Shown piece after piece: positions 1 through 64,000 of a DNA stretch of 64,000 bases (within the stretch, counting starts at the first letter, position 1; every line of letters starts with the position of its first letter). The notes beneath the pieces are model-generated. The model searched no databases. It was not told the DNA's origin and saw only the letters and a list, made by a program, of their open reading frames with translations. The stretch comes from Spiroplasma endosymbiont of Dioctria linearis (GTDB taxonomy: Bacteria; Bacillota_I; Bacilli_A; Mycoplasmatales; Mycoplasmataceae). The position numbers and the translations under genes are program-made. Location of the stretch: contig NZ_OZ034984.1 of assembly GCF_964030865.1 (NCBI RefSeq), forward strand, positions 744,001 through 808,000, written 5' to 3'.

Positions 1-382
1 TTTTGGTAATTAAATGGGAAAGCTTACCAACTGTTGTTGTTTTACCAGCACCTTGTAAACCAACCATCATAATAATTGATGGCTTTTTATCTATTTCTAA
101 TGGTTTATTTGTTTTCCCTAAAATTTCAACTAGTTCTGCGTGAACTATTTTAACCATTTGTTGATCTGCTCTAACACCTTGTTCAATGAAAACACCTTGA
201 GCTTTTTCCTCAATGTTTGCTATAAACTTTTTAACTACATCAATATTAACGTCTGCTTCTAAAAGAGCTAATCTAATTTCTCTTAATACATCTTTTACAT
301 TATCACTATTTAAAGTAGTTTTTTTTAAATTCTTTTCAATAGACTTTTTCATTCTATTGGCTAAAAAATCTCCAAATCCCAT
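1..382 (-). CDS. ffh: signal recognition particle protein Ffh (N-terminal part, cut by window edge)
   Basis: The visible 127 residues are the start of the SRP54-type GTPase that binds the SRP RNA and signal sequences and delivers nascent membrane proteins to the membrane. The N-terminal helical bundle (MGFGDFLANRMKKS onwards) is followed by the start of the G domain with the P-loop GLQGAGKTTT around residue 107. The start ATG is at 382. The rest of the G domain and the M domain lie beyond position 1. Family assignment is firm. Confidence 0.95.
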   Translation of the reverse strand, partial: MGFGDFLANRMKKSIEKNLKKTTLNSDNVKDVLREIRLALLEADVNIDVVKKFIANIEEKAQGVFIEQGVRADQQMVKIVHAELVEILGKTNKPLEIDKKPSIIMMVGLQGAGKTTTVGKLSHLITK

Positions 383-535
383 AGTTTCACTCCAATCTCA
401 ATTAATTATAACAAAAAACACAATTTTTGAAATGCCAAAAAAATAATTATAATTATCTAAAAAGTAAAGGTTAATAATAAATAAAATTATAGTTTTTTTG
501 TAAATCTATAATTAAAAAATTTAATGAAGATAAAT

Positions 536-562
536 TAAAAACGCTAGTTGAAACTAGCGTTA
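536..562 (-). terminator. intrinsic terminator downstream of rny
   Basis: A perfect stem AACGCTAGTT/AACTAGCGTT with a short GAA loop is followed, on the minus strand, by a T-rich run. It lies just past the rny stop codon. Confidence 0.8.
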
Positions 563-604
563 TAAATCTTAAGACAGGAATTTATTTTCCTTAGTTCACA
601 TTTC

Positions 605-2140
605 CTATAATCTTATTACTTCTCGTTTTTCACGGATTATAGTTATATAAATGTCTCCTGGAGTCTTATTTATTTTCTGAATGCTTTCTTTTAAATTTAA
701 AGATATTTTTTTCATACTATAATCATCTACAACAGATGGATTTACCATAACTCTTATTTCTCTTCCTGCTTTAAGAACATAAACTTTAAGAACACCTTCT
801 TGTTGTAAACAAATATCTTCAAGTTCTTGCATTCTTATAAAATATTGATCTGCATCATTATTTCTGGCTCCTGGCCTTGCAGCACTCATAGTATCTGCTA
901 TAGCTACAATTTCTGCATAGTATGTTTCTTTTTCAACATCATTATGATGTGATTCAACTGCATTAATTATTTCAGACTCTAGATTATATTTTTTTAGAAT
1001 ATCTACTCCTAATTTTACATGACTTCCTTCTTGCTCGAAGTCCACAGCTTTTCCAATATCATGTAAAAGACCAGATTTAAGTCCTATTTTTTCATCAAGA
1101 CCCATCTCTAAAGCAATTTTTCTAGATATCTTTGCAACTTCAATTGAATGCTGCAAAGCATTCTGACCATAACTATGTCTAAATTTTAATTTACCTAGCA
1201 TTTTAACTATTTCTTCAGGTAAATCATCAATATTTAAATTTAACAGGACTTCATTTCCAATCTCCAAACAATGCTTATCCAATTTTTCTTCTTGAATTAT
1301 TAATTGTTCTTCAATTGTAGCCGGATGAATTCTTGCTGTTTTTATAAGTTCGCTTAAAGTTAAATATGCAATTTCTCTTCTTATTGGATTAAAAGAAGAT
1401 ATTGTCACCCTATTTGGAGTATCATCAATAATTAAATCAACACCCCCATAAGATTGAAATGTTTTTATATTTCTTCCTTCTTTACCAATAATTTTACCTT
1501 TTCAAGAATCATTTTCAATTTCAAAAAAAGTTGTATTTTTTTCAGAAGTGATTTCAATATGACAACTTTGCATTGCATCTATTAATATATCAGAAGCTTT
1601 TTTTTCAGCTCTAACTTTTAATTTATTTTCATAATCTTTAATTTTATTTGAAAGTTCATTTAAATATTTATTTTCTACAATATTAAATAACTCTGTTTTT
1701 ATTTGATCTTCAGTTAAATTTGAAATATTTTCAAGAGCTAACTGAAATTTCTTTTTTTGAATGGCTAATTCATTTTTTATTTTATTTGTATTAATTTTTT
1801 CCTGAATTAGTTCTTCTTCCTTCTTATTCAAAATTTCTATTTCTTCAAAGAATTTTTCTTTTTTTTGTTTTAAATTTTTAGTTTCAATTAAAATTTCTTC
1901 TCGGATATATTCAGCGTCATTTTCAGCATTAAGTTTTATTAAAGCTGCATCTGCTTTTGCTTCCGCTAGAATTTTCATTTTAACTTCTTTTGACTCGTCT
2001 AATGTTTTTTTAAAAATGTATTTGCGCTGACGAGACTTAATTAAATATACTATAACTGTACCTAATACAATTAAAAGCACTATTAAAAAAGATATTATCG
2101 CAATATACACATGTACTAAATCATCGTTCATAACTAGCAT
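605..2140 (-). CDS. rny: ribonuclease Y
   Basis: 511-residue membrane-anchored endoribonuclease that starts mRNA decay. One N-terminal membrane segment (about residues 8-34) is followed by a long charged coiled coil (about 40-200), a KH RNA-binding domain (KGKIIGKEGRNIKTF) and an HD domain with HDIGKA. A TGA tryptophan codon at 1502-1504 interrupts a standard-code reading. The ATG at 2140 has a GGAG Shine-Dalgarno 7 bases upstream. An alternative start at Met4 is possible. Length and domain order match the family. Confidence 0.95.
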
Positions 2141-2165
2141 TGTTCTCCAATCCTAGAAAAGCGTG

Positions 2166-2184
2166 GCGTTGCCTTATGCAACGT
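2166..2184 (-). promoter_or_regulatory. hairpin in the rny 5' leader
   Basis: CGTTGC-CTTAT-GCAACG is a perfect 6-bp, GC-containing stem in otherwise very AT-rich DNA. It lies about 26 bases upstream of the rny start and just before the Shine-Dalgarno. No run of T follows it on the minus strand, so it does not look like a terminator. It may protect or regulate the rny mRNA; this is inference. Confidence 0.4.
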
Positions 2185-2248
2185 TATTATTTTACATTAA
2201 TTAATAACAATAGTATAAATAGCAAAGAAGATTTTATAAATAAAAAAA

Positions 2249-2281
2249 TAAACAAAAATAATAATAATTTTTGTTTATTTG
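2249..2281 (-). terminator. AT-rich terminator-like hairpin after the lipoprotein gene
   Basis: ATAAACAAAAAT pairs with ATTTTTGTTTAT around a TAATAATA-type loop, just past the stop of the lipoprotein gene. It is AT-only, so confidence is moderate. Confidence 0.5.
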
Positions 2282-2287
2282 AAAATA

Positions 2288-2728
2288 TTATCCAACATGT
2301 AGTTCAACTTCAAAAGTAAAACTCTGAGCTGATCAATTAAAAGAAGAATTCTCATTAATTGATTGTGCTTTTTTATATGTAATAATATAGTGAATATGTT
2401 CATGAGAATGCTCTGCTTTGGAAATTATATTTTCATTAAAACTAAATGAGGCACTTTCATTCTCCTCTTTTACTGCACTAATAAATAAAATTTCAAAGTT
2501 TTTTGTAGGTAAAATTGATTCATCCATAATTACATTTTCAACTTTTTTTGCAGCTTCTTCAATTGCATTAATTGCCTCCTCTTCTGTTTCAACAGCTACT
2601 TTATTTAAAACTTTTTGCAAATTTTTTACTGTATTTTCAATAGTATTTACATTATTACAAGCAATAACACTTGTGCTAGCTGTACCAATAAGTCCAAATG
2701 AACCCAATAAAGTCAAGATTTTTTTCAT
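2288..2728 (-). CDS. small surface lipoprotein, function unknown
   Basis: 146 residues. The N-terminus is a Spiroplasma-type lipoprotein signal: MKK, a hydrophobic stretch, then a lipobox ending at Cys24 (SVIAC) followed by NN. The mature part is short, acidic and Glu/Ala-rich (ETEEEAINAIEEAAKKVENV), then polar with a His cluster (EHSHEHIHY). The final residues SAQSFTFEVELHVG are reached by reading TGA 2333-2335 as Trp. It stands alone with its own terminator. No function is recognised; lipid anchoring on the outer face of the membrane is inferred from the signal. Confidence 0.8.
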
Positions 2729-2854
2729 ATATTTTTTCTCTAATTTCTATTTCTAATATCTTTATTAGATATAAAAATTATAAATTAGATTTATGATTTT
2801 TATTTATAATTTTTATAAATAAAAATAATTTAAATTTAATAAAAAATTTTAAAA

Positions 2855-2885
2855 TAAAAAAAACTGCATTAAATACAGTTATAAA
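2855..2885 (-). terminator. probable terminator of the cinA-recA unit
   Basis: On the minus strand AACTGTA-TTTAA-TGCAGTT, with one mismatch, is followed by a run of eight T. It starts right after the recA stop. Confidence 0.65.
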
Positions 2886-2886
2886 T

Positions 2887-3927
2887 TTATTCAATACTTT
2901 CTTTAAGTTTAGCTTGAATTTCTAAGTATTTTTCTGGATTATTATTAAATCATTCCCTCACTGATTCTTTTCCTTGACCAATTTTTTCTTCACCATATGA
3001 ATATCAAACTCCAGCTTTATTTAAAATATTATATATTGTAGCCATTTCAATAATTTCAAGATCTTTTTCTACACCTTTATTATATGCAATAGTAATTTGA
3101 CAAGTTTTAAAAGGTGGCGCTACTTTATTTTTTACAACTTTAATTTTAACTTTATTTGCAGTTGCCTCACCATTTGTAGATATTGTTTCACCTTTTCTTA
3201 CTTCTAATCTTATAGATGAATAAAATCTTAAAGCTCTTCCACCAGGAGTTATTTCAGGACTTCCAAATATGACACCAACTTTTTCTCTCAATTGATTAAT
3301 AAAAATTACTGTAGTATTAGTTTTCGAAACTATACCATTAATTTTCCTTAAAGCTTTTGACATCAATCTTGCTTGTAACCCAATTTGTTGATCTGACATT
3401 TCACCTTCTAATTCTGCTTTAGGAACTAAAGCAGCAACAGAGTCAACTACAACTATATCAATAGTATTTGATTTAATTAACATTTCTAAAATATCTAAAG
3501 CCTGTTCACCTGAATCAGGTTGAGCCACAACTAAATTTTTAATATCTATACCAATATTTTGAGCATACCTTGGGTCTAATGCATGCTCTGCATCAATAAA
3601 AGCTGCCCTACCATTATTTTTTTGTGCTTCACAAATTGCATGTAAAGAAAGCGTAGTTTTACCACTTGATTCTGGTCCATAAATTTCTATAATTCTACCC
3701 TTAGGATATCCTCCAACGCCAATAGCTCTGTCAAGTAAAAAACTACCTGTTGGAGTAACTTCAATTGCTGAATTGGCAGCATCTCCTAATTTCATAATTG
3801 ATCCTTTTCCAAAAGTTTTTTCAATATCTTTTAATACACTTTTAAAAGCAGGATCATCATAAATATTATTATCACTCATATTTAAAAGCACCTCATTTGT
3901 ATTTTTTTCTAATATTTTTTCTATCAT
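2887..3927 (-). CDS. recA: recombinase RecA
   Basis: 346-residue DNA strand-exchange ATPase. Walker A is GPESSGKTT, Walker B lies in [13 protein letters not shown], and the L2 region ([11 protein letters not shown]) and the C-terminal [10 protein letters not shown] block are intact. The end is reached through TGA tryptophans (VWYSYGEEK, REWFNNN). Two starts are plausible: ATG 3927 with AGGAGG, used here, or ATG 3879 (MSDNNIYDD) with GAGGTG, which would shorten the protein by 16 residues. A full-length RecA is notable because some spiroplasmas carry truncated recA genes. It follows cinA by about 45 bases, as in many Firmicutes. Confidence 0.95.
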
Positions 3928-3972
3928 ATATTTTCCTCCTCAATTATCATTATCGACAATAAGGAATTAAAA

Positions 3973-4425
3973 TTAAATTTCTAAAATTTTATTAATAATA
4001 AATTCACTTGCTCTAGTTTTATACTCTTCTCTTGTAATACTTTCTTTAATAAGAAATTTATAAATAAAATTTTTATTTTTAAATCTAAAACCAACAAAAC
4101 TTAAACCAGATTTGTTATCTTCATATTTTGGTGGAGCATAACCTGTAAAACCAATAACAATATCGGAACTAATTTTTTCACTAGTTTTTTCTAACATTAA
4201 AGCTAGAACTTCTTTTGAAACAACACTATATTTTTTAATTACTTCTATATCTATTCCTAAAATTTTTGTTTTAAAATCATCAGAATAACAAATAAATGAA
4301 CCCTTGAAATATTCACTAGCTCCAGAGATATTTGTTATTTGATTTGCAAAATACCCTCCTGTAAATGATTCACAAGTAGATAATGTTAAATTATTTAATT
4401 TTAAATATTCAAATAATTTTTTCAT
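3973..4425 (-). CDS. cinA: CinA C-terminal domain protein (nicotinamide-nucleotide amidase type)
   Basis: 150 residues, only the C-terminal CinA domain (PncC-like), without the N-terminal molybdopterin-binding-like domain. Typical blocks are TLSTCESFTGGYFANQIT, ISGASEYFKGSFICYS and IGFTGYAPP. Family members deamidate nicotinamide mononucleotide in NAD salvage. The ATG at 4425 has AAGGA upstream; a TTG at 4431 would add two residues. It lies just upstream of recA and is probably co-transcribed. Activity is inferred from the family. Confidence 0.85.
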   Translation of the reverse strand: MKKLFEYLKLNNLTLSTCESFTGGYFANQITNISGASEYFKGSFICYSDDFKTKILGIDIEVIKKYSVVSKEVLALMLEKTSEKISSDIVIGFTGYAPPKYEDNKSGLSFVGFRFKNKNFIYKFLIKESITREEYKTRASEFIINKILEI

Positions 4426-4446
4426 ATACAAATCCTTAAAAAATAT

Positions 4447-4824
4447 AGTGAGATTAAATTATCATAACCCACGTTTTGTAACACTTACGTGCATCAACTA
4501 TCTATCTATCGCTTATGCATGCGATCCCAAAGGCTTGTTGAATTCCTCACCCTTAAGCTCCTCTACCAAAATTTGAGTTTCTTGCTTGTGGAGTTTACCC
4601 GTTCCATTTCACTATTTCTAGCTAATCGTCTCTGTGGCACTTTAAAAAGCTTATCATAGGCATAAATGCCCTTAGACTATACTTAAGTCGTTACCAATAA
4701 ATTGGTACCTAAAGTTATTTTTTTCTCTAGCACAAACACTACATTCATCTCAGAATGTGCAAGCGTGGAGTTTCCTCTATATTATTTTTCAAATATAGCA
4801 GTTGATTCAAAATTAATCTCATTG
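4447..4824 (-). ncRNA. rnpB: RNase P RNA (type B)
   Basis: On the minus strand the gene contains the hallmark 5' block GAGGAAACTCCACGCTTGCA, then TGAGATGAATGTAGTGTTTGTGC, and further on AACGGGTAAACTCCAC. The ends pair (GAGATTAA near 4820 with TTAATCTC near 4452), giving helix P1 and the approximate limits. It is the catalytic RNA that matures tRNA 5' ends. It lies directly downstream of the gpsB-like gene, as in Bacillus subtilis. Confidence 0.93.
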
Positions 4825-4840
4825 TTTATTTTATACTAAA

Positions 4841-5170
4841 TTACTTATTATATCTCTCTTTTTCTAAATTAGAAATTCTCTTAATAAGATCTGAACTATT
4901 TAGTCCCGCTCTTGCTAATGCTTCCATTTGACTTTCACTTAATTTTAAAGTTGCCAATGTTTCTGTTAATTCATTTGATAATCTATTAATATTTTCTTTT
5001 AAAGTGGCTATTTCTTTTTGTTTTTTAATATCTTTTTCTTCGAAAAATTTATAATCTTCTGCTATCATATCTAAAAAAGCATCAACTTCTTCTACTTTAT
5101 AACCTTTATATTCAACTTCAAAATCTTTATCAATAATTTCTTGTTTAGTTAATTTTATAAAATCTGCCAT
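4841..5170 (-). CDS. gpsB: DivIVA/GpsB family cell-division protein
   Basis: 109 residues. The N-terminus (KLTKQEIIDKDFEVEYKGYK onwards, VEEVDAFLDMIAEDY) is the DivIVA/GpsB lipid-binding coiled-coil signature. A second coiled coil with Lys/Glu-rich heptads follows. In Firmicutes GpsB coordinates division and wall synthesis. This organism should lack a wall, so the role must differ, perhaps in division or cell shape. The order gpsB-rnpB with recU and dnaD nearby matches Bacillus and supports GpsB rather than DivIVA. Confidence 0.85.
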   Translation of the reverse strand: MADFIKLTKQEIIDKDFEVEYKGYKVEEVDAFLDMIAEDYKFFEEKDIKKQKEIATLKENINRLSNELTETLATLKLSESQMEALARAGLNSSDLIKRISNLEKERYNK

Positions 5171-5254
5171 TTTTTATACCCCCATTTAGTCTAATTGTAT
5201 CTCATTTTATAATTTTTTGTAGAGATATATCGACTAATATATTTGGGTGAGATT

Positions 5255-5740
5255 TTGATATTAAAAAATAAAGGAATGTATTTAGAAACTATTATAAATA
5301 ATAGTATAAGTACTATTGAAGAAAATAGTGGTTTTATTTATAAAATGCCTATTAATAACAATATTATTTCAGTTAAAGATAATATTATTACAGCAAGATT
5401 AAAGAAGAGCTATTTTTGTGATTATATTGGTTTATGAAAAGGAACTTATTTAGAATTTGAAACCAAAGAGTCTGAGAAGGACTATTTTAATTTGAATAAT
5501 CTTTCTCAACAACAATTTGAAAAATTAAGATTAGTAAATAAAAATTATGGATTAGCTTTTCTAATAATATATTTTCATTTATATGAAAAAATATATATTA
5601 TCCATATAAATGAATTAGAAAATATAAAAATTAAAAAAATACCCTATCAGTATTTCAAAGATAGTTTCTTGGAAATAAGTTTTTCAGGTATTAGTTTTAA
5701 TTTTAATGATATTTTTAATCATTTAATCAATTATACATAG
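5255..5740 (+). CDS. recU: Holliday junction resolvase RecU
   Basis: 161 residues. Recognisable RecU blocks are NKGMYLE near the N-terminus, IYKMP, DYIGLWKGTYLEFETKESEKD (catalytic Asp/Glu/Lys region) and FNLNNLSQQQFEKL. The Trp in GLWKG is TGA. It resolves four-way recombination junctions. The start is uncertain: TTG 5255 follows GGGTGAG closely, TTG 5243 has no ribosome site, and ATG 5276 would lose conserved N-terminal residues. It converges with the DnaD gene and overlaps its 3' end by 14 bases. Confidence 0.85.
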
Positions 5741-6266
5741 TTATTTTTACAGAAGTTTCTTTTGACTTATCTTCTAGTTTCTTCAATAAATCTTTAATAT
5801 TATTAATTTTACATTCATCAATTATTGACATAATCTTTGGTTTTGAAATACCAAGTTCAATAAAATTTTCAATTTTATCTATTTCATTATCTGTAAGTTT
5901 ATAATCAAAAATTTTTTCAATAAAGTTATATGTATTATCATTTCTTAATTTAGAATGTTTCTCTTCTAACTCTACAAGCAACCTATTAAATAAAGGTGTA
6001 AGATCAAGGATAGTTTTTTTACCTTTTTGTTCCAGCTTAATAATTCGATTTTTTAATAACAAAGATATTTCTTTTTCAATTTCTTCTTTTGAAAGTATCA
6101 TATGTTCTGCTATTTGTGAAGGTGTAAAATTTTTTTGCTCATCATTTGATAACTCCATAATTATTAGTAAAATAGCTAATTGATTTTCATTAATTTTAAT
6201 TTTTGAATAATTTAAAATTAAAAGAGTTTTTTTGCTTATTAACCCTGTTTTAAAAAGTTCAAACAT
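5727..6266 (-). CDS. dnaD: DnaD-like replication initiation protein
   Basis: 179 residues. The N-terminal half is a winged-helix domain (QLAILLIIMELSNDEQKNFTPSQIAEHM). The C-terminal half carries a DnaD-domain-like stretch (YNFIEKIFDYKLTDNEIDKIENFIELG then KPKIMSIIDECKINNIKDL). DnaD helps load the replicative helicase in Firmicutes. The recU/gpsB/rnpB neighbourhood matches the Bacillus dnaD-ponA-recU region with ponA missing, as expected without a cell wall. Confidence 0.8.
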   Translation of the reverse strand: MFELFKTGLISKKTLLILNYSKIKINENQLAILLIIMELSNDEQKNFTPSQIAEHMILSKEEIEKEISLLLKNRIIKLEQKGKKTILDLTPLFNRLLVELEEKHSKLRNDNTYNFIEKIFDYKLTDNEIDKIENFIELGISKPKIMSIIDECKINNIKDLLKKLEDKSKETSVKITMYN

Positions 6267-6321
6267 ATTTTTTTACAAAATTAAAACTTGCTATTTGCAA
6301 GTCTTTTAAATTTTGTTCTTA

Positions 6322-6597
6322 TTATTTAGCTACTGCTTCTTTTAATTGTTTAGCTACTTTAAATTTTGTTACTGTTGTTGCAGCAATTTGGATTTTCGCT
6401 CCAGTTGCTGGGTTAACACCTTCACGTGCAGCTCTTTCAGCAGTAACAAATTTACCAAATCCTGCTATTGCAACTTCATCTTTATTAACTAGAGCATTTA
6501 CAATTTCATCAAATACGAAGTTAATTATTTTTTCAGCATCAGCTTTTGTATTACCAAATTCTACTGAAACTTTTTCTGATAATTCTTTTTTTGTCAT
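6322..6597 (-). CDS. hup: HU family DNA-binding protein
   Basis: 91 residues, the standard HU length. It begins MTKKELSEKVSVEFG and has the conserved beta-arm region GFGKFVTAERAAREGVNPATG. It bends and compacts the nucleoid DNA. AGGGGTG precedes the ATG. It lies between gpsA and dnaD, 19 bases from the gpsA stop. Confidence 0.95.
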   Translation of the reverse strand: MTKKELSEKVSVEFGNTKADAEKIINFVFDEIVNALVNKDEVAIAGFGKFVTAERAAREGVNPATGAKIQIAATTVTKFKVAKQLKEAVAK

Positions 6598-6615
6598 GGC
6601 TATACACCCCTATCT

Positions 6616-7620
6616 CTATACTACCTTAGCATGTTGGAAAAAGTCATTTACTAACGCACTAGGCTTATGATTATTGTATAGTATTTTATATAGTATTTCA
6701 AACATTGGCACTTTAATTTTATATTTCTGGCTGATCTCATAAGCTAACTTACAAGATAAAACTCCTTCAACAGTATTCTTATGAGAAATTAAAACAGTCT
6801 TTGCATCATCTTTTTGAGCGATTTGAACTCCCAATGAAAAGTTTCTTGATTTTAATGATGAAGCAGTTAGGATCAAATCACCAAGTGTTGCAAAATTCAT
6901 AAATGTTTCTATTTTAGCTCCAAATTGTTTTGCTATAGTATATATTTCTGCATTTCCTATTGTAATTAATGATGCTTTTGAATTATCTGCTGCTGAAAAA
7001 CCATGCAGCAATCCCGCAGCAATAGCAACACTATTTTTTAATGCTGCAGCAACTTCACACCCAACTACATCCGTTGTGGGTTTCACAATAAAGTATTCAT
7101 TAGAAAATAAATTTGCTATATATATAGCAGTTTTTTCATCTTCATTGCAACTCATGACACAAGTTGGTTTTCTCATAATTACTTCAATTGCAACAGAAGG
7201 TCCATAAATTGCACCATAAGATTTCATAACATCTTTGCCTTGAAATCTTTTTTTAATTTTTTTACTTAATAAATCAAGATTTTCTTCATCTAAACCTTTG
7301 GCTACATTTATTATATGCATTTCACGCTTTCCAAATTTTATTACATTTTCAATTGCATTATCTAAAGCAAAAGTTGGTACACTTAAAATTACAATATTTG
7401 CTTTTTCCATGGCTGCTGCAAAATCTGTTGTTGCCTTTATATTTGAATTAATTAGTAAGTCCTGAAAGAATTTAGAGTTCAAATGATTATTATTAATATC
7501 TTCAACTTGAGTTTCTTCAATTCCATACATAATTACATCATGACCATTGTCTGCTAAAACATTAGCTAAAACTGTTCCATAAGCTCCAGTCCCTATTATT
7601 GCTATTTTTTCTTTTTGCAT
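6616..7620 (-). CDS. gpsA: glycerol-3-phosphate dehydrogenase [NAD(P)+]
   Basis: 334 residues, the family's usual length. The N-terminal Rossmann motif is IIGTGAYGTVLANVLADNG. The substrate domain has VAKGLDEENL, YGPSVAIEV, the catalytic lysine in AAALKNSVAIAAGLLHG, and ATLGDLILTASSLKSRNFSLG. It interconverts dihydroxyacetone phosphate and sn-glycerol-3-phosphate, feeding phospholipid synthesis. It starts 4 bases after the der stop, giving the tight order cmk-der-gpsA-hup. Confidence 0.95.
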   Translation of the reverse strand: MQKEKIAIIGTGAYGTVLANVLADNGHDVIMYGIEETQVEDINNNHLNSKFFQDLLINSNIKATTDFAAAMEKANIVILSVPTFALDNAIENVIKFGKREMHIINVAKGLDEENLDLLSKKIKKRFQGKDVMKSYGAIYGPSVAIEVIMRKPTCVMSCNEDEKTAIYIANLFSNEYFIVKPTTDVVGCEVAAALKNSVAIAAGLLHGFSAADNSKASLITIGNAEIYTIAKQFGAKIETFMNFATLGDLILTASSLKSRNFSLGVQIAQKDDAKTVLISHKNTVEGVLSCKLAYEISQKYKIKVPMFEILYKILYNNHKPSALVNDFFQHAKVV

Positions 7621-7624
7621 ATTT

Positions 7625-8938
7625 TTATTTCCTTTCTCTAAAAATTATAGTTATTGGTACGCCACTAAAATCAAATTGTGAACGAATTTGATTTTCCAAA
7701 AATCTTTTATATGAAAAGTGAACAAATTCAGGATTATTCACGAATAAAACAAATGTTGGTAAGTATGCTTCTACTTGAGAAGCATAGAATATTTTCAATC
7801 TACCTCCATTATGATTTGGAGCGGGATTAATTAATTGAGCCTTATTGAAAACTTCATTTAATAAACTTGTTCTAATTCTTTTTTTAATATTTTTTTGAAC
7901 TAAATCAACAATATCAAATATCTTATGTATTCTTTTATTTTCTTTTGCCGAAATAAATAAAACCTTTGCATAATTTAAATACTTAAAATAAGCCTTAATT
8001 TCTTCTTCTTTTCTTTTCATAGTATTGGTTTCTTTATCTTGAACTAAGTCTCATTTGTTACCAATAATTATTATAGGTTTATTTTCTTCAAAAGCAAAAC
8101 CTCCAATATTTGTATCATGATCTTTAATATTTTCACTTGAGTCTAAAATTAATAAAACAATATCTGACTTATTAATCGTACTTATTGATCTTAAGTAACT
8201 ATATTTTTCAAGATTTTCATAAATCTTACCTTTTTTTCTCATACCAGCAGTGTCTATAATTGTATAACTATTTCCATTATATTTTATTTTACTATCCACT
8301 GCATCAACTGTTGTTCCGGCAATTTCAGAAACTATCATTCTATCTTCACCAACTAATGAATTCACTAAACTTGATTTACCAACATTGGGTCTTCCAACAA
8401 TTGCTAGTTTAAGTTCATCACTTTCTTGACTTTCATCAAACTTTGGAAAACTTTCAATTATTTTATCCAGCAAATCTCCTATTCCAATACCGTGAGTAGA
8501 AGATATCATAAAGGGTTCACCAAAACCTAAAGTCATAAAAGTAAAGGACTCATCAAATTGATCCTTTTTATCATATTTATTGACAGCAAGAATTACAGGT
8601 TTATGAGTCTTATAAAGTATCTTAGCAACTGCTTCATCTTCTTGAGTTATTCCATCTTTATAATTAATTGCAAAAACAATAACATCTGCTTCTTTAATTG
8701 CAATTTCTGCTTGCATTCTTATTTCTTTTGAAAATGGACTATCTTGTAAAGTTATTCCACCCGTGTCAACTACAATAAAAGGTAAAGTTAGTCATTCAGC
8801 TTTACCATACATTCTATCTCTAGTGACTCCAGGTTTGTCTTCAACAATAGCCTTTTTTTCTCTGATTATTCTATTAAAAAGTGTAGATTTACCAACATTG
8901 GGTCTTCCAACAACTGCTACAATTCCTTTTCTTGCCAT
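7625..8938 (-). CDS. der: ribosome assembly GTPase Der (EngA)
   Basis: 437 residues with the diagnostic tandem GTPase domains. The first P-loop is [12 protein letters not shown] (residue 10 onward) and the second is [12 protein letters not shown] (near 186). Both switch regions ([16 protein letters not shown]) and both NKxD motifs are present. The Trp of the second NKWD is a TGA codon, good evidence for the genetic code. A C-terminal KH-like domain ends in [10 protein letters not shown]. It acts in assembly of the 50S subunit. Confidence 0.96.
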
Positions 8939-8965
8939 AAACTACACCTCCTTAAAAAGTAATTA

Positions 8966-9628
8966 CTATTTAAGTTTTTCTATTTTGTTTAAAATTAATC
9001 TAATTACTTTATTTATATTTAATTTACTTGTATCTAAATATCAAGCATCAGGGGCTATTTTAAGTGCCCCCATTTCTCTTTTTTTATCATAATCATCTCT
9101 TTGTTGAATTTGTCTTAAAATATCTTCATAAACATTTGGCTTTATTTTTCTTCTTTTATTTTGATTAAATCTTCTCTCTGCTCTTGATTCAACTGAACAA
9201 TCAAAATATATTTTTAATTCTGCTTCTGGAAGAACAACCGTAGTAATATCTCTTCCAATTACAATATTGTTTTTATTTTGAGTCATTTTTCTTTGAGCTA
9301 AAACCATAAACTCTCTAACCTTATTATTTTTTGCTACATATTTAATATTTTCTGCCACTTCATAGTCAAAAATACTTTTTCCATATTCTATATTATTTAC
9401 TAATATAGACTTTTCATTTATATATTCAAAATTAAAGCTTTTAATCTGTTTTTCAATTTCAGCATCCTTTAAAAAATCAACTTCATTATCTAAACAAAAT
9501 TTAGTAAAAGCTCTATACATAACTCCAGTATCTATAAAATTCATTTTCAACTTAACAGCTATTCTTTTCATAACTGAACTTTTACCAGAACCTGCTGTAC
9601 CGTCTACTGCGATATTAATATATTTCAA
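8966..9628 (-). CDS. cmk: cytidylate kinase
   Basis: 220 residues; phosphorylates CMP and dCMP. P-loop GTAGSGKSSVMK at residue 10, then MNFIDTGVMYRAFT, IVIGRDITTVVLPEA and RFNQNKRRKIKP. The start is TTG at 9628 with AGGAGG about 9 bases upstream; that Shine-Dalgarno overlaps the stop of the preceding gene (GGAGGATAA), so the two are probably translationally coupled. TGA at 9041 encodes the Trp before YLDTSKL. The order cmk-der is common in Firmicutes. Confidence 0.94.
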
Positions 9629-9634
9629 TTGCTT

Positions 9635-10333
9635 TTATCCTCCTATTACAAATATTGGAATTATTATTGCTAAAAACATTAATACTACTAAAACAATTAA
9701 AATTGGTAAAACTCATTTAAATCGATATTTTCTTTCTTGTAATTTTCAGGTTTTCAAAACTTTATTTAAACCCTTTTCATTTTTTTCACTAACCTCTATT
9801 ATCATTTGTTGAGTACTTCTATTATCTTTACTTCTTACTTGTTGAACAGTTGTCATTGAAATATCTTGTGGATTAGTTTTTAATCAAGCTTGCTTTTCTT
9901 TTAACTTATCAATATTTCTTTGAAAATTTTTATCGTTTGCTTGTAAGCTATTATACAAATTAATATACTTATCATTTCTTAGGTTAAGTGAACCTTCATC
10001 TTCTTCAACTTCACTAATAAAATTTTTATTAACTTGATTTAAACCAATTTTTTTAAGTTCTGATATTTCTAATTTCATTTCATATTTTAAATCTTCAGGA
10101 AATAAACTTGATGACTTGTCTCTATCTAGATAAGGTTTTTCAAATTCATGTTTTGCATCAAAAATTGATAACTTTTCCTTAAAAAAATCTAAATCTATCA
10201 TTTTCAATTTTTCAAAAGTTGAATGTATTACTGATTTTTCATCTTGTATATTTTTTTTATAAGCAATTTCCTTTTTCACTTTTTCATGAATTGGCTTATT
10301 ACGTTCCATTCTTGTTAGGTTCATTTTTTTCAC
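9635..10333 (-). CDS. tail-anchored membrane protein, unknown function
   Basis: 232 residues. About 200 hydrophilic, Lys/Glu-rich residues are followed by one strongly hydrophobic C-terminal helix (WVLPILIVLVVLMFLAIIIPIFVIG), so it should be tail-anchored with its bulk in the cytoplasm. Two or three TGA tryptophans lie in the last 85 residues. The stop TAA overlaps the cmk ribosome-binding site. I recognise no family. Confidence 0.75.
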
Positions 10334-10415
10334 CCCATTAACTTATATATTATAAATTAAATATGGAAATAATTGAAATTATTGTTATTATATTAAAGAA
10401 AAGGAGATGGTTTTT

Positions 10416-10598
10416 ATGAAGAAAACTTGAATTGATAAATCAATGTGTATAGGATGTATGGCATGTGTGCAAATTGATGAAACTGAGACTCTTTTCATGG
10501 ATGAAGATGGTTTTGCTGAAGCAAACGATAATGATCTAGAATTAGTTGAATGCCAAATGGTATGTCCTACAGGTGCAGTTAAAATTGGTGATGAATAA
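10416..10598 (+). CDS. fdx: small [4Fe-4S] ferredoxin
   Basis: 60 residues, MKKTWIDKSMCIGCMACVQI at the start, ending KIGDE. The cysteine pattern CIGCMAC plus a distal CP (VCPTGAVKIG) is that of single-cluster Bacillus-type ferredoxins. The Trp is TGA. AAAGGAG lies 8 bases before the ATG. It is a plus-strand single gene with its own terminator. A possible electron donor for the iron-sulfur enzyme IspG encoded at 32653; that link is inference. Confidence 0.9.
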
Positions 10599-10627
10599 AA
10601 AAAGTTCTCAAAAGAGAATTTTTTTTA
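10599..10627 (+). terminator. intrinsic terminator of the ferredoxin gene
   Basis: GTTCTC-AAAA-GAGAAT stem followed by TTTTTTT, directly after the stop codon. Confidence 0.8.
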
Positions 10628-10881
10628 TTCATTTATTTATTAATATTTTATAATAATAACTTATTTAATAAAACTCACTCATTAATAGTCTATTAAATTT
10701 ATTTATTACAACTATAAAATAATTAGCCTTTTGGACAGTCTAATATCTTTTCTTTCTTTTTTTTTTTTTTTTGATAATGCGAAATTATAATTTCTTGTAA
10801 TTTCAAAATTATTATATCATAGTTAAAAAAATATTATAATTTTTAATTATAATATAGAATTTTTTCCACTATAAGTTAAAT
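10628..10881. other. AT-rich gap between converging fdx and mreB
   Basis: No gene is visible. The stretch holds a run of 16 T at 10757-10772, preceded by a pyrimidine tract and followed by GATAAT, which resembles a -10 box on the plus strand. No plus-strand coding region follows, so the box is not called a promoter. Confidence 0.5.
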
Positions 10882-10910
10882 AAAAAAATCCTAATATTAG
10901 GATTTTTTTA
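10882..10910 (-). terminator. intrinsic terminator of mreB
   Basis: AAAAAAATCCTAATATTAGGATTTTTTTA is a symmetrical hairpin with T and A runs, immediately beyond the mreB stop. It could work in both directions. Confidence 0.85.
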
Positions 10911-11933
10911 TTAATAACTTATTTCTTCTTTTACTGTTCTTAATTGATTAAATACTTCTGATTGATATTTTTTTGTTCCATTAATAACAGCCAATAATGG
11001 TTGTTCTCCAACTTTTGTTGGTAATTGTAAAGTATCTCCAACATATTTTGCAATACCATTAATTAATGCTGTTCCACCACATAAAACTATTCCATTTCTG
11101 AAGATATCTCCAGCTAATTCTGGAGGTGTCATTTCAAGAACTTGAACTACTAATTCAATAATTCTTGACAAAGGAACTTTTAATACTTCTCTTAATTCTT
11201 CTGGTGTAATTTCAATTTCTCTTGGTAATCCTGAAACAACATCACGTCCATAAACTTTCATTGATTTTTCATCAATAAATTTTGCAAGTGAACCAATATT
11301 AATTTTGATTATCTCTGCTGTTTTAATTCCAATTTCCATTCCATATTGTGCTCTTATGAATTTTAGAATTTCTTCATTTAAATAGTTACCTGCTATTTTA
11401 ATAGATTTTGAAATAACTATATCTCCAGATGAAATAACTGCAACGTCAGTTGTTCCACCACCCATGTCAACAACAAGTCTTCCTGTAGGAGCATTAATAT
11501 TTACTCCCCCACCTAAAGCAGCCATTTTTACTTCTTCTTCAATAAATACTTCTCCAGCACCTAAACTAATTGCAATTTTTTTAAGTGCAGTTTTTTCTAA
11601 TTGTGTAATTGCTGAAGGACAAGCTAATAACATTACACAATTTTTAAGAGTTTTTTCTAATCTAAGTCTTGCAAAAATATAATTTAATTGAGCTTGAGTA
11701 GCTTTGATATCAGTAATAACACCATCAACCATTGGTCTAACAATTCTTAGGTTTTTATTTCCTTTACCAATCATTTTGTATGCTTCTGCTCCAACTGCTA
11801 CAATTTTATTTTCCTTAATTTTGTAAGCTACTATTGAAGGTTCATTATAAACTATTCCGTTTCCCTCAATATAAACTAATGTATACGCTGTTCCTAAGTC
11901 CATAGAAACAAATACTGGTTTTTTTCCTGCCAT
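10911..11933 (-). CDS. mreB: MreB actin-like cytoskeletal protein
   Basis: 340 residues, full MreB length. Actin-fold motifs: phosphate 1 DLGTAYTLVYIEG near residue 12, phosphate 2 LVVDMGGGTTDVAVIS near 158, and adenosine loop GIVLCGGTALINGI near 286. In wall-less helical spiroplasmas, MreB paralogues form the membrane ribbon that sets helicity and drives swimming. Only one copy is in this window, and which of the usual several paralogues it is cannot be told here. It is transcribed alone and has GAGGT upstream of the ATG. Its presence is the main genus clue. Confidence 0.95.
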   Translation of the reverse strand: MAGKKPVFVSMDLGTAYTLVYIEGNGIVYNEPSIVAYKIKENKIVAVGAEAYKMIGKGNKNLRIVRPMVDGVITDIKATQAQLNYIFARLRLEKTLKNCVMLLACPSAITQLEKTALKKIAISLGAGEVFIEEEVKMAALGGGVNINAPTGRLVVDMGGGTTDVAVISSGDIVISKSIKIAGNYLNEEILKFIRAQYGMEIGIKTAEIIKINIGSLAKFIDEKSMKVYGRDVVSGLPREIEITPEELREVLKVPLSRIIELVVQVLEMTPPELAGDIFRNGIVLCGGTALINGIAKYVGDTLQLPTKVGEQPLLAVINGTKKYQSEVFNQLRTVKEEISY

Positions 11934-12012
11934 TTTTTTTATTTACCTCACTATTTTCAACTTTCATATACATTTTATCAAAGAAAAAGCCAAAAACTCA
12001 AAAAATTTATTT

Positions 12013-12837
12013 TTACTTGTAAAAGTGATTAATTTTTTTAACTTGAGGTTCTATTACTGCAAATAATGTATAGCAAATTGAAAATCTAACTAATTCTATT
12101 GCTGAAATAACACCTATAAAGATTCCTAAATTTTCTTTTATACTTGTTCATTCTCCTGAATGTGCCTCGTGATATGAGGTAATCATTCCTGTTGAAAAAT
12201 GATTATGAGTATGACCGTGATCACTATTTGTTGTAATGTATAACATTAAAAATACTAATAGTGTGTAAATTATTGTTATTACAGGTACATAAATAACTAT
12301 TGGTGTTCATTTTTTAAATCTATCCACGCTTTTAATTGGATGCTTATGAATACTTGAATTTCTAAAAATAAAGTAATAGACAAATCACATCAATCAAATT
12401 GATGCAAAATAGCCAAAACTATCAATTACTAAAGTTAATGGATTGTGAGCATCTATTAAGTGAATAAATGGCACTATAAATGCTATTATTCCAGAAAAGA
12501 TTGGTCCTAGTGCTGCAAGTGATAATGTTATAACTAAAATATCTAATATTCTAAATGGAATTGCCACACCATATAATGGTATTTTGTCTAATAATTGCTC
12601 ATATAACATTTCAAATGCTGATAATGCTACAGCTAATGCTAAGAAAACTCCTGTCAGAGTTATTTTAAATGTTAAATTTCTACGACTTGTAAATAAGCTA
12701 CTTTTCCAATGAAAATCAGTATCATTTATATCATCGTGGTTACCTAGAGAATCAAAGTGGTGTTCATCATGATAATGGTCTTTTTTACCCTCTTTTACAT
12801 CATCATGATCTGGTATTTCATGTTTTTTATCTTCCAT
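12013..12837 (-). CDS. ECF transporter substrate-binding (S) component with His-rich regions
   Basis: 274 residues. A charged N-terminal tail of about 45 residues has eight or more His (for example HYHDEHH and NHDD), then six hydrophobic segments as in ECF S components (LTGVFLALAVALSAFEMLY, IPFRILDILVITLSLAALGPIFSGIIAFIVPFIHLID, and so on). A second His-rich stretch (DHGHTHNHF, SYHEAHSG) lies in a loop between later helices. His-rich loops suggest a metal ligand or metal regulation, but substrate identity is unproven. It is divergent from ribU. Several Trp are TGA. Confidence 0.75.
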
Positions 12838-12917
12838 ATTTTTTTCTCCTTTTATTGTTCAAAAATATTATATACTAAATTATAAAAATTATAATTAAAA
12901 ATTATAATTTTTATAAT

Positions 12918-12946
12918 TTTTACTTTTTTTATTTGTTGTTTATAAT
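12918..12946 (+). promoter_or_regulatory. predicted promoter for the FMN riboswitch-ribU transcript
   Basis: TATAAT at 12941-12946 lies about 11 bases before the aptamer's first paired base. The -35 position (about 12918-12923) is only weakly like consensus (TTTTAC). Confidence 0.5.
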
Positions 12947-12956
12947 AATATTGTGT

Positions 12957-13071
12957 GTATTTTCGGGGCAAGGTGTGATTCCTTACCGATGGTAATAGTC
13001 CATGAACTTGTAAAAGAGTTGATTCAGTGAAATTCTGAAACCGACGGTAAAGTCCGGATGAGAGAAAATAC
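12957..13071 (+). promoter_or_regulatory. FMN riboswitch (RFN element)
   Basis: The conserved RFN blocks are present in order: TTCGGGGCAAGGTG, CCTTACCGATGGTAATAGTC, a variable arm, then CCGACGGTAAAGTCCGGATG and GAGAGAA. The closing helix pairs GTATTTTC with GAAAATAC. It senses flavin mononucleotide and controls the riboflavin transporter gene that follows. Confidence 0.96.
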
Positions 13072-13119
13072 CATAACATTTTTATAAACTTTTTAGTTTA
13101 TAGTTTTGTTGTATACTAA

Positions 13120-13156
13120 GCGCCCTTTTCTTTTTTATAATGGTAAGGGTTTTTTA
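13120..13156 (+). terminator. riboswitch expression-platform terminator
   Basis: GCGCCCTT pairs with AAGGG around a long loop, followed by TTTTTTATTT, between the aptamer and the ribU ribosome-binding site. This suggests FMN-induced transcription termination. An antiterminator partner was not worked out. Confidence 0.65.
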
Positions 13157-13172
13157 TTTCAAAGGAGTTAAA

Positions 13173-13877
13173 ATGGAAAATACTTATAATTTCTGAGGTC
13201 ATAAATATGATTTTGCAGAAATAAATAGATACAACTGAAGAATGGTACTAAAAGATAATTTTGTTCTAGACATAAAAAGAATATCTTTATTGGCTATGCT
13301 TTTTGCAATTGAAATACTTTTTACTATTATAAGTAAATACACTATTGGAGGTTTAGCAATAGCAGAAGCTTTTACAATAGAAATATCTTTAATTGGAATT
13401 TTATTTATATATCTAACCACAAATGTTTTCTACGCTGCCATATTTAATATTGCAGCAAATTCACTTAGAATGGTTTTACCTCTTCCAAGTAATTACATTG
13501 GTGTCCTAGCAATGACTATCTCTGATTTAACATTTATAATATCTTTTGCAGTTATATTTTTTTTATTAAAGAAAATTATACTATTTAAAATTAAAAGAGA
13601 GAATCAACTGAAATGATATCTATTATTGATCACTATATCAGGAACTTTAGCGATTATGATATCTGCATTTGTTTCTCTTATTTGTAATCAGCATTTTATT
13701 TTTGAATGATATGACATTTTATATCCTGGTATTGTTCCTGAAAGGAACAGTTATGGATGAAATATTTTGTTATGAACAGGGTTTGGAGTTTCAATTGCCA
13801 AGTTAGCAGTTAATCTGATTATTTTTTTATTAACTACTAAATTACTTGTTAAACTTATCAATAAACATTTATTTTAG
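13173..13877 (+). CDS. ribU: riboflavin ECF transporter S component RibU
   Basis: 234 residues with about six membrane segments (RISLLAMLFAIEILFTIISK, AEAFTIEISLIGILFIYLTTNVFYAAIFNIAANSLRMVL, and so on). The FMN riboswitch directly upstream makes riboflavin the expected ligand. S components bind the vitamin and work with a shared EcfA/EcfA'/EcfT module, not seen in this window. AAAGGAG precedes the ATG. Several TGA tryptophans split it in the standard code. The N-terminal 30 residues before the first helix are longer than in typical RibU. Confidence 0.9.
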
Positions 13878-13883
13878 AAAGTA

Positions 13884-13912
13884 TTGCTATACTTGAAATA
13901 ATTTAATATAAA
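13884..13912 (+). promoter_or_regulatory. predicted promoter of ppa
   Basis: TTGCTA, a 17-base spacer and TATAAA, ending 25 bases before the pyrophosphatase start. Confidence 0.6.
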
Positions 13913-13937
13913 ATAATTTATAAAGGAGAACTTAACG

Positions 13938-14501
13938 ATGGAAAAAAATGTAATTAAAATGATTGTTGAAATACCAAAAGGTAGCTCAAATAAATATGAA
14001 TATGACATTAATACTAATGAAATTAGTTTAGACAGAGTTTTATACGGAGCTAATTTTTATCCAGGAGAATATGGATTTGTTCCTGAAACTCTTGATTGAG
14101 ATGGAGACCCATTAGATGTTATAAGTCTTGCAACATACCCTACACTTCCTGGGGTTGGAGTTAATGTTAGAATCTTAGGATCAATCAAAATGATTGATGC
14201 AGGTGAAATTGACACTAAACTATTTGGTGTATTTGCAGATGATAGAAGATTTGATTCATATAAAAAAATAGAAGATGTTCCTCAACACTTGAAAGATGAA
14301 ATTGAAAATTTCTTTTTACAGTATAAAGCATTACAAAAAAAAGAAGTAAAAATTAATGGTTGAGGTTCTATAAAAGAAGCTATGAATGAATTAAAGGAAT
14401 GTAAGGAAAGATATATTCAATACAAGGATAGATATTCTAAACCTGGTGGTAAAGAAGAAATTATGGCTGAATGAAAACAAAAAGGTTTAGGCCAAGGATA
14501 A
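13938..14501 (+). CDS. ppa: inorganic pyrophosphatase (family I, soluble)
   Basis: 187 residues. Characteristic motifs are VEIPKGSSNKYEYD, the DRVLYGANFYPGEYGFVPET block and the metal-binding signature DGDPLDVI, with D97-type and K residues in FGVFADDRRFDSYKKIEDVP. It hydrolyses pyrophosphate from biosynthetic reactions in the cytosol. AAAGGAG lies upstream of the ATG. TGA encodes Trp in LDWDGDPLDV, a conserved position. Confidence 0.95.
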
Positions 14502-14502
14502 G

Positions 14503-14572
14503 AAATAAAAAATGAGATTATAAAGTGAATACAATTTTGGTCACTATATTTATCTCATTTTTTATTTCTTAA
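14503..14572. terminator. bidirectional terminator between ppa and the converging gene
   Basis: A long hairpin pairs AAATAAAAAATGAGAT with ATCTCATTTTTTATTT, with an inner AGTGA/TCACT stem. It lies between two converging genes and overlaps the last codons of the minus-strand one. Confidence 0.8.
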
Positions 14573-15357
14573 AGTAAAGTGAATGGTCCAACAAATTTTA
14601 AATTTGAAGTTTTTGAATTAAATCTAAAAACTTTAAAATCTATTTTATTAAATTCTTTTGAATAAATTCTTGCTATAGAAATATCCTTTTTATAACTTTC
14701 ACATTCATTCTTTACGAATTGAATAATTTCCATTTCATATTTTTCCTCTAAACCATTTTTTAAACTATTTGAAAAAAAGATTAAAGTGACAATAAATAAA
14801 AATGAACTAATGGAAATGAACTCAAATATTGGTTTTTCAAAAATAAAAATTAGAAATTTGGAAGGATTTTCTTTAATGATTGATGTCTTATCTAAAAAAG
14901 AAAAAACTATTGCAGTAATTAAAGTTGAATAATAAATAGTATATAGAAATAAAGGTATTCACTTAACTATTAACTGAAATTTTTTTATATCTTTATCTTT
15001 TTGATAAAGCTTAGTATTAAATCAAATACTTGCTAATATATAATCCAATTCATATCCAACGCTTGGCATTATTCATTTTGGTATTACTATCTGTTTTTTT
15101 CTTTTATTTATCATTTGATTAATTCTTGAATAGCTTTCAGTTTCACCATAAATAACATTTAATTCTTCTGCTCTCAAATATACCTTAAATTTAGAGATTA
15201 TGGAATCAATTTTTGAACTTGAAATATTGCTATCTGCTGTATTTATCTCATGAATTATTATTTTATTCAAACTAAAAGTATTAAAAATTCTTATAGTTAT
15301 TAGAGAAATTAATGATAATCCTAATGCAATTAAAAGTATCTTATTTAAAGAATCCAT
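14569..15357 (-). CDS. membrane protein, possibly a degenerate YugP-like peptidase relative
   Basis: 262 residues. An N-terminal membrane helix (LLIALGLSLISLITIRIF) is followed by a cytosolic or external segment, then two helices (IPLFLYTIYYSTLITAIVFSFL and FEFISISSFLFIVTLIFFS). The layout, and the order of a strand-like KKQIVIPK followed by ASIWFNTKLYQ, recalls YugP-type zinc metallopeptidases, where the corresponding place reads AxHExGHAxQ. Here no HExxH is present, so zinc catalysis is not expected. The relationship is my alignment by eye and may be wrong. Confidence 0.45.
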
Positions 15358-15398
15358 AAGTTCACCTTTCTTTAAAATAATTATATAACTTTAAAATA

Positions 15399-16418
15399 CT
15401 ATCTTTTATATTTATCAAATAAAAATTTAATTTCCGGCTTTAATGAATTTACTTTTTTTACATCATAAATAGAATTAAAGTTTCTAACTATTCCATGGGA
15501 AGACATAAAAGCATTTACATAGAATTTACCATTTTTATAGTCTACTGGTTTTAAAGTTCCCCCTGCAGTTAATCCTGCAGCAAAAAAACGAACTTTATGA
15601 TCATCAATTAAATCTAAATCATGTAATATTGAATCAAAATCAAGATTATATTTTTCCAATCAAGCGCGTTCTTTATTTTGTCTTTCAAATGTTTCTAATT
15701 CATTTGGTCAGACTTCTTCATATCTTACAAGCCTTGATTGCATTTTACAGTCAGCTGAAATTGCAAGAGCCGCCATTAAGGACCCCTCCGGTGCTCCTCC
15801 AATTCCATAAACAAAGTCAGCTTCTCCATTCACAACATCAATTGCTGCCAATACATCTCCATCTTGGATAAGCCTTACAATTATTCCCATATCATTCATT
15901 TTTCTTATAATTTCTTGATGACGTGGTTTATCTAAAATAATACACTTCAGATCTTTTCTTTTAGCATGAATTTGCATTGCTTCAATCGAATAAATTAGTC
16001 CCTTGGATAAATTAATGCACTCTTTAAATTCTGTGCTAACAAAGAGTTTTTCCATGTACATTTCAGGAAGTTGTAACATTGTATTTTCTCTTGAAAAAGC
16101 AATTGTTGAAATACTTCCAGCATAATTATATGCTGCTGGATGAGTCCCCTCGACAGGATCTACACTAACATCATATGTTAAAACACTAGGATCTTCTAAA
16201 TCACCAAGTATTTGACCTACAAATAGCATAGGAGCTTCATCTAACTCTCCTTCTCCATTTACTACTTTTAATTTAAATCCCTTCTCATTTTTTAACATTA
16301 CTTGAAAGGCTTCAACTGCAGCTTGATCTACTAAGTTTTTGTTTTTTTTACCAATATATTTATATGAAGCAATTGCAGCTACTTCAACAGTTCTTAATAA
16401 AATAATATCGCGATTCAT
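15399..16418 (-). CDS. glpX: fructose-1,6-bisphosphatase class II (GlpX)
   Basis: 339 residues, usual GlpX length. Visible family blocks: VNGEGELDEAPMLFVGQ (metal-binding Glu/Asp), the SVDPVEGT substrate and metal site, SIEAMQIHAKRKDLKCIILDKPRHQEII, RLIQDGDV and YGIGGAPEGSLMAALAISADCKMQSRL. It hydrolyses fructose-1,6-bisphosphate. Two TGA tryptophans join the two parts of the frame. It is a single minus-strand gene divergent from the M13 peptidase. Its role in an organism living mainly by glycolysis is not evident; precursor supply is possible. Confidence 0.94.
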
Positions 16419-16536
16419 TTTGAATACCCCTTATATAAATAATTATAACAAAATTATCTGAATCTACTTTTAGCTCTTTTGTATTGTTTATTTCCTTATT
16501 AGTCTATAATCTAATTTGTATAAAGGAGATGTATTT

Positions 16537-18441
16537 ATGTCAAAAAAAATAAGAGCACAAGATAATTTCTTTGACTATATGAATAAGGAATGAATTGATA
16601 AAACTGAATTACCAAGTGGATATCCATCATGAGGTAGTTTTGAGATGCTACATAAAAAATCAATGGATGATATTAAAGAATTAATTTTGGAATTCAAGTC
16701 TAAAAGGTCAGATTTAAAAGGAGATCAAGAAAAAATAACTAATATTTTTGAAAATTACTTAAATGTAAAAAAAAGAAATGAGCAAGGAATCACTCCAATA
16801 AAGGAGATTATAGAATTAATTGATTCATTAAATTCAAAGGATAACTTTACTGATTTTCTAATAGAGTCTTTTAAAAGATTTAATATATCATTTTTTCACT
16901 CAAAGGGAATAGACTCTGATTTTAAAGATAGTAATAAAAGAGCCTTAATGATTGGTTCAATGGGCTTGGGTATGTCAGATAGAGATTTTTATGATGAGAA
17001 TCACCCAAGACATAAAGATATTAAAGCTGCTTATAAAATATATTTAGAAGATATTTCAAAAGCTTCAAAATTAGAATTTAAAACAAAAAGCATTTTTAAT
17101 TTAGTTTATAACTTTGAAAAAGAAATATCTCAAAGTATGTTAAAGCAAGAAGAATTAAGAAGTCCAGAAAATATTTATAATGTTGTTAAAATAAGTGATT
17201 TAAATAAGTACTGCCCATTTATTAACTGAGACAACTATTTAAATGAAACAAAATATGGAAAAGCTGAAATATTAATATTAACTGAACCTAAATTTTTAGA
17301 AAAACTAAATGATATGCTTAATAAATTTGAATTAGATGAATTAAAGGATTTGTTGAAAATAAAAACTTTAATAGCCTTCTCATCAATATTAAGTTTAGAT
17401 TTATATCAAATAAATTTTAAATATTCAAGTATCTTTAGTGGTGTTAAAGAAATGAAGCCAGAAATTGATAGAGCTGTTGAATTTACAAATTCAAGATTGG
17501 GAGAGTTATTAGGAAAAGAATATGTAAAAAAACACTTTTCCCAAGAATCAAAAGAAGATGTTCTTGGAATTGTAAAGGACTTAATTAAAGTTTACTCAAA
17601 AAGAATAAATAATTTAGAATGAATGAGTAAAACTACAAAAGCAAAAGCTATTGATAAATTGAACTCGTTTACAGTAAAAATTGGTTTTCCAGATAAATTT
17701 GAAGACTATTCAAAAATTGAAATTAGAAGCTATGAACAAGGTGGGAATTTATTTGAAAACATCAGAAATCTTTCAAAACACTTTATTGAAAAGGAGTTAA
17801 ATGAAATAAATCTTCCTGTCGATAAAACAAAATGATATATGAATCCTCAAACTGTTAATGCTTATTATAATCCCACTTCAAATGAAATTTGTTTTCCAGC
17901 GGGAATATTACAAAAACCATTTTATGATATTAAAGAACCAAAAGCTAAAAACTTAGGTGGTATTGGTGCTGTCATTGGTCATGAAGTAAGTCATGGATTT
18001 GATGATGAAGGAAGTAAATTTGATAAAAATGGGAATTTTGAAAATTGATGAACCGAAGAAGATTATAAGCAATATAACTTAAGAACTCAAAAATTGGTTG
18101 AGCAATATAATTCATATGAAATTAATGGAACTAATGTTAATGGAAAATTAACATTAGGTGAAAATATCGGAGATCTAAGTGGAGTTGCAGCAGCGCTAGA
18201 TATTTGTAAGGCTCAATGTAAAGAAGATATAAAACTATTCTTTGAAAATTATGCAACAATTTGAATGAGAAAGTCTACTGATGAATTAAAAAATACTCGT
18301 CTTTTAATAGACCCTCACTCACCTGAGGAGTTTAGATGTAATGGAGTTTTAATAAATATTGATGAGTTTCATAGTGCGTATGAAACAAAACCAGAAGACA
18401 AAATGTATCTTGAAAAATCAAAAAGAATTAAAATTTGATAA
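16537..18441 (+). CDS. pepO: M13 family zinc endopeptidase (PepO/neprilysin type)
   Basis: 634 residues. The zinc site HEVSH lies at about 482-486 and the third ligand in ENIGDLSG (E542, D546). The upstream [18 protein letters not shown] is the family's substrate-binding NAYY motif. M13 bacterial enzymes cleave oligopeptides up to about 30 residues. No signal peptide or membrane helix is seen, so it is probably cytosolic and processes imported peptides. Five or more TGA tryptophans. TAAAGGAG precedes the ATG, and TATAAT at about 16505 may be its -10 box. Confidence 0.95.
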
Positions 18442-18484
18442 AATAAAAATCAATAGATTAGTATCTATTGATTTTTATTTTTTT
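18438..18484. terminator. bidirectional terminator after pepO
   Basis: AAAAATCAATAGA-TTAGTA-TCTATTGATTTTT is a strong symmetrical hairpin between converging genes. Confidence 0.85.
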
Positions 18485-18487
18485 AAA

Positions 18488-18925
18488 TTATTCTTTATCA
18501 ACTGCTGCTTCTTTAATTACCTTTTTATCCTTTAAAACTAATTTTCCAAAAAAATGAGTTTTATCTTCTATAACTAGTTTTCCAAAAAACTTTGAAAAAC
18601 TAAAAGCATATATAAAGCAAATTATAGAAAAAACAGTATAAGTAACTGTCATCTTAACTAATAACAATTTGGACTTTTCATTTGTATTATCAAATCCATT
18701 TAATAATTCTGGGGCTCTTAGACTAATTCCCCATATTATTGATAAAACTATTATTAGTAGAAAAATAAAAATATTAATTGATAGATATATTCAATTTATT
18801 TTAGTTTTTTTCTTATTTACTAAAAAAATAGTATATCCAAAAATAAATCAACCTAAAGTTACAATAACAAATAATAAGGACATATAGCCAATAAGCTCTA
18901 AAATAATCATATATCACTCAATCAT
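18488..18925 (-). CDS. small membrane protein coupled to the GH123-like gene
   Basis: 145 residues with three hydrophobic segments (about 5-33, 43-66 and 90-112) and a charged C-terminal tail. The tail carries a tandem repeat, FFGKLVIEDKTH followed by FFGKLVLKDKK, visible in the DNA as two similar 30-odd-base units. The ATG lies one base after the GH123-like gene's TAA (TAAAATG), with GAGGAG upstream, so it is almost surely translationally coupled. I recognise no family. It may anchor, or work with, the glycosidase. Confidence 0.7.
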
Positions 18926-18926
18926 T

Positions 18927-21161
18927 TTATCTATCTCCTCAATATTTTCTAGTTTCTATTTTTAATTTATTAATAATATTTTTATAGCCCTGAATTTCAT
19001 CATATCCTTTTTTACTTGAAATATATTTCTCAAGATTTGTTTTATTTGACATAATATTTTTATCAAATACAGTTTTATTATAATTTAAATCAAATTTTGT
19101 ACTACTCAGTTTTTTACCTAATTTAAGAGTTTGTGCTATATTTTTATATAGAAATTCTTCTGAAAAATAATTTTTATCAATTAAATAATTAATTTTATTA
19201 ACATTATTTGTTCCTACAGCTAATTGTAAAAGTCTAGTTGAAGGCATAAATTTAAAGTCCTCATCAGAATTAATATCTGCAATTTCAGTTATTTTTTGCT
19301 TATCTTTTTGTGTATCATATTGTGGATAAGTAAATAAGGTATCCCCAGAGACATAACTTATATCTATAAAACTATAATCATTAAAATCAGATGATCAAGC
19401 AGAATGACCCTCTTCTCATCCATTTAATATATATTTCATATAATGTGGCTCACCTTGCTTATAAAGTGAAGATTGTATATAACCTAATATTCCAGGTTCT
19501 GCTCTTGTTAAACTAAAAGTACTATCTGAATCTAAAAAGTATTCACCACTTTTTAAATTATTCTTGTTTCTAAAATTTTTAAAATTATTATAGTTTTTGT
19601 TTTTCTCATTATAAATATCTAGTAAATGAGTCCAAGCATAATCAATATGATCATAACTTTCAATATTTTTATAATCAATATCTCTTTCTCAATCTGAAAA
19701 AGCCATTCCTAAATAATCTTTATTTGGGTCAACTTTTTTTAATCATTCATTAGTTTTTATAACTTCACCAGAATTTATTTCATCTAAATAATAATATAAT
19801 TTTATTTCATTAGCTCATTTTGGTTTTTTATTATCTACGTGCTTTTTAAATTCCTTAAATCATCAATTCATGAAACCTTGTCCTACACTATAATTTAAAG
19901 AACCATTAACATAAAAATATTTCTCTTCTTTTTCATTATAAATATTAAGAGTTTTATTATCTGTAGTTCAACCAGATTTTGTTGAGTTAACAAAACCATG
20001 TTTCATTCCAGCATCAGCTAAAAGATTTAAATATGTATCAAAAGTTGCTCAATCACTTTCATCAATATAAAGATCATCTTGAATATCCTCAATAGTAATA
20101 AATTCTTCTTTAGAACTAATTGTATCAAAATTTCCTTTATATCTTCACGGAGTGAAGTTTAAAGATTTTCTCCTTACTTTTCAAAGATTATGAAACTCTC
20201 TTTCATCATCTCAATTAGTATTTCAACTATCATCAATTCTTAATTGAAAAGAATCCATTCCAAGTTCTGCAAGTGATTCATACTCATTTTTTCAATATTT
20301 ATTTCAATTAAAATCAAGATATTCATCAAAAGATAATTTATCTTGGATTCCTACTGGAACTCATTTGTTTTCATTCTCTTTAAAAACACTATTATAATAA
20401 GCAGAGGTTCATTCAGGAAAATAAAAAATATTATAATCTGCTTCCTTATAATCATCATAATTTATGTCAAATAAATTTAGAGTTATTTGATTATTAATAG
20501 AGAAATCTTTTTCAGTTTCTTTTTTACCAGTAATTTTGAAATTAAGTTTTTCAACTGCTTTATTTTTAATTTCATTTGATTTTACAGAAACATTTATTAT
20601 ATAAACTTTATTTTCATAAACATTATTTAAAGCTTTTCTATTATTAATTTTTTCAGGAACAAGTAACGCTTGTTGAATACCAAATGGATTTTTCATACCA
20701 TTAGTTAATTTATAATCACTAGCATAAATAAATTCATTAAATCCAAATTCTACTTCAAAATCTTGTTCATTTATTTTTTCTTCTAATTCAACTTCTATTG
20801 AGTCAAATTTTTCATTAGCCACTACAACTATTTGTGCAGTATTAAAATCATTTTCTCAAATGTCTATTGAATGCTCATTATTTAAATAATTATATTTTTC
20901 TATATCTCCATAAAATTCAGCATTTTCCAATGAATTGCTTTCTTCGCTTGGGATATACAAAGCATAATTTTCATAAGCATCTGTAGAAAAAGCATGTAGC
21001 TTTTCTTTGCCCTTAAAATTTTCTTTCATTTCATTTGTTAACTTGAAATCCAAATAGACGCTTCTTTCTAAACTAGATTTATTTATAAATATTACTAGTG
21101 AAAAAATTATTAAAATGAATTGTAAACAAAGAGTTGAAATAAGTAGAATTTTTTTTGTCAT
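18927..21161 (-). CDS. membrane-anchored GH123-like glycosidase
   Basis: 744 residues. An N-terminal signal anchor (about 4-26, ILLISTLCLQFILIIFSLVIF) places the rest outside. An N-terminal beta-type region to about 250 is followed by a TIM-barrel-like part with YYYLDEINSG around residue 456; D460-E461 fit the catalytic Asp-Glu pair of GH123. A C-terminal block, HSAWSSDFNDYSF then SGDTLFTYPQYD, resembles the DUF4091 region of GH123 enzymes. Known members release beta-N-acetylgalactosamine from glycosphingolipid-type glycans. About 18 or more Trp, largely TGA, hide it in the standard code. Substrate is inferred from family. Confidence 0.75.
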
Positions 21162-21177
21162 AGTACCCCTTTATATT

Positions 21178-21894
21178 TTAATTCTCAACATTATGATAAA
21201 TATCTTGAACATCTTCTAACTGATTTAATTTTTCAATTAATTTTTCAAAATTAATTTTTATTGCACCATCTGTTATTGTAATCATTTCATCTGCTAACAT
21301 TGTAGTTTCTGCAATATTATAATTATTAATACCAGCAGAATCTAAAGTTTTTTTAACTTGATTAAATGAATTAAAAGGTGCATAAATTACTGTCATATTT
21401 TCTTCTTCTACAACATCATTTACTTCACAATCTGTTTCCATTAATAATTCTAATGTTTGTTCAACATTTTTCTGATCAAATGCAAAAATGCTTACCGCTT
21501 GAAATGAGTGAGATACAGCTCCACTGTTGGCAATCTTACCACCATTTTTATTAAACGCATCTCTTATTTCAGCAATAGCTCTATTAACATTATTTGTTAG
21601 TGAATCAACAATTATCATCGAGTTTCCTGGGCCATAACCCTCATATCTATTTGAAGTATAATTATCTGCATCTCCACCTTCAGCCTTTTTAATTGCTCTT
21701 TGAATTACATCAGCTGGAACTTGTTTTGACTTTGCTTTATCAATAGCGCTTCTAAGTGCTAAATTTGAATCTGGATCTTTGCTGCCAGCTTTTGCAGCCA
21801 TATAAATTTCTTTTGAAGCTCTACCATAAATTGCTGATTTCATAGCAGCTGTTTTTTCCATACTTGCTTTTCTAACTTCATGTGCTCTTCCCAT
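21178..21894 (-). CDS. yebC: YebC/PmpR family translation or transcription regulator
   Basis: 238 residues. It starts MGRAHEVRKASMEKTAAMKS and has the family's EGYGPGNSMIIVDSLTNNVNR and GAVSHSFQ blocks. YebC-family proteins were described as DNA-binding regulators and, more recently, some as factors for translating proline stretches; which applies here is unknown. ATG 21894 with AAAGGAG is preferred over the ATG at 21912. It lies 16 bases upstream of the GH123-like gene, and the two may share a transcript. Confidence 0.92.
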   Translation of the reverse strand: MGRAHEVRKASMEKTAAMKSAIYGRASKEIYMAAKAGSKDPDSNLALRSAIDKAKSKQVPADVIQRAIKKAEGGDADNYTSNRYEGYGPGNSMIIVDSLTNNVNRAIAEIRDAFNKNGGKIANSGAVSHSFQAVSIFAFDQKNVEQTLELLMETDCEVNDVVEEENMTVIYAPFNSFNQVKKTLDSAGINNYNIAETTMLADEMITITDGAIKINFEKLIEKLNQLEDVQDIYHNVEN

Positions 21895-22044
21895 ATTAAA
21901 ACTCCTTTGCATTTGAAAACTTTACTATAAAATTTTACACTAAAATTTTTATTTATTTAGGAAAAGCGTTACATTTATTTTTTATAATTAGGTTTATATT
22001 AGAATCTTCTTAATTCAATTTAATTACATAATTTAAATTAATTA

Positions 22045-22075
22045 AAAAAAGTTACAGATATGTAACTTTTCTATT
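22045..22075 (-). terminator. terminator-like hairpin downstream of the GH85 operon
   Basis: AAAAGTTACATATCTGTAACTTTT (minus strand) is a near-perfect stem with a following T-run, between the GH85 stop and yebC. Confidence 0.7.
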
Positions 22076-22089
22076 ATAAATATTTAATT

Positions 22090-24879
22090 TTAATAATTAT
22101 ACTTTGTACTTATTTTGGAATAAAATATATCTCCAACTATACCATTATTATAAATAGGTTGTATTCCTAAATATATATAATTTTCTGAGTTTTCATTAAG
22201 TTCTCTAATATAGTGACTATTTAAATTATTTTGACCTTGATAATATCATTTTCTACCATCGATTGAGTAATAAATTTGAAAATAACTTGCACTTGAGTTA
22301 TTTGTCTCTCAATTAAATCTAATATTTATATTATTATCATTTTTTTCTCTTTTAATAATATATTCACTATTTATTTTTGATACTATTGTTTCTTGATTGG
22401 AATCAATCTCATGCTTATTAATCTCAAATCCTCCAACAGAAAAAATAAAATTATTATTATTCTGTGGATTAATTTTTAATCCAAGTTTAGCAATTCTATT
22501 ATCTTTATTTATTCCTTGAGCAGACGATAAATCAGCACTAATTTTATATCATCCATCCTTATTTTTCTCTTCAATGATTGTATCAATACTTTTAGGTCCT
22601 TCATTTAATTTTGAGTCCGTATATGTTATTTGAGTATTATTTAAAATATCTTCTAATTGTAAATTTGAAGACTTACCTATTTTATCTTCATCACTTGTCT
22701 TTATATAAAAACTTACCTTATAATTACTTTTACTCAAATTAGTTCCCATTAAATTTCAAAAATAATCATTTTTTGATCATATGCCAGGTATAACTCTTCC
22801 ATCGTTATTAAAGTCATAACCCATTCCTATTGATATAGAGTTACCCTTCATATAAGGATTGTAATAATCATAATATGGTGCTAACTGACCATTTTTATTT
22901 ATTTGACTTACAAATTTTTCTCCATCATTTGTTTTTATTGAGTTTGTATTTGGGTTTATTATTGAACTTCAAAAATCCCATTGGTAAGTAGGATTTGAAT
23001 CTGCAATTCTGGAGTTAGTTCATGGATTAATTTTGTCATAAATAATCTCATTATTACTATCTCTATTTATAAAATATATTCCTGATCCTGTTGAAAAATA
23101 GGTTTTCATAGATGGATCATTTTCAATTTCTTCAGGTTGCTTATCAGAAAACTCACTATAGTTATTATCAATAATTCTATCCGCAACTATTGTTTTTTCT
23201 AAAAAACTATTACCTATTCCATAACTCTTATTGTACTTACCATTATTATTTAAAATAAAGTTATTTTTATAAGCTTCATTTCAATTTTTTTCCTCTGAAT
23301 TAAAAAAATCATATTTAATTCTTGGATCAGACATATAAATAGCTTCGATATTTTGTTGTCCCTGTCCAATCATCATATCGTATCCTTCAGCATCATTTTC
23401 TAAATAACCATTTTTACCAGTCATTTGATAAGTGGAATAGAGATTTGATATTTCTTGTTGCATTATTAAATATTTATATAGATTCTTTTCTTTCCAGATA
23501 TTTTTTGCTTTTAAAAAGTTTTTAAAGGACTTTGAATATTCATTTGCTCCACCAGATCCAAATATTGAAAAAGAATTATTAGGTTCATTATCATATTCAT
23601 TTAAATTATTTTTATTAAATATTTGATTTCTATAATCATAGGCACCAACACTAGGGATAGTAATACTTTCATTTAATAATGTATAAGCATTTTTTCTAGC
23701 TTCATTATTACCATTATGTTCTGAACTTATATATTCATTAAGATTAGGAGTTGAAATACCAAAATCTAGTTGTATAGAACTAGCACTTCTAGAGGCATCA
23801 ACTGTCTTTTTAGAATTTGGTCGTGATGAAACTTTATCATATTCTAAACTTCCATCATTTGTATAATAAACAATTGATAATCTTCTTCCGATTTTATCTT
23901 CTATTTTTTTTGCTTCCCTATTAAACTGCTCCATTATTTTATTTATCTCTGAATTTTTAATAACATACCCGTCACCTTGAGATCCATTTGCCTCATTATT
24001 TATCATTCAACCATCAAAATTGAATTTTATACATTGTTGAATTAAAATGTCCACCATTTTATAATTGCCATTTAAATCAATCTCTAAAATACTTTTTAGA
24101 GATTCTCTAGTTAAATCTTCTCAACCAGACATATATCAAAGACCTAATACTGGAACACCATTTTTGTGCATATATTCACTATAATCTGCAAATGATGGAG
24201 TTAATCAACCTTTATTTGTTATTGCTGGTCAAGTATACATTTGATGCATATAACTTAAATTTGTTAGGTTACCACCAAATGGATTTTTTGTTCCTAAAAT
24301 AGAACTTGATGAACTTGAAGGAGCATGAAACATATTGAAAAAACTACTTTTTTGTTGATTTTTTACAGTGCTTTTTGCAACATAATTTCTTGCTCTTAGC
24401 TTTTCTTTTGATATATTATATTTTAAATCCATATCTTTACCATCATTTCAAGTGGGAAGTGAATTAATATAATTAAATTTTCTAGATCTAGATTGAATTC
24501 CAAAATCTAATCATTTATTTCCATTTGGTCTATATGATTTTATTATTGGTGAACCTGTAGCTCCTTGTTTTTTTATAAAATTTGCTCCTTTATATGATGT
24601 AGCATAATTGTCATAGTCAAAAATTTTATCAACTACACCATTTGAGGAATCAGTTTTTTTTAAAAGTGAATCATTAAAAGCAATTCCACTTTTATCAAAT
24701 TGATCATAAAATCAATTATAACCATCTCCATCTTCTGTTTCTCCTGTACTTCAATTAAAATCAGGTAATCCTTCAATATAATTTCTTGTTGTTATATCTC
24801 CGATATTACAAGATACAGCACTTAAAGAAGCTCCTGAAATAATAAAGCCTACTAATAATAATTCAATTATTTTTTTCAT
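22090..24879 (-). CDS. GH85 endo-beta-N-acetylglucosaminidase, surface lipoprotein
   Basis: 929 residues. The signal peptide has its lipobox at SAVSC (Cys24), so the enzyme is lipid-anchored outside. The GH85 barrel is recognisable: MHQMYTWPAITNKGW near 211, GVPVLGLWYMSGWEDLT near 241, and the catalytic FDGWMINNE near 288, with N294 and E296 matching the N-x-E pair used in substrate-assisted catalysis. GH85 cuts the chitobiose core of N-glycans. The C-terminal 250 residues look like carbohydrate-binding and fibronectin-III-like modules (FNWETNNSSASYFQIYYSIDGRKWYY). It overlaps the upstream permease by 13 bases. Many TGA tryptophans. Confidence 0.88.
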
Positions 24880-25811
24880 ATTTTTTTATACCCTCCTTGC
24901 TTAATATTAATAAGCAGTGTAAAAAAAGAAATTCATAGCAAGGACATAACATAAGTAATTGGCAATATTATATTTGCTTTATTCGTTAAAAATGTAAATG
25001 GAATTTCTAATTTTGGATTTACTATTGTTTGTAATATATTAATTTTATACATTGTTATGTTAGTAATTGAAGATAAAAATAATCATTGAAAGGATTTTAT
25101 CGGCATCAAGTATCCAAATAAGTTTAATACAATAACTGCTCTATTATTCGTTATTAAATTTATATCAATTAAGCAATCTCCTAGTAATAAAAATACTATT
25201 ATTATTATTAAATTTATTGATTGAATAATAACTAAATTTTTAAACAGCATTGACATTAAATAACAAATGGCAAGTAGACATAACATATATAAGAATGAAG
25301 TAATTAACGAATTCAAAATACAAAAAAATAAATTAAAGTATTCTCATACATTATTATTAATGAAAAATATTTTTTGCATTGAAAAAAATAGATATTGAAA
25401 ATTTTTAAAATACAAAAAGCTATCTATAATATTTACAATAATTAAACAAAAAAATAAAGATAGAAAAGTTATTAATAAGGTACAAATTAATATTGAGAAA
25501 TATATTTTGAACTTATTTATCGCAAATATTTTAGCTTGTTTAACAAGAATACTTTGCTCTCAATTTGAAATCAATAAGGAGAAAGTAAATAAAGAAAAAG
25601 TAAAAGGTATTATAAATAAATTAAAAATCTGTCCACTACTTTCAGCATAGTCTTTATTACCAAAAGATGTTTTAATTAAGTATGCACTAATAAATATAAA
25701 AGTTGGTATTAATATTGCTAATACATATACTTTAAAGTTTTTAAATATAGTTTTAAAAACATAATTAAAAGTTGACCGAAATGATATATTGGATTTTAAA
25801 GAATTAAACAT
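24867..25811 (-). CDS. ABC-2-type transporter permease (second copy)
   Basis: 314 residues with about six membrane segments, starting with a short cytoplasmic leader (MFNSLKSNISFRSTFNYVFK) and a helix VYVLAILIPTFIFISAYLI. The arrangement, a large loop after the first helix then a cluster of helices, is that of ABC-2 permeases, mostly exporters. It ends NIKQGGYKKIWKK and overlaps the GH85 start by 13 bases, so GH85 is probably translated by coupling. What is transported is not known. Confidence 0.75.
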
Positions 25812-25818
25812 ATTTTAC

Positions 25819-26675
25819 CTACTTTCATTTAAATAATTTAATTGATAGATACGTTAAGATTGATACTAAAATAATTGAAATGACTACTAAAACATATATA
25901 TTAGTAATAAATGTGTAACTATGATCATCAGAAATAATTTGTTTTATTCCACCTCTAAAATCAACAAAGGTAAATGAAGCTGTAATTAGTAAAATTCAAA
26001 CCATATACTTTGTTATTGACATATAACCTAAGAAAGTTATAAATCAACTCCTAGTAGAAATAAACGAAGGTATAATAACATCAGACATAATTAAATAGAA
26101 AATAATAATTAAAATTGGAACTACTGCTTGAATATTTTTTGAATTAAATAGATTCATAATTATAACACAAGAAGAAAAAACAGTTATTTGAATTAAAATT
26201 GAGACAAAAATAAATCAAACCCAATTTCATCAAAATAGGTTTCCTAAATAATTAAAACTTATTTTAAACTGAACTTTAGAAATTAAATAGACAATTAATA
26301 TATTTAAAAGCTCTGCAGCAAAAGTAAAACATGTAGAACAAATTATAATCGATAAAATAATATCATATGGCTTAGTGCCTATAAATTTAAGTCTTTTAAT
26401 TAAAGACGTATCCTTTCACGAAAACAGCATACTAGAGAAATAAGCTCCAGTAACAAAAGAAGGAATCAGAAATAAAGAAGTCATTTGAGGTGGTAGTAAC
26501 TCAAATGTATTTGAATAATTTGTATAGCCTATAAAACAAATAATAGTAATTATTAATGAAGAAGCAGATATTATTATTCAAGCTCTTTCATTTCTTAAGC
26601 TTAATGATGTTATTATTGATATTGTTTTTTTGAAATTACTAACTCCTATTTTAAAATTACTATTATTTCTCATCA
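25819..26675 (-). CDS. ABC-2-type transporter permease (first copy); start requires a -1 frameshift or is broken
   Basis: About 285 residues with six membrane segments (RAWIIISASSLIITIICFIGY, LFLIPSFVTGAYFSSMLF and so on), ending SILTYLSIKLFKWK. The long frame has no ATG, GTG or TTG before its first helix. A good start, ATG 26675 with GAGGAAATTG upstream and overlapping the ATPase stop, reads MMRNNSNFKIGVVISKK in another frame and hits a stop 20 codons in. Slipping back one base at the A7 run (26624-26630) joins the two frames exactly. Programmed slippage, a contingency switch or a disrupted gene all remain possible. Confidence 0.65.
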
Positions 26676-27379
26676 TCAATTTCCTCATAATATTTTTCTA
26701 AAAAATATCTAATTGATCCATACTCTTTAATAATTTTTTTTACACTTTCATCCCTATAAATTTCACCTTTATTTAAAACTATTATCCTATTACATATTTT
26801 TTCAATTTCTTCAGGTATATGAGATATTACTATTAAAGTAATATCTTCTTTTTTTCTTAAATTATCAAAAAAATTAACTAGTTTGATTTGCATTTTTAAG
26901 TCAAGTCCTGTTATTAATTCATCTAAAATTAATATTTTTGGTTTTTTAATTATTGATATCATAGAGTTAAAGCGTTGTTGTTGACCACCAGATAAGTCAC
27001 TTAATCGTTTAGTTAAAATATCTTCAACCTCAAATATATTAATTAACTCTTTTATATATTCGTCTTTATTTCATTTTTTTGAAATTAACAAATTAAGTAA
27101 ATCTACCCCTCTTGTATTAAATGGTCAGTCTCCTTTTTGGAATTGTATTCCAATACTCTCTTTAATTTTATTATCAATTTCTTTATTTTCACTTATAAAA
27201 TTTACTTTACCTTCTGTTGGTTCACTTATTCCAGATATTATTTCTATAAGAGTAGTTTTACCACTACCATTTGCTCCTAAAATACCAATTGCCTCTCCCT
27301 TTGCAATTTCAAAATTTAGGTTTTTTAAAACTCATTTATTTTTTTCGAATTTTTTTGATAAATTTTCTATTTTAATCAT
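26663..27379 (-). CDS. ABC transporter ATP-binding protein
   Basis: 238 residues. Walker A is GILGANGSGKTT near residue 34, the signature is LSGGQQQRF near 130, Walker B is KILILDELITGLD (Leu replaces the usual Pro after DE), and the H-loop is VISHIPEE. AGAGGT precedes the ATG. It should pair with the two ABC-2 permeases that follow with overlaps. ABC-2 systems of this kind usually export peptides, lipids or polysaccharides, so import of glycans cannot be assumed. Confidence 0.92.
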
Positions 27380-27389
27380 TTTTATACCT

Positions 27390-28718
27390 CTAACTCATTT
27401 CACTATTTGCAAAAAGCAATAAGTTTCATGTTCTTTGTGTAAAATCCTTAAGCTGAGTATTAAATTCTATTCAAGGATTAAACGGTAGTTTCTCTCTATT
27501 GGAGTAGTTATTTGAAGTTTCTTCAATTTTATCAACAATAACTTTATCCTCATTTCCTTCTTCTGCTTTAATAAATTCAACTCAGTTATTTTGATCATAG
27601 CTAATATAAATGTATCTATTATCTGATTTTCCTAAATCAAATAAAAAGATTCTTAAATCATAAAATGAGTTATATTTATAGGCATAGTAAAGTAAAGACC
27701 CCGGACTATCTTGTCTGTATTCTTTTCCCTTATTATTAAAAACATTATCTATTCCTTCTAATGGTGCTGCTTTTTTTTGATACATTTCAGATTTCGGATC
27801 AATGAAATTAATATAATTTAAGGCAATCTCTGTATATATTTTTATTAAATTACTTGCAATATAACACTGTAAATTTTCATTATTAGAATAATATTGATTT
27901 CAATCTCACAGTTTGAATTGAATAAAACTATCCACTTTATTATCCTGGATACTAATATTTAATTCTTTTCTTCTATAATATGGATCAAATACATTTAAAG
28001 TTTCTTCTTCACCATTATTATTATTCTTTTTTGCAAGAAAATTTAATTTAACTACCTGACCAATATCATTTTCATTAACTTCCTCATTTGTTTTAAAAAA
28101 AATATTATCAGTATTATTTAAATTTACTAAGTTAAAATACTCATTTCCTGATTCATCTATAAAAGAATCTTCCTGATTTATATTAACTATATCTAATATT
28201 TTTTTATCACTTATTGAACTTTGATTAACATATAATTTAAATCCATTTTCCTCTAAAGCACTAAAGTTAGATATTTCATATCTTTCAACTTCATGCAAGG
28301 GAGATGCAGATGGACTATTATGTCCCATTACTTGTAAACCTAAATAAATTGCATCAACACGTTTACTTTTTATTCTTATTGGTTTTTTTTGCATTAAGTC
28401 AACACTAATTTCATCAACATTACCATTTTTAATTCTCTTTGCTTCATTTTCAAGCTCAACTTTATATTTTCAATCATAAGCAGCTGAGTAAGTTTGAGAA
28501 GAGTTTACAAGATTTTCTCAACTTGACCTATATTTTGGTTCTAAAGGAATATCTTTAAAATTTAATAAATTATCAAGGGCACCTGATCTACCCTCTTCTT
28601 TATTTTTAATTGTAGTGGTAATCAAAAATAAGGAAGAATATAATGGTAATACTGTTAATGCTGAGATTGCAAATATTAAAAAAATTTTGTTTTTAAAATT
28701 AATGATTCCCGATTTCAT
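27390..28718 (-). CDS. membrane-anchored extracellular protein, first gene of the GH85 operon
   Basis: 442 residues. A Lys-rich N-terminus and a single helix (about 11-38, IFLIFAISALTVLPLYSSLFLITTTI) form a signal anchor; no lipobox Cys. The rest is polar and Asn/Glu-rich with a mixed-strand look (VDAIYLGLQVMGHNSPSASP, GFKLYVNQSS). I recognise no family. ATG 28718 with AGAGGTT is chosen over a TTG at 28757, which falls inside the promoter. It lies 11 bases before the ABC ATPase. It could bind substrate for the glycosidase or transporter; that is a guess from context only. Confidence 0.75.
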
Positions 28719-28746
28719 TTTTTTAACCTCTTTTATAACTTTTAAA

Positions 28747-28774
28747 ATTATAGACAAAAAAAAAAAAAAAACAA
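28747..28774 (-). promoter_or_regulatory. predicted promoter of the GH85-ABC operon with a T16 spacer tract
   Basis: On the minus strand: TTGTTT (-35), a 16-base spacer made of T13 plus GTC, then a perfect TATAAT (-10). The full homopolymer, 16 T on this strand, spans 28756-28771. A transcript would start near 28740 and leave a 21-base leader with AGAGGTT before the ATG. Changes in the tract length would change the -35/-10 spacing. Confidence 0.6.
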
Positions 28775-28849
28775 TTCCCTATAACAGTGTTTTTTATAAC
28801 CGCATAATTTTAGCTACTTATAATTTTATTTAATAACTCTTTTAAATAT

Positions 28850-28886
28850 TAAAAAAGAAAACTCAAAATAAAGTTTTCTTTTTCAA
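28850..28886. terminator. terminator downstream of the deoxynucleoside kinase unit
   Basis: AAAAAGAAAACT pairs with AGTTTTCTTTTT across a 7-10 base loop; about 90 bases past the kinase stop on the minus strand. Confidence 0.7.
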
Positions 28887-28971
28887 TTTATATAGAATAT
28901 TTAGAAAGTCCTTTAATAAAAATGTTTATTTTTATTAAATACAACCATTATATTCGAAGATTATACAAGTT

Positions 28972-29589
28972 TTACTTTACTAATTTTGGATCTATAGAAT
29001 AAATTTTTTTCATAATAAAGTCCATTTTCGTTTCTAAATTGTCTGTTTCCGCATCTACTACCAAAAAATCAAACATATGTTTTCTTCTTTCAAAGAAATC
29101 ATCATATTTTTTATTTAATGTTTCTCAATATTGTCTTGGAGTATTAAGTTCTTGACTTCTTCCTCTCTCTTTAATTCTTTGGATTGCTTTGTTGGTTGAC
29201 ACTTTTAAATAAATTACCAAATCAAATGTTGCTCTATGCGCTAAATTTGGAATAACAACATGCTCATAAAAATCAGTGTAAGTTTTATAATCAACATCAT
29301 TCATTGTTTTTAATTCATGATTAACTGCAACAAAAATTGGGTCTTCCAAAATTGTTCTATCAAAAATTACATTTTCCAAAGATTTTGCTGCAATTATTTG
29401 TTGGCTTCTTGCAGTAAGCATATATATTTGCATTTTAAATACATTAGCCTCCATATTTTTATAATAATCATCAAAGTATGGATTATTATCAATTGGTTCT
29501 GGAAATATTTCATAACCTAGTCTTTTTGAAATCTCTTCACTAATAGTTGATTTACCTGCACCAACTGTTCCAAAAATAGCTATTCTCAT
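28972..29589 (-). CDS. dgk: deoxynucleoside kinase (dAK/dGK type)
   Basis: 205 residues. P-loop GTVGAGKST at residue 7, the EPID substrate motif, the FDRTILEDPIF block (DRS-like) and the lid RIKERGRSQE. It phosphorylates purine deoxynucleosides in the nucleotide salvage on which mollicutes depend. It starts at the base next to the rluB stop (TAAATG). Exact nucleoside preference cannot be read from the sequence. Confidence 0.9.
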
Positions 29590-30339
29590 TTATTTACCTC
29601 TCTTAACTTTCAATGAATTATAAATTCCATAAAACTGCTTAATTTCATGTGACTTTAGTTCTCTAAATTTACCAATTGGTAAATCATCAATTGTCAAAAA
29701 CTCTATTTGAGTTCTTTTTAATTTTCTCAAATAAATATCTGCTGCAACTAGCATTTTTTTTACGTGATGTTTTCTTCCCTCTGCAATTGTTAATTCAATA
29801 ACAGATTCATCATACTCTTCATCATACTTAAGTAATCTTGCTTGAATTGCTTTTGTTTTGTAATCATCATCAATAATTACACCTTCTACAAGTTTTTTAA
29901 TTTGATATTTATGAACTTTTCCTTTACATAATGCTTGATATGTTTTTCTAAATTCATATTTTGGATGCATTACAAAGTTTGCAAATTCTCCATCATTTGT
30001 CATAATTAAAGCTCCTGATACATCATAGTCAAGTCTTCCTACTGGATATACTCTTAATTTTGAGTCTTTAAAAAATTCTGCTACAGTTTTTCTATCTTTT
30101 GGATCATGCATTGTTGTTAATACTAATCTAGGTTTGTTAAACAAATAATAAACCTTTTCTTTATTTTCATCCAGGTTTTTATTATTAATATCAATTTTTA
30201 CATTTGTATCAAATTTTGAACCCATTTCTCTAATAACAGTTCCATTAACTTTTACTCTACCTTGTTCAATTAATCTCTCTGCTTGTCTTCTTGAACAATA
30301 ACCTCTAGTGGCTATTATTTTTTGTAATCTTTCTTCCAT
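29590..30339 (-). CDS. rluB: 23S rRNA pseudouridine synthase RluB
   Basis: 249 residues. An S4 RNA-binding domain (ERLQKIIATRGYCSRRQAERLIEQ) precedes the catalytic domain with the family motif GRLDYDVSGALIMTNDG, whose Asp is the nucleophile, and AEGRKHHVKKML. It makes pseudouridine in 23S rRNA. It overlaps scpB by one base. The order scpA-scpB-rluB is widespread in Firmicutes. Confidence 0.93.
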   Translation of the reverse strand: MEERLQKIIATRGYCSRRQAERLIEQGRVKVNGTVIREMGSKFDTNVKIDINNKNLDENKEKVYYLFNKPRLVLTTMHDPKDRKTVAEFFKDSKLRVYPVGRLDYDVSGALIMTNDGEFANFVMHPKYEFRKTYQALCKGKVHKYQIKKLVEGVIIDDDYKTKAIQARLLKYDEEYDESVIELTIAEGRKHHVKKMLVAADIYLRKLKRTQIEFLTIDDLPIGKFRELKSHEIKQFYGIYNSLKVKRGK

Positions 30340-30899
30340 TATGAACCTCTATTAAAAATGTCTTTTTCTTCTTCTATTGCTTCTTTTAGTTTTGGCAACT
30401 CATCTAAGCTATTTAAATTAAAATATTTTAGAAAATCATCTGTTACTTTATATAGCATTGGCTTACCAACATCTTGAGATTTTCCAGCCTCTTGAATTAA
30501 ATTTCTTAGTTTTAATTTGTAAAAGATTGTTTCACAATTTACACCTCTAATATCTTCAACATTAGCTCTTGAAATTGGACCTTTATAGGCAACTATAGAA
30601 AGAGTTTCAATACTTGCTGTTGAAAGTTTTGATTCAGTCTTTACATTTGCTAATTTTGTATAATATTCAGCATTTTCCTTTTTTGTAATTAATCTAAATT
30701 TATTTTTTGCAAATTTTTGAATATTTAAACCACATGACTCATCGCTCTTATATTTATCAACTAATTTATCAATTATTATTTCAATCTCATTTGTACTAGC
30801 TTCATTTAATATAAATTGCAAATCTTCAATTGTTGTTCCCTCATCACCACTAACAAATAATAAACCTTCAACTATTGCTATCTTTTTATTCTTATCCAT
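30339..30899 (-). CDS. scpB: segregation and condensation protein B
   Basis: 186 residues with two winged-helix domains. Typical blocks are IVEGLLFVSGDEGTTIEDL and the C-terminal ETLSIVAYKGPISRANVEDIRGVNCE. With ScpA and SMC it forms the condensin complex that organises the nucleoid. GAGGAGAAAATT precedes the ATG. Confidence 0.94.
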   Translation of the reverse strand: MDKNKKIAIVEGLLFVSGDEGTTIEDLQFILNEASTNEIEIIIDKLVDKYKSDESCGLNIQKFAKNKFRLITKKENAEYYTKLANVKTESKLSTASIETLSIVAYKGPISRANVEDIRGVNCETIFYKLKLRNLIQEAGKSQDVGKPMLYKVTDDFLKYFNLNSLDELPKLKEAIEEEKDIFNRGS

Positions 30900-30919
30900 A
30901 ATTTTCTCCTCTTAATAAT

Positions 30920-31660
30920 CTAATTCAAATACTTTACAATAACTTCATCACCATTTTGAGAAAGCGTTATAAATTTCTTAGCTGCTAAATCTAAGACAGC
31001 CAAGAAAGTCGCTACCATCATTCTAATTGAGAATTCTTTTAATTCAATTAATTTTGCCAAATCAATTTCATCAATATTATTATTTTTTAAAAATGCCTTG
31101 ATTTCTTCTGCTACTTCTTCAGGAGAAACATCAGCTCTATTAATTGTATTAACTTCCATTCTTTGGAATTTATTTTTCTCAATTGCTTTTAAGAATATAT
31201 TTGAGAATTTTTCTATATCAATATTATTTTGAGCTAAAGGTAATTCATCATCATCAATTTTAGATATCTTTATTATACTTTTTGCTTTACTAAAAGTCTT
31301 TAAAAAATCTTCTTGTTTAGTTTTAAAGAAATTTGTTACTTCTTTAATTTTGTGATATTCCATTAATCTACGTATTAAATCATCTCGTTCTTGATCTTCA
31401 TAATTTGAATCAACTTCAACTTCTTCTTTTGGAATTAATAACTTTGATTTCAATTCTATAAGGTATGCAGCCATAACCAAATATTCACTTGCAATTTCAA
31501 TATCTAGTAACTCATATTCTTTAATATAACTTATATACTGTGAAGAAAGTTCAATTAAATTAATGTCCATAATATTCATTTCTTTTTCTTTTATTAAATG
31601 AAGTAGTAAGTCCAGTGGTCCATTAAAATTATTTAGTTGTATTTCATTTCAATTATTCAT
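30920..31660 (-). CDS. scpA: segregation and condensation protein A
   Basis: 246 residues. The N-terminus LNNFNGPLDLLLHLIKEKEMNIMDINLIEL is the kleisin SMC-binding signature; SEYLVMAAYLIELKSKLLIP follows, and the C-terminal winged helix is FSIRMMVATFLAVLDLAAKKFITLSQ. The true start ATG 31660 is reached through a TGA Trp (MNNWNEIQ), with GAGGT upstream. It bridges the SMC heads together with ScpB. Confidence 0.94.
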
Positions 31661-31680
31661 AATGTACCTCTTAAATTAAA

Positions 31681-32526
31681 CTATTTTTCCACTCTTAATG
31701 AATCTAATGTTTCTTTGATTTGCTCGTTTGATTGTAAGTATTTATTTAACGCTAGCATTATTCTACCAATTATTATGAATAATAACTCTAATGAAAAACA
31801 AATATTATATTTATATGCTGGATCAACAAAATCATGTTCAATGGAATTTCTTAACCTTCTAATATAATGTCAAGCTTTAGAATAAGTTACTCTTTCAATA
31901 ACATCTGATAGTTGTTGGAAATCGAAAGCGCTTTTTGATAAAAAAGAAATATTTGGCAAAAAATCATTGGAGAATCTTAATGACTCACTAGAGTATTTTG
32001 TAGGTTCTTTTTTACAATACTTATCGTTTAAATGCTTTGCAATATAAGTTAATTTATCAAATATTGTGTAAAGATATTTAAAACTTTCATTTTGCTGATG
32101 AAATTCAACTGAACTTACACTATACAACTCTTTAAAATTTTTTAGTGCATCATATTCTTTTGATTTTTCTAAGAGATATTTAAAGATACTTTTTATTTCT
32201 ACAAAAATTGAGAAATTGAAAGTTCTTTCTTCACTATAAATTGTTTTTTCAATTGCTTTTTTTACATTGCTTGTATAATTGTGAACATTTTCAGTACTTA
32301 ATTTAATTCCACTTTCTTTTTTAAAAGTAATATCTAAATATCTGGCACTATTATCACAATATTCAACTAGTTTTTCAATAATTGCATCATTTTTAAAAAA
32401 AGTCTCATCAATGTAGTTTTGAATAATATCACTATATTTATTAAACTCTATTAAAGATTCATATTCTTTAGAGGCAAGTGATTTATTGATTTTAACTATA
32501 TCTTTTAATGTAGTTTTCTCTAACAT
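31681..32526 (-). CDS. HEPN-like alpha-helical protein, unknown function
   Basis: 281 residues, mostly alpha-helical and without membrane segments or signal. Near the C-terminus RRLRNSIEHDF contains an R-N-x3-H (R226 to H231) motif of the Rx4-6H type that forms the active site of HEPN ribonucleases; this resembles the Cthe_2314-type HEPN group, as far as I can tell by eye. It ends 21 bases before scpA and may share its promoter. No MNT-type antitoxin gene is adjacent. AAGGGG precedes the ATG. Nuclease activity is inference. Confidence 0.55.
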
Positions 32527-32652
32527 AATTTTTACCCCTTACTATATTAATTATACATAAAAAAAATTTTATAACCCATTATGTGTACTAAAATTTAGTT
32601 TATAAAAGAGTGTATAATATTTTAGTAAAGAGAAGACAATTTGGAGAAATTT

Positions 32653-33726
32653 ATGATAAATAGAATTAATACACGAAAAGTTATAGTTGGCAATATTGAA
32701 ATTGGAGGAAATAACAATGTTGTTATTCAATCAATGACAACTTCAAAAACTCACAATGTTAAGGAAACTCTAGAACAAATAAATTCACTTTATAAAGAGG
32801 GATGTCAAATTGTTCGTGTTGCAGTATTAGGTATTGATGATGCTAATGCACTTAAACAAATTGTAGATAACTCCCCTGTCCCTATAGTTGCAGATATCCA
32901 TTTTAATTATAAATTTGCCTTAATTGCAGCAGATGCTGGTTGCGCTAAAATAAGAATAAATCCAGGAAATATTGGAATTGAAGAAAATACAATTGCAGTT
33001 GTTGAAAAATGCAAAGAGAAAAAAATACCAATAAGAATTGGAGTAAATTCAGGTAGCTTACCAAAAAAAATGGTTGCTCAATATGGTTGAACAGCAAAAG
33101 CAATGGTGGAATCTCTTAGAGAACATATTGAGATATTAGAAAAGTATAATTTTAAAGATATTATTTACTCTTTAAAGGCAACCGATCCTTTAATGGCAAT
33201 TGAAGCCTATGAACTTGCTAGTGAAAATTGAGATTATCCTGCACATTTAGGAATTACCGAAGCTGGTAGTTTATTAAATGGAGCAATAAAATCAAGTTTT
33301 GGTCTGGGTTATCTTCTTCAAAGAGGAATTGGAAATACTATAAGAATTAGTTTAAGTGAAGACCCTGTTGAAGAAATTAAAGTGGCAAAAAGATTATTAA
33401 ACTCACTAGGTCTATTTAAAAATATGGTTGAGGTAATTGCTTGTCCAACTTGTGGAAGATTAGAGTTTGCTCTAAGAGAAGTTGTTAAGGAAGTTGAGGA
33501 ATTTGTAGAGGAACTGCGATTCCCTTTAAAAGTAGCAATACTTGGTTGTGTTGTTAATGGCCCAGGTGAAGCAAGTCAAGCAGATATTGGAATAGCTGGT
33601 GGAAATAAAGGTGGTATTATTTTTAAAAAGGGAAAAATTTTTAAAACTGTTCAACAAGATATGTTAGTTCCAGAATTAAAAGAATTAATATTAGAATATT
33701 ATGAGGAATGAAAAAAGATGCAATAG
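32653..33726 (+). CDS. ispG: 4-hydroxy-3-methylbut-2-enyl diphosphate synthase IspG (GcpE)
   Basis: 357 residues. Blocks include [54 protein letters not shown] and HLGITEAG. The iron-sulfur cysteines are in VIACPTCGR and [12 protein letters not shown]. It makes HMBPP in the MEP pathway. The ATG 32653 with TTTGGAG upstream is preferred to a TTG at 32641. The last codons run through TGA (EEWKKMQ) into the terminator hairpin. A TATAAT at 32613 may be its -10. Other MEP genes are not in this window. Confidence 0.95.
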
Positions 33727-33740
33727 CATCTTTTTTAAAA
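33711..33740. terminator. bidirectional terminator at the ispG 3' end
   Basis: AAAAAGATGC-AATA-GCATCTTTTTT; the stem includes the ispG stop codon and the A and T runs allow use from both sides. Confidence 0.85.
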
Positions 33741-34562
33741 TTCAATTTGTAATAAAAAATTCCTTTCTTGATTAGATTCTAAATTTAAAACTTCTGGCTT
33801 ATCTTTTAACTCCTTAGATATCTTATTTTTCATATCAGGTAATCCATTTCAATGTTCAATACAAATAAAATCACAATCATTATTTTCTCTTCATAATACT
33901 AAATCTTTAAAATCATTAGTTTTAATTTTAAATTCTATTTCTCCATTATTTAAAATAATATCTTCATTATAATAATTATCAGTTATATATGATTTACTAT
34001 TATTAAAGTCTAAACTTTTATGTGTGATTTCTTTAATTTCAATATCCTTATTTAAACTTACAATAAGTCCTTTTTCAAATTTATCTGAAAATAAGATTGG
34101 CTTATCAAATCTTAAATTTGCTTTATTGAAAAACTTAAAGCCAGGATGATGTCCAAGTGAGAAAAACATAGTTTCATGCTCTAGATTTTTTACAATTATG
34201 TTTAAAAATAAATTATTCTTTATTAAATATAATTCAATTATAATTTTAAATTTAAATGGGTATATATGATAAAAATCATTATTTGAAATATATTCTATAA
34301 TCACCCTACTTTTGCTCTGCTCAGTAACTTTTCAGTTTCTTATTTCTCTAAAAAAGCCATGTCTTTCAAGTTTTAAAGGTTTGCCGTTATGTTCTAAATT
34401 ACCGCTTAAATTACCACAAATAGGAAATAAAATTGGTCAATTTTTCTTTCATTCTGAACTTTTTTGATATATTATTTCCACATTAGATTTCTTAACACTT
34501 TTTATTTCAAAAGGATTAATTTCAAAAATAACCTCAATTTCATCATTAAAAATTTTATTCAT
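33735..34562 (-). CDS. galactose mutarotase-like (aldose 1-epimerase family) protein
   Basis: 275 residues. Family-like blocks are PILFPICGNLSG, ERHGFFREIRNW and FFSLGHHPGFKFF, where the His pair matches the catalytic region of aldose 1-epimerases, and a late WRENNDCDFICIEHWNGLPD. It probably interconverts anomers of a hexose or hexose phosphate. It overlaps the upstream membrane-protein gene by 8 bases. The nearest good Shine-Dalgarno (GGAGGA) is rather far from the ATG. Confidence 0.8.
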
Positions 34563-36066
34563 AATCTTGATTAATATCCTCCTCTATAGCTTTTAAGTTC
34601 AATTTTGTTTTTGTTTTTGCAATAACTCTTTTTTTAATTAACATTTTTAAATTTTTTGTAGCAGAATTATACTTATTATAATCTGCAAATATTTTATTAC
34701 TCATAAAGTAAAATATTAATATTGAAACAAGCACAATTACACAAGCAATTGACATTATTAATGTTGAGAAGTTATCAAAGGTTCTTAAAAATTTTTCAAT
34801 TTCTTCACTTGTTGAAGTCTCTTTAAAAATAAACAATTGATCTAAATTAGAAAAATTTTTAAAAATACCTACTTTTAAACTAGATAAACTATTTTGTGTC
34901 ACTTCAACAATAAAATATCCAAGAAACATTGAACTTCCATAAAAACCTGTAACTGGATTTTTTTTAGCTCTATAATTTCAAAATACACAAGCTGAAAATA
35001 ATGAGTAAATAATTTGGTTAAAGCAAATCCCAGTAAGTATATTTAATAATATAAATATAAATGGATTAGAAATAAATGCCATTATTGTATATGCTGAAAA
35101 CAAAATAAATAGATTAATATAGATTAAATATTTTTGTTCTATTATTTTTCTTAAAACTTTATAACTTAATACGGATGCTAATATTGTTGGAATTAAATAA
35201 ATAAATTCATTAATTCTTAATCAGGTCAAAACATTCTCATCATTTAAATTTAAATTAGTTAAATTTAAAGCAATATATAACTTTATAAATAATGAGTTAT
35301 TTATTGCACTAGTCAAAGTTAATAGAAAAGCCAATGTGTAAATAATAAAAAAAGTAAAATTATTCTTCTTTGGTAAATGTTCTAAAACTTCATTATCAAA
35401 CACTTGAACTAGGTTTTTATTTTCTTTAATGATAAAGCTAAGTACAAAAGCTGTAAGTAACATCGATATCAAGAATAAATTAAATAAAATTGTACTTACA
35501 TTGTTATTAGCAACCATATTTACATTATTAAAATAAATTCCTAAAGAAGATGAAAAAGAAATAAATATAAATGTAATTCAAACTGAAGGCATAATATATA
35601 TTCTAAAAAAGCTTTGCTCATTTAAAAATAGAGTAAATAATGTTGAGCTTGCTAAACAAAATGAAAGCATAATTGATACAATGATTAACATTCATAATGG
35701 CAAATTTAGAAAACTTATTAATGCTAAAACTAAAATTAGTAAAATATTACTTATTTGAATTCAAATTTTCCTATTTTGCATGATTCCCGTAGTAAAAGTC
35801 GCAATTGGCTTTAGAATAATTAAAAATAAAAAAGTTGAAAAAATACTAGCTAAAATAAAATTTGTCGAACTAATATTTTGTTGTAAACTTATCTGATTTT
35901 TTATTTCAATACCTGCATATCCAGCTGCTACTCAAAATAAAATAATTTGAATTAATCATAAATAAGTAGTCCTTTGTAATTTTTCTTTTTTGCACAAAAA
36001 TACCATTGAAATAGCACAAATTATAAAAAGTATTGGAAATAGAATTATTATATCTCAGTGTTTCAT
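34555..36066 (-). CDS. polytopic membrane protein, MFS-like
   Basis: 503 residues, about 12 hydrophobic segments spread along the chain with a charged C-terminal tail (KKRVIAKTKTKLNLKAIEEDINQ). The size and even spacing are those of a major-facilitator-type transporter, but I see no diagnostic MFS loop motif. Start ATG 36066 (MKHWDIII) has GAGGTGC upstream. It overlaps the mutarotase-like gene, which hints at sugar traffic; this is weak. Many Trp are TGA. Confidence 0.6.
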
Positions 36067-36102
36067 TTTGCACCTCAAATTATATTTTATTACAAATTAA
36101 AA

Positions 36103-36133
36103 CTAAAAGGTCATTTAAATGACCTTTTAGTGT
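36103..36133 (-). terminator. terminator at the end of the Asn-rich membrane protein gene
   Basis: AAAAGGTCATTTAAATGACCTTTT is a perfect palindromic hairpin that includes the stop codon region. Confidence 0.75.
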
Positions 36134-37716
36134 GAAATTTTTTGATGATTTTGTACTTTTTCAGAAACTACTGGGTTCATTTGTTGCTGATTAATTTTTT
36201 TAATATCTTTTTTAATTTTTTTAATTTCATTATGAACTTTAATTAAGTAGACACTTGATTCATTATTATAATTTTGAATTGAGTCAATTATTTCAACCCT
36301 ATTCTCAAGTTGAAAATTATAAAATGCAATCTTTTTATATTGTTTATCACTAATTATTATTAAATAGAAAACTAGGTAAATTAAGAAAACTAATGTTGTT
36401 AATATAAATGCTGTCATAAAAATAACATCTATTGCATTATTAAAATTAAAAGTAAATATTACACTTAGATTTAATGTTTTGTTTTGAACTCAGTAAACTG
36501 AACTTTTAATAAATAGTCCAATGATTGGCGTAATTAGCATAGTTAATAATAAAATTATTAACCATAAACTCATTAATTTGAATTTTTTATAAATTTTAGA
36601 GTTTTTTAAAGCATCCTGATTAAAATTTCTGTTAACTCCAAATAAAGTATTTGTATTATTAACATTATCCCTATATTTTTCATTTAAACTATCTTGAAAA
36701 TTTTGTTGCTTATTGAAGTTTTCAAACAATTTTCTAGTATTCAAAGGTCCAGTTTCCAAAGTATCAAAATGTTTTTCATCAAACTCCTTATTTGAGTTAT
36801 TTGCAAACTTATTAAGCTCAATTTCTTTTTCAATTACTTTATGATCTAATGACTCAGTAAAATCATTTTTAAATAAGTTTGTATTATTGTTATTTTCAAC
36901 TTGAGTAATCTCTTTAATTAAATCAGAATTTAGTTCTTTTAATAAATGAGAATTTCTTTCATTTGAAGGATTAGATTCTAATTCCTTTATTAAATAATTT
37001 TTAAATTTATCATTTTGATTAAAATTTGTTTCATCATTTGATGAACTCTCTTTTAATTTTCTCTTCTCATACTCTATTTCATGCTTTTTAAAATCTTTAA
37101 TTTCTTGTATTCTATTAATTTCAGATTGTTTTTTTTCTTGTTGTAATTTTCTTGTAGGAATTATTTCAGTAGTTTTAGTGGCTACTTCTCCAACCAACTT
37201 CAAATCACTAAAAGTCTCACTTATTGGTGAAATATTTTCTAATGAAGATTTTCTCCTTGGTGTCAAGTGAATTTTTGTTTCAGGAGTTTGAAAGTTTTCA
37301 ACTAATGTAGATGATGTGTTAGATTTTTCAAATATATTTACTGTTTCGTCATTTTCAAAATCTTCATTTTCAAAATTATCAAAAATAACATCATCTAATG
37401 TAAAAGTATTTTCTCCAGTTAAATCAAACAAACTAACATCTTCAGTTTCTTGTGTTATACCAATTTCTGAAAATAAAGATTCAATATAACTAGTATCAGT
37501 AATTTGATTTTCAGTTACCTCTTTTTGTACTTCTTTTCTTGGTCTTAACTCAATTTGTTGAACTTCTTGAGAATTAACTGTTACTATCTGTTGATCTATT
37601 AGGTTTTTTAATTTCAAAAATTTAATGAAACTAGAATTAATCTGTCTTTCAATTATTTCTAATATTACATAATTTTGGCGATTATATGATACAACCATCC
37701 CTATACTAAATCCCAT
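36127..37716 (-). CDS. large Asn/Glu-rich membrane protein, unknown function
   Basis: 529 residues once a TGA Trp at 36490-36492 is read through. A folded-looking N-terminus of about 60 residues (MGFSIGMVVSYNRQNYVILEII) is followed by some 320 low-complexity residues rich in Asn, Glu, Lys and Thr, probably disordered. Then come two membrane helices (about 382-405 and 434-455) and a short basic coiled tail. No signal peptide, so the long region may be cytosolic. ATG 37716 has AGAGGT upstream. I recognise no family. Confidence 0.7.
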
Positions 37717-37835
37717 AAGATACACCTCTAATATTTAGTATATATATAAATAAATGTTTTACAACCTTGCTTGAGGGACTTTTATAAGGTATCTTTTAAG
37801 TTGAATTAGAATCAAATATTAGATAAACAAAAATA

Positions 37836-37860
37836 AAAAAAGCATAAGCTTTTTAATAAA
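37836..37860 (-). terminator. terminator of the pyrH-frr operon
   Basis: AAAAAAAGC-AT-AAGCTTTTT-type hairpin with a T-run on the minus strand, right after frr. Confidence 0.65.
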
Positions 37861-37862
37861 TA

Positions 37863-38411
37863 CTAAATTTTCATTAAATCATTTTCTTTATCTTTTGCCA
37901 TTTTATCAAGCATATCAATAAATTTATCAGTATTTTTTTGAATTTGATTTTCCAAATCTTTTTTTACATCTTCTGGATATGAACTATCTTTTTTAATTTT
38001 ATCATTTGCATCTCTTCTTGCATTTCTAATTCTAACTTTAAAACTCTCAAGCTCTTTTAACATTTTTTTAACTAAGTCTTTTCTGATTTCTTCAGTTAGT
38101 GCTGGTATATTAATTCTTACTAAATCAGCTTCTGCAATTGGATTTAATCCCAAATCAGCCTTATTTATTCCTGCTACAACTGCAGCTACCTGACCTTTAT
38201 CATAAGGCTTAATAACTAACTGTTGAGGCTCAGGAGAAGATACTTGTGAAGTTTGATTTAATGGTGTTGGAGTTCCATAGAAATCAACAATAACACTATT
38301 TAGCATATTTGCGTTAGCTCTTCCTGTTCTAATTTTCAATAAGTATTCTTTAAAACTTTCTATTGTCTCTTCCATACTCATTTCAGTGATATCAATTATT
38401 TCATGTGACAT
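37863..38411 (-). CDS. frr: ribosome recycling factor
   Basis: 182 residues, typical length 185. It has [55 protein letters not shown] and [15 protein letters not shown]. With EF-G it splits the post-termination ribosome. It follows pyrH by 19 bases; the pyrH-frr pair is nearly universal in bacteria. Confidence 0.96.
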
Positions 38412-38430
38412 TTTAAAAATCCTCTCTTAT

Positions 38431-39144
38431 TTATTTAATTACAGTGCTTTCTAATTCACCGTGTGCAATTTTGATAATGTTGTCTGCACCATTCATATCA
38501 AAGACAACAATTTCCAATTTACCATCTCTTGATAATGCTGCAGCTGTTGAGTCCATAACTTGTAAATTTCCTGCAACTAAATCATTGTGTGTTAATTTTT
38601 TTAAAAACTTTGCCTGAGAATTAGTATTTGGATCAGAATCATAAACTCCTTTAGTTCCATTTTTAGCCATTAATAAAGCATCGGCTTTAATTTCAATTGC
38701 TCTAATACTTGCTCCAGTATCTGTTGTGAAGTAACTATAACCAGTTCCACCAGCAAATATTGTTACATAACCTTCATCAAGTTTTTCTCTTGCATTTCTA
38801 TAGTTATATGAACTTGTTACAGTTTTAATTTCCAAAGATGAATAAACTTTTACTTTATCAAATCCTAATTTTCTTAATGTAGCTTCAAATGCCAATGCAT
38901 TCATAATTGTTGCTAACATTCCCATATAATCTGCTTCAATTCTAAATAATTCAAGAGTATCTGCTAATTTTCCTCTTCAAATATTTCCCCCACCAATTAC
39001 AATTCCAATTTGCAAACCTTGCTTAGTTAATTCAATTACTTGTTTTGCAACAGCATCTAGTCTTTCCTTATCATAAATGTCTCCATTTCCTTTTAAGGCT
39101 TCTCCAGATATTTTCAATAGAACTCTTTTAAATTTTAGTGCCAT
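38431..39144 (-). CDS. pyrH: UMP kinase
   Basis: 237 residues of the hexameric bacterial type. Blocks: RVLLKISGEALKG, IVIGGGNIWRGK (Trp is TGA), DYMGMLATIMNALA, FAGGTGYSYFTTDTGASIRAIEI and DGKLEIVVFDMNG. It makes UDP from UMP. The start MALKFKR at 39144 has GAGGT upstream; an earlier in-frame ATG at 39180 lies in the preceding terminator. Confidence 0.96.
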
Positions 39145-39171
39145 ACTTACCTCGCTAGATAGATTATAACA

Positions 39172-39212
39172 AAAACCCATATTTTTTTAATAAAAATATG
39201 GGTTTTTTGCAA
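39172..39212 (-). terminator. terminator of the permease-hydrolase unit
   Basis: AAAACCCATATTTTT pairs with AAAAATATGGGTTTT, one of the longest stems in the window, followed by T6 or A-rich flanks. Confidence 0.85.
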
Positions 39213-39228
39213 TTTAATATTTATATTA

Positions 39229-40605
39229 TTAAATCTCCTTATTATCAACAACTTCTTTTTTTACTTGCTTTTCTTGTAAATAGAATTTTAAAAAACCTAT
39301 TGGAACAATTAAAATAACTAACAATATAACTAAAATAGGTTTTCAAATATCTGCCATTTTTGTTGTACTTAACATTAACATCATTGAACCTCCAAGTGTT
39401 AATAGACAAGTTAAATATGCAAAAGTAACAAATATTCAAAATAATCAATTTTTATAAATTTTCTTATAAGTAGGTTCTTTTAATCTTAAGTAAATTACAT
39501 TAGTTGTCATTAATATTTTTAATGCACTTACTGCTAATGAAAAATACGCTAATAACTCAATAATTTGATTAAAAATTATATACAATATAGCACAGCCAAT
39601 TAGAAGTAACATAGCCATATATGGTTGATTTGATCATTTAGAAGTTTTTAAAAAAGGTTTAGATAAATCTTTTTCTTCTGCCATCTTGTATATCAGTCTT
39701 GTTTGATATAACAAAAATGCATTAATTGAACCAATAAATAGTAAAATTGCTAAAACATTAAAAGTTATTTTTGATCAATAAGGTAATTTAGAAAAAGCCA
39801 ATAATCCTTGATTACCATTTGCCATTTCATCACCTGATGACGCTAATGATAACAGAGCAATTCCATATATTAAATAAATTGTAATAACAATTATCACACC
39901 AGAAATGATTACTCTTGGTGTAGTTTTTTCTGCATTTTTAATTTCTCCTGCCACATAAGTTGGTACTTCTGTACCAGAATAGGAAAACATAGTCATTGTA
40001 ATTGCTGGAATTAATAAGGAAGATGAAATATATGCTTGACCTAGACCTTGATTCATTTCCTTATTACTTAAAAGCCCATTAGTTGAACCATAAACTAGAG
40101 CTAATATCATTACAAATAATATAGGTAAAGCTTTAATTACTAAAAATATTATTTGACTTACTTGACTACTATTTTTTAAAAATATTTGAGTTCCCCCAAT
40201 TAATAACAAAATTAAAATTGATATACTCTTTAATAAATAAATATTATCAGATTTTGCCATACTCATAATAATTGTAGATAAAGCTAAACAACTACTTGCT
40301 ATTGCAGTTGCTGATACAAATAATGTTAAAACTCAACCAAATCAGAAACTCATAACTTTTCAGTTTGCTTTTCTTAATCAACTATAAGTAGTTCCATTTT
40401 CTTGAAAAGAAATTGCAGGTTCTACCATTAAAAATGTTTCAGGAAGAATTATTATTCCCCCAATAATTCAAGCTAATATCATAAGCAATGGATTATTACC
40501 AACCATCATAAAAACTTGATTGAAAGTAACAAGTAAGCTTGAACCAATTGTTGCTGTTAGTGTCAAAGCTAACACAGTTCAAAAACCCATTTTTCTATTT
40601 TTCAT
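39229..40605 (-). CDS. APC-family amino acid permease
   Basis: 458 residues with about 12 membrane segments. The N-terminal MGFWTVLALTLTATIGSSLLVTF and the later SYSGTEVPTYVAGEIKNAEKTTPRVI (helix 6 and the following loop) are characteristic of APC transporters. It probably imports an amino acid; specificity is unknown. It overlaps the hydrolase gene upstream by 11 bases. Several TGA tryptophans. Confidence 0.88.
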
Positions 40606-41626
40606 TTTTTATTCTCTCGCTTTCCTGTGAAAACTCTAAAGTTCTATTAATGTACTCTTCATTATAATCTGCAATTACATTTACATGTTCAGAACCTTCT
40701 GGTGTTCATAATATACTTCTTTTATTTTTTTCTAAAGAGATTTTTTTATTATACATATCTAAACTCATTTCATAAGGAATAAATGTATCGCCAATAGCAT
40801 GTATAAAAAATATTGGTACTTCCTTATTAAATTTCATATTTTTAATTAAATTGTAACTACTTTGATTAGTCTTTGTAATTTTACTAAACTTCTTAGTATA
40901 ATTTAAACCATTAAATCATCAGGCTTTTTTAAAAAAATTATTTTGAATATAATAACGATACTGATATTTAATTTTATTAAAACCACAGTCGGCAACTACT
41001 CAACTTATTTCATTTTTAAAAAGACCTTTTTGAGAATATAAAATAGAAGTTGAAGCGCCCATGCTATTACCGATTAAACCAATATTTTTAACATTATTGT
41101 TAATCTTCAAATCACTTATAATTTCATCTATCATTTCAATACTTGAATAGCCAATATCAGTATATTTGCCATAACTCTCTCCATGTGCAAATGCATCAAA
41201 AGACAAGATATTATATCCCTTTTTAAAATAGTGATAAACAAGTCTTAACGCTAAATATTTATCTTCAGTTCAACCATGTAAAGCAATTACTCAATTATCG
41301 CTTTTCTTGTTTATAACTTTAATACAACTTATATCTCCCTTTTTGGTTTCCAACTTATACTCTTTAATATCACTATTTTTAAATGATTCCTCTTTTAAAC
41401 TCATTTTTTTTAAATCTCAATAGTGATAATCTAAACAATTTAATTTGCTTGTAATATTTGGATATTGACCAATATTTCTCTCTTTTTCAGATCTTGGATA
41501 TGTATAACAAAAATCCCTATATATTTTAAAGTCTCTTTTTGATTTTATTAAAATTAAAGGAATTAAAATAGTTGTAAGTATAATTCTTGAAAAATTATAC
41601 TTATATTTTTTTATATTTTTGGACAT
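40595..41626 (-). CDS. alpha/beta hydrolase with N-terminal membrane anchor
   Basis: 343 residues. An N-terminal basic segment and hydrophobic helix (about 13-27, RIILTTILIPLILI) suggest membrane attachment. The fold's landmarks are WVIALHGWTEDK (oxyanion region), nucleophile elbow GNSMGASTS, acid in HAIGDTFIP and catalytic His in EGSEHVNV. Such proteins are serine esterases, lipases or peptidases. AGAGGAAT precedes the ATG. It overlaps the amino-acid permease gene, so a link to peptide or ester breakdown is possible but unproven. Confidence 0.87.
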
Positions 41627-41691
41627 AAACTATTCCTCTCAAAAATTTCATTTTGATTCCTACAAAAAAATTTTAAAATATATACTGCATA

Positions 41692-41727
41692 TATTTTCAT
41701 TTTTATAAAAAATGAAAATTTTTTTTA
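41692..41727 (-). terminator. terminator of the thiT-like gene
   Basis: ATTTTCATTTTT and its complement form a long AT-rich hairpin with a T-run on the minus strand. Confidence 0.65.
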
Positions 41728-41738
41728 TATTAAAAAAC

Positions 41739-42689
41739 CTAATCAGTATAATCTTCTCGATTTGAATTTCTATTGTAAAAAAATCTTTCCTTTACAGTTC
41801 AAAGTGACTCACATATTGAGGGAATGCAAATTATTAAAAGTATATAATCAAAAATTGTATTTATAGAATTATAAATAAATGAGTAACCGATATTATTTGC
41901 TCAATTAAATTCTTTATTGATTACTTCAATTTTATTTGGATTTAATCAGTATACAACACCTGAAGTAACTCTTGAGAAATATAAAAATATAATTGGTATA
42001 GAAATAAAAGCAAATCATACTCCAATCTTAGTAATCATTTTCTCCGTTTTTACATTTGGTGTGAAAAAACCAGCTGTAAAAATTAATAGAGTTGGCAATC
42101 AATAATCAAAGAAAAATTGTCAAAACTGTAAGTATGCTCCTGGTAAAAGTATTGACAAAGTTGCTGCTAAGAAGCATAAAGTAATTGAAGCAGATAATGA
42201 TAAGATAAAAGCTCCAAAAAAAAGTGGTATATACTTAAATGTCAATGTAATATAAAAAGGCATTGGTGGTATTAATCCAGTTACAAAACCTATTGAAAAA
42301 TATAAGGCTAATAATAGTGAAATTGAAGTCATATCAAATATTGTTCATCTTTTCATTTTTATTTTTTTAACTTTAAACTCTCATTTACTTAAATAATAAA
42401 TTAAAGTCTCTAAATTAAAAGTTATAAAAGCTAAGGCTATTATATTTTTTTTATTAATTTTATCCTTATCGAGGATAATATTAAGAATTAGTGAAAAATT
42501 TATTAAAGTAAATAAAACAAAAAATAATGAAAAGCAAAAAGAGATGGTTATTATTTTTCCAAGTAAAAGACTACCATTTTGATCTCCTGCCTCGATAATT
42601 GTAATAATTGCTCAAATCACCAAGCCTAAACATATTAATATTCTTATTGTAGATAAAACTATTGATAATTTTATAATTTTTTTATTCAT
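41739..42689 (-). CDS. thiT: thiamine ECF transporter S component (ThiT-like) with N-terminal extension
   Basis: 316 residues. An unusual N-terminal part of about 115 residues holds about three hydrophobic helices. It is followed by a six-helix S-component domain beginning at IFDMTSISLLLALYFS. ThiT-like features are FKYIPLFFGAFILSLSASITLCFLAATLSILL then GAYLQFWQFFFDYWLPTLL. The TPP riboswitch directly upstream makes thiamine the expected ligand. GGAGG precedes the ATG. Many Trp are TGA. Confidence 0.82.
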
Positions 42690-42725
42690 GAAGTTCCTCC
42701 ATGAAAAAAGCAGAATTTTTATTCT

Positions 42726-42806
42726 AAAGGTCTTCCTACGCTAGTATTAACTAGATCAGGTTCTAAGAGTATTTCTCAAACTTATTTAAAAGTTACCTCT
42801 GCCTTT
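42726..42806 (-). promoter_or_regulatory. TPP riboswitch (THI box)
   Basis: On the minus strand the aptamer reads AAAAGGCAGAGG, TTTGAGAAATACTC, then the hallmark AGAACCTGATCTAGTTAATACTAGCGTAGGAAG and closes with CCTTT. It senses thiamine pyrophosphate. The Shine-Dalgarno of the thiT-like gene is about 20 bases further on, so control of translation or termination is possible. Confidence 0.95.
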
Positions 42807-42817
42807 TTCATACTTAT

Positions 42818-42823
42818 TTTATA
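42818..42823 (-). promoter_or_regulatory. predicted -10 box for the TPP riboswitch transcript
   Basis: TATAAA on the minus strand, about 12 bases before the aptamer's closing helix. No clear -35 was found. Confidence 0.4.
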
Positions 42824-42833
42824 TTAAATAAAA

Positions 42834-42863
42834 TAAAAACACATATTAAAATGTGTTTTTATC
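42834..42863 (-). terminator. terminator of the rpsB-tsf operon
   Basis: AAAAACACATTTTAATATGTGTTTTT-type hairpin with a T-run, just beyond the last gene. Confidence 0.8.
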
Positions 42864-42871
42864 TATTAATT

Positions 42872-43738
42872 TTATTTCTCTAAATCTTTCTTAGATTTTG
42901 CAACTGTCTTTTTGGCAGTTGATTCTGCTTTGGCAACTGTTTTTTCAGCTGTTTTTTCAGCCTTTTCAACTGTTTTTTCAGCTGTTTTTTCTGCTTTTGC
43001 AACTGTCTTTTTGGCAGTTGATTGTGCTTTAGCAACTGTTTTTTCAGCTACTTTTTCAGCTTTTTCAATTGTTTTTTCAGTTTCTAATTCTACTTTTTCA
43101 ATTGGTGCTTTCACATCTTTTTTAGAAATCTCTAAAGCTTCAGCTCTAATTTTAGCCACTTGTTCTTTAAAATAAGTAACCTCATCTCCCTTTTCTGGAT
43201 TAACACCTGTTTTTGATGCATTCTCTAAAAAATAAATTCCTAAAGCTGTTTTTTTACTAAATTTTATTTTTTTAATTGTTCTTCTACCTTCTAAGTAGTT
43301 AACATAAACAGCACTTTTTTCATCATCTTCAATTATTTTTTGAATTTTTGATAATTTGATTGATTCTCCCAATGTAACAATTTTTTCATCATCAATATAA
43401 AATCATAGTTGATTTGAAAAAAATAAAACCATTGAAAACCAAATTGCCGATGTTACAAATGATATTACAATGCAAACAATAAACAATGACATAGTCAAAC
43501 TTTTTAAATCTATAAAATAAAATACCAACGACATCACTGCTGCTACAATTGATACAATTTGTAAACCTATCATAATTCCAACTAATAATTTATTAGCAAA
43601 CTTAACTTCAGATTTATTAGTTTTAAATAATCCTGTTAAATATCATGAATAGATTGATGATAATGGTGCTACAGTTAAAAGAACAATTGAAAGAATTAAT
43701 AAATTACTTGCTTGTAAAGATAATAAATTATTAACCAT
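42872..43738 (-). CDS. membrane protein with Lys/Ala/Glu-rich repeat tail, unknown function
   Basis: 288 residues. About four hydrophobic helices occupy residues 5-130. A small polar domain follows (LGESIKLSKIQKIIEDDEKSAVYVNYLEGRRTIKKIKF), then a tail of about 75 residues made of repeats such as KTVAKAE, STAKK and EKTAEKTVEKA. The tail resembles histone-H1-like or phasin-like helices. It starts 2 bases before the tsf stop on the same strand and is probably in the rpsB-tsf operon. I recognise no family. Confidence 0.7.
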
Positions 43739-43739
43739 A

Positions 43740-44615
43740 TTAATTACCCGCCAACTGTGCTGCAACTTCAGCTGCAAAATCTGTTGTTACTTTTTCAATT
43801 CCTTCTCCAACTTCAAATCTAAACATTTGCTTTAAAGTTGCACCTTTTGATTTTACAAAGTTTCCTACTGTTTGCTTTTCATCCATTACAAATCCTTGAT
43901 CCAATAAAGTTATTTCAGCAATTTTTTTATTTAGTTTTCCTTTTAAAATATTTTCAGCAACATTTTCAGGTTTACCAGTTAAATCAGTAGTTTCCTTAAT
44001 AATGTGCATTTCTTGATCTTTAAACTCCTGAGGCACATCAATTTGTGATAAATATTTTGGAGACATAGCTGCAACATGCATACAAACATTATATGCATCA
44101 TCACTTGAAATGTTTCCATCAAAATTTAGTAAGACAGATATTCTTTTATTTGCATGATTATATATCGCTAAATTTTTTCCTTCAACTGCAGCAATTCTTC
44201 TTAATTCAATTTTTTCACCAATTGTTGCTGTTGCTTCAACACAAGCTTCACTAATATTTTGTCCTGATGCCAATTTAACATTTAAAGCTTCTTGTAAATT
44301 TGTAGCTTTTGATTTTAATAAAGCATTACCAATATTTTCAATTAATGCCATAAACTTATCATTTTTAGAAACAAAATCAGTTTCTGAGTTTACTTCAAAA
44401 ATAATTGCTCTTTTACCATCAGTTTTTGCAAATGAAACTCCTTCAGCTGCTACTCTATCAGCTTTTTTAGCTGCTTTTGCTAAACCATTTTCTCTTAATC
44501 AAACTACTGCTTCTTCAATGTTACCGTTTGTAGCTTCTAAAGCTTTTTTACAGTCCATCATTCCAGCAGAAGTCATTTCTCTTAATTCTTTAATTAATTG
44601 TGGTGTAACTGCCAT
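43740..44615 (-). CDS. tsf: elongation factor Ts
   Basis: 291 residues. The N-terminal UBA-like part ([28 protein letters not shown]) and the EF-Tu-contact TDFVSKN signature are present, followed by two core subdomains. It recycles EF-Tu. One TGA Trp (VVWLREN) splits the frame. It follows rpsB by 11 bases, the usual order. Confidence 0.96.
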
Positions 44616-44626
44616 TTTAATCTCTC

Positions 44627-45469
44627 CTATTTAGTTTCTTCTTTATTTACAGCGGGTTTTTTAGGTGCAGCTGATCTTTCACCCATTGAATCATTATTTC
44701 TTGGTGTATATGGTCTTTGACCTTCTCCATATTGTTTCTCTTCTTTTTTCTGAGCAACAATTTTTAAACTACTTGGTTGCATTTTAATACCTGCTGCGTC
44801 AGCATAAACATCAACTATAAAATTAGTAATAATATTTACTGATTCTTGAATATCGTCATTTGCAGGAATTACAAAGTCAACCATATCTGGATCAACATTT
44901 GTATCACAAATAGCAATAACTGGAATTCTTAATTTTCTTGCTTCTTTAACAGCAATTTCATCAGTTTTAGGATCAACTACAAACATCGCTGCAGGTAGTT
45001 TATGCATTTGTTTAATTCCACCTAAAGTCTTTTCTAATTTAGCTTTTTCTTTTCTAATTAAAATTTGTTCCTTTTTAGGTCTTAAGTTTATTTTTCCTGT
45101 TTTTTCTTCATTTTCAATGTCTCATAAAGTTTTAATTCTTAATGAGATTGTTTTCATGTTTGTTAATGTTCCACCCAATCATCTTGAGTTTACAAAGAAA
45201 TTACCACTTCTTAACGCTGCTTCTTTTACTGCATTTTTGGCACTTCTTTTTGTACCAACAAAAATTATTTTCTCTTTTTTTTGTCCAATTAAAGTAACGT
45301 ATCTTTTAACGTCTTCTAATCTTCAAATAGTTTGTTGTAAATCAATAATATGATTTTTATTTTTTGCTCCATAAATATATGGTTTCATTTTTGGATTTCA
45401 ACGCTTAGTTTGGTGTCCAAATTGAGCTCCAGCATCTCATAACTGTTCTCTTGTTAAATCTTTTGCCAT
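44627..45469 (-). CDS. rpsB: 30S ribosomal protein S2
   Basis: 280 residues. Conserved blocks: [91 protein letters not shown]. Trp codons at several invariant positions are TGA. A charged C-terminal tail ([14 protein letters not shown]) exceeds the core family length. Confidence 0.96.
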
Positions 45470-45640
45470 GTTTTAATTTCCTTTCAAATTTTTATTCGTT
45501 AATCTTCCATAATGGTTCTAAATAAATCCACTTGTTTAATTAAAAATAACAAGCACTAGGATGTAAAATTCCCATATGTGATTGCATACCCAAAATTAAA
45601 TATACAATATTTATAGTATATCATTTTTTAATATTTGTTC
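45470..45640 (-). other. leader and promoter region of rpsB
   Basis: No coding region is seen. The TATACTATAAATAT-like sequence near 45612-45625 could hold the -10 box. The remaining 130 bases may be a structured S2 leader, but I could not match a known one. Confidence 0.3.
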
Positions 45641-45645
45641 TACAA

Positions 45646-45675
45646 AAAAATAATGCTTTAAAAGCATTATTTTAA
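45646..45675 (-). terminator. terminator overlapping the pepV stop
   Basis: ATAATGCTTTAAAAGCATTAT hairpin with flanking A and T runs. The stem includes the pepV stop codon. Confidence 0.75.
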
Positions 45676-47019
45676 TTTTGTTAATTTAACTAAGGATTTT
45701 GCATAAATTTCCATCATTTTCTTTAAATCATCAATTTTTACATATTCATTATATGAATGCATAGTTGAATCATTCATATCAAATTCTGCTCCAAAAGCAA
45801 TCATATTTGGCATTGATTTAGCAAATGTTCCCCCACCAATTGCTATTGGTTCAGCTTTTAAATCTCCAGTTACTTCTTTATAAACTTGCATAATGTTTTT
45901 TACAACTTCACTATCTTTTGGAAAATAAACTCTATCTTCAATTGAAGATAATTTTAACTCAATATTTTGATTTGAAACAAATTTTTCTAAAACTTCCACA
46001 ACATCCTTTTTTGGATCTCTTGTACAAGGTATTCTAAAATTAATTGTAAATCTAAAGTCTTTTTTAGAAACTTCAACTATTCCATTACAAGCAGTTAAAC
46101 TTCCAGTCTCATCTGTTAAGTCTCCAAATATGTCTTTCATATCAAAATTTAAGTGAGCATATTTTGAAACAAAGTCAGCTAAAGGATGTTTCAATCCAAT
46201 TTCAGCAATCGCTTTTAATAATCAAGTTGATGCAGATATTCCTTTAAAAGGTAAACTTCCATGAGCTGATACTCCCTTTACAAATAAGTAGTTATCTTTT
46301 TCATAAGAATCAATTGAATTTTTCTTTAGTCAAGCTGCAATTTCGCTTTTTTTAGGTCCATCATATTTAACTAAATCATTTACCGCGTTATATACTTCTC
46401 CTCCACTTAGTTCAAATTCTGATTCAAATTTTCCCACTAAATCAACATCAGCAATTCATTTTTCTGCATAAACAACAGGGAAATGACCATCAGGAACATA
46501 TCCTAAATCACACAATTGCTCATTTGCAACATATGCCTCCATACATTCTCAGTTTGTTTCTTCACTTGTCCCAAAAATAAATCTAACTTTATAATCTGGT
46601 TTAAAACCATTATCAATCAAATATTTAAAAGCAAAAATATTCATCATTGTAGGTCCTTTATCATCAAAAGTACCTCTACCTATTAATTTCCCATCTTTTA
46701 TTATTGGTTCAAATGGATTAGTTTTTCACTCATCAATATTTCCTGCAGGAACAACATCTAAATGACAAATTATTCCAAATAATTTATCCCCAAATCCATA
46801 ATCTGCATAGCCATATCTGTAATCTGGAGCTATAAAAGTTTCAAAACCAAAACCCTTTAGTAAATCTATACAATGATTTAAAACATTTTTTATTTCTTGA
46901 TGTACAGGTGCTCCATATGTCAGATCTCTTCTATAAGATGGCATAGCCACTATTTTTTTTGTTTCTTCCAATGCTTGATCAAAATATTGACCTAATAGTA
47001 TTTCTTTAACTACATTCAT
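45667..47019 (-). CDS. pepV: dipeptidase PepV (M20 family)
   Basis: 450 residues. Zinc-site motifs: ICHLDVVPAG near residue 85, GRGTFDDKGPTMM near 116, and FGTSEETNWEC near 150. The late GGGTFAKSMPNMIAFG has the substrate-binding Gly loop, and NDSTMHSYNEYV the last ligand His. It splits dipeptides in the cytosol. Two or more TGA tryptophans lie between. It follows the J-protein gene by 11 bases. Confidence 0.93.
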
Positions 47020-47030
47020 AAATAATCTCC

Positions 47031-47879
47031 TTAATTTTTATTTCTTTCTTTTACAACGATATCATAGGCATCATTTATTTGAGCCATTTTTTCTTTTGCA
47101 TATTCATTATTATTTTTATCAGGATGATACATTTTAGCAAGTTTTAAATAAGCTTTTCTAATTTTATCATCTGAATCAGTTGGTAACACTTCCAATATTT
47201 TATATGCTTCTATTAATTTTAATTGCTTTTCATCAACTTCAAAATTTGTTTTACTTTTTTCTTTTGATTTAACTTGCAATTGAATTTCAATCATTTCAAT
47301 AATTTTATTTAATTGTTTAGAAAATTCAAGAAACTGACTATCAATATATTCATTTAAATTTTCTGGTTTAATTGATTTAAAATTTTTATTTTCCTCTTTA
47401 AAAATGATAGCTGGTATAACTGCTAAAATAAATGTCTGCTTATACAAATTGAAAGTTTTTGTAAGAAATTCACTGTATATCAATAATAGAACTTTTGTTG
47501 AAAATACAATAAAATTTTTTTTAGATAGGTTCTCAAAAATTACGAAAAAATCAAATTCTTTAACTGCTCAATAGTCATAAAAACTTTTTTGAGTATTTTC
47601 AATAGTTAAAATTAATTTTTCATTTCTATATTTTTTCTTTATTTCTTTAAATTCAGACTTGAACGGAAATCTATTAAAATTTTCGACTAAATCAATTTCT
47701 TTTATTAAAACTACTTTATCCTTTTGACTTGCAAATGAGGATTTAAAACTTTTTAGTGCTTCATTAACTTGAATATTATCTTTACTATTTTTTTCACGTT
47801 TTCCTAATTTAATCTTATATAAAAAACTTAAAATACCAAATAAAAATAATAAAATAAAAACTAATACTCAAAATGACAT
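47031..47879 (-). CDS. membrane-anchored protein with a C-terminal J domain
   Basis: 282 residues. One N-terminal membrane helix (about 3-22), a middle part of unknown fold, and a J domain at about 216-282 (IEAYKILEVLPTDSDDKIRKAYLKLAKMYHPDKN) with the invariant HPD needed to stimulate DnaK. There are no Gly/Phe or zinc regions, so it is not a classical DnaJ. The layout (TM first, J domain last) is like DjlA-type co-chaperones and would recruit DnaK to the membrane. Confidence 0.85.
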
Positions 47880-47899
47880 TATTAAACTCCTCTTCTCAT

Positions 47900-47930
47900 T
47901 AAAAAAACTCCTATTTAAAGGAGCCTTATT
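47900..47930 (-). terminator. terminator of the rplU-prp-rpmA operon
   Basis: AGGCTCC-TTTAAATA-GGAGT stem followed by a T7 run on the minus strand. Confidence 0.8.
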
Positions 47931-47935
47931 TATTA

Positions 47936-48226
47936 TTATTTAGATTCTTGGGGAATAACAACAGCTCTAGTTCTGTTTTTACCAAATCTTTGATATTTTA
48001 CTATTCCTGATACTAATGCAAATAATGTATCATCTCCACCACGTCCAACGTTTACACCTGGATGGATTTTTGTTCCTCTTTGTCTGAAAATTATAGAACC
48101 TGCATTAGCAAATTGTCCATCTGCTTTTTTAGCTCCTAAACGTTTTGATTCTGAGTCACGACCATTTCTAGTTGACCCTACTCCCTTTTTAGAAGCAAAA
48201 TATTGTAATCCTAATAAGAAACGCAT
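47936..48226 (-). CDS. rpmA: 50S ribosomal protein L27 (with N-terminal propeptide)
   Basis: 96 residues. The first residues, [18 protein letters not shown], carry an extension before the usual AxKKG start, as in Firmicutes, where the protease Prp removes it. The remainder ([37 protein letters not shown]) is typical L27. The prp gene directly upstream supports this processing. Confidence 0.96.
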
Positions 48227-48227
48227 A

Positions 48228-48539
48228 TTAAATCATCCTTTCTATTTTAAAATTCTTTGGATATTGTACCTCAATAGTTTCTAGTTGAATAATCATAAAC
48301 TCTAATAGATGATTTAATAAATTATCCTCTATTATTACTTTTATTTCTATTCTATTTGCATCAACATTAATTTTTATATTTTTATTAAATTTAATATCTA
48401 ATGCATTTAATGATCCTGAAACTATTCCTGTAATTGCAGCACATACAAGATCTTCTCCATGATCTTTTAAATTTGCATGTCCCCTTATTACAAATGAATT
48501 TATTTTATTTTCCTTTTTAAAAATTTTTGCTTTTACCAT
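48228..48539 (-). CDS. prp: ribosomal-processing cysteine protease Prp
   Basis: 103 residues. The motif [25 protein letters not shown] has the catalytic His and Cys of the family (GHA and VCAA). It cleaves the N-terminus of L27 before assembly. ATG 48539 with AGAGGA is chosen; a TTG at 48542 would add one residue. It sits between rplU and rpmA, the invariable place for this gene. Confidence 0.95.
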
Positions 48540-48542
48540 CAA

Positions 48543-48926
48543 CTATTCCTCTGTTTTATTTGAAGTAGAAGTTTTTGGTGCAGCTGTTGTTTTTGGTGCA
48601 GTTGATTCTATTGTTGGTTTTGAACCACTTAATGAAATAGTATCAATTTTAACCTTAGTATAAGGTTGTCTGTGACCATATACTTTATTAACATTTTTCT
48701 TAGGATGATATCTAACAACTCTAAGTTTTTTTCCTTTACCTTGTTTAACAACAGTTCCTACAACTGCTGCTCCTTTTATTAAAGGTGATCCTACAGTTCC
48801 ATCAATCATTAGAACTTCATTAAAAGTAACTTTTTTACCTTCTTCAACCTCTAATTTCTCAATATAGATTTCATCTCCTGATTGAACTTTAATTTGTTTT
48901 CCACCAGTTTTTATAATTGCGAACAT
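48543..48926 (-). CDS. rplU: 50S ribosomal protein L21
   Basis: 127 residues. It begins [25 protein letters not shown] and has [25 protein letters not shown]. The last 26 residues form a Thr/Ser/Pro/Ala-rich tail ([20 protein letters not shown]) not found in most L21 proteins. GGGAGG precedes the ATG. Confidence 0.96.
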
Positions 48927-48929
48927 CTT

Positions 48930-49030
48930 TATTCCTCCCAGTCTAGACTCGCCTTGTATGTGAGTTATTTTGCAAACTTCTTTATAACATACAAAAGTGC
49001 GGTTGAAACTAGCAACCTAAATAATTTTAT
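48930..49030 (-). promoter_or_regulatory. probable L21 leader RNA
   Basis: About 100 bases before rplU fold into stems on the minus strand (GTATGTTATAAAG and ACATAC, and GCGAGTCTAGACTGGG near the ribosome site), similar to the L21 leader known in Firmicutes. Alignment was by eye only. Confidence 0.55.
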
Positions 49031-49078
49031 ACCAAATTAATAGATTTTTTTACTTTTTTTTACTTTTTTAAGCAAATA

Positions 49079-49363
49079 TTAAAATAAATTTACCACATTT
49101 GGAACATTATTTTCAGCTTCAATTGCAGCTTTATTCGAAACTGAATTATCTGTCTTAAAAGTAGAATTTCCAATTTTAGCATCTAACTTATCAACTTTAT
49201 TTAATGAAATTGCTGTAAAAACAGTAGTGGCAATTGTTCCTATTGAATTTGAGAAAAGTTCACCAATTGATTTTGTAATAGAACCAAAACCATTAAGTAA
49301 AGCTCCTAACATCCCTTTACCTCCAATAATTTCTCTTGATTTTTGTATAGATAATTTTTCCAT
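49079..49363 (-). CDS. small protein with double-glycine-like leader, possibly bacteriocin-like
   Basis: 94 residues. The start MEKLSIQKSREIIGGKGML has the form of a double-glycine leader (polar, LS near the N-terminus, ending in II-GG before the mature part). The rest has a Gly/Leu amphipathic region (GALLNGFGSITKSIGELFSNSIGTIATTVFTAISL) followed by a polar tail. No Cys. AGGAGGT lies 6 bases before the ATG, one of the strongest in the window, suggesting high expression. No peptidase-containing ABC exporter was seen in the window. A secreted pore-former or a cytosolic protein are both possible. Confidence 0.6.
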   Translation of the reverse strand: MEKLSIQKSREIIGGKGMLGALLNGFGSITKSIGELFSNSIGTIATTVFTAISLNKVDKLDAKIGNSTFKTDNSVSNKAAIEAENNVPNVVNLF

Positions 49364-49404
49364 ATTTAGACCTCCTATATTAATATCGTCATAATATTTA
49401 AAAA

Positions 49405-50286
49405 TTAATCTTTATAAAAATATTTTGTTAATTCATTTTTACTTACAGAGAATTTTTTTGAGATATTTTTTATTGCTTCCTTTTTACTAATATTTTCTGA
49501 TATTAGTTTTTCAACCTCATATATAATTAATTCCATATCTACTTTTATTTCATTTTTTAAAGAATATTTAGAATCAATAATAATACAAAATTCTCCTTTT
49601 AAAACTAACTGATTATTATTAATATATTCACAGATCTCAACAATTGTTCCCCTTAGAAACTCCTCATTGAGTTTTGTTAATTCTCTTGCTAATACAATAT
49701 TTGTATTTTCATTTAATTGTAGAGAGAGCTGATTTAATGTTGCTTGAATTCTATGAACAGATTCATAGAAAGATATAATAGTATCACTATTATTATTATT
49801 CTTAAAGATTTCTTGCATATCTTTTTCCATATTTTTTTTATCTAAAAAACCCAAAAATAAATTCCTTTTTGCAACAAAACCTGAAGCTGCTATTGCATGA
49901 ATATATGCAGGACCACAGTTAATTGAAGTTATATTGACTTTTATATTATTTTCAATAATATTTTTAATAACAATGGCTCCTGGATCACTAATGCAAGGAA
50001 CACCTGCATCACTAATTATTGCTATATTTTTACATTTATTAATATCATCTATTATTGTTGGCAAGATTGAATACTCATTAAATTTATGTAAAGCTTTTAA
50101 TTTTTTTGATATCTTTAATTTTTCAAATAATTTAAAACTTACTCTAGTATCTTCACAATAAATAACATCAGAGATTTCAAAAGTTTCAATTACTCTTTTT
50201 GATATATCATTTAAATTACCAATTGGAGTTCCCACTAGATATATAGTTGTCAAATCATTTTTAAATGTGCTTTGAACTTTTAACAT
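49405..50286 (-). CDS. rsmI: 16S rRNA (cytidine-2'-O-)-methyltransferase RsmI
   Basis: 293 residues of the tetrapyrrole-methylase-fold type. Motifs are IYLVGTPIGNLNDISKR at the start, CEDTRVSFKLFEKL, IISDAGVPCISDPG and ESVHRIQATL. It methylates C1402 of 16S rRNA. ATG 50286 follows AAAAGGAGAG. Confidence 0.95.
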   Translation of the reverse strand: MLKVQSTFKNDLTTIYLVGTPIGNLNDISKRVIETFEISDVIYCEDTRVSFKLFEKLKISKKLKALHKFNEYSILPTIIDDINKCKNIAIISDAGVPCISDPGAIVIKNIIENNIKVNITSINCGPAYIHAIAASGFVAKRNLFLGFLDKKNMEKDMQEIFKNNNNSDTIISFYESVHRIQATLNQLSLQLNENTNIVLARELTKLNEEFLRGTIVEICEYINNNQLVLKGEFCIIIDSKYSLKNEIKVDMELIIYEVEKLISENISKKEAIKNISKKFSVSKNELTKYFYKD

Positions 50287-50304
50287 ATGGCACTCTCCTT
50301 TTAT

Positions 50305-50335
50305 ACAAAAAAAACCTAATAAAATTATTAGGCTA
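50305..50335 (-). terminator. terminator of greA
   Basis: GCCTAATAATTTTATTAGG hairpin followed by a T-run on the minus strand. Confidence 0.8.
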
Positions 50336-50336
50336 A

Positions 50337-50810
50337 TTATTTAATATCTTTAATTGTTATTTTATAAGGTTCTTTTAGTTCTCTTACTTCAACTGAGTCT
50401 CCAACAACTTTACCCATCATTGCTTTTGCCAATGGTGATTCATTTGAAATTTTATTTTCAAATGGATCTGCTTCAATAGCTCCTACAATTTTAACAGTCA
50501 TTTCTTTTTTAGTTTTTTGACTTGTAAATGTAACTTGACTTCCAATTTTTACTTCCTTGTTTTTTGAATTAGAATCTTTAATAATCTTTGCTTTTGAAAG
50601 CATTGCTTCTACTTCTTTAATTCTTGCTTCTACTTCTGCTTGTCTATTTCTTGCTGCATCATAATCAGCATTTTCTGATAAATCTCCTTGTGCACGTGCT
50701 TCAACAAGTTCTTCAATAACTTGTGGACGGACATTATTGATTAAATGAGTTAACTCTTCTTTTAATTCTTTAAGACCCTCTGCTGTTAAAATAATATCTT
50801 TATCTATCAT
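50337..50810 (-). CDS. greA: transcription elongation factor GreA
   Basis: 157 residues, the usual length. The N-terminal coiled coil has ARAQGDLSENADYDAARNRQAEVEARI, whose acidic tip (DLSENADY) acts in the RNA polymerase channel. The C-terminal FKBP-like part has SQVTFTSQKTKKEMTVKIVG and ISNESPLAKAMMGKVVGDSVEV. It rescues backtracked polymerase. Confidence 0.96.
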   Translation of the reverse strand: MIDKDIILTAEGLKELKEELTHLINNVRPQVIEELVEARAQGDLSENADYDAARNRQAEVEARIKEVEAMLSKAKIIKDSNSKNKEVKIGSQVTFTSQKTKKEMTVKIVGAIEADPFENKISNESPLAKAMMGKVVGDSVEVRELKEPYKITIKDIK

Positions 50811-50874
50811 ATGAATCCCCTTTTATTAACTAAAATATTATACATTTTTTTATTATAAAAATGACTATATTATT

Positions 50875-52641
50875 CTATTTTTTAATATCTAATTGTTTTT
50901 TTATTTCCTTAATATTTAAAACAATTTCATCCTTTTTAACAATACTCTTTATTTCTTCAAAACTGGCATTATAAAAGTCTATTCTAGAAGGAAATTGACT
51001 ATTTATTTTTTGAATCATTTTCTCTCCAATGCCTTTTATTGTAGCTAATTCATCTCTTGTAAATGATTTATTATGTTTCTTCCTAAAACCAGCAATAGCA
51101 TAATTATGCACTCTATTTTGAATTAATTCTAAGAATTTAAAAACCTCTTGAGATTTATCTAAATATACTTCTTGCATATCATAGTTCAAAATATATTCAG
51201 TCCTATGTTTATCATTTTTAACAAGTCCAATTATTGGAATATTTAAATCTAATAGTTCTAATTGCGACCTAGCAGCATTTACTTGAATTTTACCTCCATC
51301 CATTATTATTAAATCTGGTAAACCTTTTTCTTCACCGATTTCCCTTTGATATCTTCGATAAATCATATTTTGCATTCTTTGAAAGTCACCTTTTTCATCA
51401 ATTATAATATTATACTTTCTAAAGTCATTAAAACTTGGTTGTGCTCCTTTAAAAACAACCATAGCACCAGTTACAAATTCATCTAAGATATTGGCTACAT
51501 CAAACATTTCAATATGATATGGATAATTTGGAAGCTTTAGAGTTTTTTGTAAATTATCAAGTAATTCTTCATTACTCATTGATTTTTGATTTTTGTAGAT
51601 TTCTTGTTGTCTAATATATTCCCTAGCATTATTTCTAGCTAGTTCCAATATTTTTAAACTAGTTTCATCATTTCCATAAGTTATTTTTTCTTGAAATAAA
51701 AATTTTAGGCTTGTATGTTCCAATATTTTAGGAAGAATAATATAATCAGGGAGCATATTTTTTAAGTATATTTGCATAATAAAATTTTCAAATAGAGATA
51801 CTAAATCCTCTACACTATTTTTAATAATTAATTGGTCTTTTAAAATTAATTTTCCACTTCTATAAAATAAAACAACAAAACAGATGTACTCTTCTGATTC
51901 AAAATAATTAAAAACATCACGATTTAAATTATCATTAATATCAACAAATTGTTCTACAATTGAAAAATTTAAATGAGCTATAATATCTTTTATTCTTTGT
52001 GCTTCTTCAAATTGAAGATTATTTGAAGCAACAATCATTTTTTCTTCTAGCTTATTTTTGAAATCATTGTTTGTTCTATTAAAAAAATTTTTAACTTTTG
52101 TTATTTGCTCTTGATAATATTCTTTTTCAACATCCTTAAAGCAAGCACCAGAACATTGGTCAATATGAAAGTGAATACATGGTTTACCCAAATTTCCTTT
52201 ACATCGTCTTAAGGGATAAATTCTTTCTAGTGTTTTTAAAATATTTCTAGCACTAGTTCCGTCTGGAAGTGGTCCAAAAGATATTTGATTTTTATTATCA
52301 AAATTTCTAGTATATACATAAATTGGATCATGTTCTTTTGTAATAGCAATATAAGGATATTTTTTATCATCATTTAAAACAATATTATATCTTGGACGAT
52401 ATTTTTTTATTAGGTTTTGCTCTAAAATTAAAGATTCCTTTTCATTATCAGTAACTATAGTTTCAATATCAAATATATCTCTAACAAGTTGTGTTGTTTT
52501 AAAATTATGAGCCTTATTAAAATAACTTGCAACTCTTTTTTTAAGATTTTTGGCTTTTCCAACATAGATTACTTGATCTTTTTTATTTTTATACAAATAA
52601 CAACCAGATTTCTCTGGTAAATTTTTAACTATGTTTTCCAT
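50875..52641 (-). CDS. uvrC: UvrABC system protein C
   Basis: 588 residues. GIY-YIG nuclease domain at the start (GCYLYKNKKDQVIYVGKAKNLKKRV), a Cys-containing linker (CIHFHIDQCSGACF), UvrB-binding helices, the RNase H-like second nuclease (EMFDVANILDEFVTGAMVVF and LIIMDGGKIQVNAA) and the C-terminal helix-hairpin-helix LATIKGIGEKMIQ. It makes both incisions in nucleotide excision repair. ATG 52641 with GAGGTGAG is preferred to an upstream GTG. Confidence 0.95.
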   Translation of the reverse strand: MENIVKNLPEKSGCYLYKNKKDQVIYVGKAKNLKKRVASYFNKAHNFKTTQLVRDIFDIETIVTDNEKESLILEQNLIKKYRPRYNIVLNDDKKYPYIAITKEHDPIYVYTRNFDNKNQISFGPLPDGTSARNILKTLERIYPLRRCKGNLGKPCIHFHIDQCSGACFKDVEKEYYQEQITKVKNFFNRTNNDFKNKLEEKMIVASNNLQFEEAQRIKDIIAHLNFSIVEQFVDINDNLNRDVFNYFESEEYICFVVLFYRSGKLILKDQLIIKNSVEDLVSLFENFIMQIYLKNMLPDYIILPKILEHTSLKFLFQEKITYGNDETSLKILELARNNAREYIRQQEIYKNQKSMSNEELLDNLQKTLKLPNYPYHIEMFDVANILDEFVTGAMVVFKGAQPSFNDFRKYNIIIDEKGDFQRMQNMIYRRYQREIGEEKGLPDLIIMDGGKIQVNAARSQLELLDLNIPIIGLVKNDKHRTEYILNYDMQEVYLDKSQEVFKFLELIQNRVHNYAIAGFRKKHNKSFTRDELATIKGIGEKMIQKINSQFPSRIDFYNASFEEIKSIVKKDEIVLNIKEIKKQLDIKK

Positions 52642-52682
52642 AAATCTCACCTCAAATATAATTATATATAGTTAAATAAATT

Positions 52683-52713
52683 AAAATCAGCAAAACTAAT
52701 TTGCTGATTTTAA
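52683..52713 (-). terminator. terminator of ftsK
   Basis: AAAATCAGCAAATTAGTTTTGCTGATTTT, a strong stem that overlaps the ftsK stop codon. Confidence 0.8.
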
Positions 52714-55679
52714 TATACATCTTCATTTTGAATATAAACATCTCTTGGTTTTGAACCATTTTGAGGTCCAATGATACCGCTTTCTTCAAGTTCGTCAATA
52801 ATTCTTGCAGCACGGTTATAACCAATATTAAATTTTCTTTGGATTAAGCTTGTAGAAGCTTTTTGTGTTCTAATTACATAATCTTTAATTTCATCAAACA
52901 TTGAGTCCTGACCAGCTCCAAGATTAACTGTAAAACTTGGTTCCTCTGCCTCTGCCTTTAAAAATTCTGTGTCAAAAATCTGTTGTTGTTGACTTGAACA
53001 ATGTTTTACCAATTTCTCAATTTCATCATCGCTAATGTAAGCTCCTTGAGCTCTTACAAGGGATGTACTTCCTGGAATTGTATAAAGTAAATCTCCTTTA
53101 CCAATTAATTTTTCAGCTCCATTTGAGTCTAGTATTGTTCTTGAATCAATTGATGAAGCAACTGAAAAGGCTAATCTTACAGGTATATTTGATTTAATAA
53201 CACCTGTAATAACATCAGTTGATGGTCTTTGAGTAGCTACAATTAAGTGAATTCCTGCAGCCCTTGACAATTGTGTAAGTCTCATAATTGAATCTTCTAC
53301 ATCTTTTTTATTTGATGTCATCATTAAATCAGCAAGTTCATCAATAATAATTACATAATAAGGTAACTTAGTTGAATCTGTTTTTTGTTTAGCATTAAAT
53401 CCTGCTATATTCTTAACCCCATATGTTGTAAATAATGCATATCTTCTTTCCATTTCATTTATAACTTTTTTCAAAGCACTATTTGCAATATTCATATCAC
53501 TAATAACTGGTGCAAGTAAATGTGGAATTGAAGAGTAAACTGAAAGTTCAACTTTTTTAGGGTCAATCATTAAGAACTTAACTTCATGCGGTTTTGCTCT
53601 CATTAAGATTGAAGAAATTATTCCATTTATCATAACTGATTTACCACTACCTGTAGAACCAGCAACAAGTAAATGAGGCATTTTATCTAATTCACCAAAT
53701 AGTAAATCTCCAGTAACTGTTTTACCAATAGCAAATAATAACTTATTTCCCATTTTTACAATTGGTGTATTTTCAATAACACCTCTCATTGGAACTGCTT
53801 CTGGTTTATCATTTGGGATTTCAATACCCACGGCAGCTTTTCCTTGAATTGGAGCTTCAATTCTAACATTTTGACTTGCAAGTGCCAATTTTAAATCGTT
53901 TTCCAATGAAGTAATACTATTAACTTTTGTTCCTGGTTCAGGTTGTACTTCAAATTTAACTACACTAGGCCCAATGCTCATATTTTTTACACTTGCTTTT
54001 ACACCGAACTGTTTAAATGTTTCATTAATGCTTTCCGCCTTTTGTTTGGCTGAATTAGTAATTTCTTCTTGGTCTTTTAAATTCACAACATGTACTTTTA
54101 AAATATCAATTGATGGCAATTGATATGAATGGTTTACAAATTGTTCCTTTTCAACTGCTTTATTTTTATTAACTTCCATAGTTTGGTTAACTTTATTTGC
54201 TGATTGATATGATGATGAAGAATGTAAAATATTTCTTGAAACGTTCTCTTGCATTGGTGAAGTATAGTCACCATAATCTTCAATCATTTTTTTCTCTTCT
54301 TCTTTTTCTTTTTTAGTTTCACTAATAAAATGATCTAGTGTAATTTGACCTGATTGAACTTCTTCAATTTTAGTTGAATTTTTTCTATTTCTTGATTGTA
54401 CTAATTCAAGTGTCTTTCCATTTGCACCAAAAGGAGTTATATTTGTTTCTTTAGCTAATTCTTCTCTTGCTTTTTCAGTTGATACTTGACCATATTTTGT
54501 ATCATATGGAAGAGAATCATAACTATAATCTTTTTCTCTTCTTGGAATATAATTATGTTCTTCTCTAACTAAATTTTCAGCTTGTCTTCTAGCTTCATTA
54601 ATTTTTTGATCTAAATTATAATCAACTACCCTATTCTGATTTGGGTTTTGAGTTAAATTTTGATTTTGATTTGGATTAACATATTGCTCTTTATAATTTT
54701 GATTTGAATTATAACTTTCTAAATTTACATTAGAAAAATCATCATTGTAAAAATCAGTATTTACTTCTTCATAAATATTATTTTCATAGTTTCTATTAAA
54801 ACTTGGAAGCTCAATTGTAATATCTGATTCTTTTGATGAAGACAAAATTATTCTTTCATCAAAAGTCTCGTCATTTTGAATATTCAAAATATTTAAAATC
54901 CCTCTTCCATTACTTTCTCTTTTAGGTTTTTCTGAAGCTGAATAATTTACACTTTGAGTATTTTTAAGGGAAAGAATTCTTAATCTTTTGCCTCTACGCT
55001 TATGCTTTGGTTTTAAGAAAAAGAAAGGATCTCCAGTAAAAATTCATATCATATCTAAAGCAAGAAATAAAATAGCAATAATTAAACCAACATATATTGA
55101 TGTGTATGCAAATATTCCAGAAAGAAAAGTTCCTATTAATCCTCCACCAGATCAAGTTGTAAAGTATGTACTTGGGTCTGCTATTCAAATTGTTCCACTA
55201 TTTTCACCTCAAATAGAGTTATTTTTTCAATTAGTTAAATAAGAATTCAATGAGTCTTTTAGTATTGTTCCTGACCATATATCTTTTACTATAAAATCTT
55301 GTGTTTTTACATGATAAGCAACAATAAATAAAATTGCACTAATAATTCAACATAAGCAAATCCAAGTTAAAAAAATCATAGCTATAAACCTCTTTTTAGG
55401 TTTAAATTTTATTCCAAAATAAATTGAAAAGTCTAGTAAGAAAAATAAAGAGTATAAAAAATATTTAAATCATCCAAATGGCAAATTAAAAATTACATCA
55501 TCGAAGAATTGACCTACTATTGTAATTCTTCCCAGTGACATTAAATTTAAAAAAAATAATACTAAAGCTCCAACTATTCAAGAAATTGAGTCATTTTTTC
55601 TTTGTTTTTTTTGAATAGAAAAAGCCCTTGTACGATCATTATCGTTATGATTATTTAGCCCTTTGTTATTATTCATCAT
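52710..55679 (-). CDS. ftsK: DNA translocase FtsK/SpoIIIE
   Basis: 989 residues. Four or so membrane helices occupy the first 250 residues, followed by a Gln/Asn-rich linker with NQN repeats (about 300-360). The motor has Walker A AGSTGSGKSVMING, Walker B YYVIIIDELADLMM and IHLIVATQRPSTDVITG. The C-terminal gamma winged helix (STSLIQRKFNIGYNRAARIIDELEE) reads DNA orientation. It pumps chromosome ends through the division septum. The N-terminal part is broken by many TGA tryptophans. Two adjacent ATG codons (55679 and 55676) are possible starts. Confidence 0.95.
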
Positions 55680-55745
55680 TTCACCTTATTTTTGCCCTTA
55701 CCATATAATTTTAATATATTTTAACCTTTTTTTACATTCAATTAA

Positions 55746-55775
55746 TAAAAACTCATAGAGACTATGAGTTTTTTG
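55746..55775 (-). terminator. terminator of the RNase J-like gene
   Basis: AAAACTCATAG-TCT-CTATGAGTTTTTATT, overlapping the stop codon region. Confidence 0.8.
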
Positions 55776-57477
55776 ATTTAGTCATTTTTGGTTCAAAGAA
55801 TGAACCATCTAATTCATTAATGATTACTAAAACAATTGGTTGCTTTCCAGTTTCTTGTTTCAAAGTACTTCTAATTCTTGAAACAATTTCCTTTTTAATT
55901 GCATTTAAATCAAAACTAGCAGGTTTTGTTTTTGCCTCATTTTTATATTTCTCTAAAATATCAATTATTTGCTTTTGCATTAATTTAAAAATAGGATTTT
56001 CATCAGTAATGTAAATAACACCTCTCATTTGAATATCTATTAATGATATCAATTCTTTTGTTTTACTATTTACATTTGCACCGATTATAACTGCACCATC
56101 AGTTGCAAGTTGTTTTCTTTCATTTAAAACAACTGCTCCAATATCACCAACACCAATTCCATCAACATTTACATCGGCTGTTTTTATTGAATCAGAACCA
56201 ATAACTAATTTTCCACCATCACTAATTTTTAAAATTTGTCCATTATTAATTAGTTGTATATTTTTCTTTTCCACTCCAGCTTCGATTGCTGCTCTTTCAG
56301 CACTTAAAAAATCTTTATATAAACCTTTAATTGGAATAAAAGATTTTGGTTTCATTATTCTTGTCATCAATTTTATATCTTCATAACTTGCTCTCATAGA
56401 TCAAATATTTTTATCACTTAATGATATTAATTTTGCATTTGTTCTTGATAATTCATCTAAAATTTCAGCATGTCTTTTTTCTACCCCAGCTGCTGGCGGA
56501 GTTGCTAGTATAATAGTATCATTTTCTGTAAATTCAACCTTATCATCATTTCCCGCAGCTATTTTTGCAAGTCTTGCATATAGAAGATCTCCTGCTCCAG
56601 TTAAAAGCAAAATACCATCTTGAGATTTCATAAAGTCTTCAATAGATATAATATCTTTTTCAGTAATTTGTAAACTCTCTTGGATTACTTTTGATTCAAC
56701 AACCTTAGTAATTGTTTTTCCATAAATTGCTATTTTTCTATCATTTGCCTTTGCTTGTTTTATTATTTCAAATAATTTAAAAACATCTTCTTCAAACATT
56801 CCTAAAATTAAACGTCTTTTTTTATCTTTCATTGGCGCTGCAATGAATTTTTCAATTCTATGATTTGGAACTGTATATCCAATCCTTGATGCATATTCTG
56901 CGTCACTTATTAATGCCAAAACACCCTTTTGAGCAATTTGGTTTAAGTGATTCATATCTGTTGAGAAATATGATTGTTCATTTCCATCAATAATATAATC
57001 ACCTGCATATACAATTACACCATCTTGTGTATGAATTGCAAAACCATATGATTCTGGAAATGCAGCTGTTGTTCTAAAAGCTTCTATTTTTACATCACCA
57101 AAATTAATGATATCTTTATCATTAATAATTTTAAAATTATTTTCTCTATTTTTAATTCTGTATTTTAAATTTCTATATTTTAAAATTGTTGTTGTAAGTT
57201 CATTGCAATAAACTGGTACGTCTATTTCTCTTAAAATGTAACTAATTGCTCCTGAATTATTTGAGCTTGGATTTGAAAGAAAAATTCCTTTAATTTTTTT
57301 TGAATTTGCTTTTAAAAAGTCAAAATTGGGAATTATTACATCAATTCCTAATACACTTCTTTCTGGAAACTTAATTCCTGCATCAAAAATATATAAACTA
57401 TCGTTAACACTAATAACAAAAATATTTTTTCCTCTTTCGTCTTGACCACCAAGAGCCATAAATTTAATATCTGCCAT
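55762..57477 (-). CDS. RNase J homologue lacking catalytic metal ligands
   Basis: 571 residues, full RNase J length with beta-lactamase, beta-CASP and C-terminal domains (start MADIKFMALGGQDERGKNIF; end with SRIRSTLKQETGKQPIVLVIINEL). The metal motif that normally reads THGHEDHIGG is here SNPSSNNSGAI (about residues 68-78). The later His of SGHAS is also replaced (WSMRASYED), and the HSIPDS-type histidine site reads AAFPESYG. So it should be inactive and is perhaps an RNase J2-like partner of an active RNase J encoded elsewhere. A TGA Trp at 56401 joins the two parts. The gene is not decayed otherwise. Confidence 0.85.
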
Positions 57478-57640
57478 ATTTTTTCTCCTTATTTTTTTAA
57501 TTTCTTCTTATTATTTTGTTTAATTTTTTTAATAAACGTTAACCAGAATTGAATTCTATTTAATTATAATTTATTTATAGTTAAAGTAAAGTTTTTTTAA
57601 ATAAAAGAATAAAATCTTAATGAGAGAGGAAGAAATTTAT

Positions 57641-57943
57641 ATGTATATTTCAGTAGAAGATTATTCATTAAATTACGATAAATATTTCACTTTAGATGTT
57701 AGAACAGAAATGGAATTTAAGACTTTACCTCATTTTGATTGAGCAATAAACGTGCATATTGAGGAATTTATAAAAAAATTTGAAACCATTTTAAAAGAAA
57801 AAAATCCTGAGAATAAGCCAATTGTGACTGTGTGTAATGCAGGAAATAGAAGTGGTGAAGTTGCTAGATTTTTATCAGAAAATGGCTATAATGCAAAAAC
57901 ACTTGATGGTGGAATTTATAAGTATAAAAGAAAAATAAGATAA
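57641..57943 (+). CDS. rhodanese-like sulfurtransferase domain protein
   Basis: 100 residues, one rhodanese domain. The start MYISVEDYSLNYDKYFTLDVRTEMEFK has the DVR motif, and the active loop is VCNAGNRSGEVA with the catalytic Cys and the CxxGxRS pattern, followed by LDGGIYKYK. It may carry sulfane sulfur. AGAGAGGAAG precedes the ATG. It ends exactly against the converging gene's stop. Confidence 0.88.
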
Positions 57944-58312
57944 TTAGTCTATCTTATTTTTTAATTCCTCTTCTAATTTTTTTAAAAATAACTTAATCGA
58001 AAATTCTTTTGAAGTTAAACTTAATGTTTTTCCTTCAAGTTCTGCCTTAATTTTTAGTTTTTTTAGATTATTTGTATTTACTAAGTGCTTTGATAAAATT
58101 AAAATCTTGTCATTATTAATACTATCAATATTTTGAATAGTACCTATTTCATTTAAAATTTTTTCATAAATAGTTCAGCCTTTTTCAATTGAGTTTATTC
58201 CAAACTTTTCTTTTCTTTTTCTTAACATACTTAATGTTGAAAAGTAAAGAAATAAAGAAATGAAACAAATAATAAATAAAATGGCAATAACAATATATAG
58301 AATATTATTCAT
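57944..58312 (-). CDS. small membrane-anchored protein, unknown function
   Basis: 122 residues. An N-terminal helix (about 3-28, ILYIVIAILFIICFISLFLYFS) is followed by a basic cytosolic or external part of about 90 residues (for example KKLKIKAELEGKTLSLTSKEF). The start overlaps the nadK stop by one base (TAATG), so it is translationally coupled to nadK. No family recognised. Confidence 0.7.
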
Positions 58313-59121
58313 TATTCAATTATCTCCTTATCTTTAATAAAAATATCTCTCAAAATTTGAATTTTACTTGTATTTTTAGAATTACTAATATCAGTTACTA
58401 CTTTTATATTTATTTTTGAAGGTCTTATTTCAATTTCTAAATCATTAACTGGATATTCAACAGTATCAATTATCATTATCTCATTTGATTTATCTTCAAA
58501 TTTTAATTTTAAAATATATTGATCATTTAAAATTAAAGGTGCATTCAATGTTCTAAATTTATTAGTACTTACAGGAACTAATTCTTGCAATTGATACATT
58601 TGACTATTTCTTGATAAAATCACTGCTCCACCAGCTGATTTCATATAACCACTACTTCCATTAGAAGTAGAAACAACAAGTCCAGTTCCATGAAATTTTT
58701 CTAGAAATTCATTATTTATATAAATTTCAACATACAATGGTGTTTTTTCATTAAGAATTTTAACCTCATTTGCAGCAATTAAATTTTGAGATTTTGTTTT
58801 AATTTCTAATAATTCAAAATTACTTAAACTAAAATTATTTTTCTCAATTGAATCTATTGTAGCGTCTAAGTTTTCAACTCTATTTTTATTAGTGTAGAAA
58901 CCAATTCCCCCTGACTTAAAGGGCACAAATTTAACATCTTTTATTTGCTCTTTATATTTAGAAACAGCCTTTAGAAAAGTTCCATCTCCTCCAAATATAA
59001 AGATATAATTAGGTAACTTTTCATTATAAATTCATCCTCTTGACTCTAACTTTTCTTTTAAATGAAAAACAACTTCTTCTGTTGATTTATAATCATTTTT
59101 TATAATACTAAATGAAAGCAT
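58312..59121 (-). CDS. nadK: NAD kinase
   Basis: 269 residues. The nucleotide motif FIFGGDGTFLKAV lies near residue 42, NE(V) in IAANEVKIL near 116, and TSNGSSGYMKSAGGAV near 152 replaces the usual TPTGSTAYSLSAGG, with the GS-GY-SAGG pattern kept. It phosphorylates NAD to NADP. The Trp in SRGWIY is TGA. AGAGGTG precedes ATG 59121. Confidence 0.92.
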
Positions 59122-59218
59122 TATTTCACCTCTAAACTATTATTAATTTTACTTATTTTTGGAAGAAAAATATATAAAGATTGTATAATATTAAATGTAA
59201 ATCAAGGAGCAAAGAATC

Positions 59219-60232
59219 ATGACTAAAAAGAGAATGTTGTCTGGTATAACCACTACAGGAAAAATGACATTAGGAAACTATATTGGAGCTATGAAAAATT
59301 TTGTAGCATTACAAGATGAATTTGAAATGTATGTATTTGTAGCTAATCTGCATGGAATAACTACCCCAATTGATAAAGAAACCTTAAGAAAAAATATAAA
59401 AGAAATGGTCACTTTATATTTTGCTTGTGGAATGGATCCTAAAAAATCAACAATTTTCTTACAAAGTGATGTTTTAGAGCACACTCAACTAGGTTGAATT
59501 CTTACATGTAATACAACAATTGGTGAATTACAAAGAATGACTCAATTTAAAGATAAATCAACTAAAGTAAAATCTGAAAATGGAACTGAATTTATCCCTA
59601 CTGGTTTACTAACATATCCAGCACTAATGGCAGCAGATATTCTACTTTATGATGCTGAATTTGTACCAGTTGGAAAAGATCAAAAGCAACATATTGAATT
59701 AACAAGAAATATTGCAGAAAGAATGAATAATAAATTTGGAGAAATGTTTACAATTCCGGGAGATTACACTCCAAAAGTTGGGTCAAAAATAATGGATCTA
59801 CAAGATCCTACAAAAAAAATGTCAAAATCTGCTGCTAATCCAAAAAGTTTTATTGCTCTATTAGATGATATTAATGAAGTTAAAAAGAAAATAAAGTCTG
59901 CTGTAACTGATTCAGAAAATATTATTAAATATGATATTGAAAAAAAACCAGGTGTAAGTAACTTATTAACAATTTACTCAGCTTTGAAAAATATTTCAAT
60001 TGAAGAGGCAGAAAAGTTTTTTCATAATAAGGACTATGGAGTATTAAAAGAAGAAGTTTCAAATGTAGTTGTTGATTTATTAGAAAAAATCCAACTAAAA
60101 TTTAAGGAATTATTTAACTCTGATTTAGTAGATTCTTGATTAGAACAAGGCGCAGAAAAAGCAAGAAAATTAGCAAGTAAAAAATTAACAAAAGTAAAAA
60201 ATTTAACTGGTTTAAATTATAAAAGAAAATAA
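59219..60232 (+). CDS. trpS: tryptophanyl-tRNA synthetase
   Basis: 337 residues, class I. It starts MTKKRMLSGITTTGKMTLGNYIGAM, a version of the PxGxxHxGNY (HIGH-type) site in which the first His is Thr/Leu-shifted (MTLGN), and has the KMSKSAANP signature near residue 200. TATAAT at 59184 is a likely -10 box. It must charge tRNA reading both TGG and TGA here. No T-box leader was found. Confidence 0.95.
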
Positions 60233-60257
60233 AAAGAAACTCTTAAGTAGAGTTTCT
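60229..60257 (-). terminator. terminator of the Cys-rich small gene
   Basis: TTAGAAACTCTACTTAAGAGTTTCTTTTT on the minus strand: an 8-base stem then a T-run. Confidence 0.8.
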
Positions 60258-60259
60258 AA

Positions 60260-60580
60260 CTAATCAGCGGCACTTCATTGTGTTGCTTTTATTTTTTTAA
60301 CAATTTTTGTGCAATCATCCTTATGTCTAAATTCTCTACATTGTGGATGAATTGCAATTATATTATCTGATGTTAATTTTAAATCTTTAAGATCAATAAA
60401 TTCACACACTCATGAGAAATCTCCCTTTTCAAATTTTGATTTATCCATAAAAAATTTACATATAAAACACAATCTAAATTTATCTTCATCTCTATTAATT
60501 AATTTGGGTGAATTATTTCAAGCACTAATTATATCCTCTTTTGAAAATTCAATTTTATTATTATCTAATATTTTTGCCAT
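60260..60580 (-). CDS. small Cys-rich protein, unknown function
   Basis: 106 residues, hydrophilic. It has LCFICKFF near residue 38 and later single Cys residues (WVCEF, HPQCREF, DDCTK), possibly a zinc site. Trp codons are TGA (SAWNN, ATQWS). GAGGTAACTT lies before the ATG. It faces trpS across a terminator. I recognise no family. Confidence 0.7.
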
Positions 60581-60617
60581 AAGTTACCTCTTTTAATCTT
60601 TATAATTTTAACACAAT

Positions 60618-60648
60618 TAAAAAAATGAGCTAAATTTGCTCATTTATA
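60618..60648 (-). terminator. terminator of the infC-rpmI-rplT operon
   Basis: AAATGAGC-AAATTTA-GCTCATTTTTTTA stem with T-run on the minus strand, just after rplT. Confidence 0.85.
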
Positions 60649-61014
60649 TTATTTTTTAGCTTCTAAAGCTTTTTTAGATGATGTTACGATTGATTCAAAT
60701 TGTTTTGGTTCATGAATTGCTAATTCAGATAACATTTTTCTGTTAATATCAATTCCTGCTATTTTTAAACCATTCATAAATTTTGAATAACTTAATCCTA
60801 ATGGTCTAACTGCTGCATTTATACGAATAATTCATAATTTTCTAAAATCACGTTTTTTAAGTTTACGTCCAACAAAAGCATAAGCCATAGAACGTACAAC
60901 TTGTTCATGAGCCTTTTTATAGTTTGCTTTTTTTGTTCCATAGTAACCTTTTGCTCTTTTAATTCAACGTTTTCTTCTTGCTCTAGTTACTTTACCAAAT
61001 TTTACTCTTGCCAT
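60649..61014 (-). CDS. rplT: 50S ribosomal protein L20
   Basis: 121 residues, basic. [26 protein letters not shown] and the [34 protein letters not shown] block are diagnostic. Trp in KRWIKR is TGA. It also represses its own operon in Firmicutes by binding the leader. AGGAGG precedes the ATG. Confidence 0.97.
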
Positions 61015-61027
61015 ATTGTTTTACCTC

Positions 61028-61222
61028 CTAATTTTGTAATAATCCTTTTAGACGTTTCATATCTCCAGCTGAGACGAAAGTTGCTTTTTTCAAATGTCTT
61101 TTTCTTTTTGTTGATTTATTTTGTGCTAAATGAGATCTATAAGCTTTACCTCTTTTTAATTTACCTGCACCAGTTTTTTTAACTCTTTTTGCTAAAGAGC
61201 TTTTTGTCTTCATTTTTGGCAT
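61028..61222 (-). CDS. rpmI: 50S ribosomal protein L35
   Basis: 64 residues. [31 protein letters not shown] and [13 protein letters not shown] are typical. It sits between infC and rplT, the usual operon order. Confidence 0.97.
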
Positions 61223-61241
61223 AAATTCTCTCCTCCTATAA

Positions 61242-61772
61242 TTAACCTTTTTTTGGCACTACATACATATCTAAGAATCTTGTATTTAGTTTAGCTTCTT
61301 TTTCAACTTTTGCAATATCTTCAATTTTAGTAAAGAATTTATCTAATGTTTCTTTACCAAATTCTTGAAAAGTTATCTCTCTACCCTTAAATTTTAATGA
61401 TACTTTAACTCTATCGCCTTGTAATAAGAATTCTCTTGCTTTTCTAGCTTTAGTATCTAGATCATGCTCTCCAATTCCTACAGTTAAACGAATTTCCTTA
61501 TTTTCAACTTTAACTTGATTTTTCTTATTTTCTTTTTGTTTACGTTTTTGTTCATATTTGAACTTACCATAATCAAGTATTTTAGCAATAGCTGTATTAC
61601 TATCTTGCATACCAACTTGAAGTAGGTCTAAACCTGCTTCTTCTGCTAATTTTAAAGCTTCAAATTTGTTTAATGGACCATTTTTAGTCCCATCATCATT
61701 AATAATTAAAATTTGTTTTGCTCTAATTTCTCTATTTACAAAATCTGTTATTATTTTTTTATTGTCTGCCAT
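61242..61772 (-). CDS. infC: translation initiation factor IF-3
   Basis: 176 residues. The N-domain has [22 protein letters not shown] and [16 protein letters not shown]; the C-domain has [41 protein letters not shown]. It controls start-codon selection. The start here is ATG 61772 with GGAGGA close upstream, not the unusual ATT known in enterics. Confidence 0.97.
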
Positions 61773-61790
61773 TTGTCCTCCGAAATAAAA

Positions 61791-61825
61791 AGTGTGCCGT
61801 TAAAAGATTAGGAGCACACTTAAAA
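61791..61825 (-). terminator. attenuator hairpin in the infC leader
   Basis: AAGTGTGC-(16-base loop)-GCACACTTTTTATTT on the minus strand, ending 19 bases before the infC start. This is the terminator part of an L20-type leader. Confidence 0.75.
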
Positions 61826-61918
61826 TTTATTTATTTTATATATAGATAATAAATAAGTTTTATACCGTTTCTTTACAAATTACGGTGAGCTGTGCGCTTC
61901 TTTCTTTAAACCTTAATT
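61826..61918 (-). promoter_or_regulatory. infC-rpmI-rplT leader (L20-type autoregulation)
   Basis: The leader RNA includes AAGCGCACAGCTCACCGT, whose GCGCACA segment can pair with the attenuator arm TGTGC-type sequence, and ACCGT pairs with ACGGT. This gives two alternative folds, as in Firmicute L20 leaders. Confidence 0.6.
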
Positions 61919-61946
61919 ATTATAATATAGTTTTTTGAAATTTCAA
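61919..61946 (-). promoter_or_regulatory. predicted promoter of the infC operon
   Basis: TTGAAA, 16-base spacer, TATAAT on the minus strand, just upstream of the leader. Confidence 0.65.
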
Positions 61947-61984
61947 ATTTTTTTTAAAATTTATAATATTCTAGCTGAAACCGT

Positions 61985-62359
61985 TTATTTTTTAGCAATG
62001 ACTTCTATTTCAATTAGTCCATTTTTAGGCAGTTTTGAGACCTCAAAGGCACTTCTGGATGGTTTATGTTCTTCAAAATAGTCTGCATAAATATGATTAA
62101 TTACATCAAAATTTGCCATATTTTCAATTAATACTGTAGTTTTAATTATATTTTTTTTAGTAAAATTAGCTTCTTTTAATATCTCATCAATATTTTGTAA
62201 AGCTCTTTTTGTTTGCAATTCAATATTTTCTTCTAAATTCATTGTCTCAGGATTTAATCCTAATTGTCCAGAAATATATAAAAAGTTTTCTTCAGTTAAT
62301 ATGGCTTGTGAATATGGTCCTATTGCCTTGGGTGCTTTTAAAGTGTTAATTATTTTCAT
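61985..62359 (-). CDS. ridA: RidA family enamine/imine deaminase
   Basis: 124 residues, usual length. KAPKAIGPYSQAIL, FLYISGQLGLNPETM, and the C-terminal PSRSAFEVSKLPKNGLIEIEVIAKK with the catalytic Arg are family hallmarks. It clears reactive enamines made by PLP enzymes. It overlaps the MalY-like aminotransferase gene by 14 bases, a natural partner since that enzyme releases such intermediates. Confidence 0.94.
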   Translation of the reverse strand: MKIINTLKAPKAIGPYSQAILTEENFLYISGQLGLNPETMNLEENIELQTKRALQNIDEILKEANFTKKNIIKTTVLIENMANFDVINHIYADYFEEHKPSRSAFEVSKLPKNGLIEIEVIAKK

Positions 62360-63551
62360 TTTTTTCTCCTTTTGTAATTAATAATACTAATTTTATTTTC
62401 TTAATTACCTCTTTTAAATTTCTTTTATTTATACCTATATTTAATCTAATTCAGATATCTTTACAATCTGCAAAGTCATCTGAATAACTTAAAATTAAGT
62501 TATTATCTATAAATTGTTGTTTTAATTCTTTTAAATCCAAATTTAATTTCAGTTTTATTCAAACTAAATAGGAAGCTTCCATTTGCATAATTTCTAAATT
62601 CTTAAAACTAGATAATTCTTGAGTTAGAAAAATATAATTTGAGTATATATATCTTTTTAGCGTTTGTAATCAATTATAAGAATAGGAATTTGTATATGCA
62701 CTTACCAAGGCTGGTTGAAAAAAGATATTTGAAGAAGTTAAGGAATCAGATTCGTATTGATTTGAGATTTGTTCCAAGATTTTTTTATTAGAACAAATCA
62801 TATATGACCCCTTTAAACCTCCTAAATTAAAAGTTTTATTTGGTGAATTACATACTATAAAATTATTAAATTGAGACGAGTAATTTCATAAAGAATTATG
62901 TTTTTGATTTAAGACCAAATCCCCATGAACCTCATCAGAAAATATTAGAACATTATGTCTATTACATATCTCTATAATTTTAAGTATTTCTGTTTCTTCT
63001 CAAACCCTTCCTCCAGGATTATGAGGATTACATCATAAAAATAGTTTTATTTTATTTTTAACAATTTGACTTTCAAAATTTTCAAAATTAATATAATAAT
63101 TATTATTTTTGTAAATTAGATTATTATATATTACACTTCTTTTTGTTTTAATAATTGATCTTTCAAATGGTTGATATATTGGTGATTGAATCAAAACTGA
63201 TTCATTTTTCTTAGTAAAGCACTTTACTACTTCAAACATTGCATTTACTGTTCCATGAACTAATTTTATCAAATCAATTTCTAAAATTATATTATGCATT
63301 TTTTTATATCAAATTTTAATTGCTTCAAGAGACTCTCTTTTTGTGTAAGTATAACTATAAGTTTTTTTCTTAGCTCTAGAGATTATTGATTTGACAATGG
63401 GTTTTGGTGTTTGAAAGTCTAAGTCCGCAATTGAAAGATTATAAAATTTTTTTGAAAAATCAATTTTATAGTTTTCTTCTAAGTATTCAATAGATCATTT
63501 TCTTTCATTGTTTTTTGATCTATCAATTTTTCTATTAAAGTCTTTATTCAT
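62346..63551 (-). CDS. MalY/PatB-type PLP-dependent C-S lyase or aminotransferase
   Basis: 401 residues, class I/II fold. IADLDFQTPKPIVKSII near the start, IQSPIYQPFERSI, LWCNPHNPGGRVWEETE, SDEVHGDLVL and the PLP lysine in SPNKTFNLGGLKGS fit the MalY/PatB group, cystathionine beta-lyases. AGGTGAAAATA precedes ATG 63551. Upstream is a PTS EIICB gene, the same pairing as the Escherichia coli malX-malY genes. Several Trp are TGA. Confidence 0.86.
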
Positions 63552-63560
63552 TATTTTCAC

Positions 63561-64000
63561 CTAGTTTCTTATTAATTTTGCAATTTCATTTTTTAGTTTC
63601 TCAACTTTTGGACCAATAATTATTTGAATATTATAATCATCTATATATTTAATTGCTATTGCTCCTAAATCTTTTACTGCTTCTTGGGAAATATTCTTAG
63701 GATTATTTAAAGTAATTCGCAACCTTGTATAACAATTATTTAAAGTTTTTATATTTTCTTTTCCCCCTAATAATTCAATATATTTTACAACCACCTCATT
63801 TGAAGTATCTATTTTTTTATTTTTTTCATTACTTATTAAAGTAATTTTTTCTTCTTCACTTAATGCTTCTCTACCAATAATTTTTACATCTCTATATTTT
63901 ATATAAAAATAAAAGGTTCAGAAATAGAGTGCTCCCCAAATTGGACCAACTAGTAGAATATAGTATCATTTAGTTACTAGCCCCTGCATTAATCCAAAAA
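63561..64000 (-). CDS. PTS glucose-family EIICB component, C-terminal part (cut by window edge)
   Basis: The visible 145 residues begin in the last helix of the EIIC domain (LVTKWYYILLVGPIWGALYFWTFYF), then a linker, then an EIIB domain: VVKYIELLGGKENIKTLNNCYTRLRITL. The Cys in NNCYTRLR is the phosphorylation site. It imports and phosphorylates a sugar using the phosphotransferase system; the sugar (glucose, GlcNAc or an alpha-glucoside) cannot be told from this end. The gene continues past 64000. Confidence 0.9.

Follow-up and report, generated by a model that had tools for sequence, protein, structure and literature searches.

A five-gene operon in the window (the whole stretch of DNA analyzed, 64,000 nt) is preceded by an uninterrupted run of 16 thymines, which may form the slippage-prone spacer of a putative sigma-70-type promoter and make that promoter a rheostat for a glycan operon; this reading is preferred tentatively, at a probability somewhat short of even. 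The organism is a mollicute (translation table 4) with a 1.23-Mb chromosome. Read 5' to 3' on the minus strand, on which all the operon features lie, the promoter region is GAATTG-T16-GTC-TATAAT-TTTAAAAGTTATAAAAGAGGTTAAAAAA-ATG. The homopolymer occupies positions 28756-28771 (A16 on the plus strand) and is followed by GTC (28753-28755) and a perfect TATAAT -10 box (28747-28752), 28 nt from the ATG of the first gene (28716-28718). Upstream, the tract abuts TTG (28772-28774), the conserved part of a -35-like hexamer, TTGTTT (28769-28774), that overlaps the tract and matches TTGACA at three of six positions. The initial annotation had placed a 16-nt, mostly T spacer between TTGTTT and TATAAT, and its coordinates and description were right: the spacer (28753-28768) consists of T13 and GTC. 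The operon promoter was not called by a generic consensus scan because TTGTTT agrees so poorly with the -35 consensus; promoter-like sites also arise by chance in AT-rich DNA, and three were found against 3.8 expected in shuffles. Several other tracts of the class described below are preceded by a GC-rich hairpin, but none was found at the operon tract, and its interpretation as a terminator tail was ruled out on that ground. The operon leader contains no detected RNA family or riboswitch.

The first of the five genes encodes a 442-aa membrane-anchored protein with an N-terminal membrane/signal segment (27390-28718). It is followed by an ABC transporter ATPase (26663-27412, as the ORF from the first TTG; PF00005, E = 2.9e-26, with the match within 26663-27391), proteins of 289 aa (25819-26688) and 314 aa (24867-25811) that have no Pfam or NCBIfam match, and a 929-aa GH85 endo-beta-N-acetylglucosaminidase-family protein (22090-24879; PF03644, E = 3.6e-13). 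Distant homologues of the first gene product in genomes G033, G031, and G005 are lipoproteins, which suggests that the gene encodes a surface component of the importer; the operon's own first protein has no lipobox. From their position in the operon, the 289-aa and 314-aa proteins are probably permeases. The operon would combine a surface protein, an ABC importer, and a GH85 enzyme in glycan harvesting. Relatives of the GH85 protein were not found in a collection of genome contigs.

Chance does not come close to explaining the T16 run at the operon. In the window, A or T runs take lengths of 1 to 8, followed after a gap by two runs of 16; a first-order Markov model of the window predicts ~37 runs with lengths of 9-14 and 0.15 with a length of 16. 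The second T16 (10757-10772, plus strand), of the same class, lies near an MreB-like gene, is not clearly a promoter spacer, and is T8 in the sister genome (G042). Pooled non-ORF runs from the window and from larger stretches of this genome and the sister genome numbered 230 at length 7, 76 at length 8, 5 at length 9, none at lengths 10-15, and 9 at length 16; the larger stretches were selected for their synteny to tract sites, a choice that bears on the 16 class and not on the missing middle. A geometric tail, which is conservative, predicts 37.5 runs of 9-14 (P ~4e-11). The whole genome holds 42 T/A tracts of at least 15 (four of 15, 21 of 16, 17 of 17, and zero of at least 18), and ORFs contain none of them (0/42). 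These 42 tracts fully explain the T12 word counts (121 and 102), so there are zero tracts of 12-14. Since this two-peaked distribution is genome-wide, one 16-T run in a promoter is not in itself evidence of a dedicated switch, and the description of the operon tract as a dedicated single-locus switch was dropped, the same tract class being present at 41 other places.

The two-peaked length distribution is a trait of the lineage. The share of runs of at least 10 that reach at least 15 is 85% in the genus, 73% in family f7, and 61% in family f3; low values were obtained for families f11 (16%), f5 (12%), f9 (4%), and f6 (3%). Within the lineage the set length differs between species. The mode is 16 in the sister G042, 16-17 in G033, and 17-27 in G040, and both G040 and G024 (16-23) have a broad range in place of the tight 16-17 seen here (loci L089-L107 and L274-L293 for the two genomes). 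Terminator tails hold T-tracts of the same 15-17 T, and because these and other sites share the lengths, promoter spacing alone does not set them; as the sole setter of the 16-17 length it was ruled out by the terminator tails together with the 17-27 range in G040. The mismatch-repair gene mutS1 (TIGR01070) was detected in 0 of 60 genomes of the family and in 11 of 14 controls. Slippage without mismatch repair is the likeliest cause of the tract lengths, and the absence of mutS1 alone leaves the two-peaked shape unexplained.

Tracts of this class are associated with promoter elements. A TTG is located 0-3 nt upstream in 21 of the 42, compared with a background of 8%, half of the tracts being directly preceded by TTG, and a -10-like hexamer is found downstream in 21 of 42 against a background of 20%. 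Genus-wide counts are 127 for TTGN-T12 and 34 for the mirrored control. The TTG-before-tract pattern agrees with the Spiroplasma melliferum promoter consensus, TTGACA / TAWAAT (PMC5138195). Lipoprotein genes are downstream of 13 of 42 tracts, whereas among background ORFs they number 5 of 119, an excess of about tenfold (p = 1.7e-5, uncorrected for the tandem lipoprotein array at 204-250 kb, which contributes to the excess and makes the sites non-independent). In that paralogous array (G000:C1:204000-250000, L012-L018, where G000 is the present genome), most genes carry T16-17 39-141 nt before the ATG. Elsewhere, 12 of the 19 TTG-Tn promoters in G023 and 10 of the 20 in G024 stand ahead of lipoprotein genes; in both genomes the TTG-Tn-TATAAT promoter tracts range from 16 to 23 and mostly serve such genes. 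At locus L042 (G000:C1:675921-675937), T17 directly precedes a CIRCE-like inverted repeat and then a Lon-protease-like gene, both named by eye; the sister sequence is T7CT7.

Species comparisons, with one genome per species throughout, separated tracts that persist from tracts that do not. Flanking sequences of G000 and G042 are ~90-98% identical, and of 16 common tracts, nine have the same length and seven are off by 1. The correlation of length between the sisters was not significant (9/16 equal vs 7.4 expected, P = 0.22), and it therefore speaks for neither fast nor slow turnover. At 14 further sites the tract exists in one sister species only, having been gained or lost, and the pairs are T7-T8 vs T16, T10 vs T16, interrupted runs such as T7CT7 or T8AT6 vs T16-17, and in one case A+T16 vs nothing; no pure intermediates of 11-14 T were seen among the sister-compared sites. 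Promoter-like tracts made up 14 of the 16 common tracts and 4 of the 14 gained or lost ones (Fisher p = 0.002; TTG alone, p = 0.011), in a test of 30 sites scored after the data had been seen, with promoter-likeness judged on one member per pair. Because the common tracts are mostly promoter-like, this result suggests that selection retains tracts lying in promoter spacers. Two sites record unusual events. At L024:2985-3016 (G000:C1:408070-408101), T16 is followed directly by A16 in a perfect 32-bp palindrome where the sister has T7GAAAAATA. At L030 (G000:C1:132916-132931), A+T16 faces a clean junction in the sister with no T-run seed, consistent with either a one-step insertion of 17 bp or a precise deletion.

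The operon tract itself is T16 in both G000 and G042, with the same TATAAT, and the two sequences are identical between the -35 region and the ATG, while farther upstream they have diverged. Upstream of operon orthologues at 48-56% identity the tract is absent and the spacers are not T-rich; a distant homologue in G033 (35%) has TTGA-T16-ATTATAAT. Orthologous promoter tracts anchored by both flanks in G023/G024 have lengths of 17/16, 17/18, 17/17, 16/21, 17/18, and 18/20, so spacer lengths change between species. The initial annotation had proposed that slippage of the tract might switch the whole operon. Its proposal gained from the promoter geometry, the membership of the tract in a genome- and family-wide class, the lipoprotein bias, the lack of mutS1, the retention of promoter tracts, and the differences of 0-5 T between G023 and G024; it found no counterpart in a length change at the operon tract, which is T16 in both sister species.

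A slippage-tuned operon promoter is plausible on this evidence and would operate as follows. Tract lengths would be set by replication slippage uncorrected by mismatch repair, such that runs of up to 8 are stable, runs of at least 9 are unstable, and survivors settle at 15-17, the presumed mutational attractor of the lineage. A tract between TTG and TATAAT would yield a spacer close to the usable range of 15-18 nt and be kept by selection, and tracts elsewhere, for example in terminator tails, would come and go. Lengths of 15-18 should coexist in a growing culture, and steps of one T, shifting the spacer within 15-18 nt, would move transcription of the whole operon up or down in each cell; the expected outcome is a rheostat with occasional near-OFF states, not a clean ON/OFF. 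Because spacer length affects the activity of sigma-70 promoters, operon expression should vary among cells. Use of the promoter, slippage within populations, and an effect on expression are steps that we infer. Several observations weigh against the tuned spacer: the operon tract is the same in two species, its -35 match is only 3/6, the orthologues at 48-56% identity have no tract, and a similar T-tract at the vpma promoter of Mycoplasma agalactiae reportedly gave no variation. Strict spacing control is also not evident in G024, where tract length and the gap to the -10 box show no compensation (r = 0.07). A wider proposal, that homopolymer length is bistable (up to 8 or 15-17), that any T-rich element passing the threshold turns into a slippery tract matching a promoter spacer in length, and that selected spacer tracts constitute self-renewing rheostat promoters genome-wide, at lipoprotein and nutrient-uptake genes, is a possibility that we regard as rather doubtful.

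A true ON/OFF switch like that of Mycoplasma hyorhinis vlp, in which one tract length is on and its neighbours are silent, would allow bet-hedging of glycan uptake. The architecture is the same and the length similar to that of known switches, the operon has a putative surface function, the class is biased to lipoprotein genes, and G024, where promoters of one architecture have tracts of 16-23 and spacers of 13-25, resembles a mixture of states; even so, nearly all tracts in the genome and its sister, those outside promoters included, are 16-17, and the constancy of the operon tract between the two species also makes such a switch unlikely. Comparable doubt attaches to the tract as a mutational by-product, that is, a slippage equilibrium whose small changes are tolerated by the polymerase so that expression is constitutive, as reported for vpma. 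The sharing of lengths with terminator tails and other places, the lineage-wide character of the length distribution, and the vpma precedent agree with a by-product, which would not account for the preferential retention of promoter-like tracts between species or their enrichment ahead of lipoprotein genes; it, too, is improbable. There is little to recommend a rigid pure-T DNA element that governs promoter strength or is used by a factor, irrespective of any switching by length. Its precedent would be the T-rich lipoprotein promoters of Borrelia, and at other sites a long tract is matched by an interrupted run of ~15 nt (T7CT7 at lon, T6AT8, T8AT6), so T-richness is possible without purity, but these interrupted sites are mostly terminator tails or ambiguous and not spacers, and the promoters of the 48-56% orthologues do without T-rich spacers. 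Finally, it is very improbable that the promoter is unused, with the operon starting elsewhere, or that tract lengths were distorted by sequencing or assembly: chance promoter-like sites are frequent here and homopolymers are error-prone in assemblies, but the sister species preserves the stretch between the -35 region and the ATG against a diverged upstream region, and the two-peaked pattern recurs in many independent genomes, yet not in all families.

The preferred reading, a spacer tuned by slippage, would have consequences beyond this operon. Should the class prove functional, spiroplasma-like bacteria, with their few transcription factors, would control much of their surface by spacer slippage, and the slippage-controlled set could be identified directly from genome sequence. 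The two-peaked lengths also make it possible to test how homopolymers arise, keep a set length, and disappear where mismatch repair is absent. The literature searched, which lacked most subscription journals, yielded no description of such a T-tract class in Spiroplasma; new here are its genome-wide scale, the sharp two-peaked lengths, their restriction to certain lineages, and the preferential retention of tracts at promoters.

Precedents exist for individual components of this arrangement. In the vlp genes of M. hyorhinis, slippage of a homopolymer in the spacer switches transcription (Citti and Wise 1995, as cited in PMC10502178 and PMC2268961). Those genes resemble the present class in that a homopolymer lies in the -35/-10 spacer of a mollicute promoter, in vlp that of surface lipoprotein genes and here often ahead of lipoprotein genes. 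They differ in that vlp has an adenine tract in one gene family with demonstrated switching, whereas the tracts described here are poly-T, occur at ~20 promoter-like sites in one genome, and include that of an operon whose first gene product has no lipobox. Spacer indels are also reported to turn transcription on and off in maa2 of Mycoplasma arthritidis and vmm of Mycoplasma mycoides (as cited in PMC2268961), but these are single genes for unrelated proteins, and the vmm spacer consists of TA dinucleotide tracts (PMC3053259). The main counter-precedent is vpma of M. agalactiae, likewise a mollicute lipoprotein promoter with homopolymeric T beside the -10, where the T-tract directly upstream of the -10 is reported to have no role in variation, which is due to Xer1 recombination (PMC2268961). 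A variable membrane-protein gene of Mycoplasma hominis, vmp, also has a 16-T tract upstream, although at 77 bp from the ATG (PMC524362). Outside the phylum, the lipoprotein genes of Borrelia have T-rich extended promoters, and the vlp poly-T of relapsing-fever species comprises 46-174 T (PMC2525819); the likeness is a T-rich element in surface-lipoprotein promoters, but there a single expression site is involved and a two-peaked genome-wide class is not reported. Published spacer tracts go both ways, with switching reported in vlp, maa2, and vmm and none in vpma. The architecture of the operon promoter is, by its sequence, that of the known vlp type, whose two defining features are variation in length and the resulting effect on transcription; maa2 is of this kind too.
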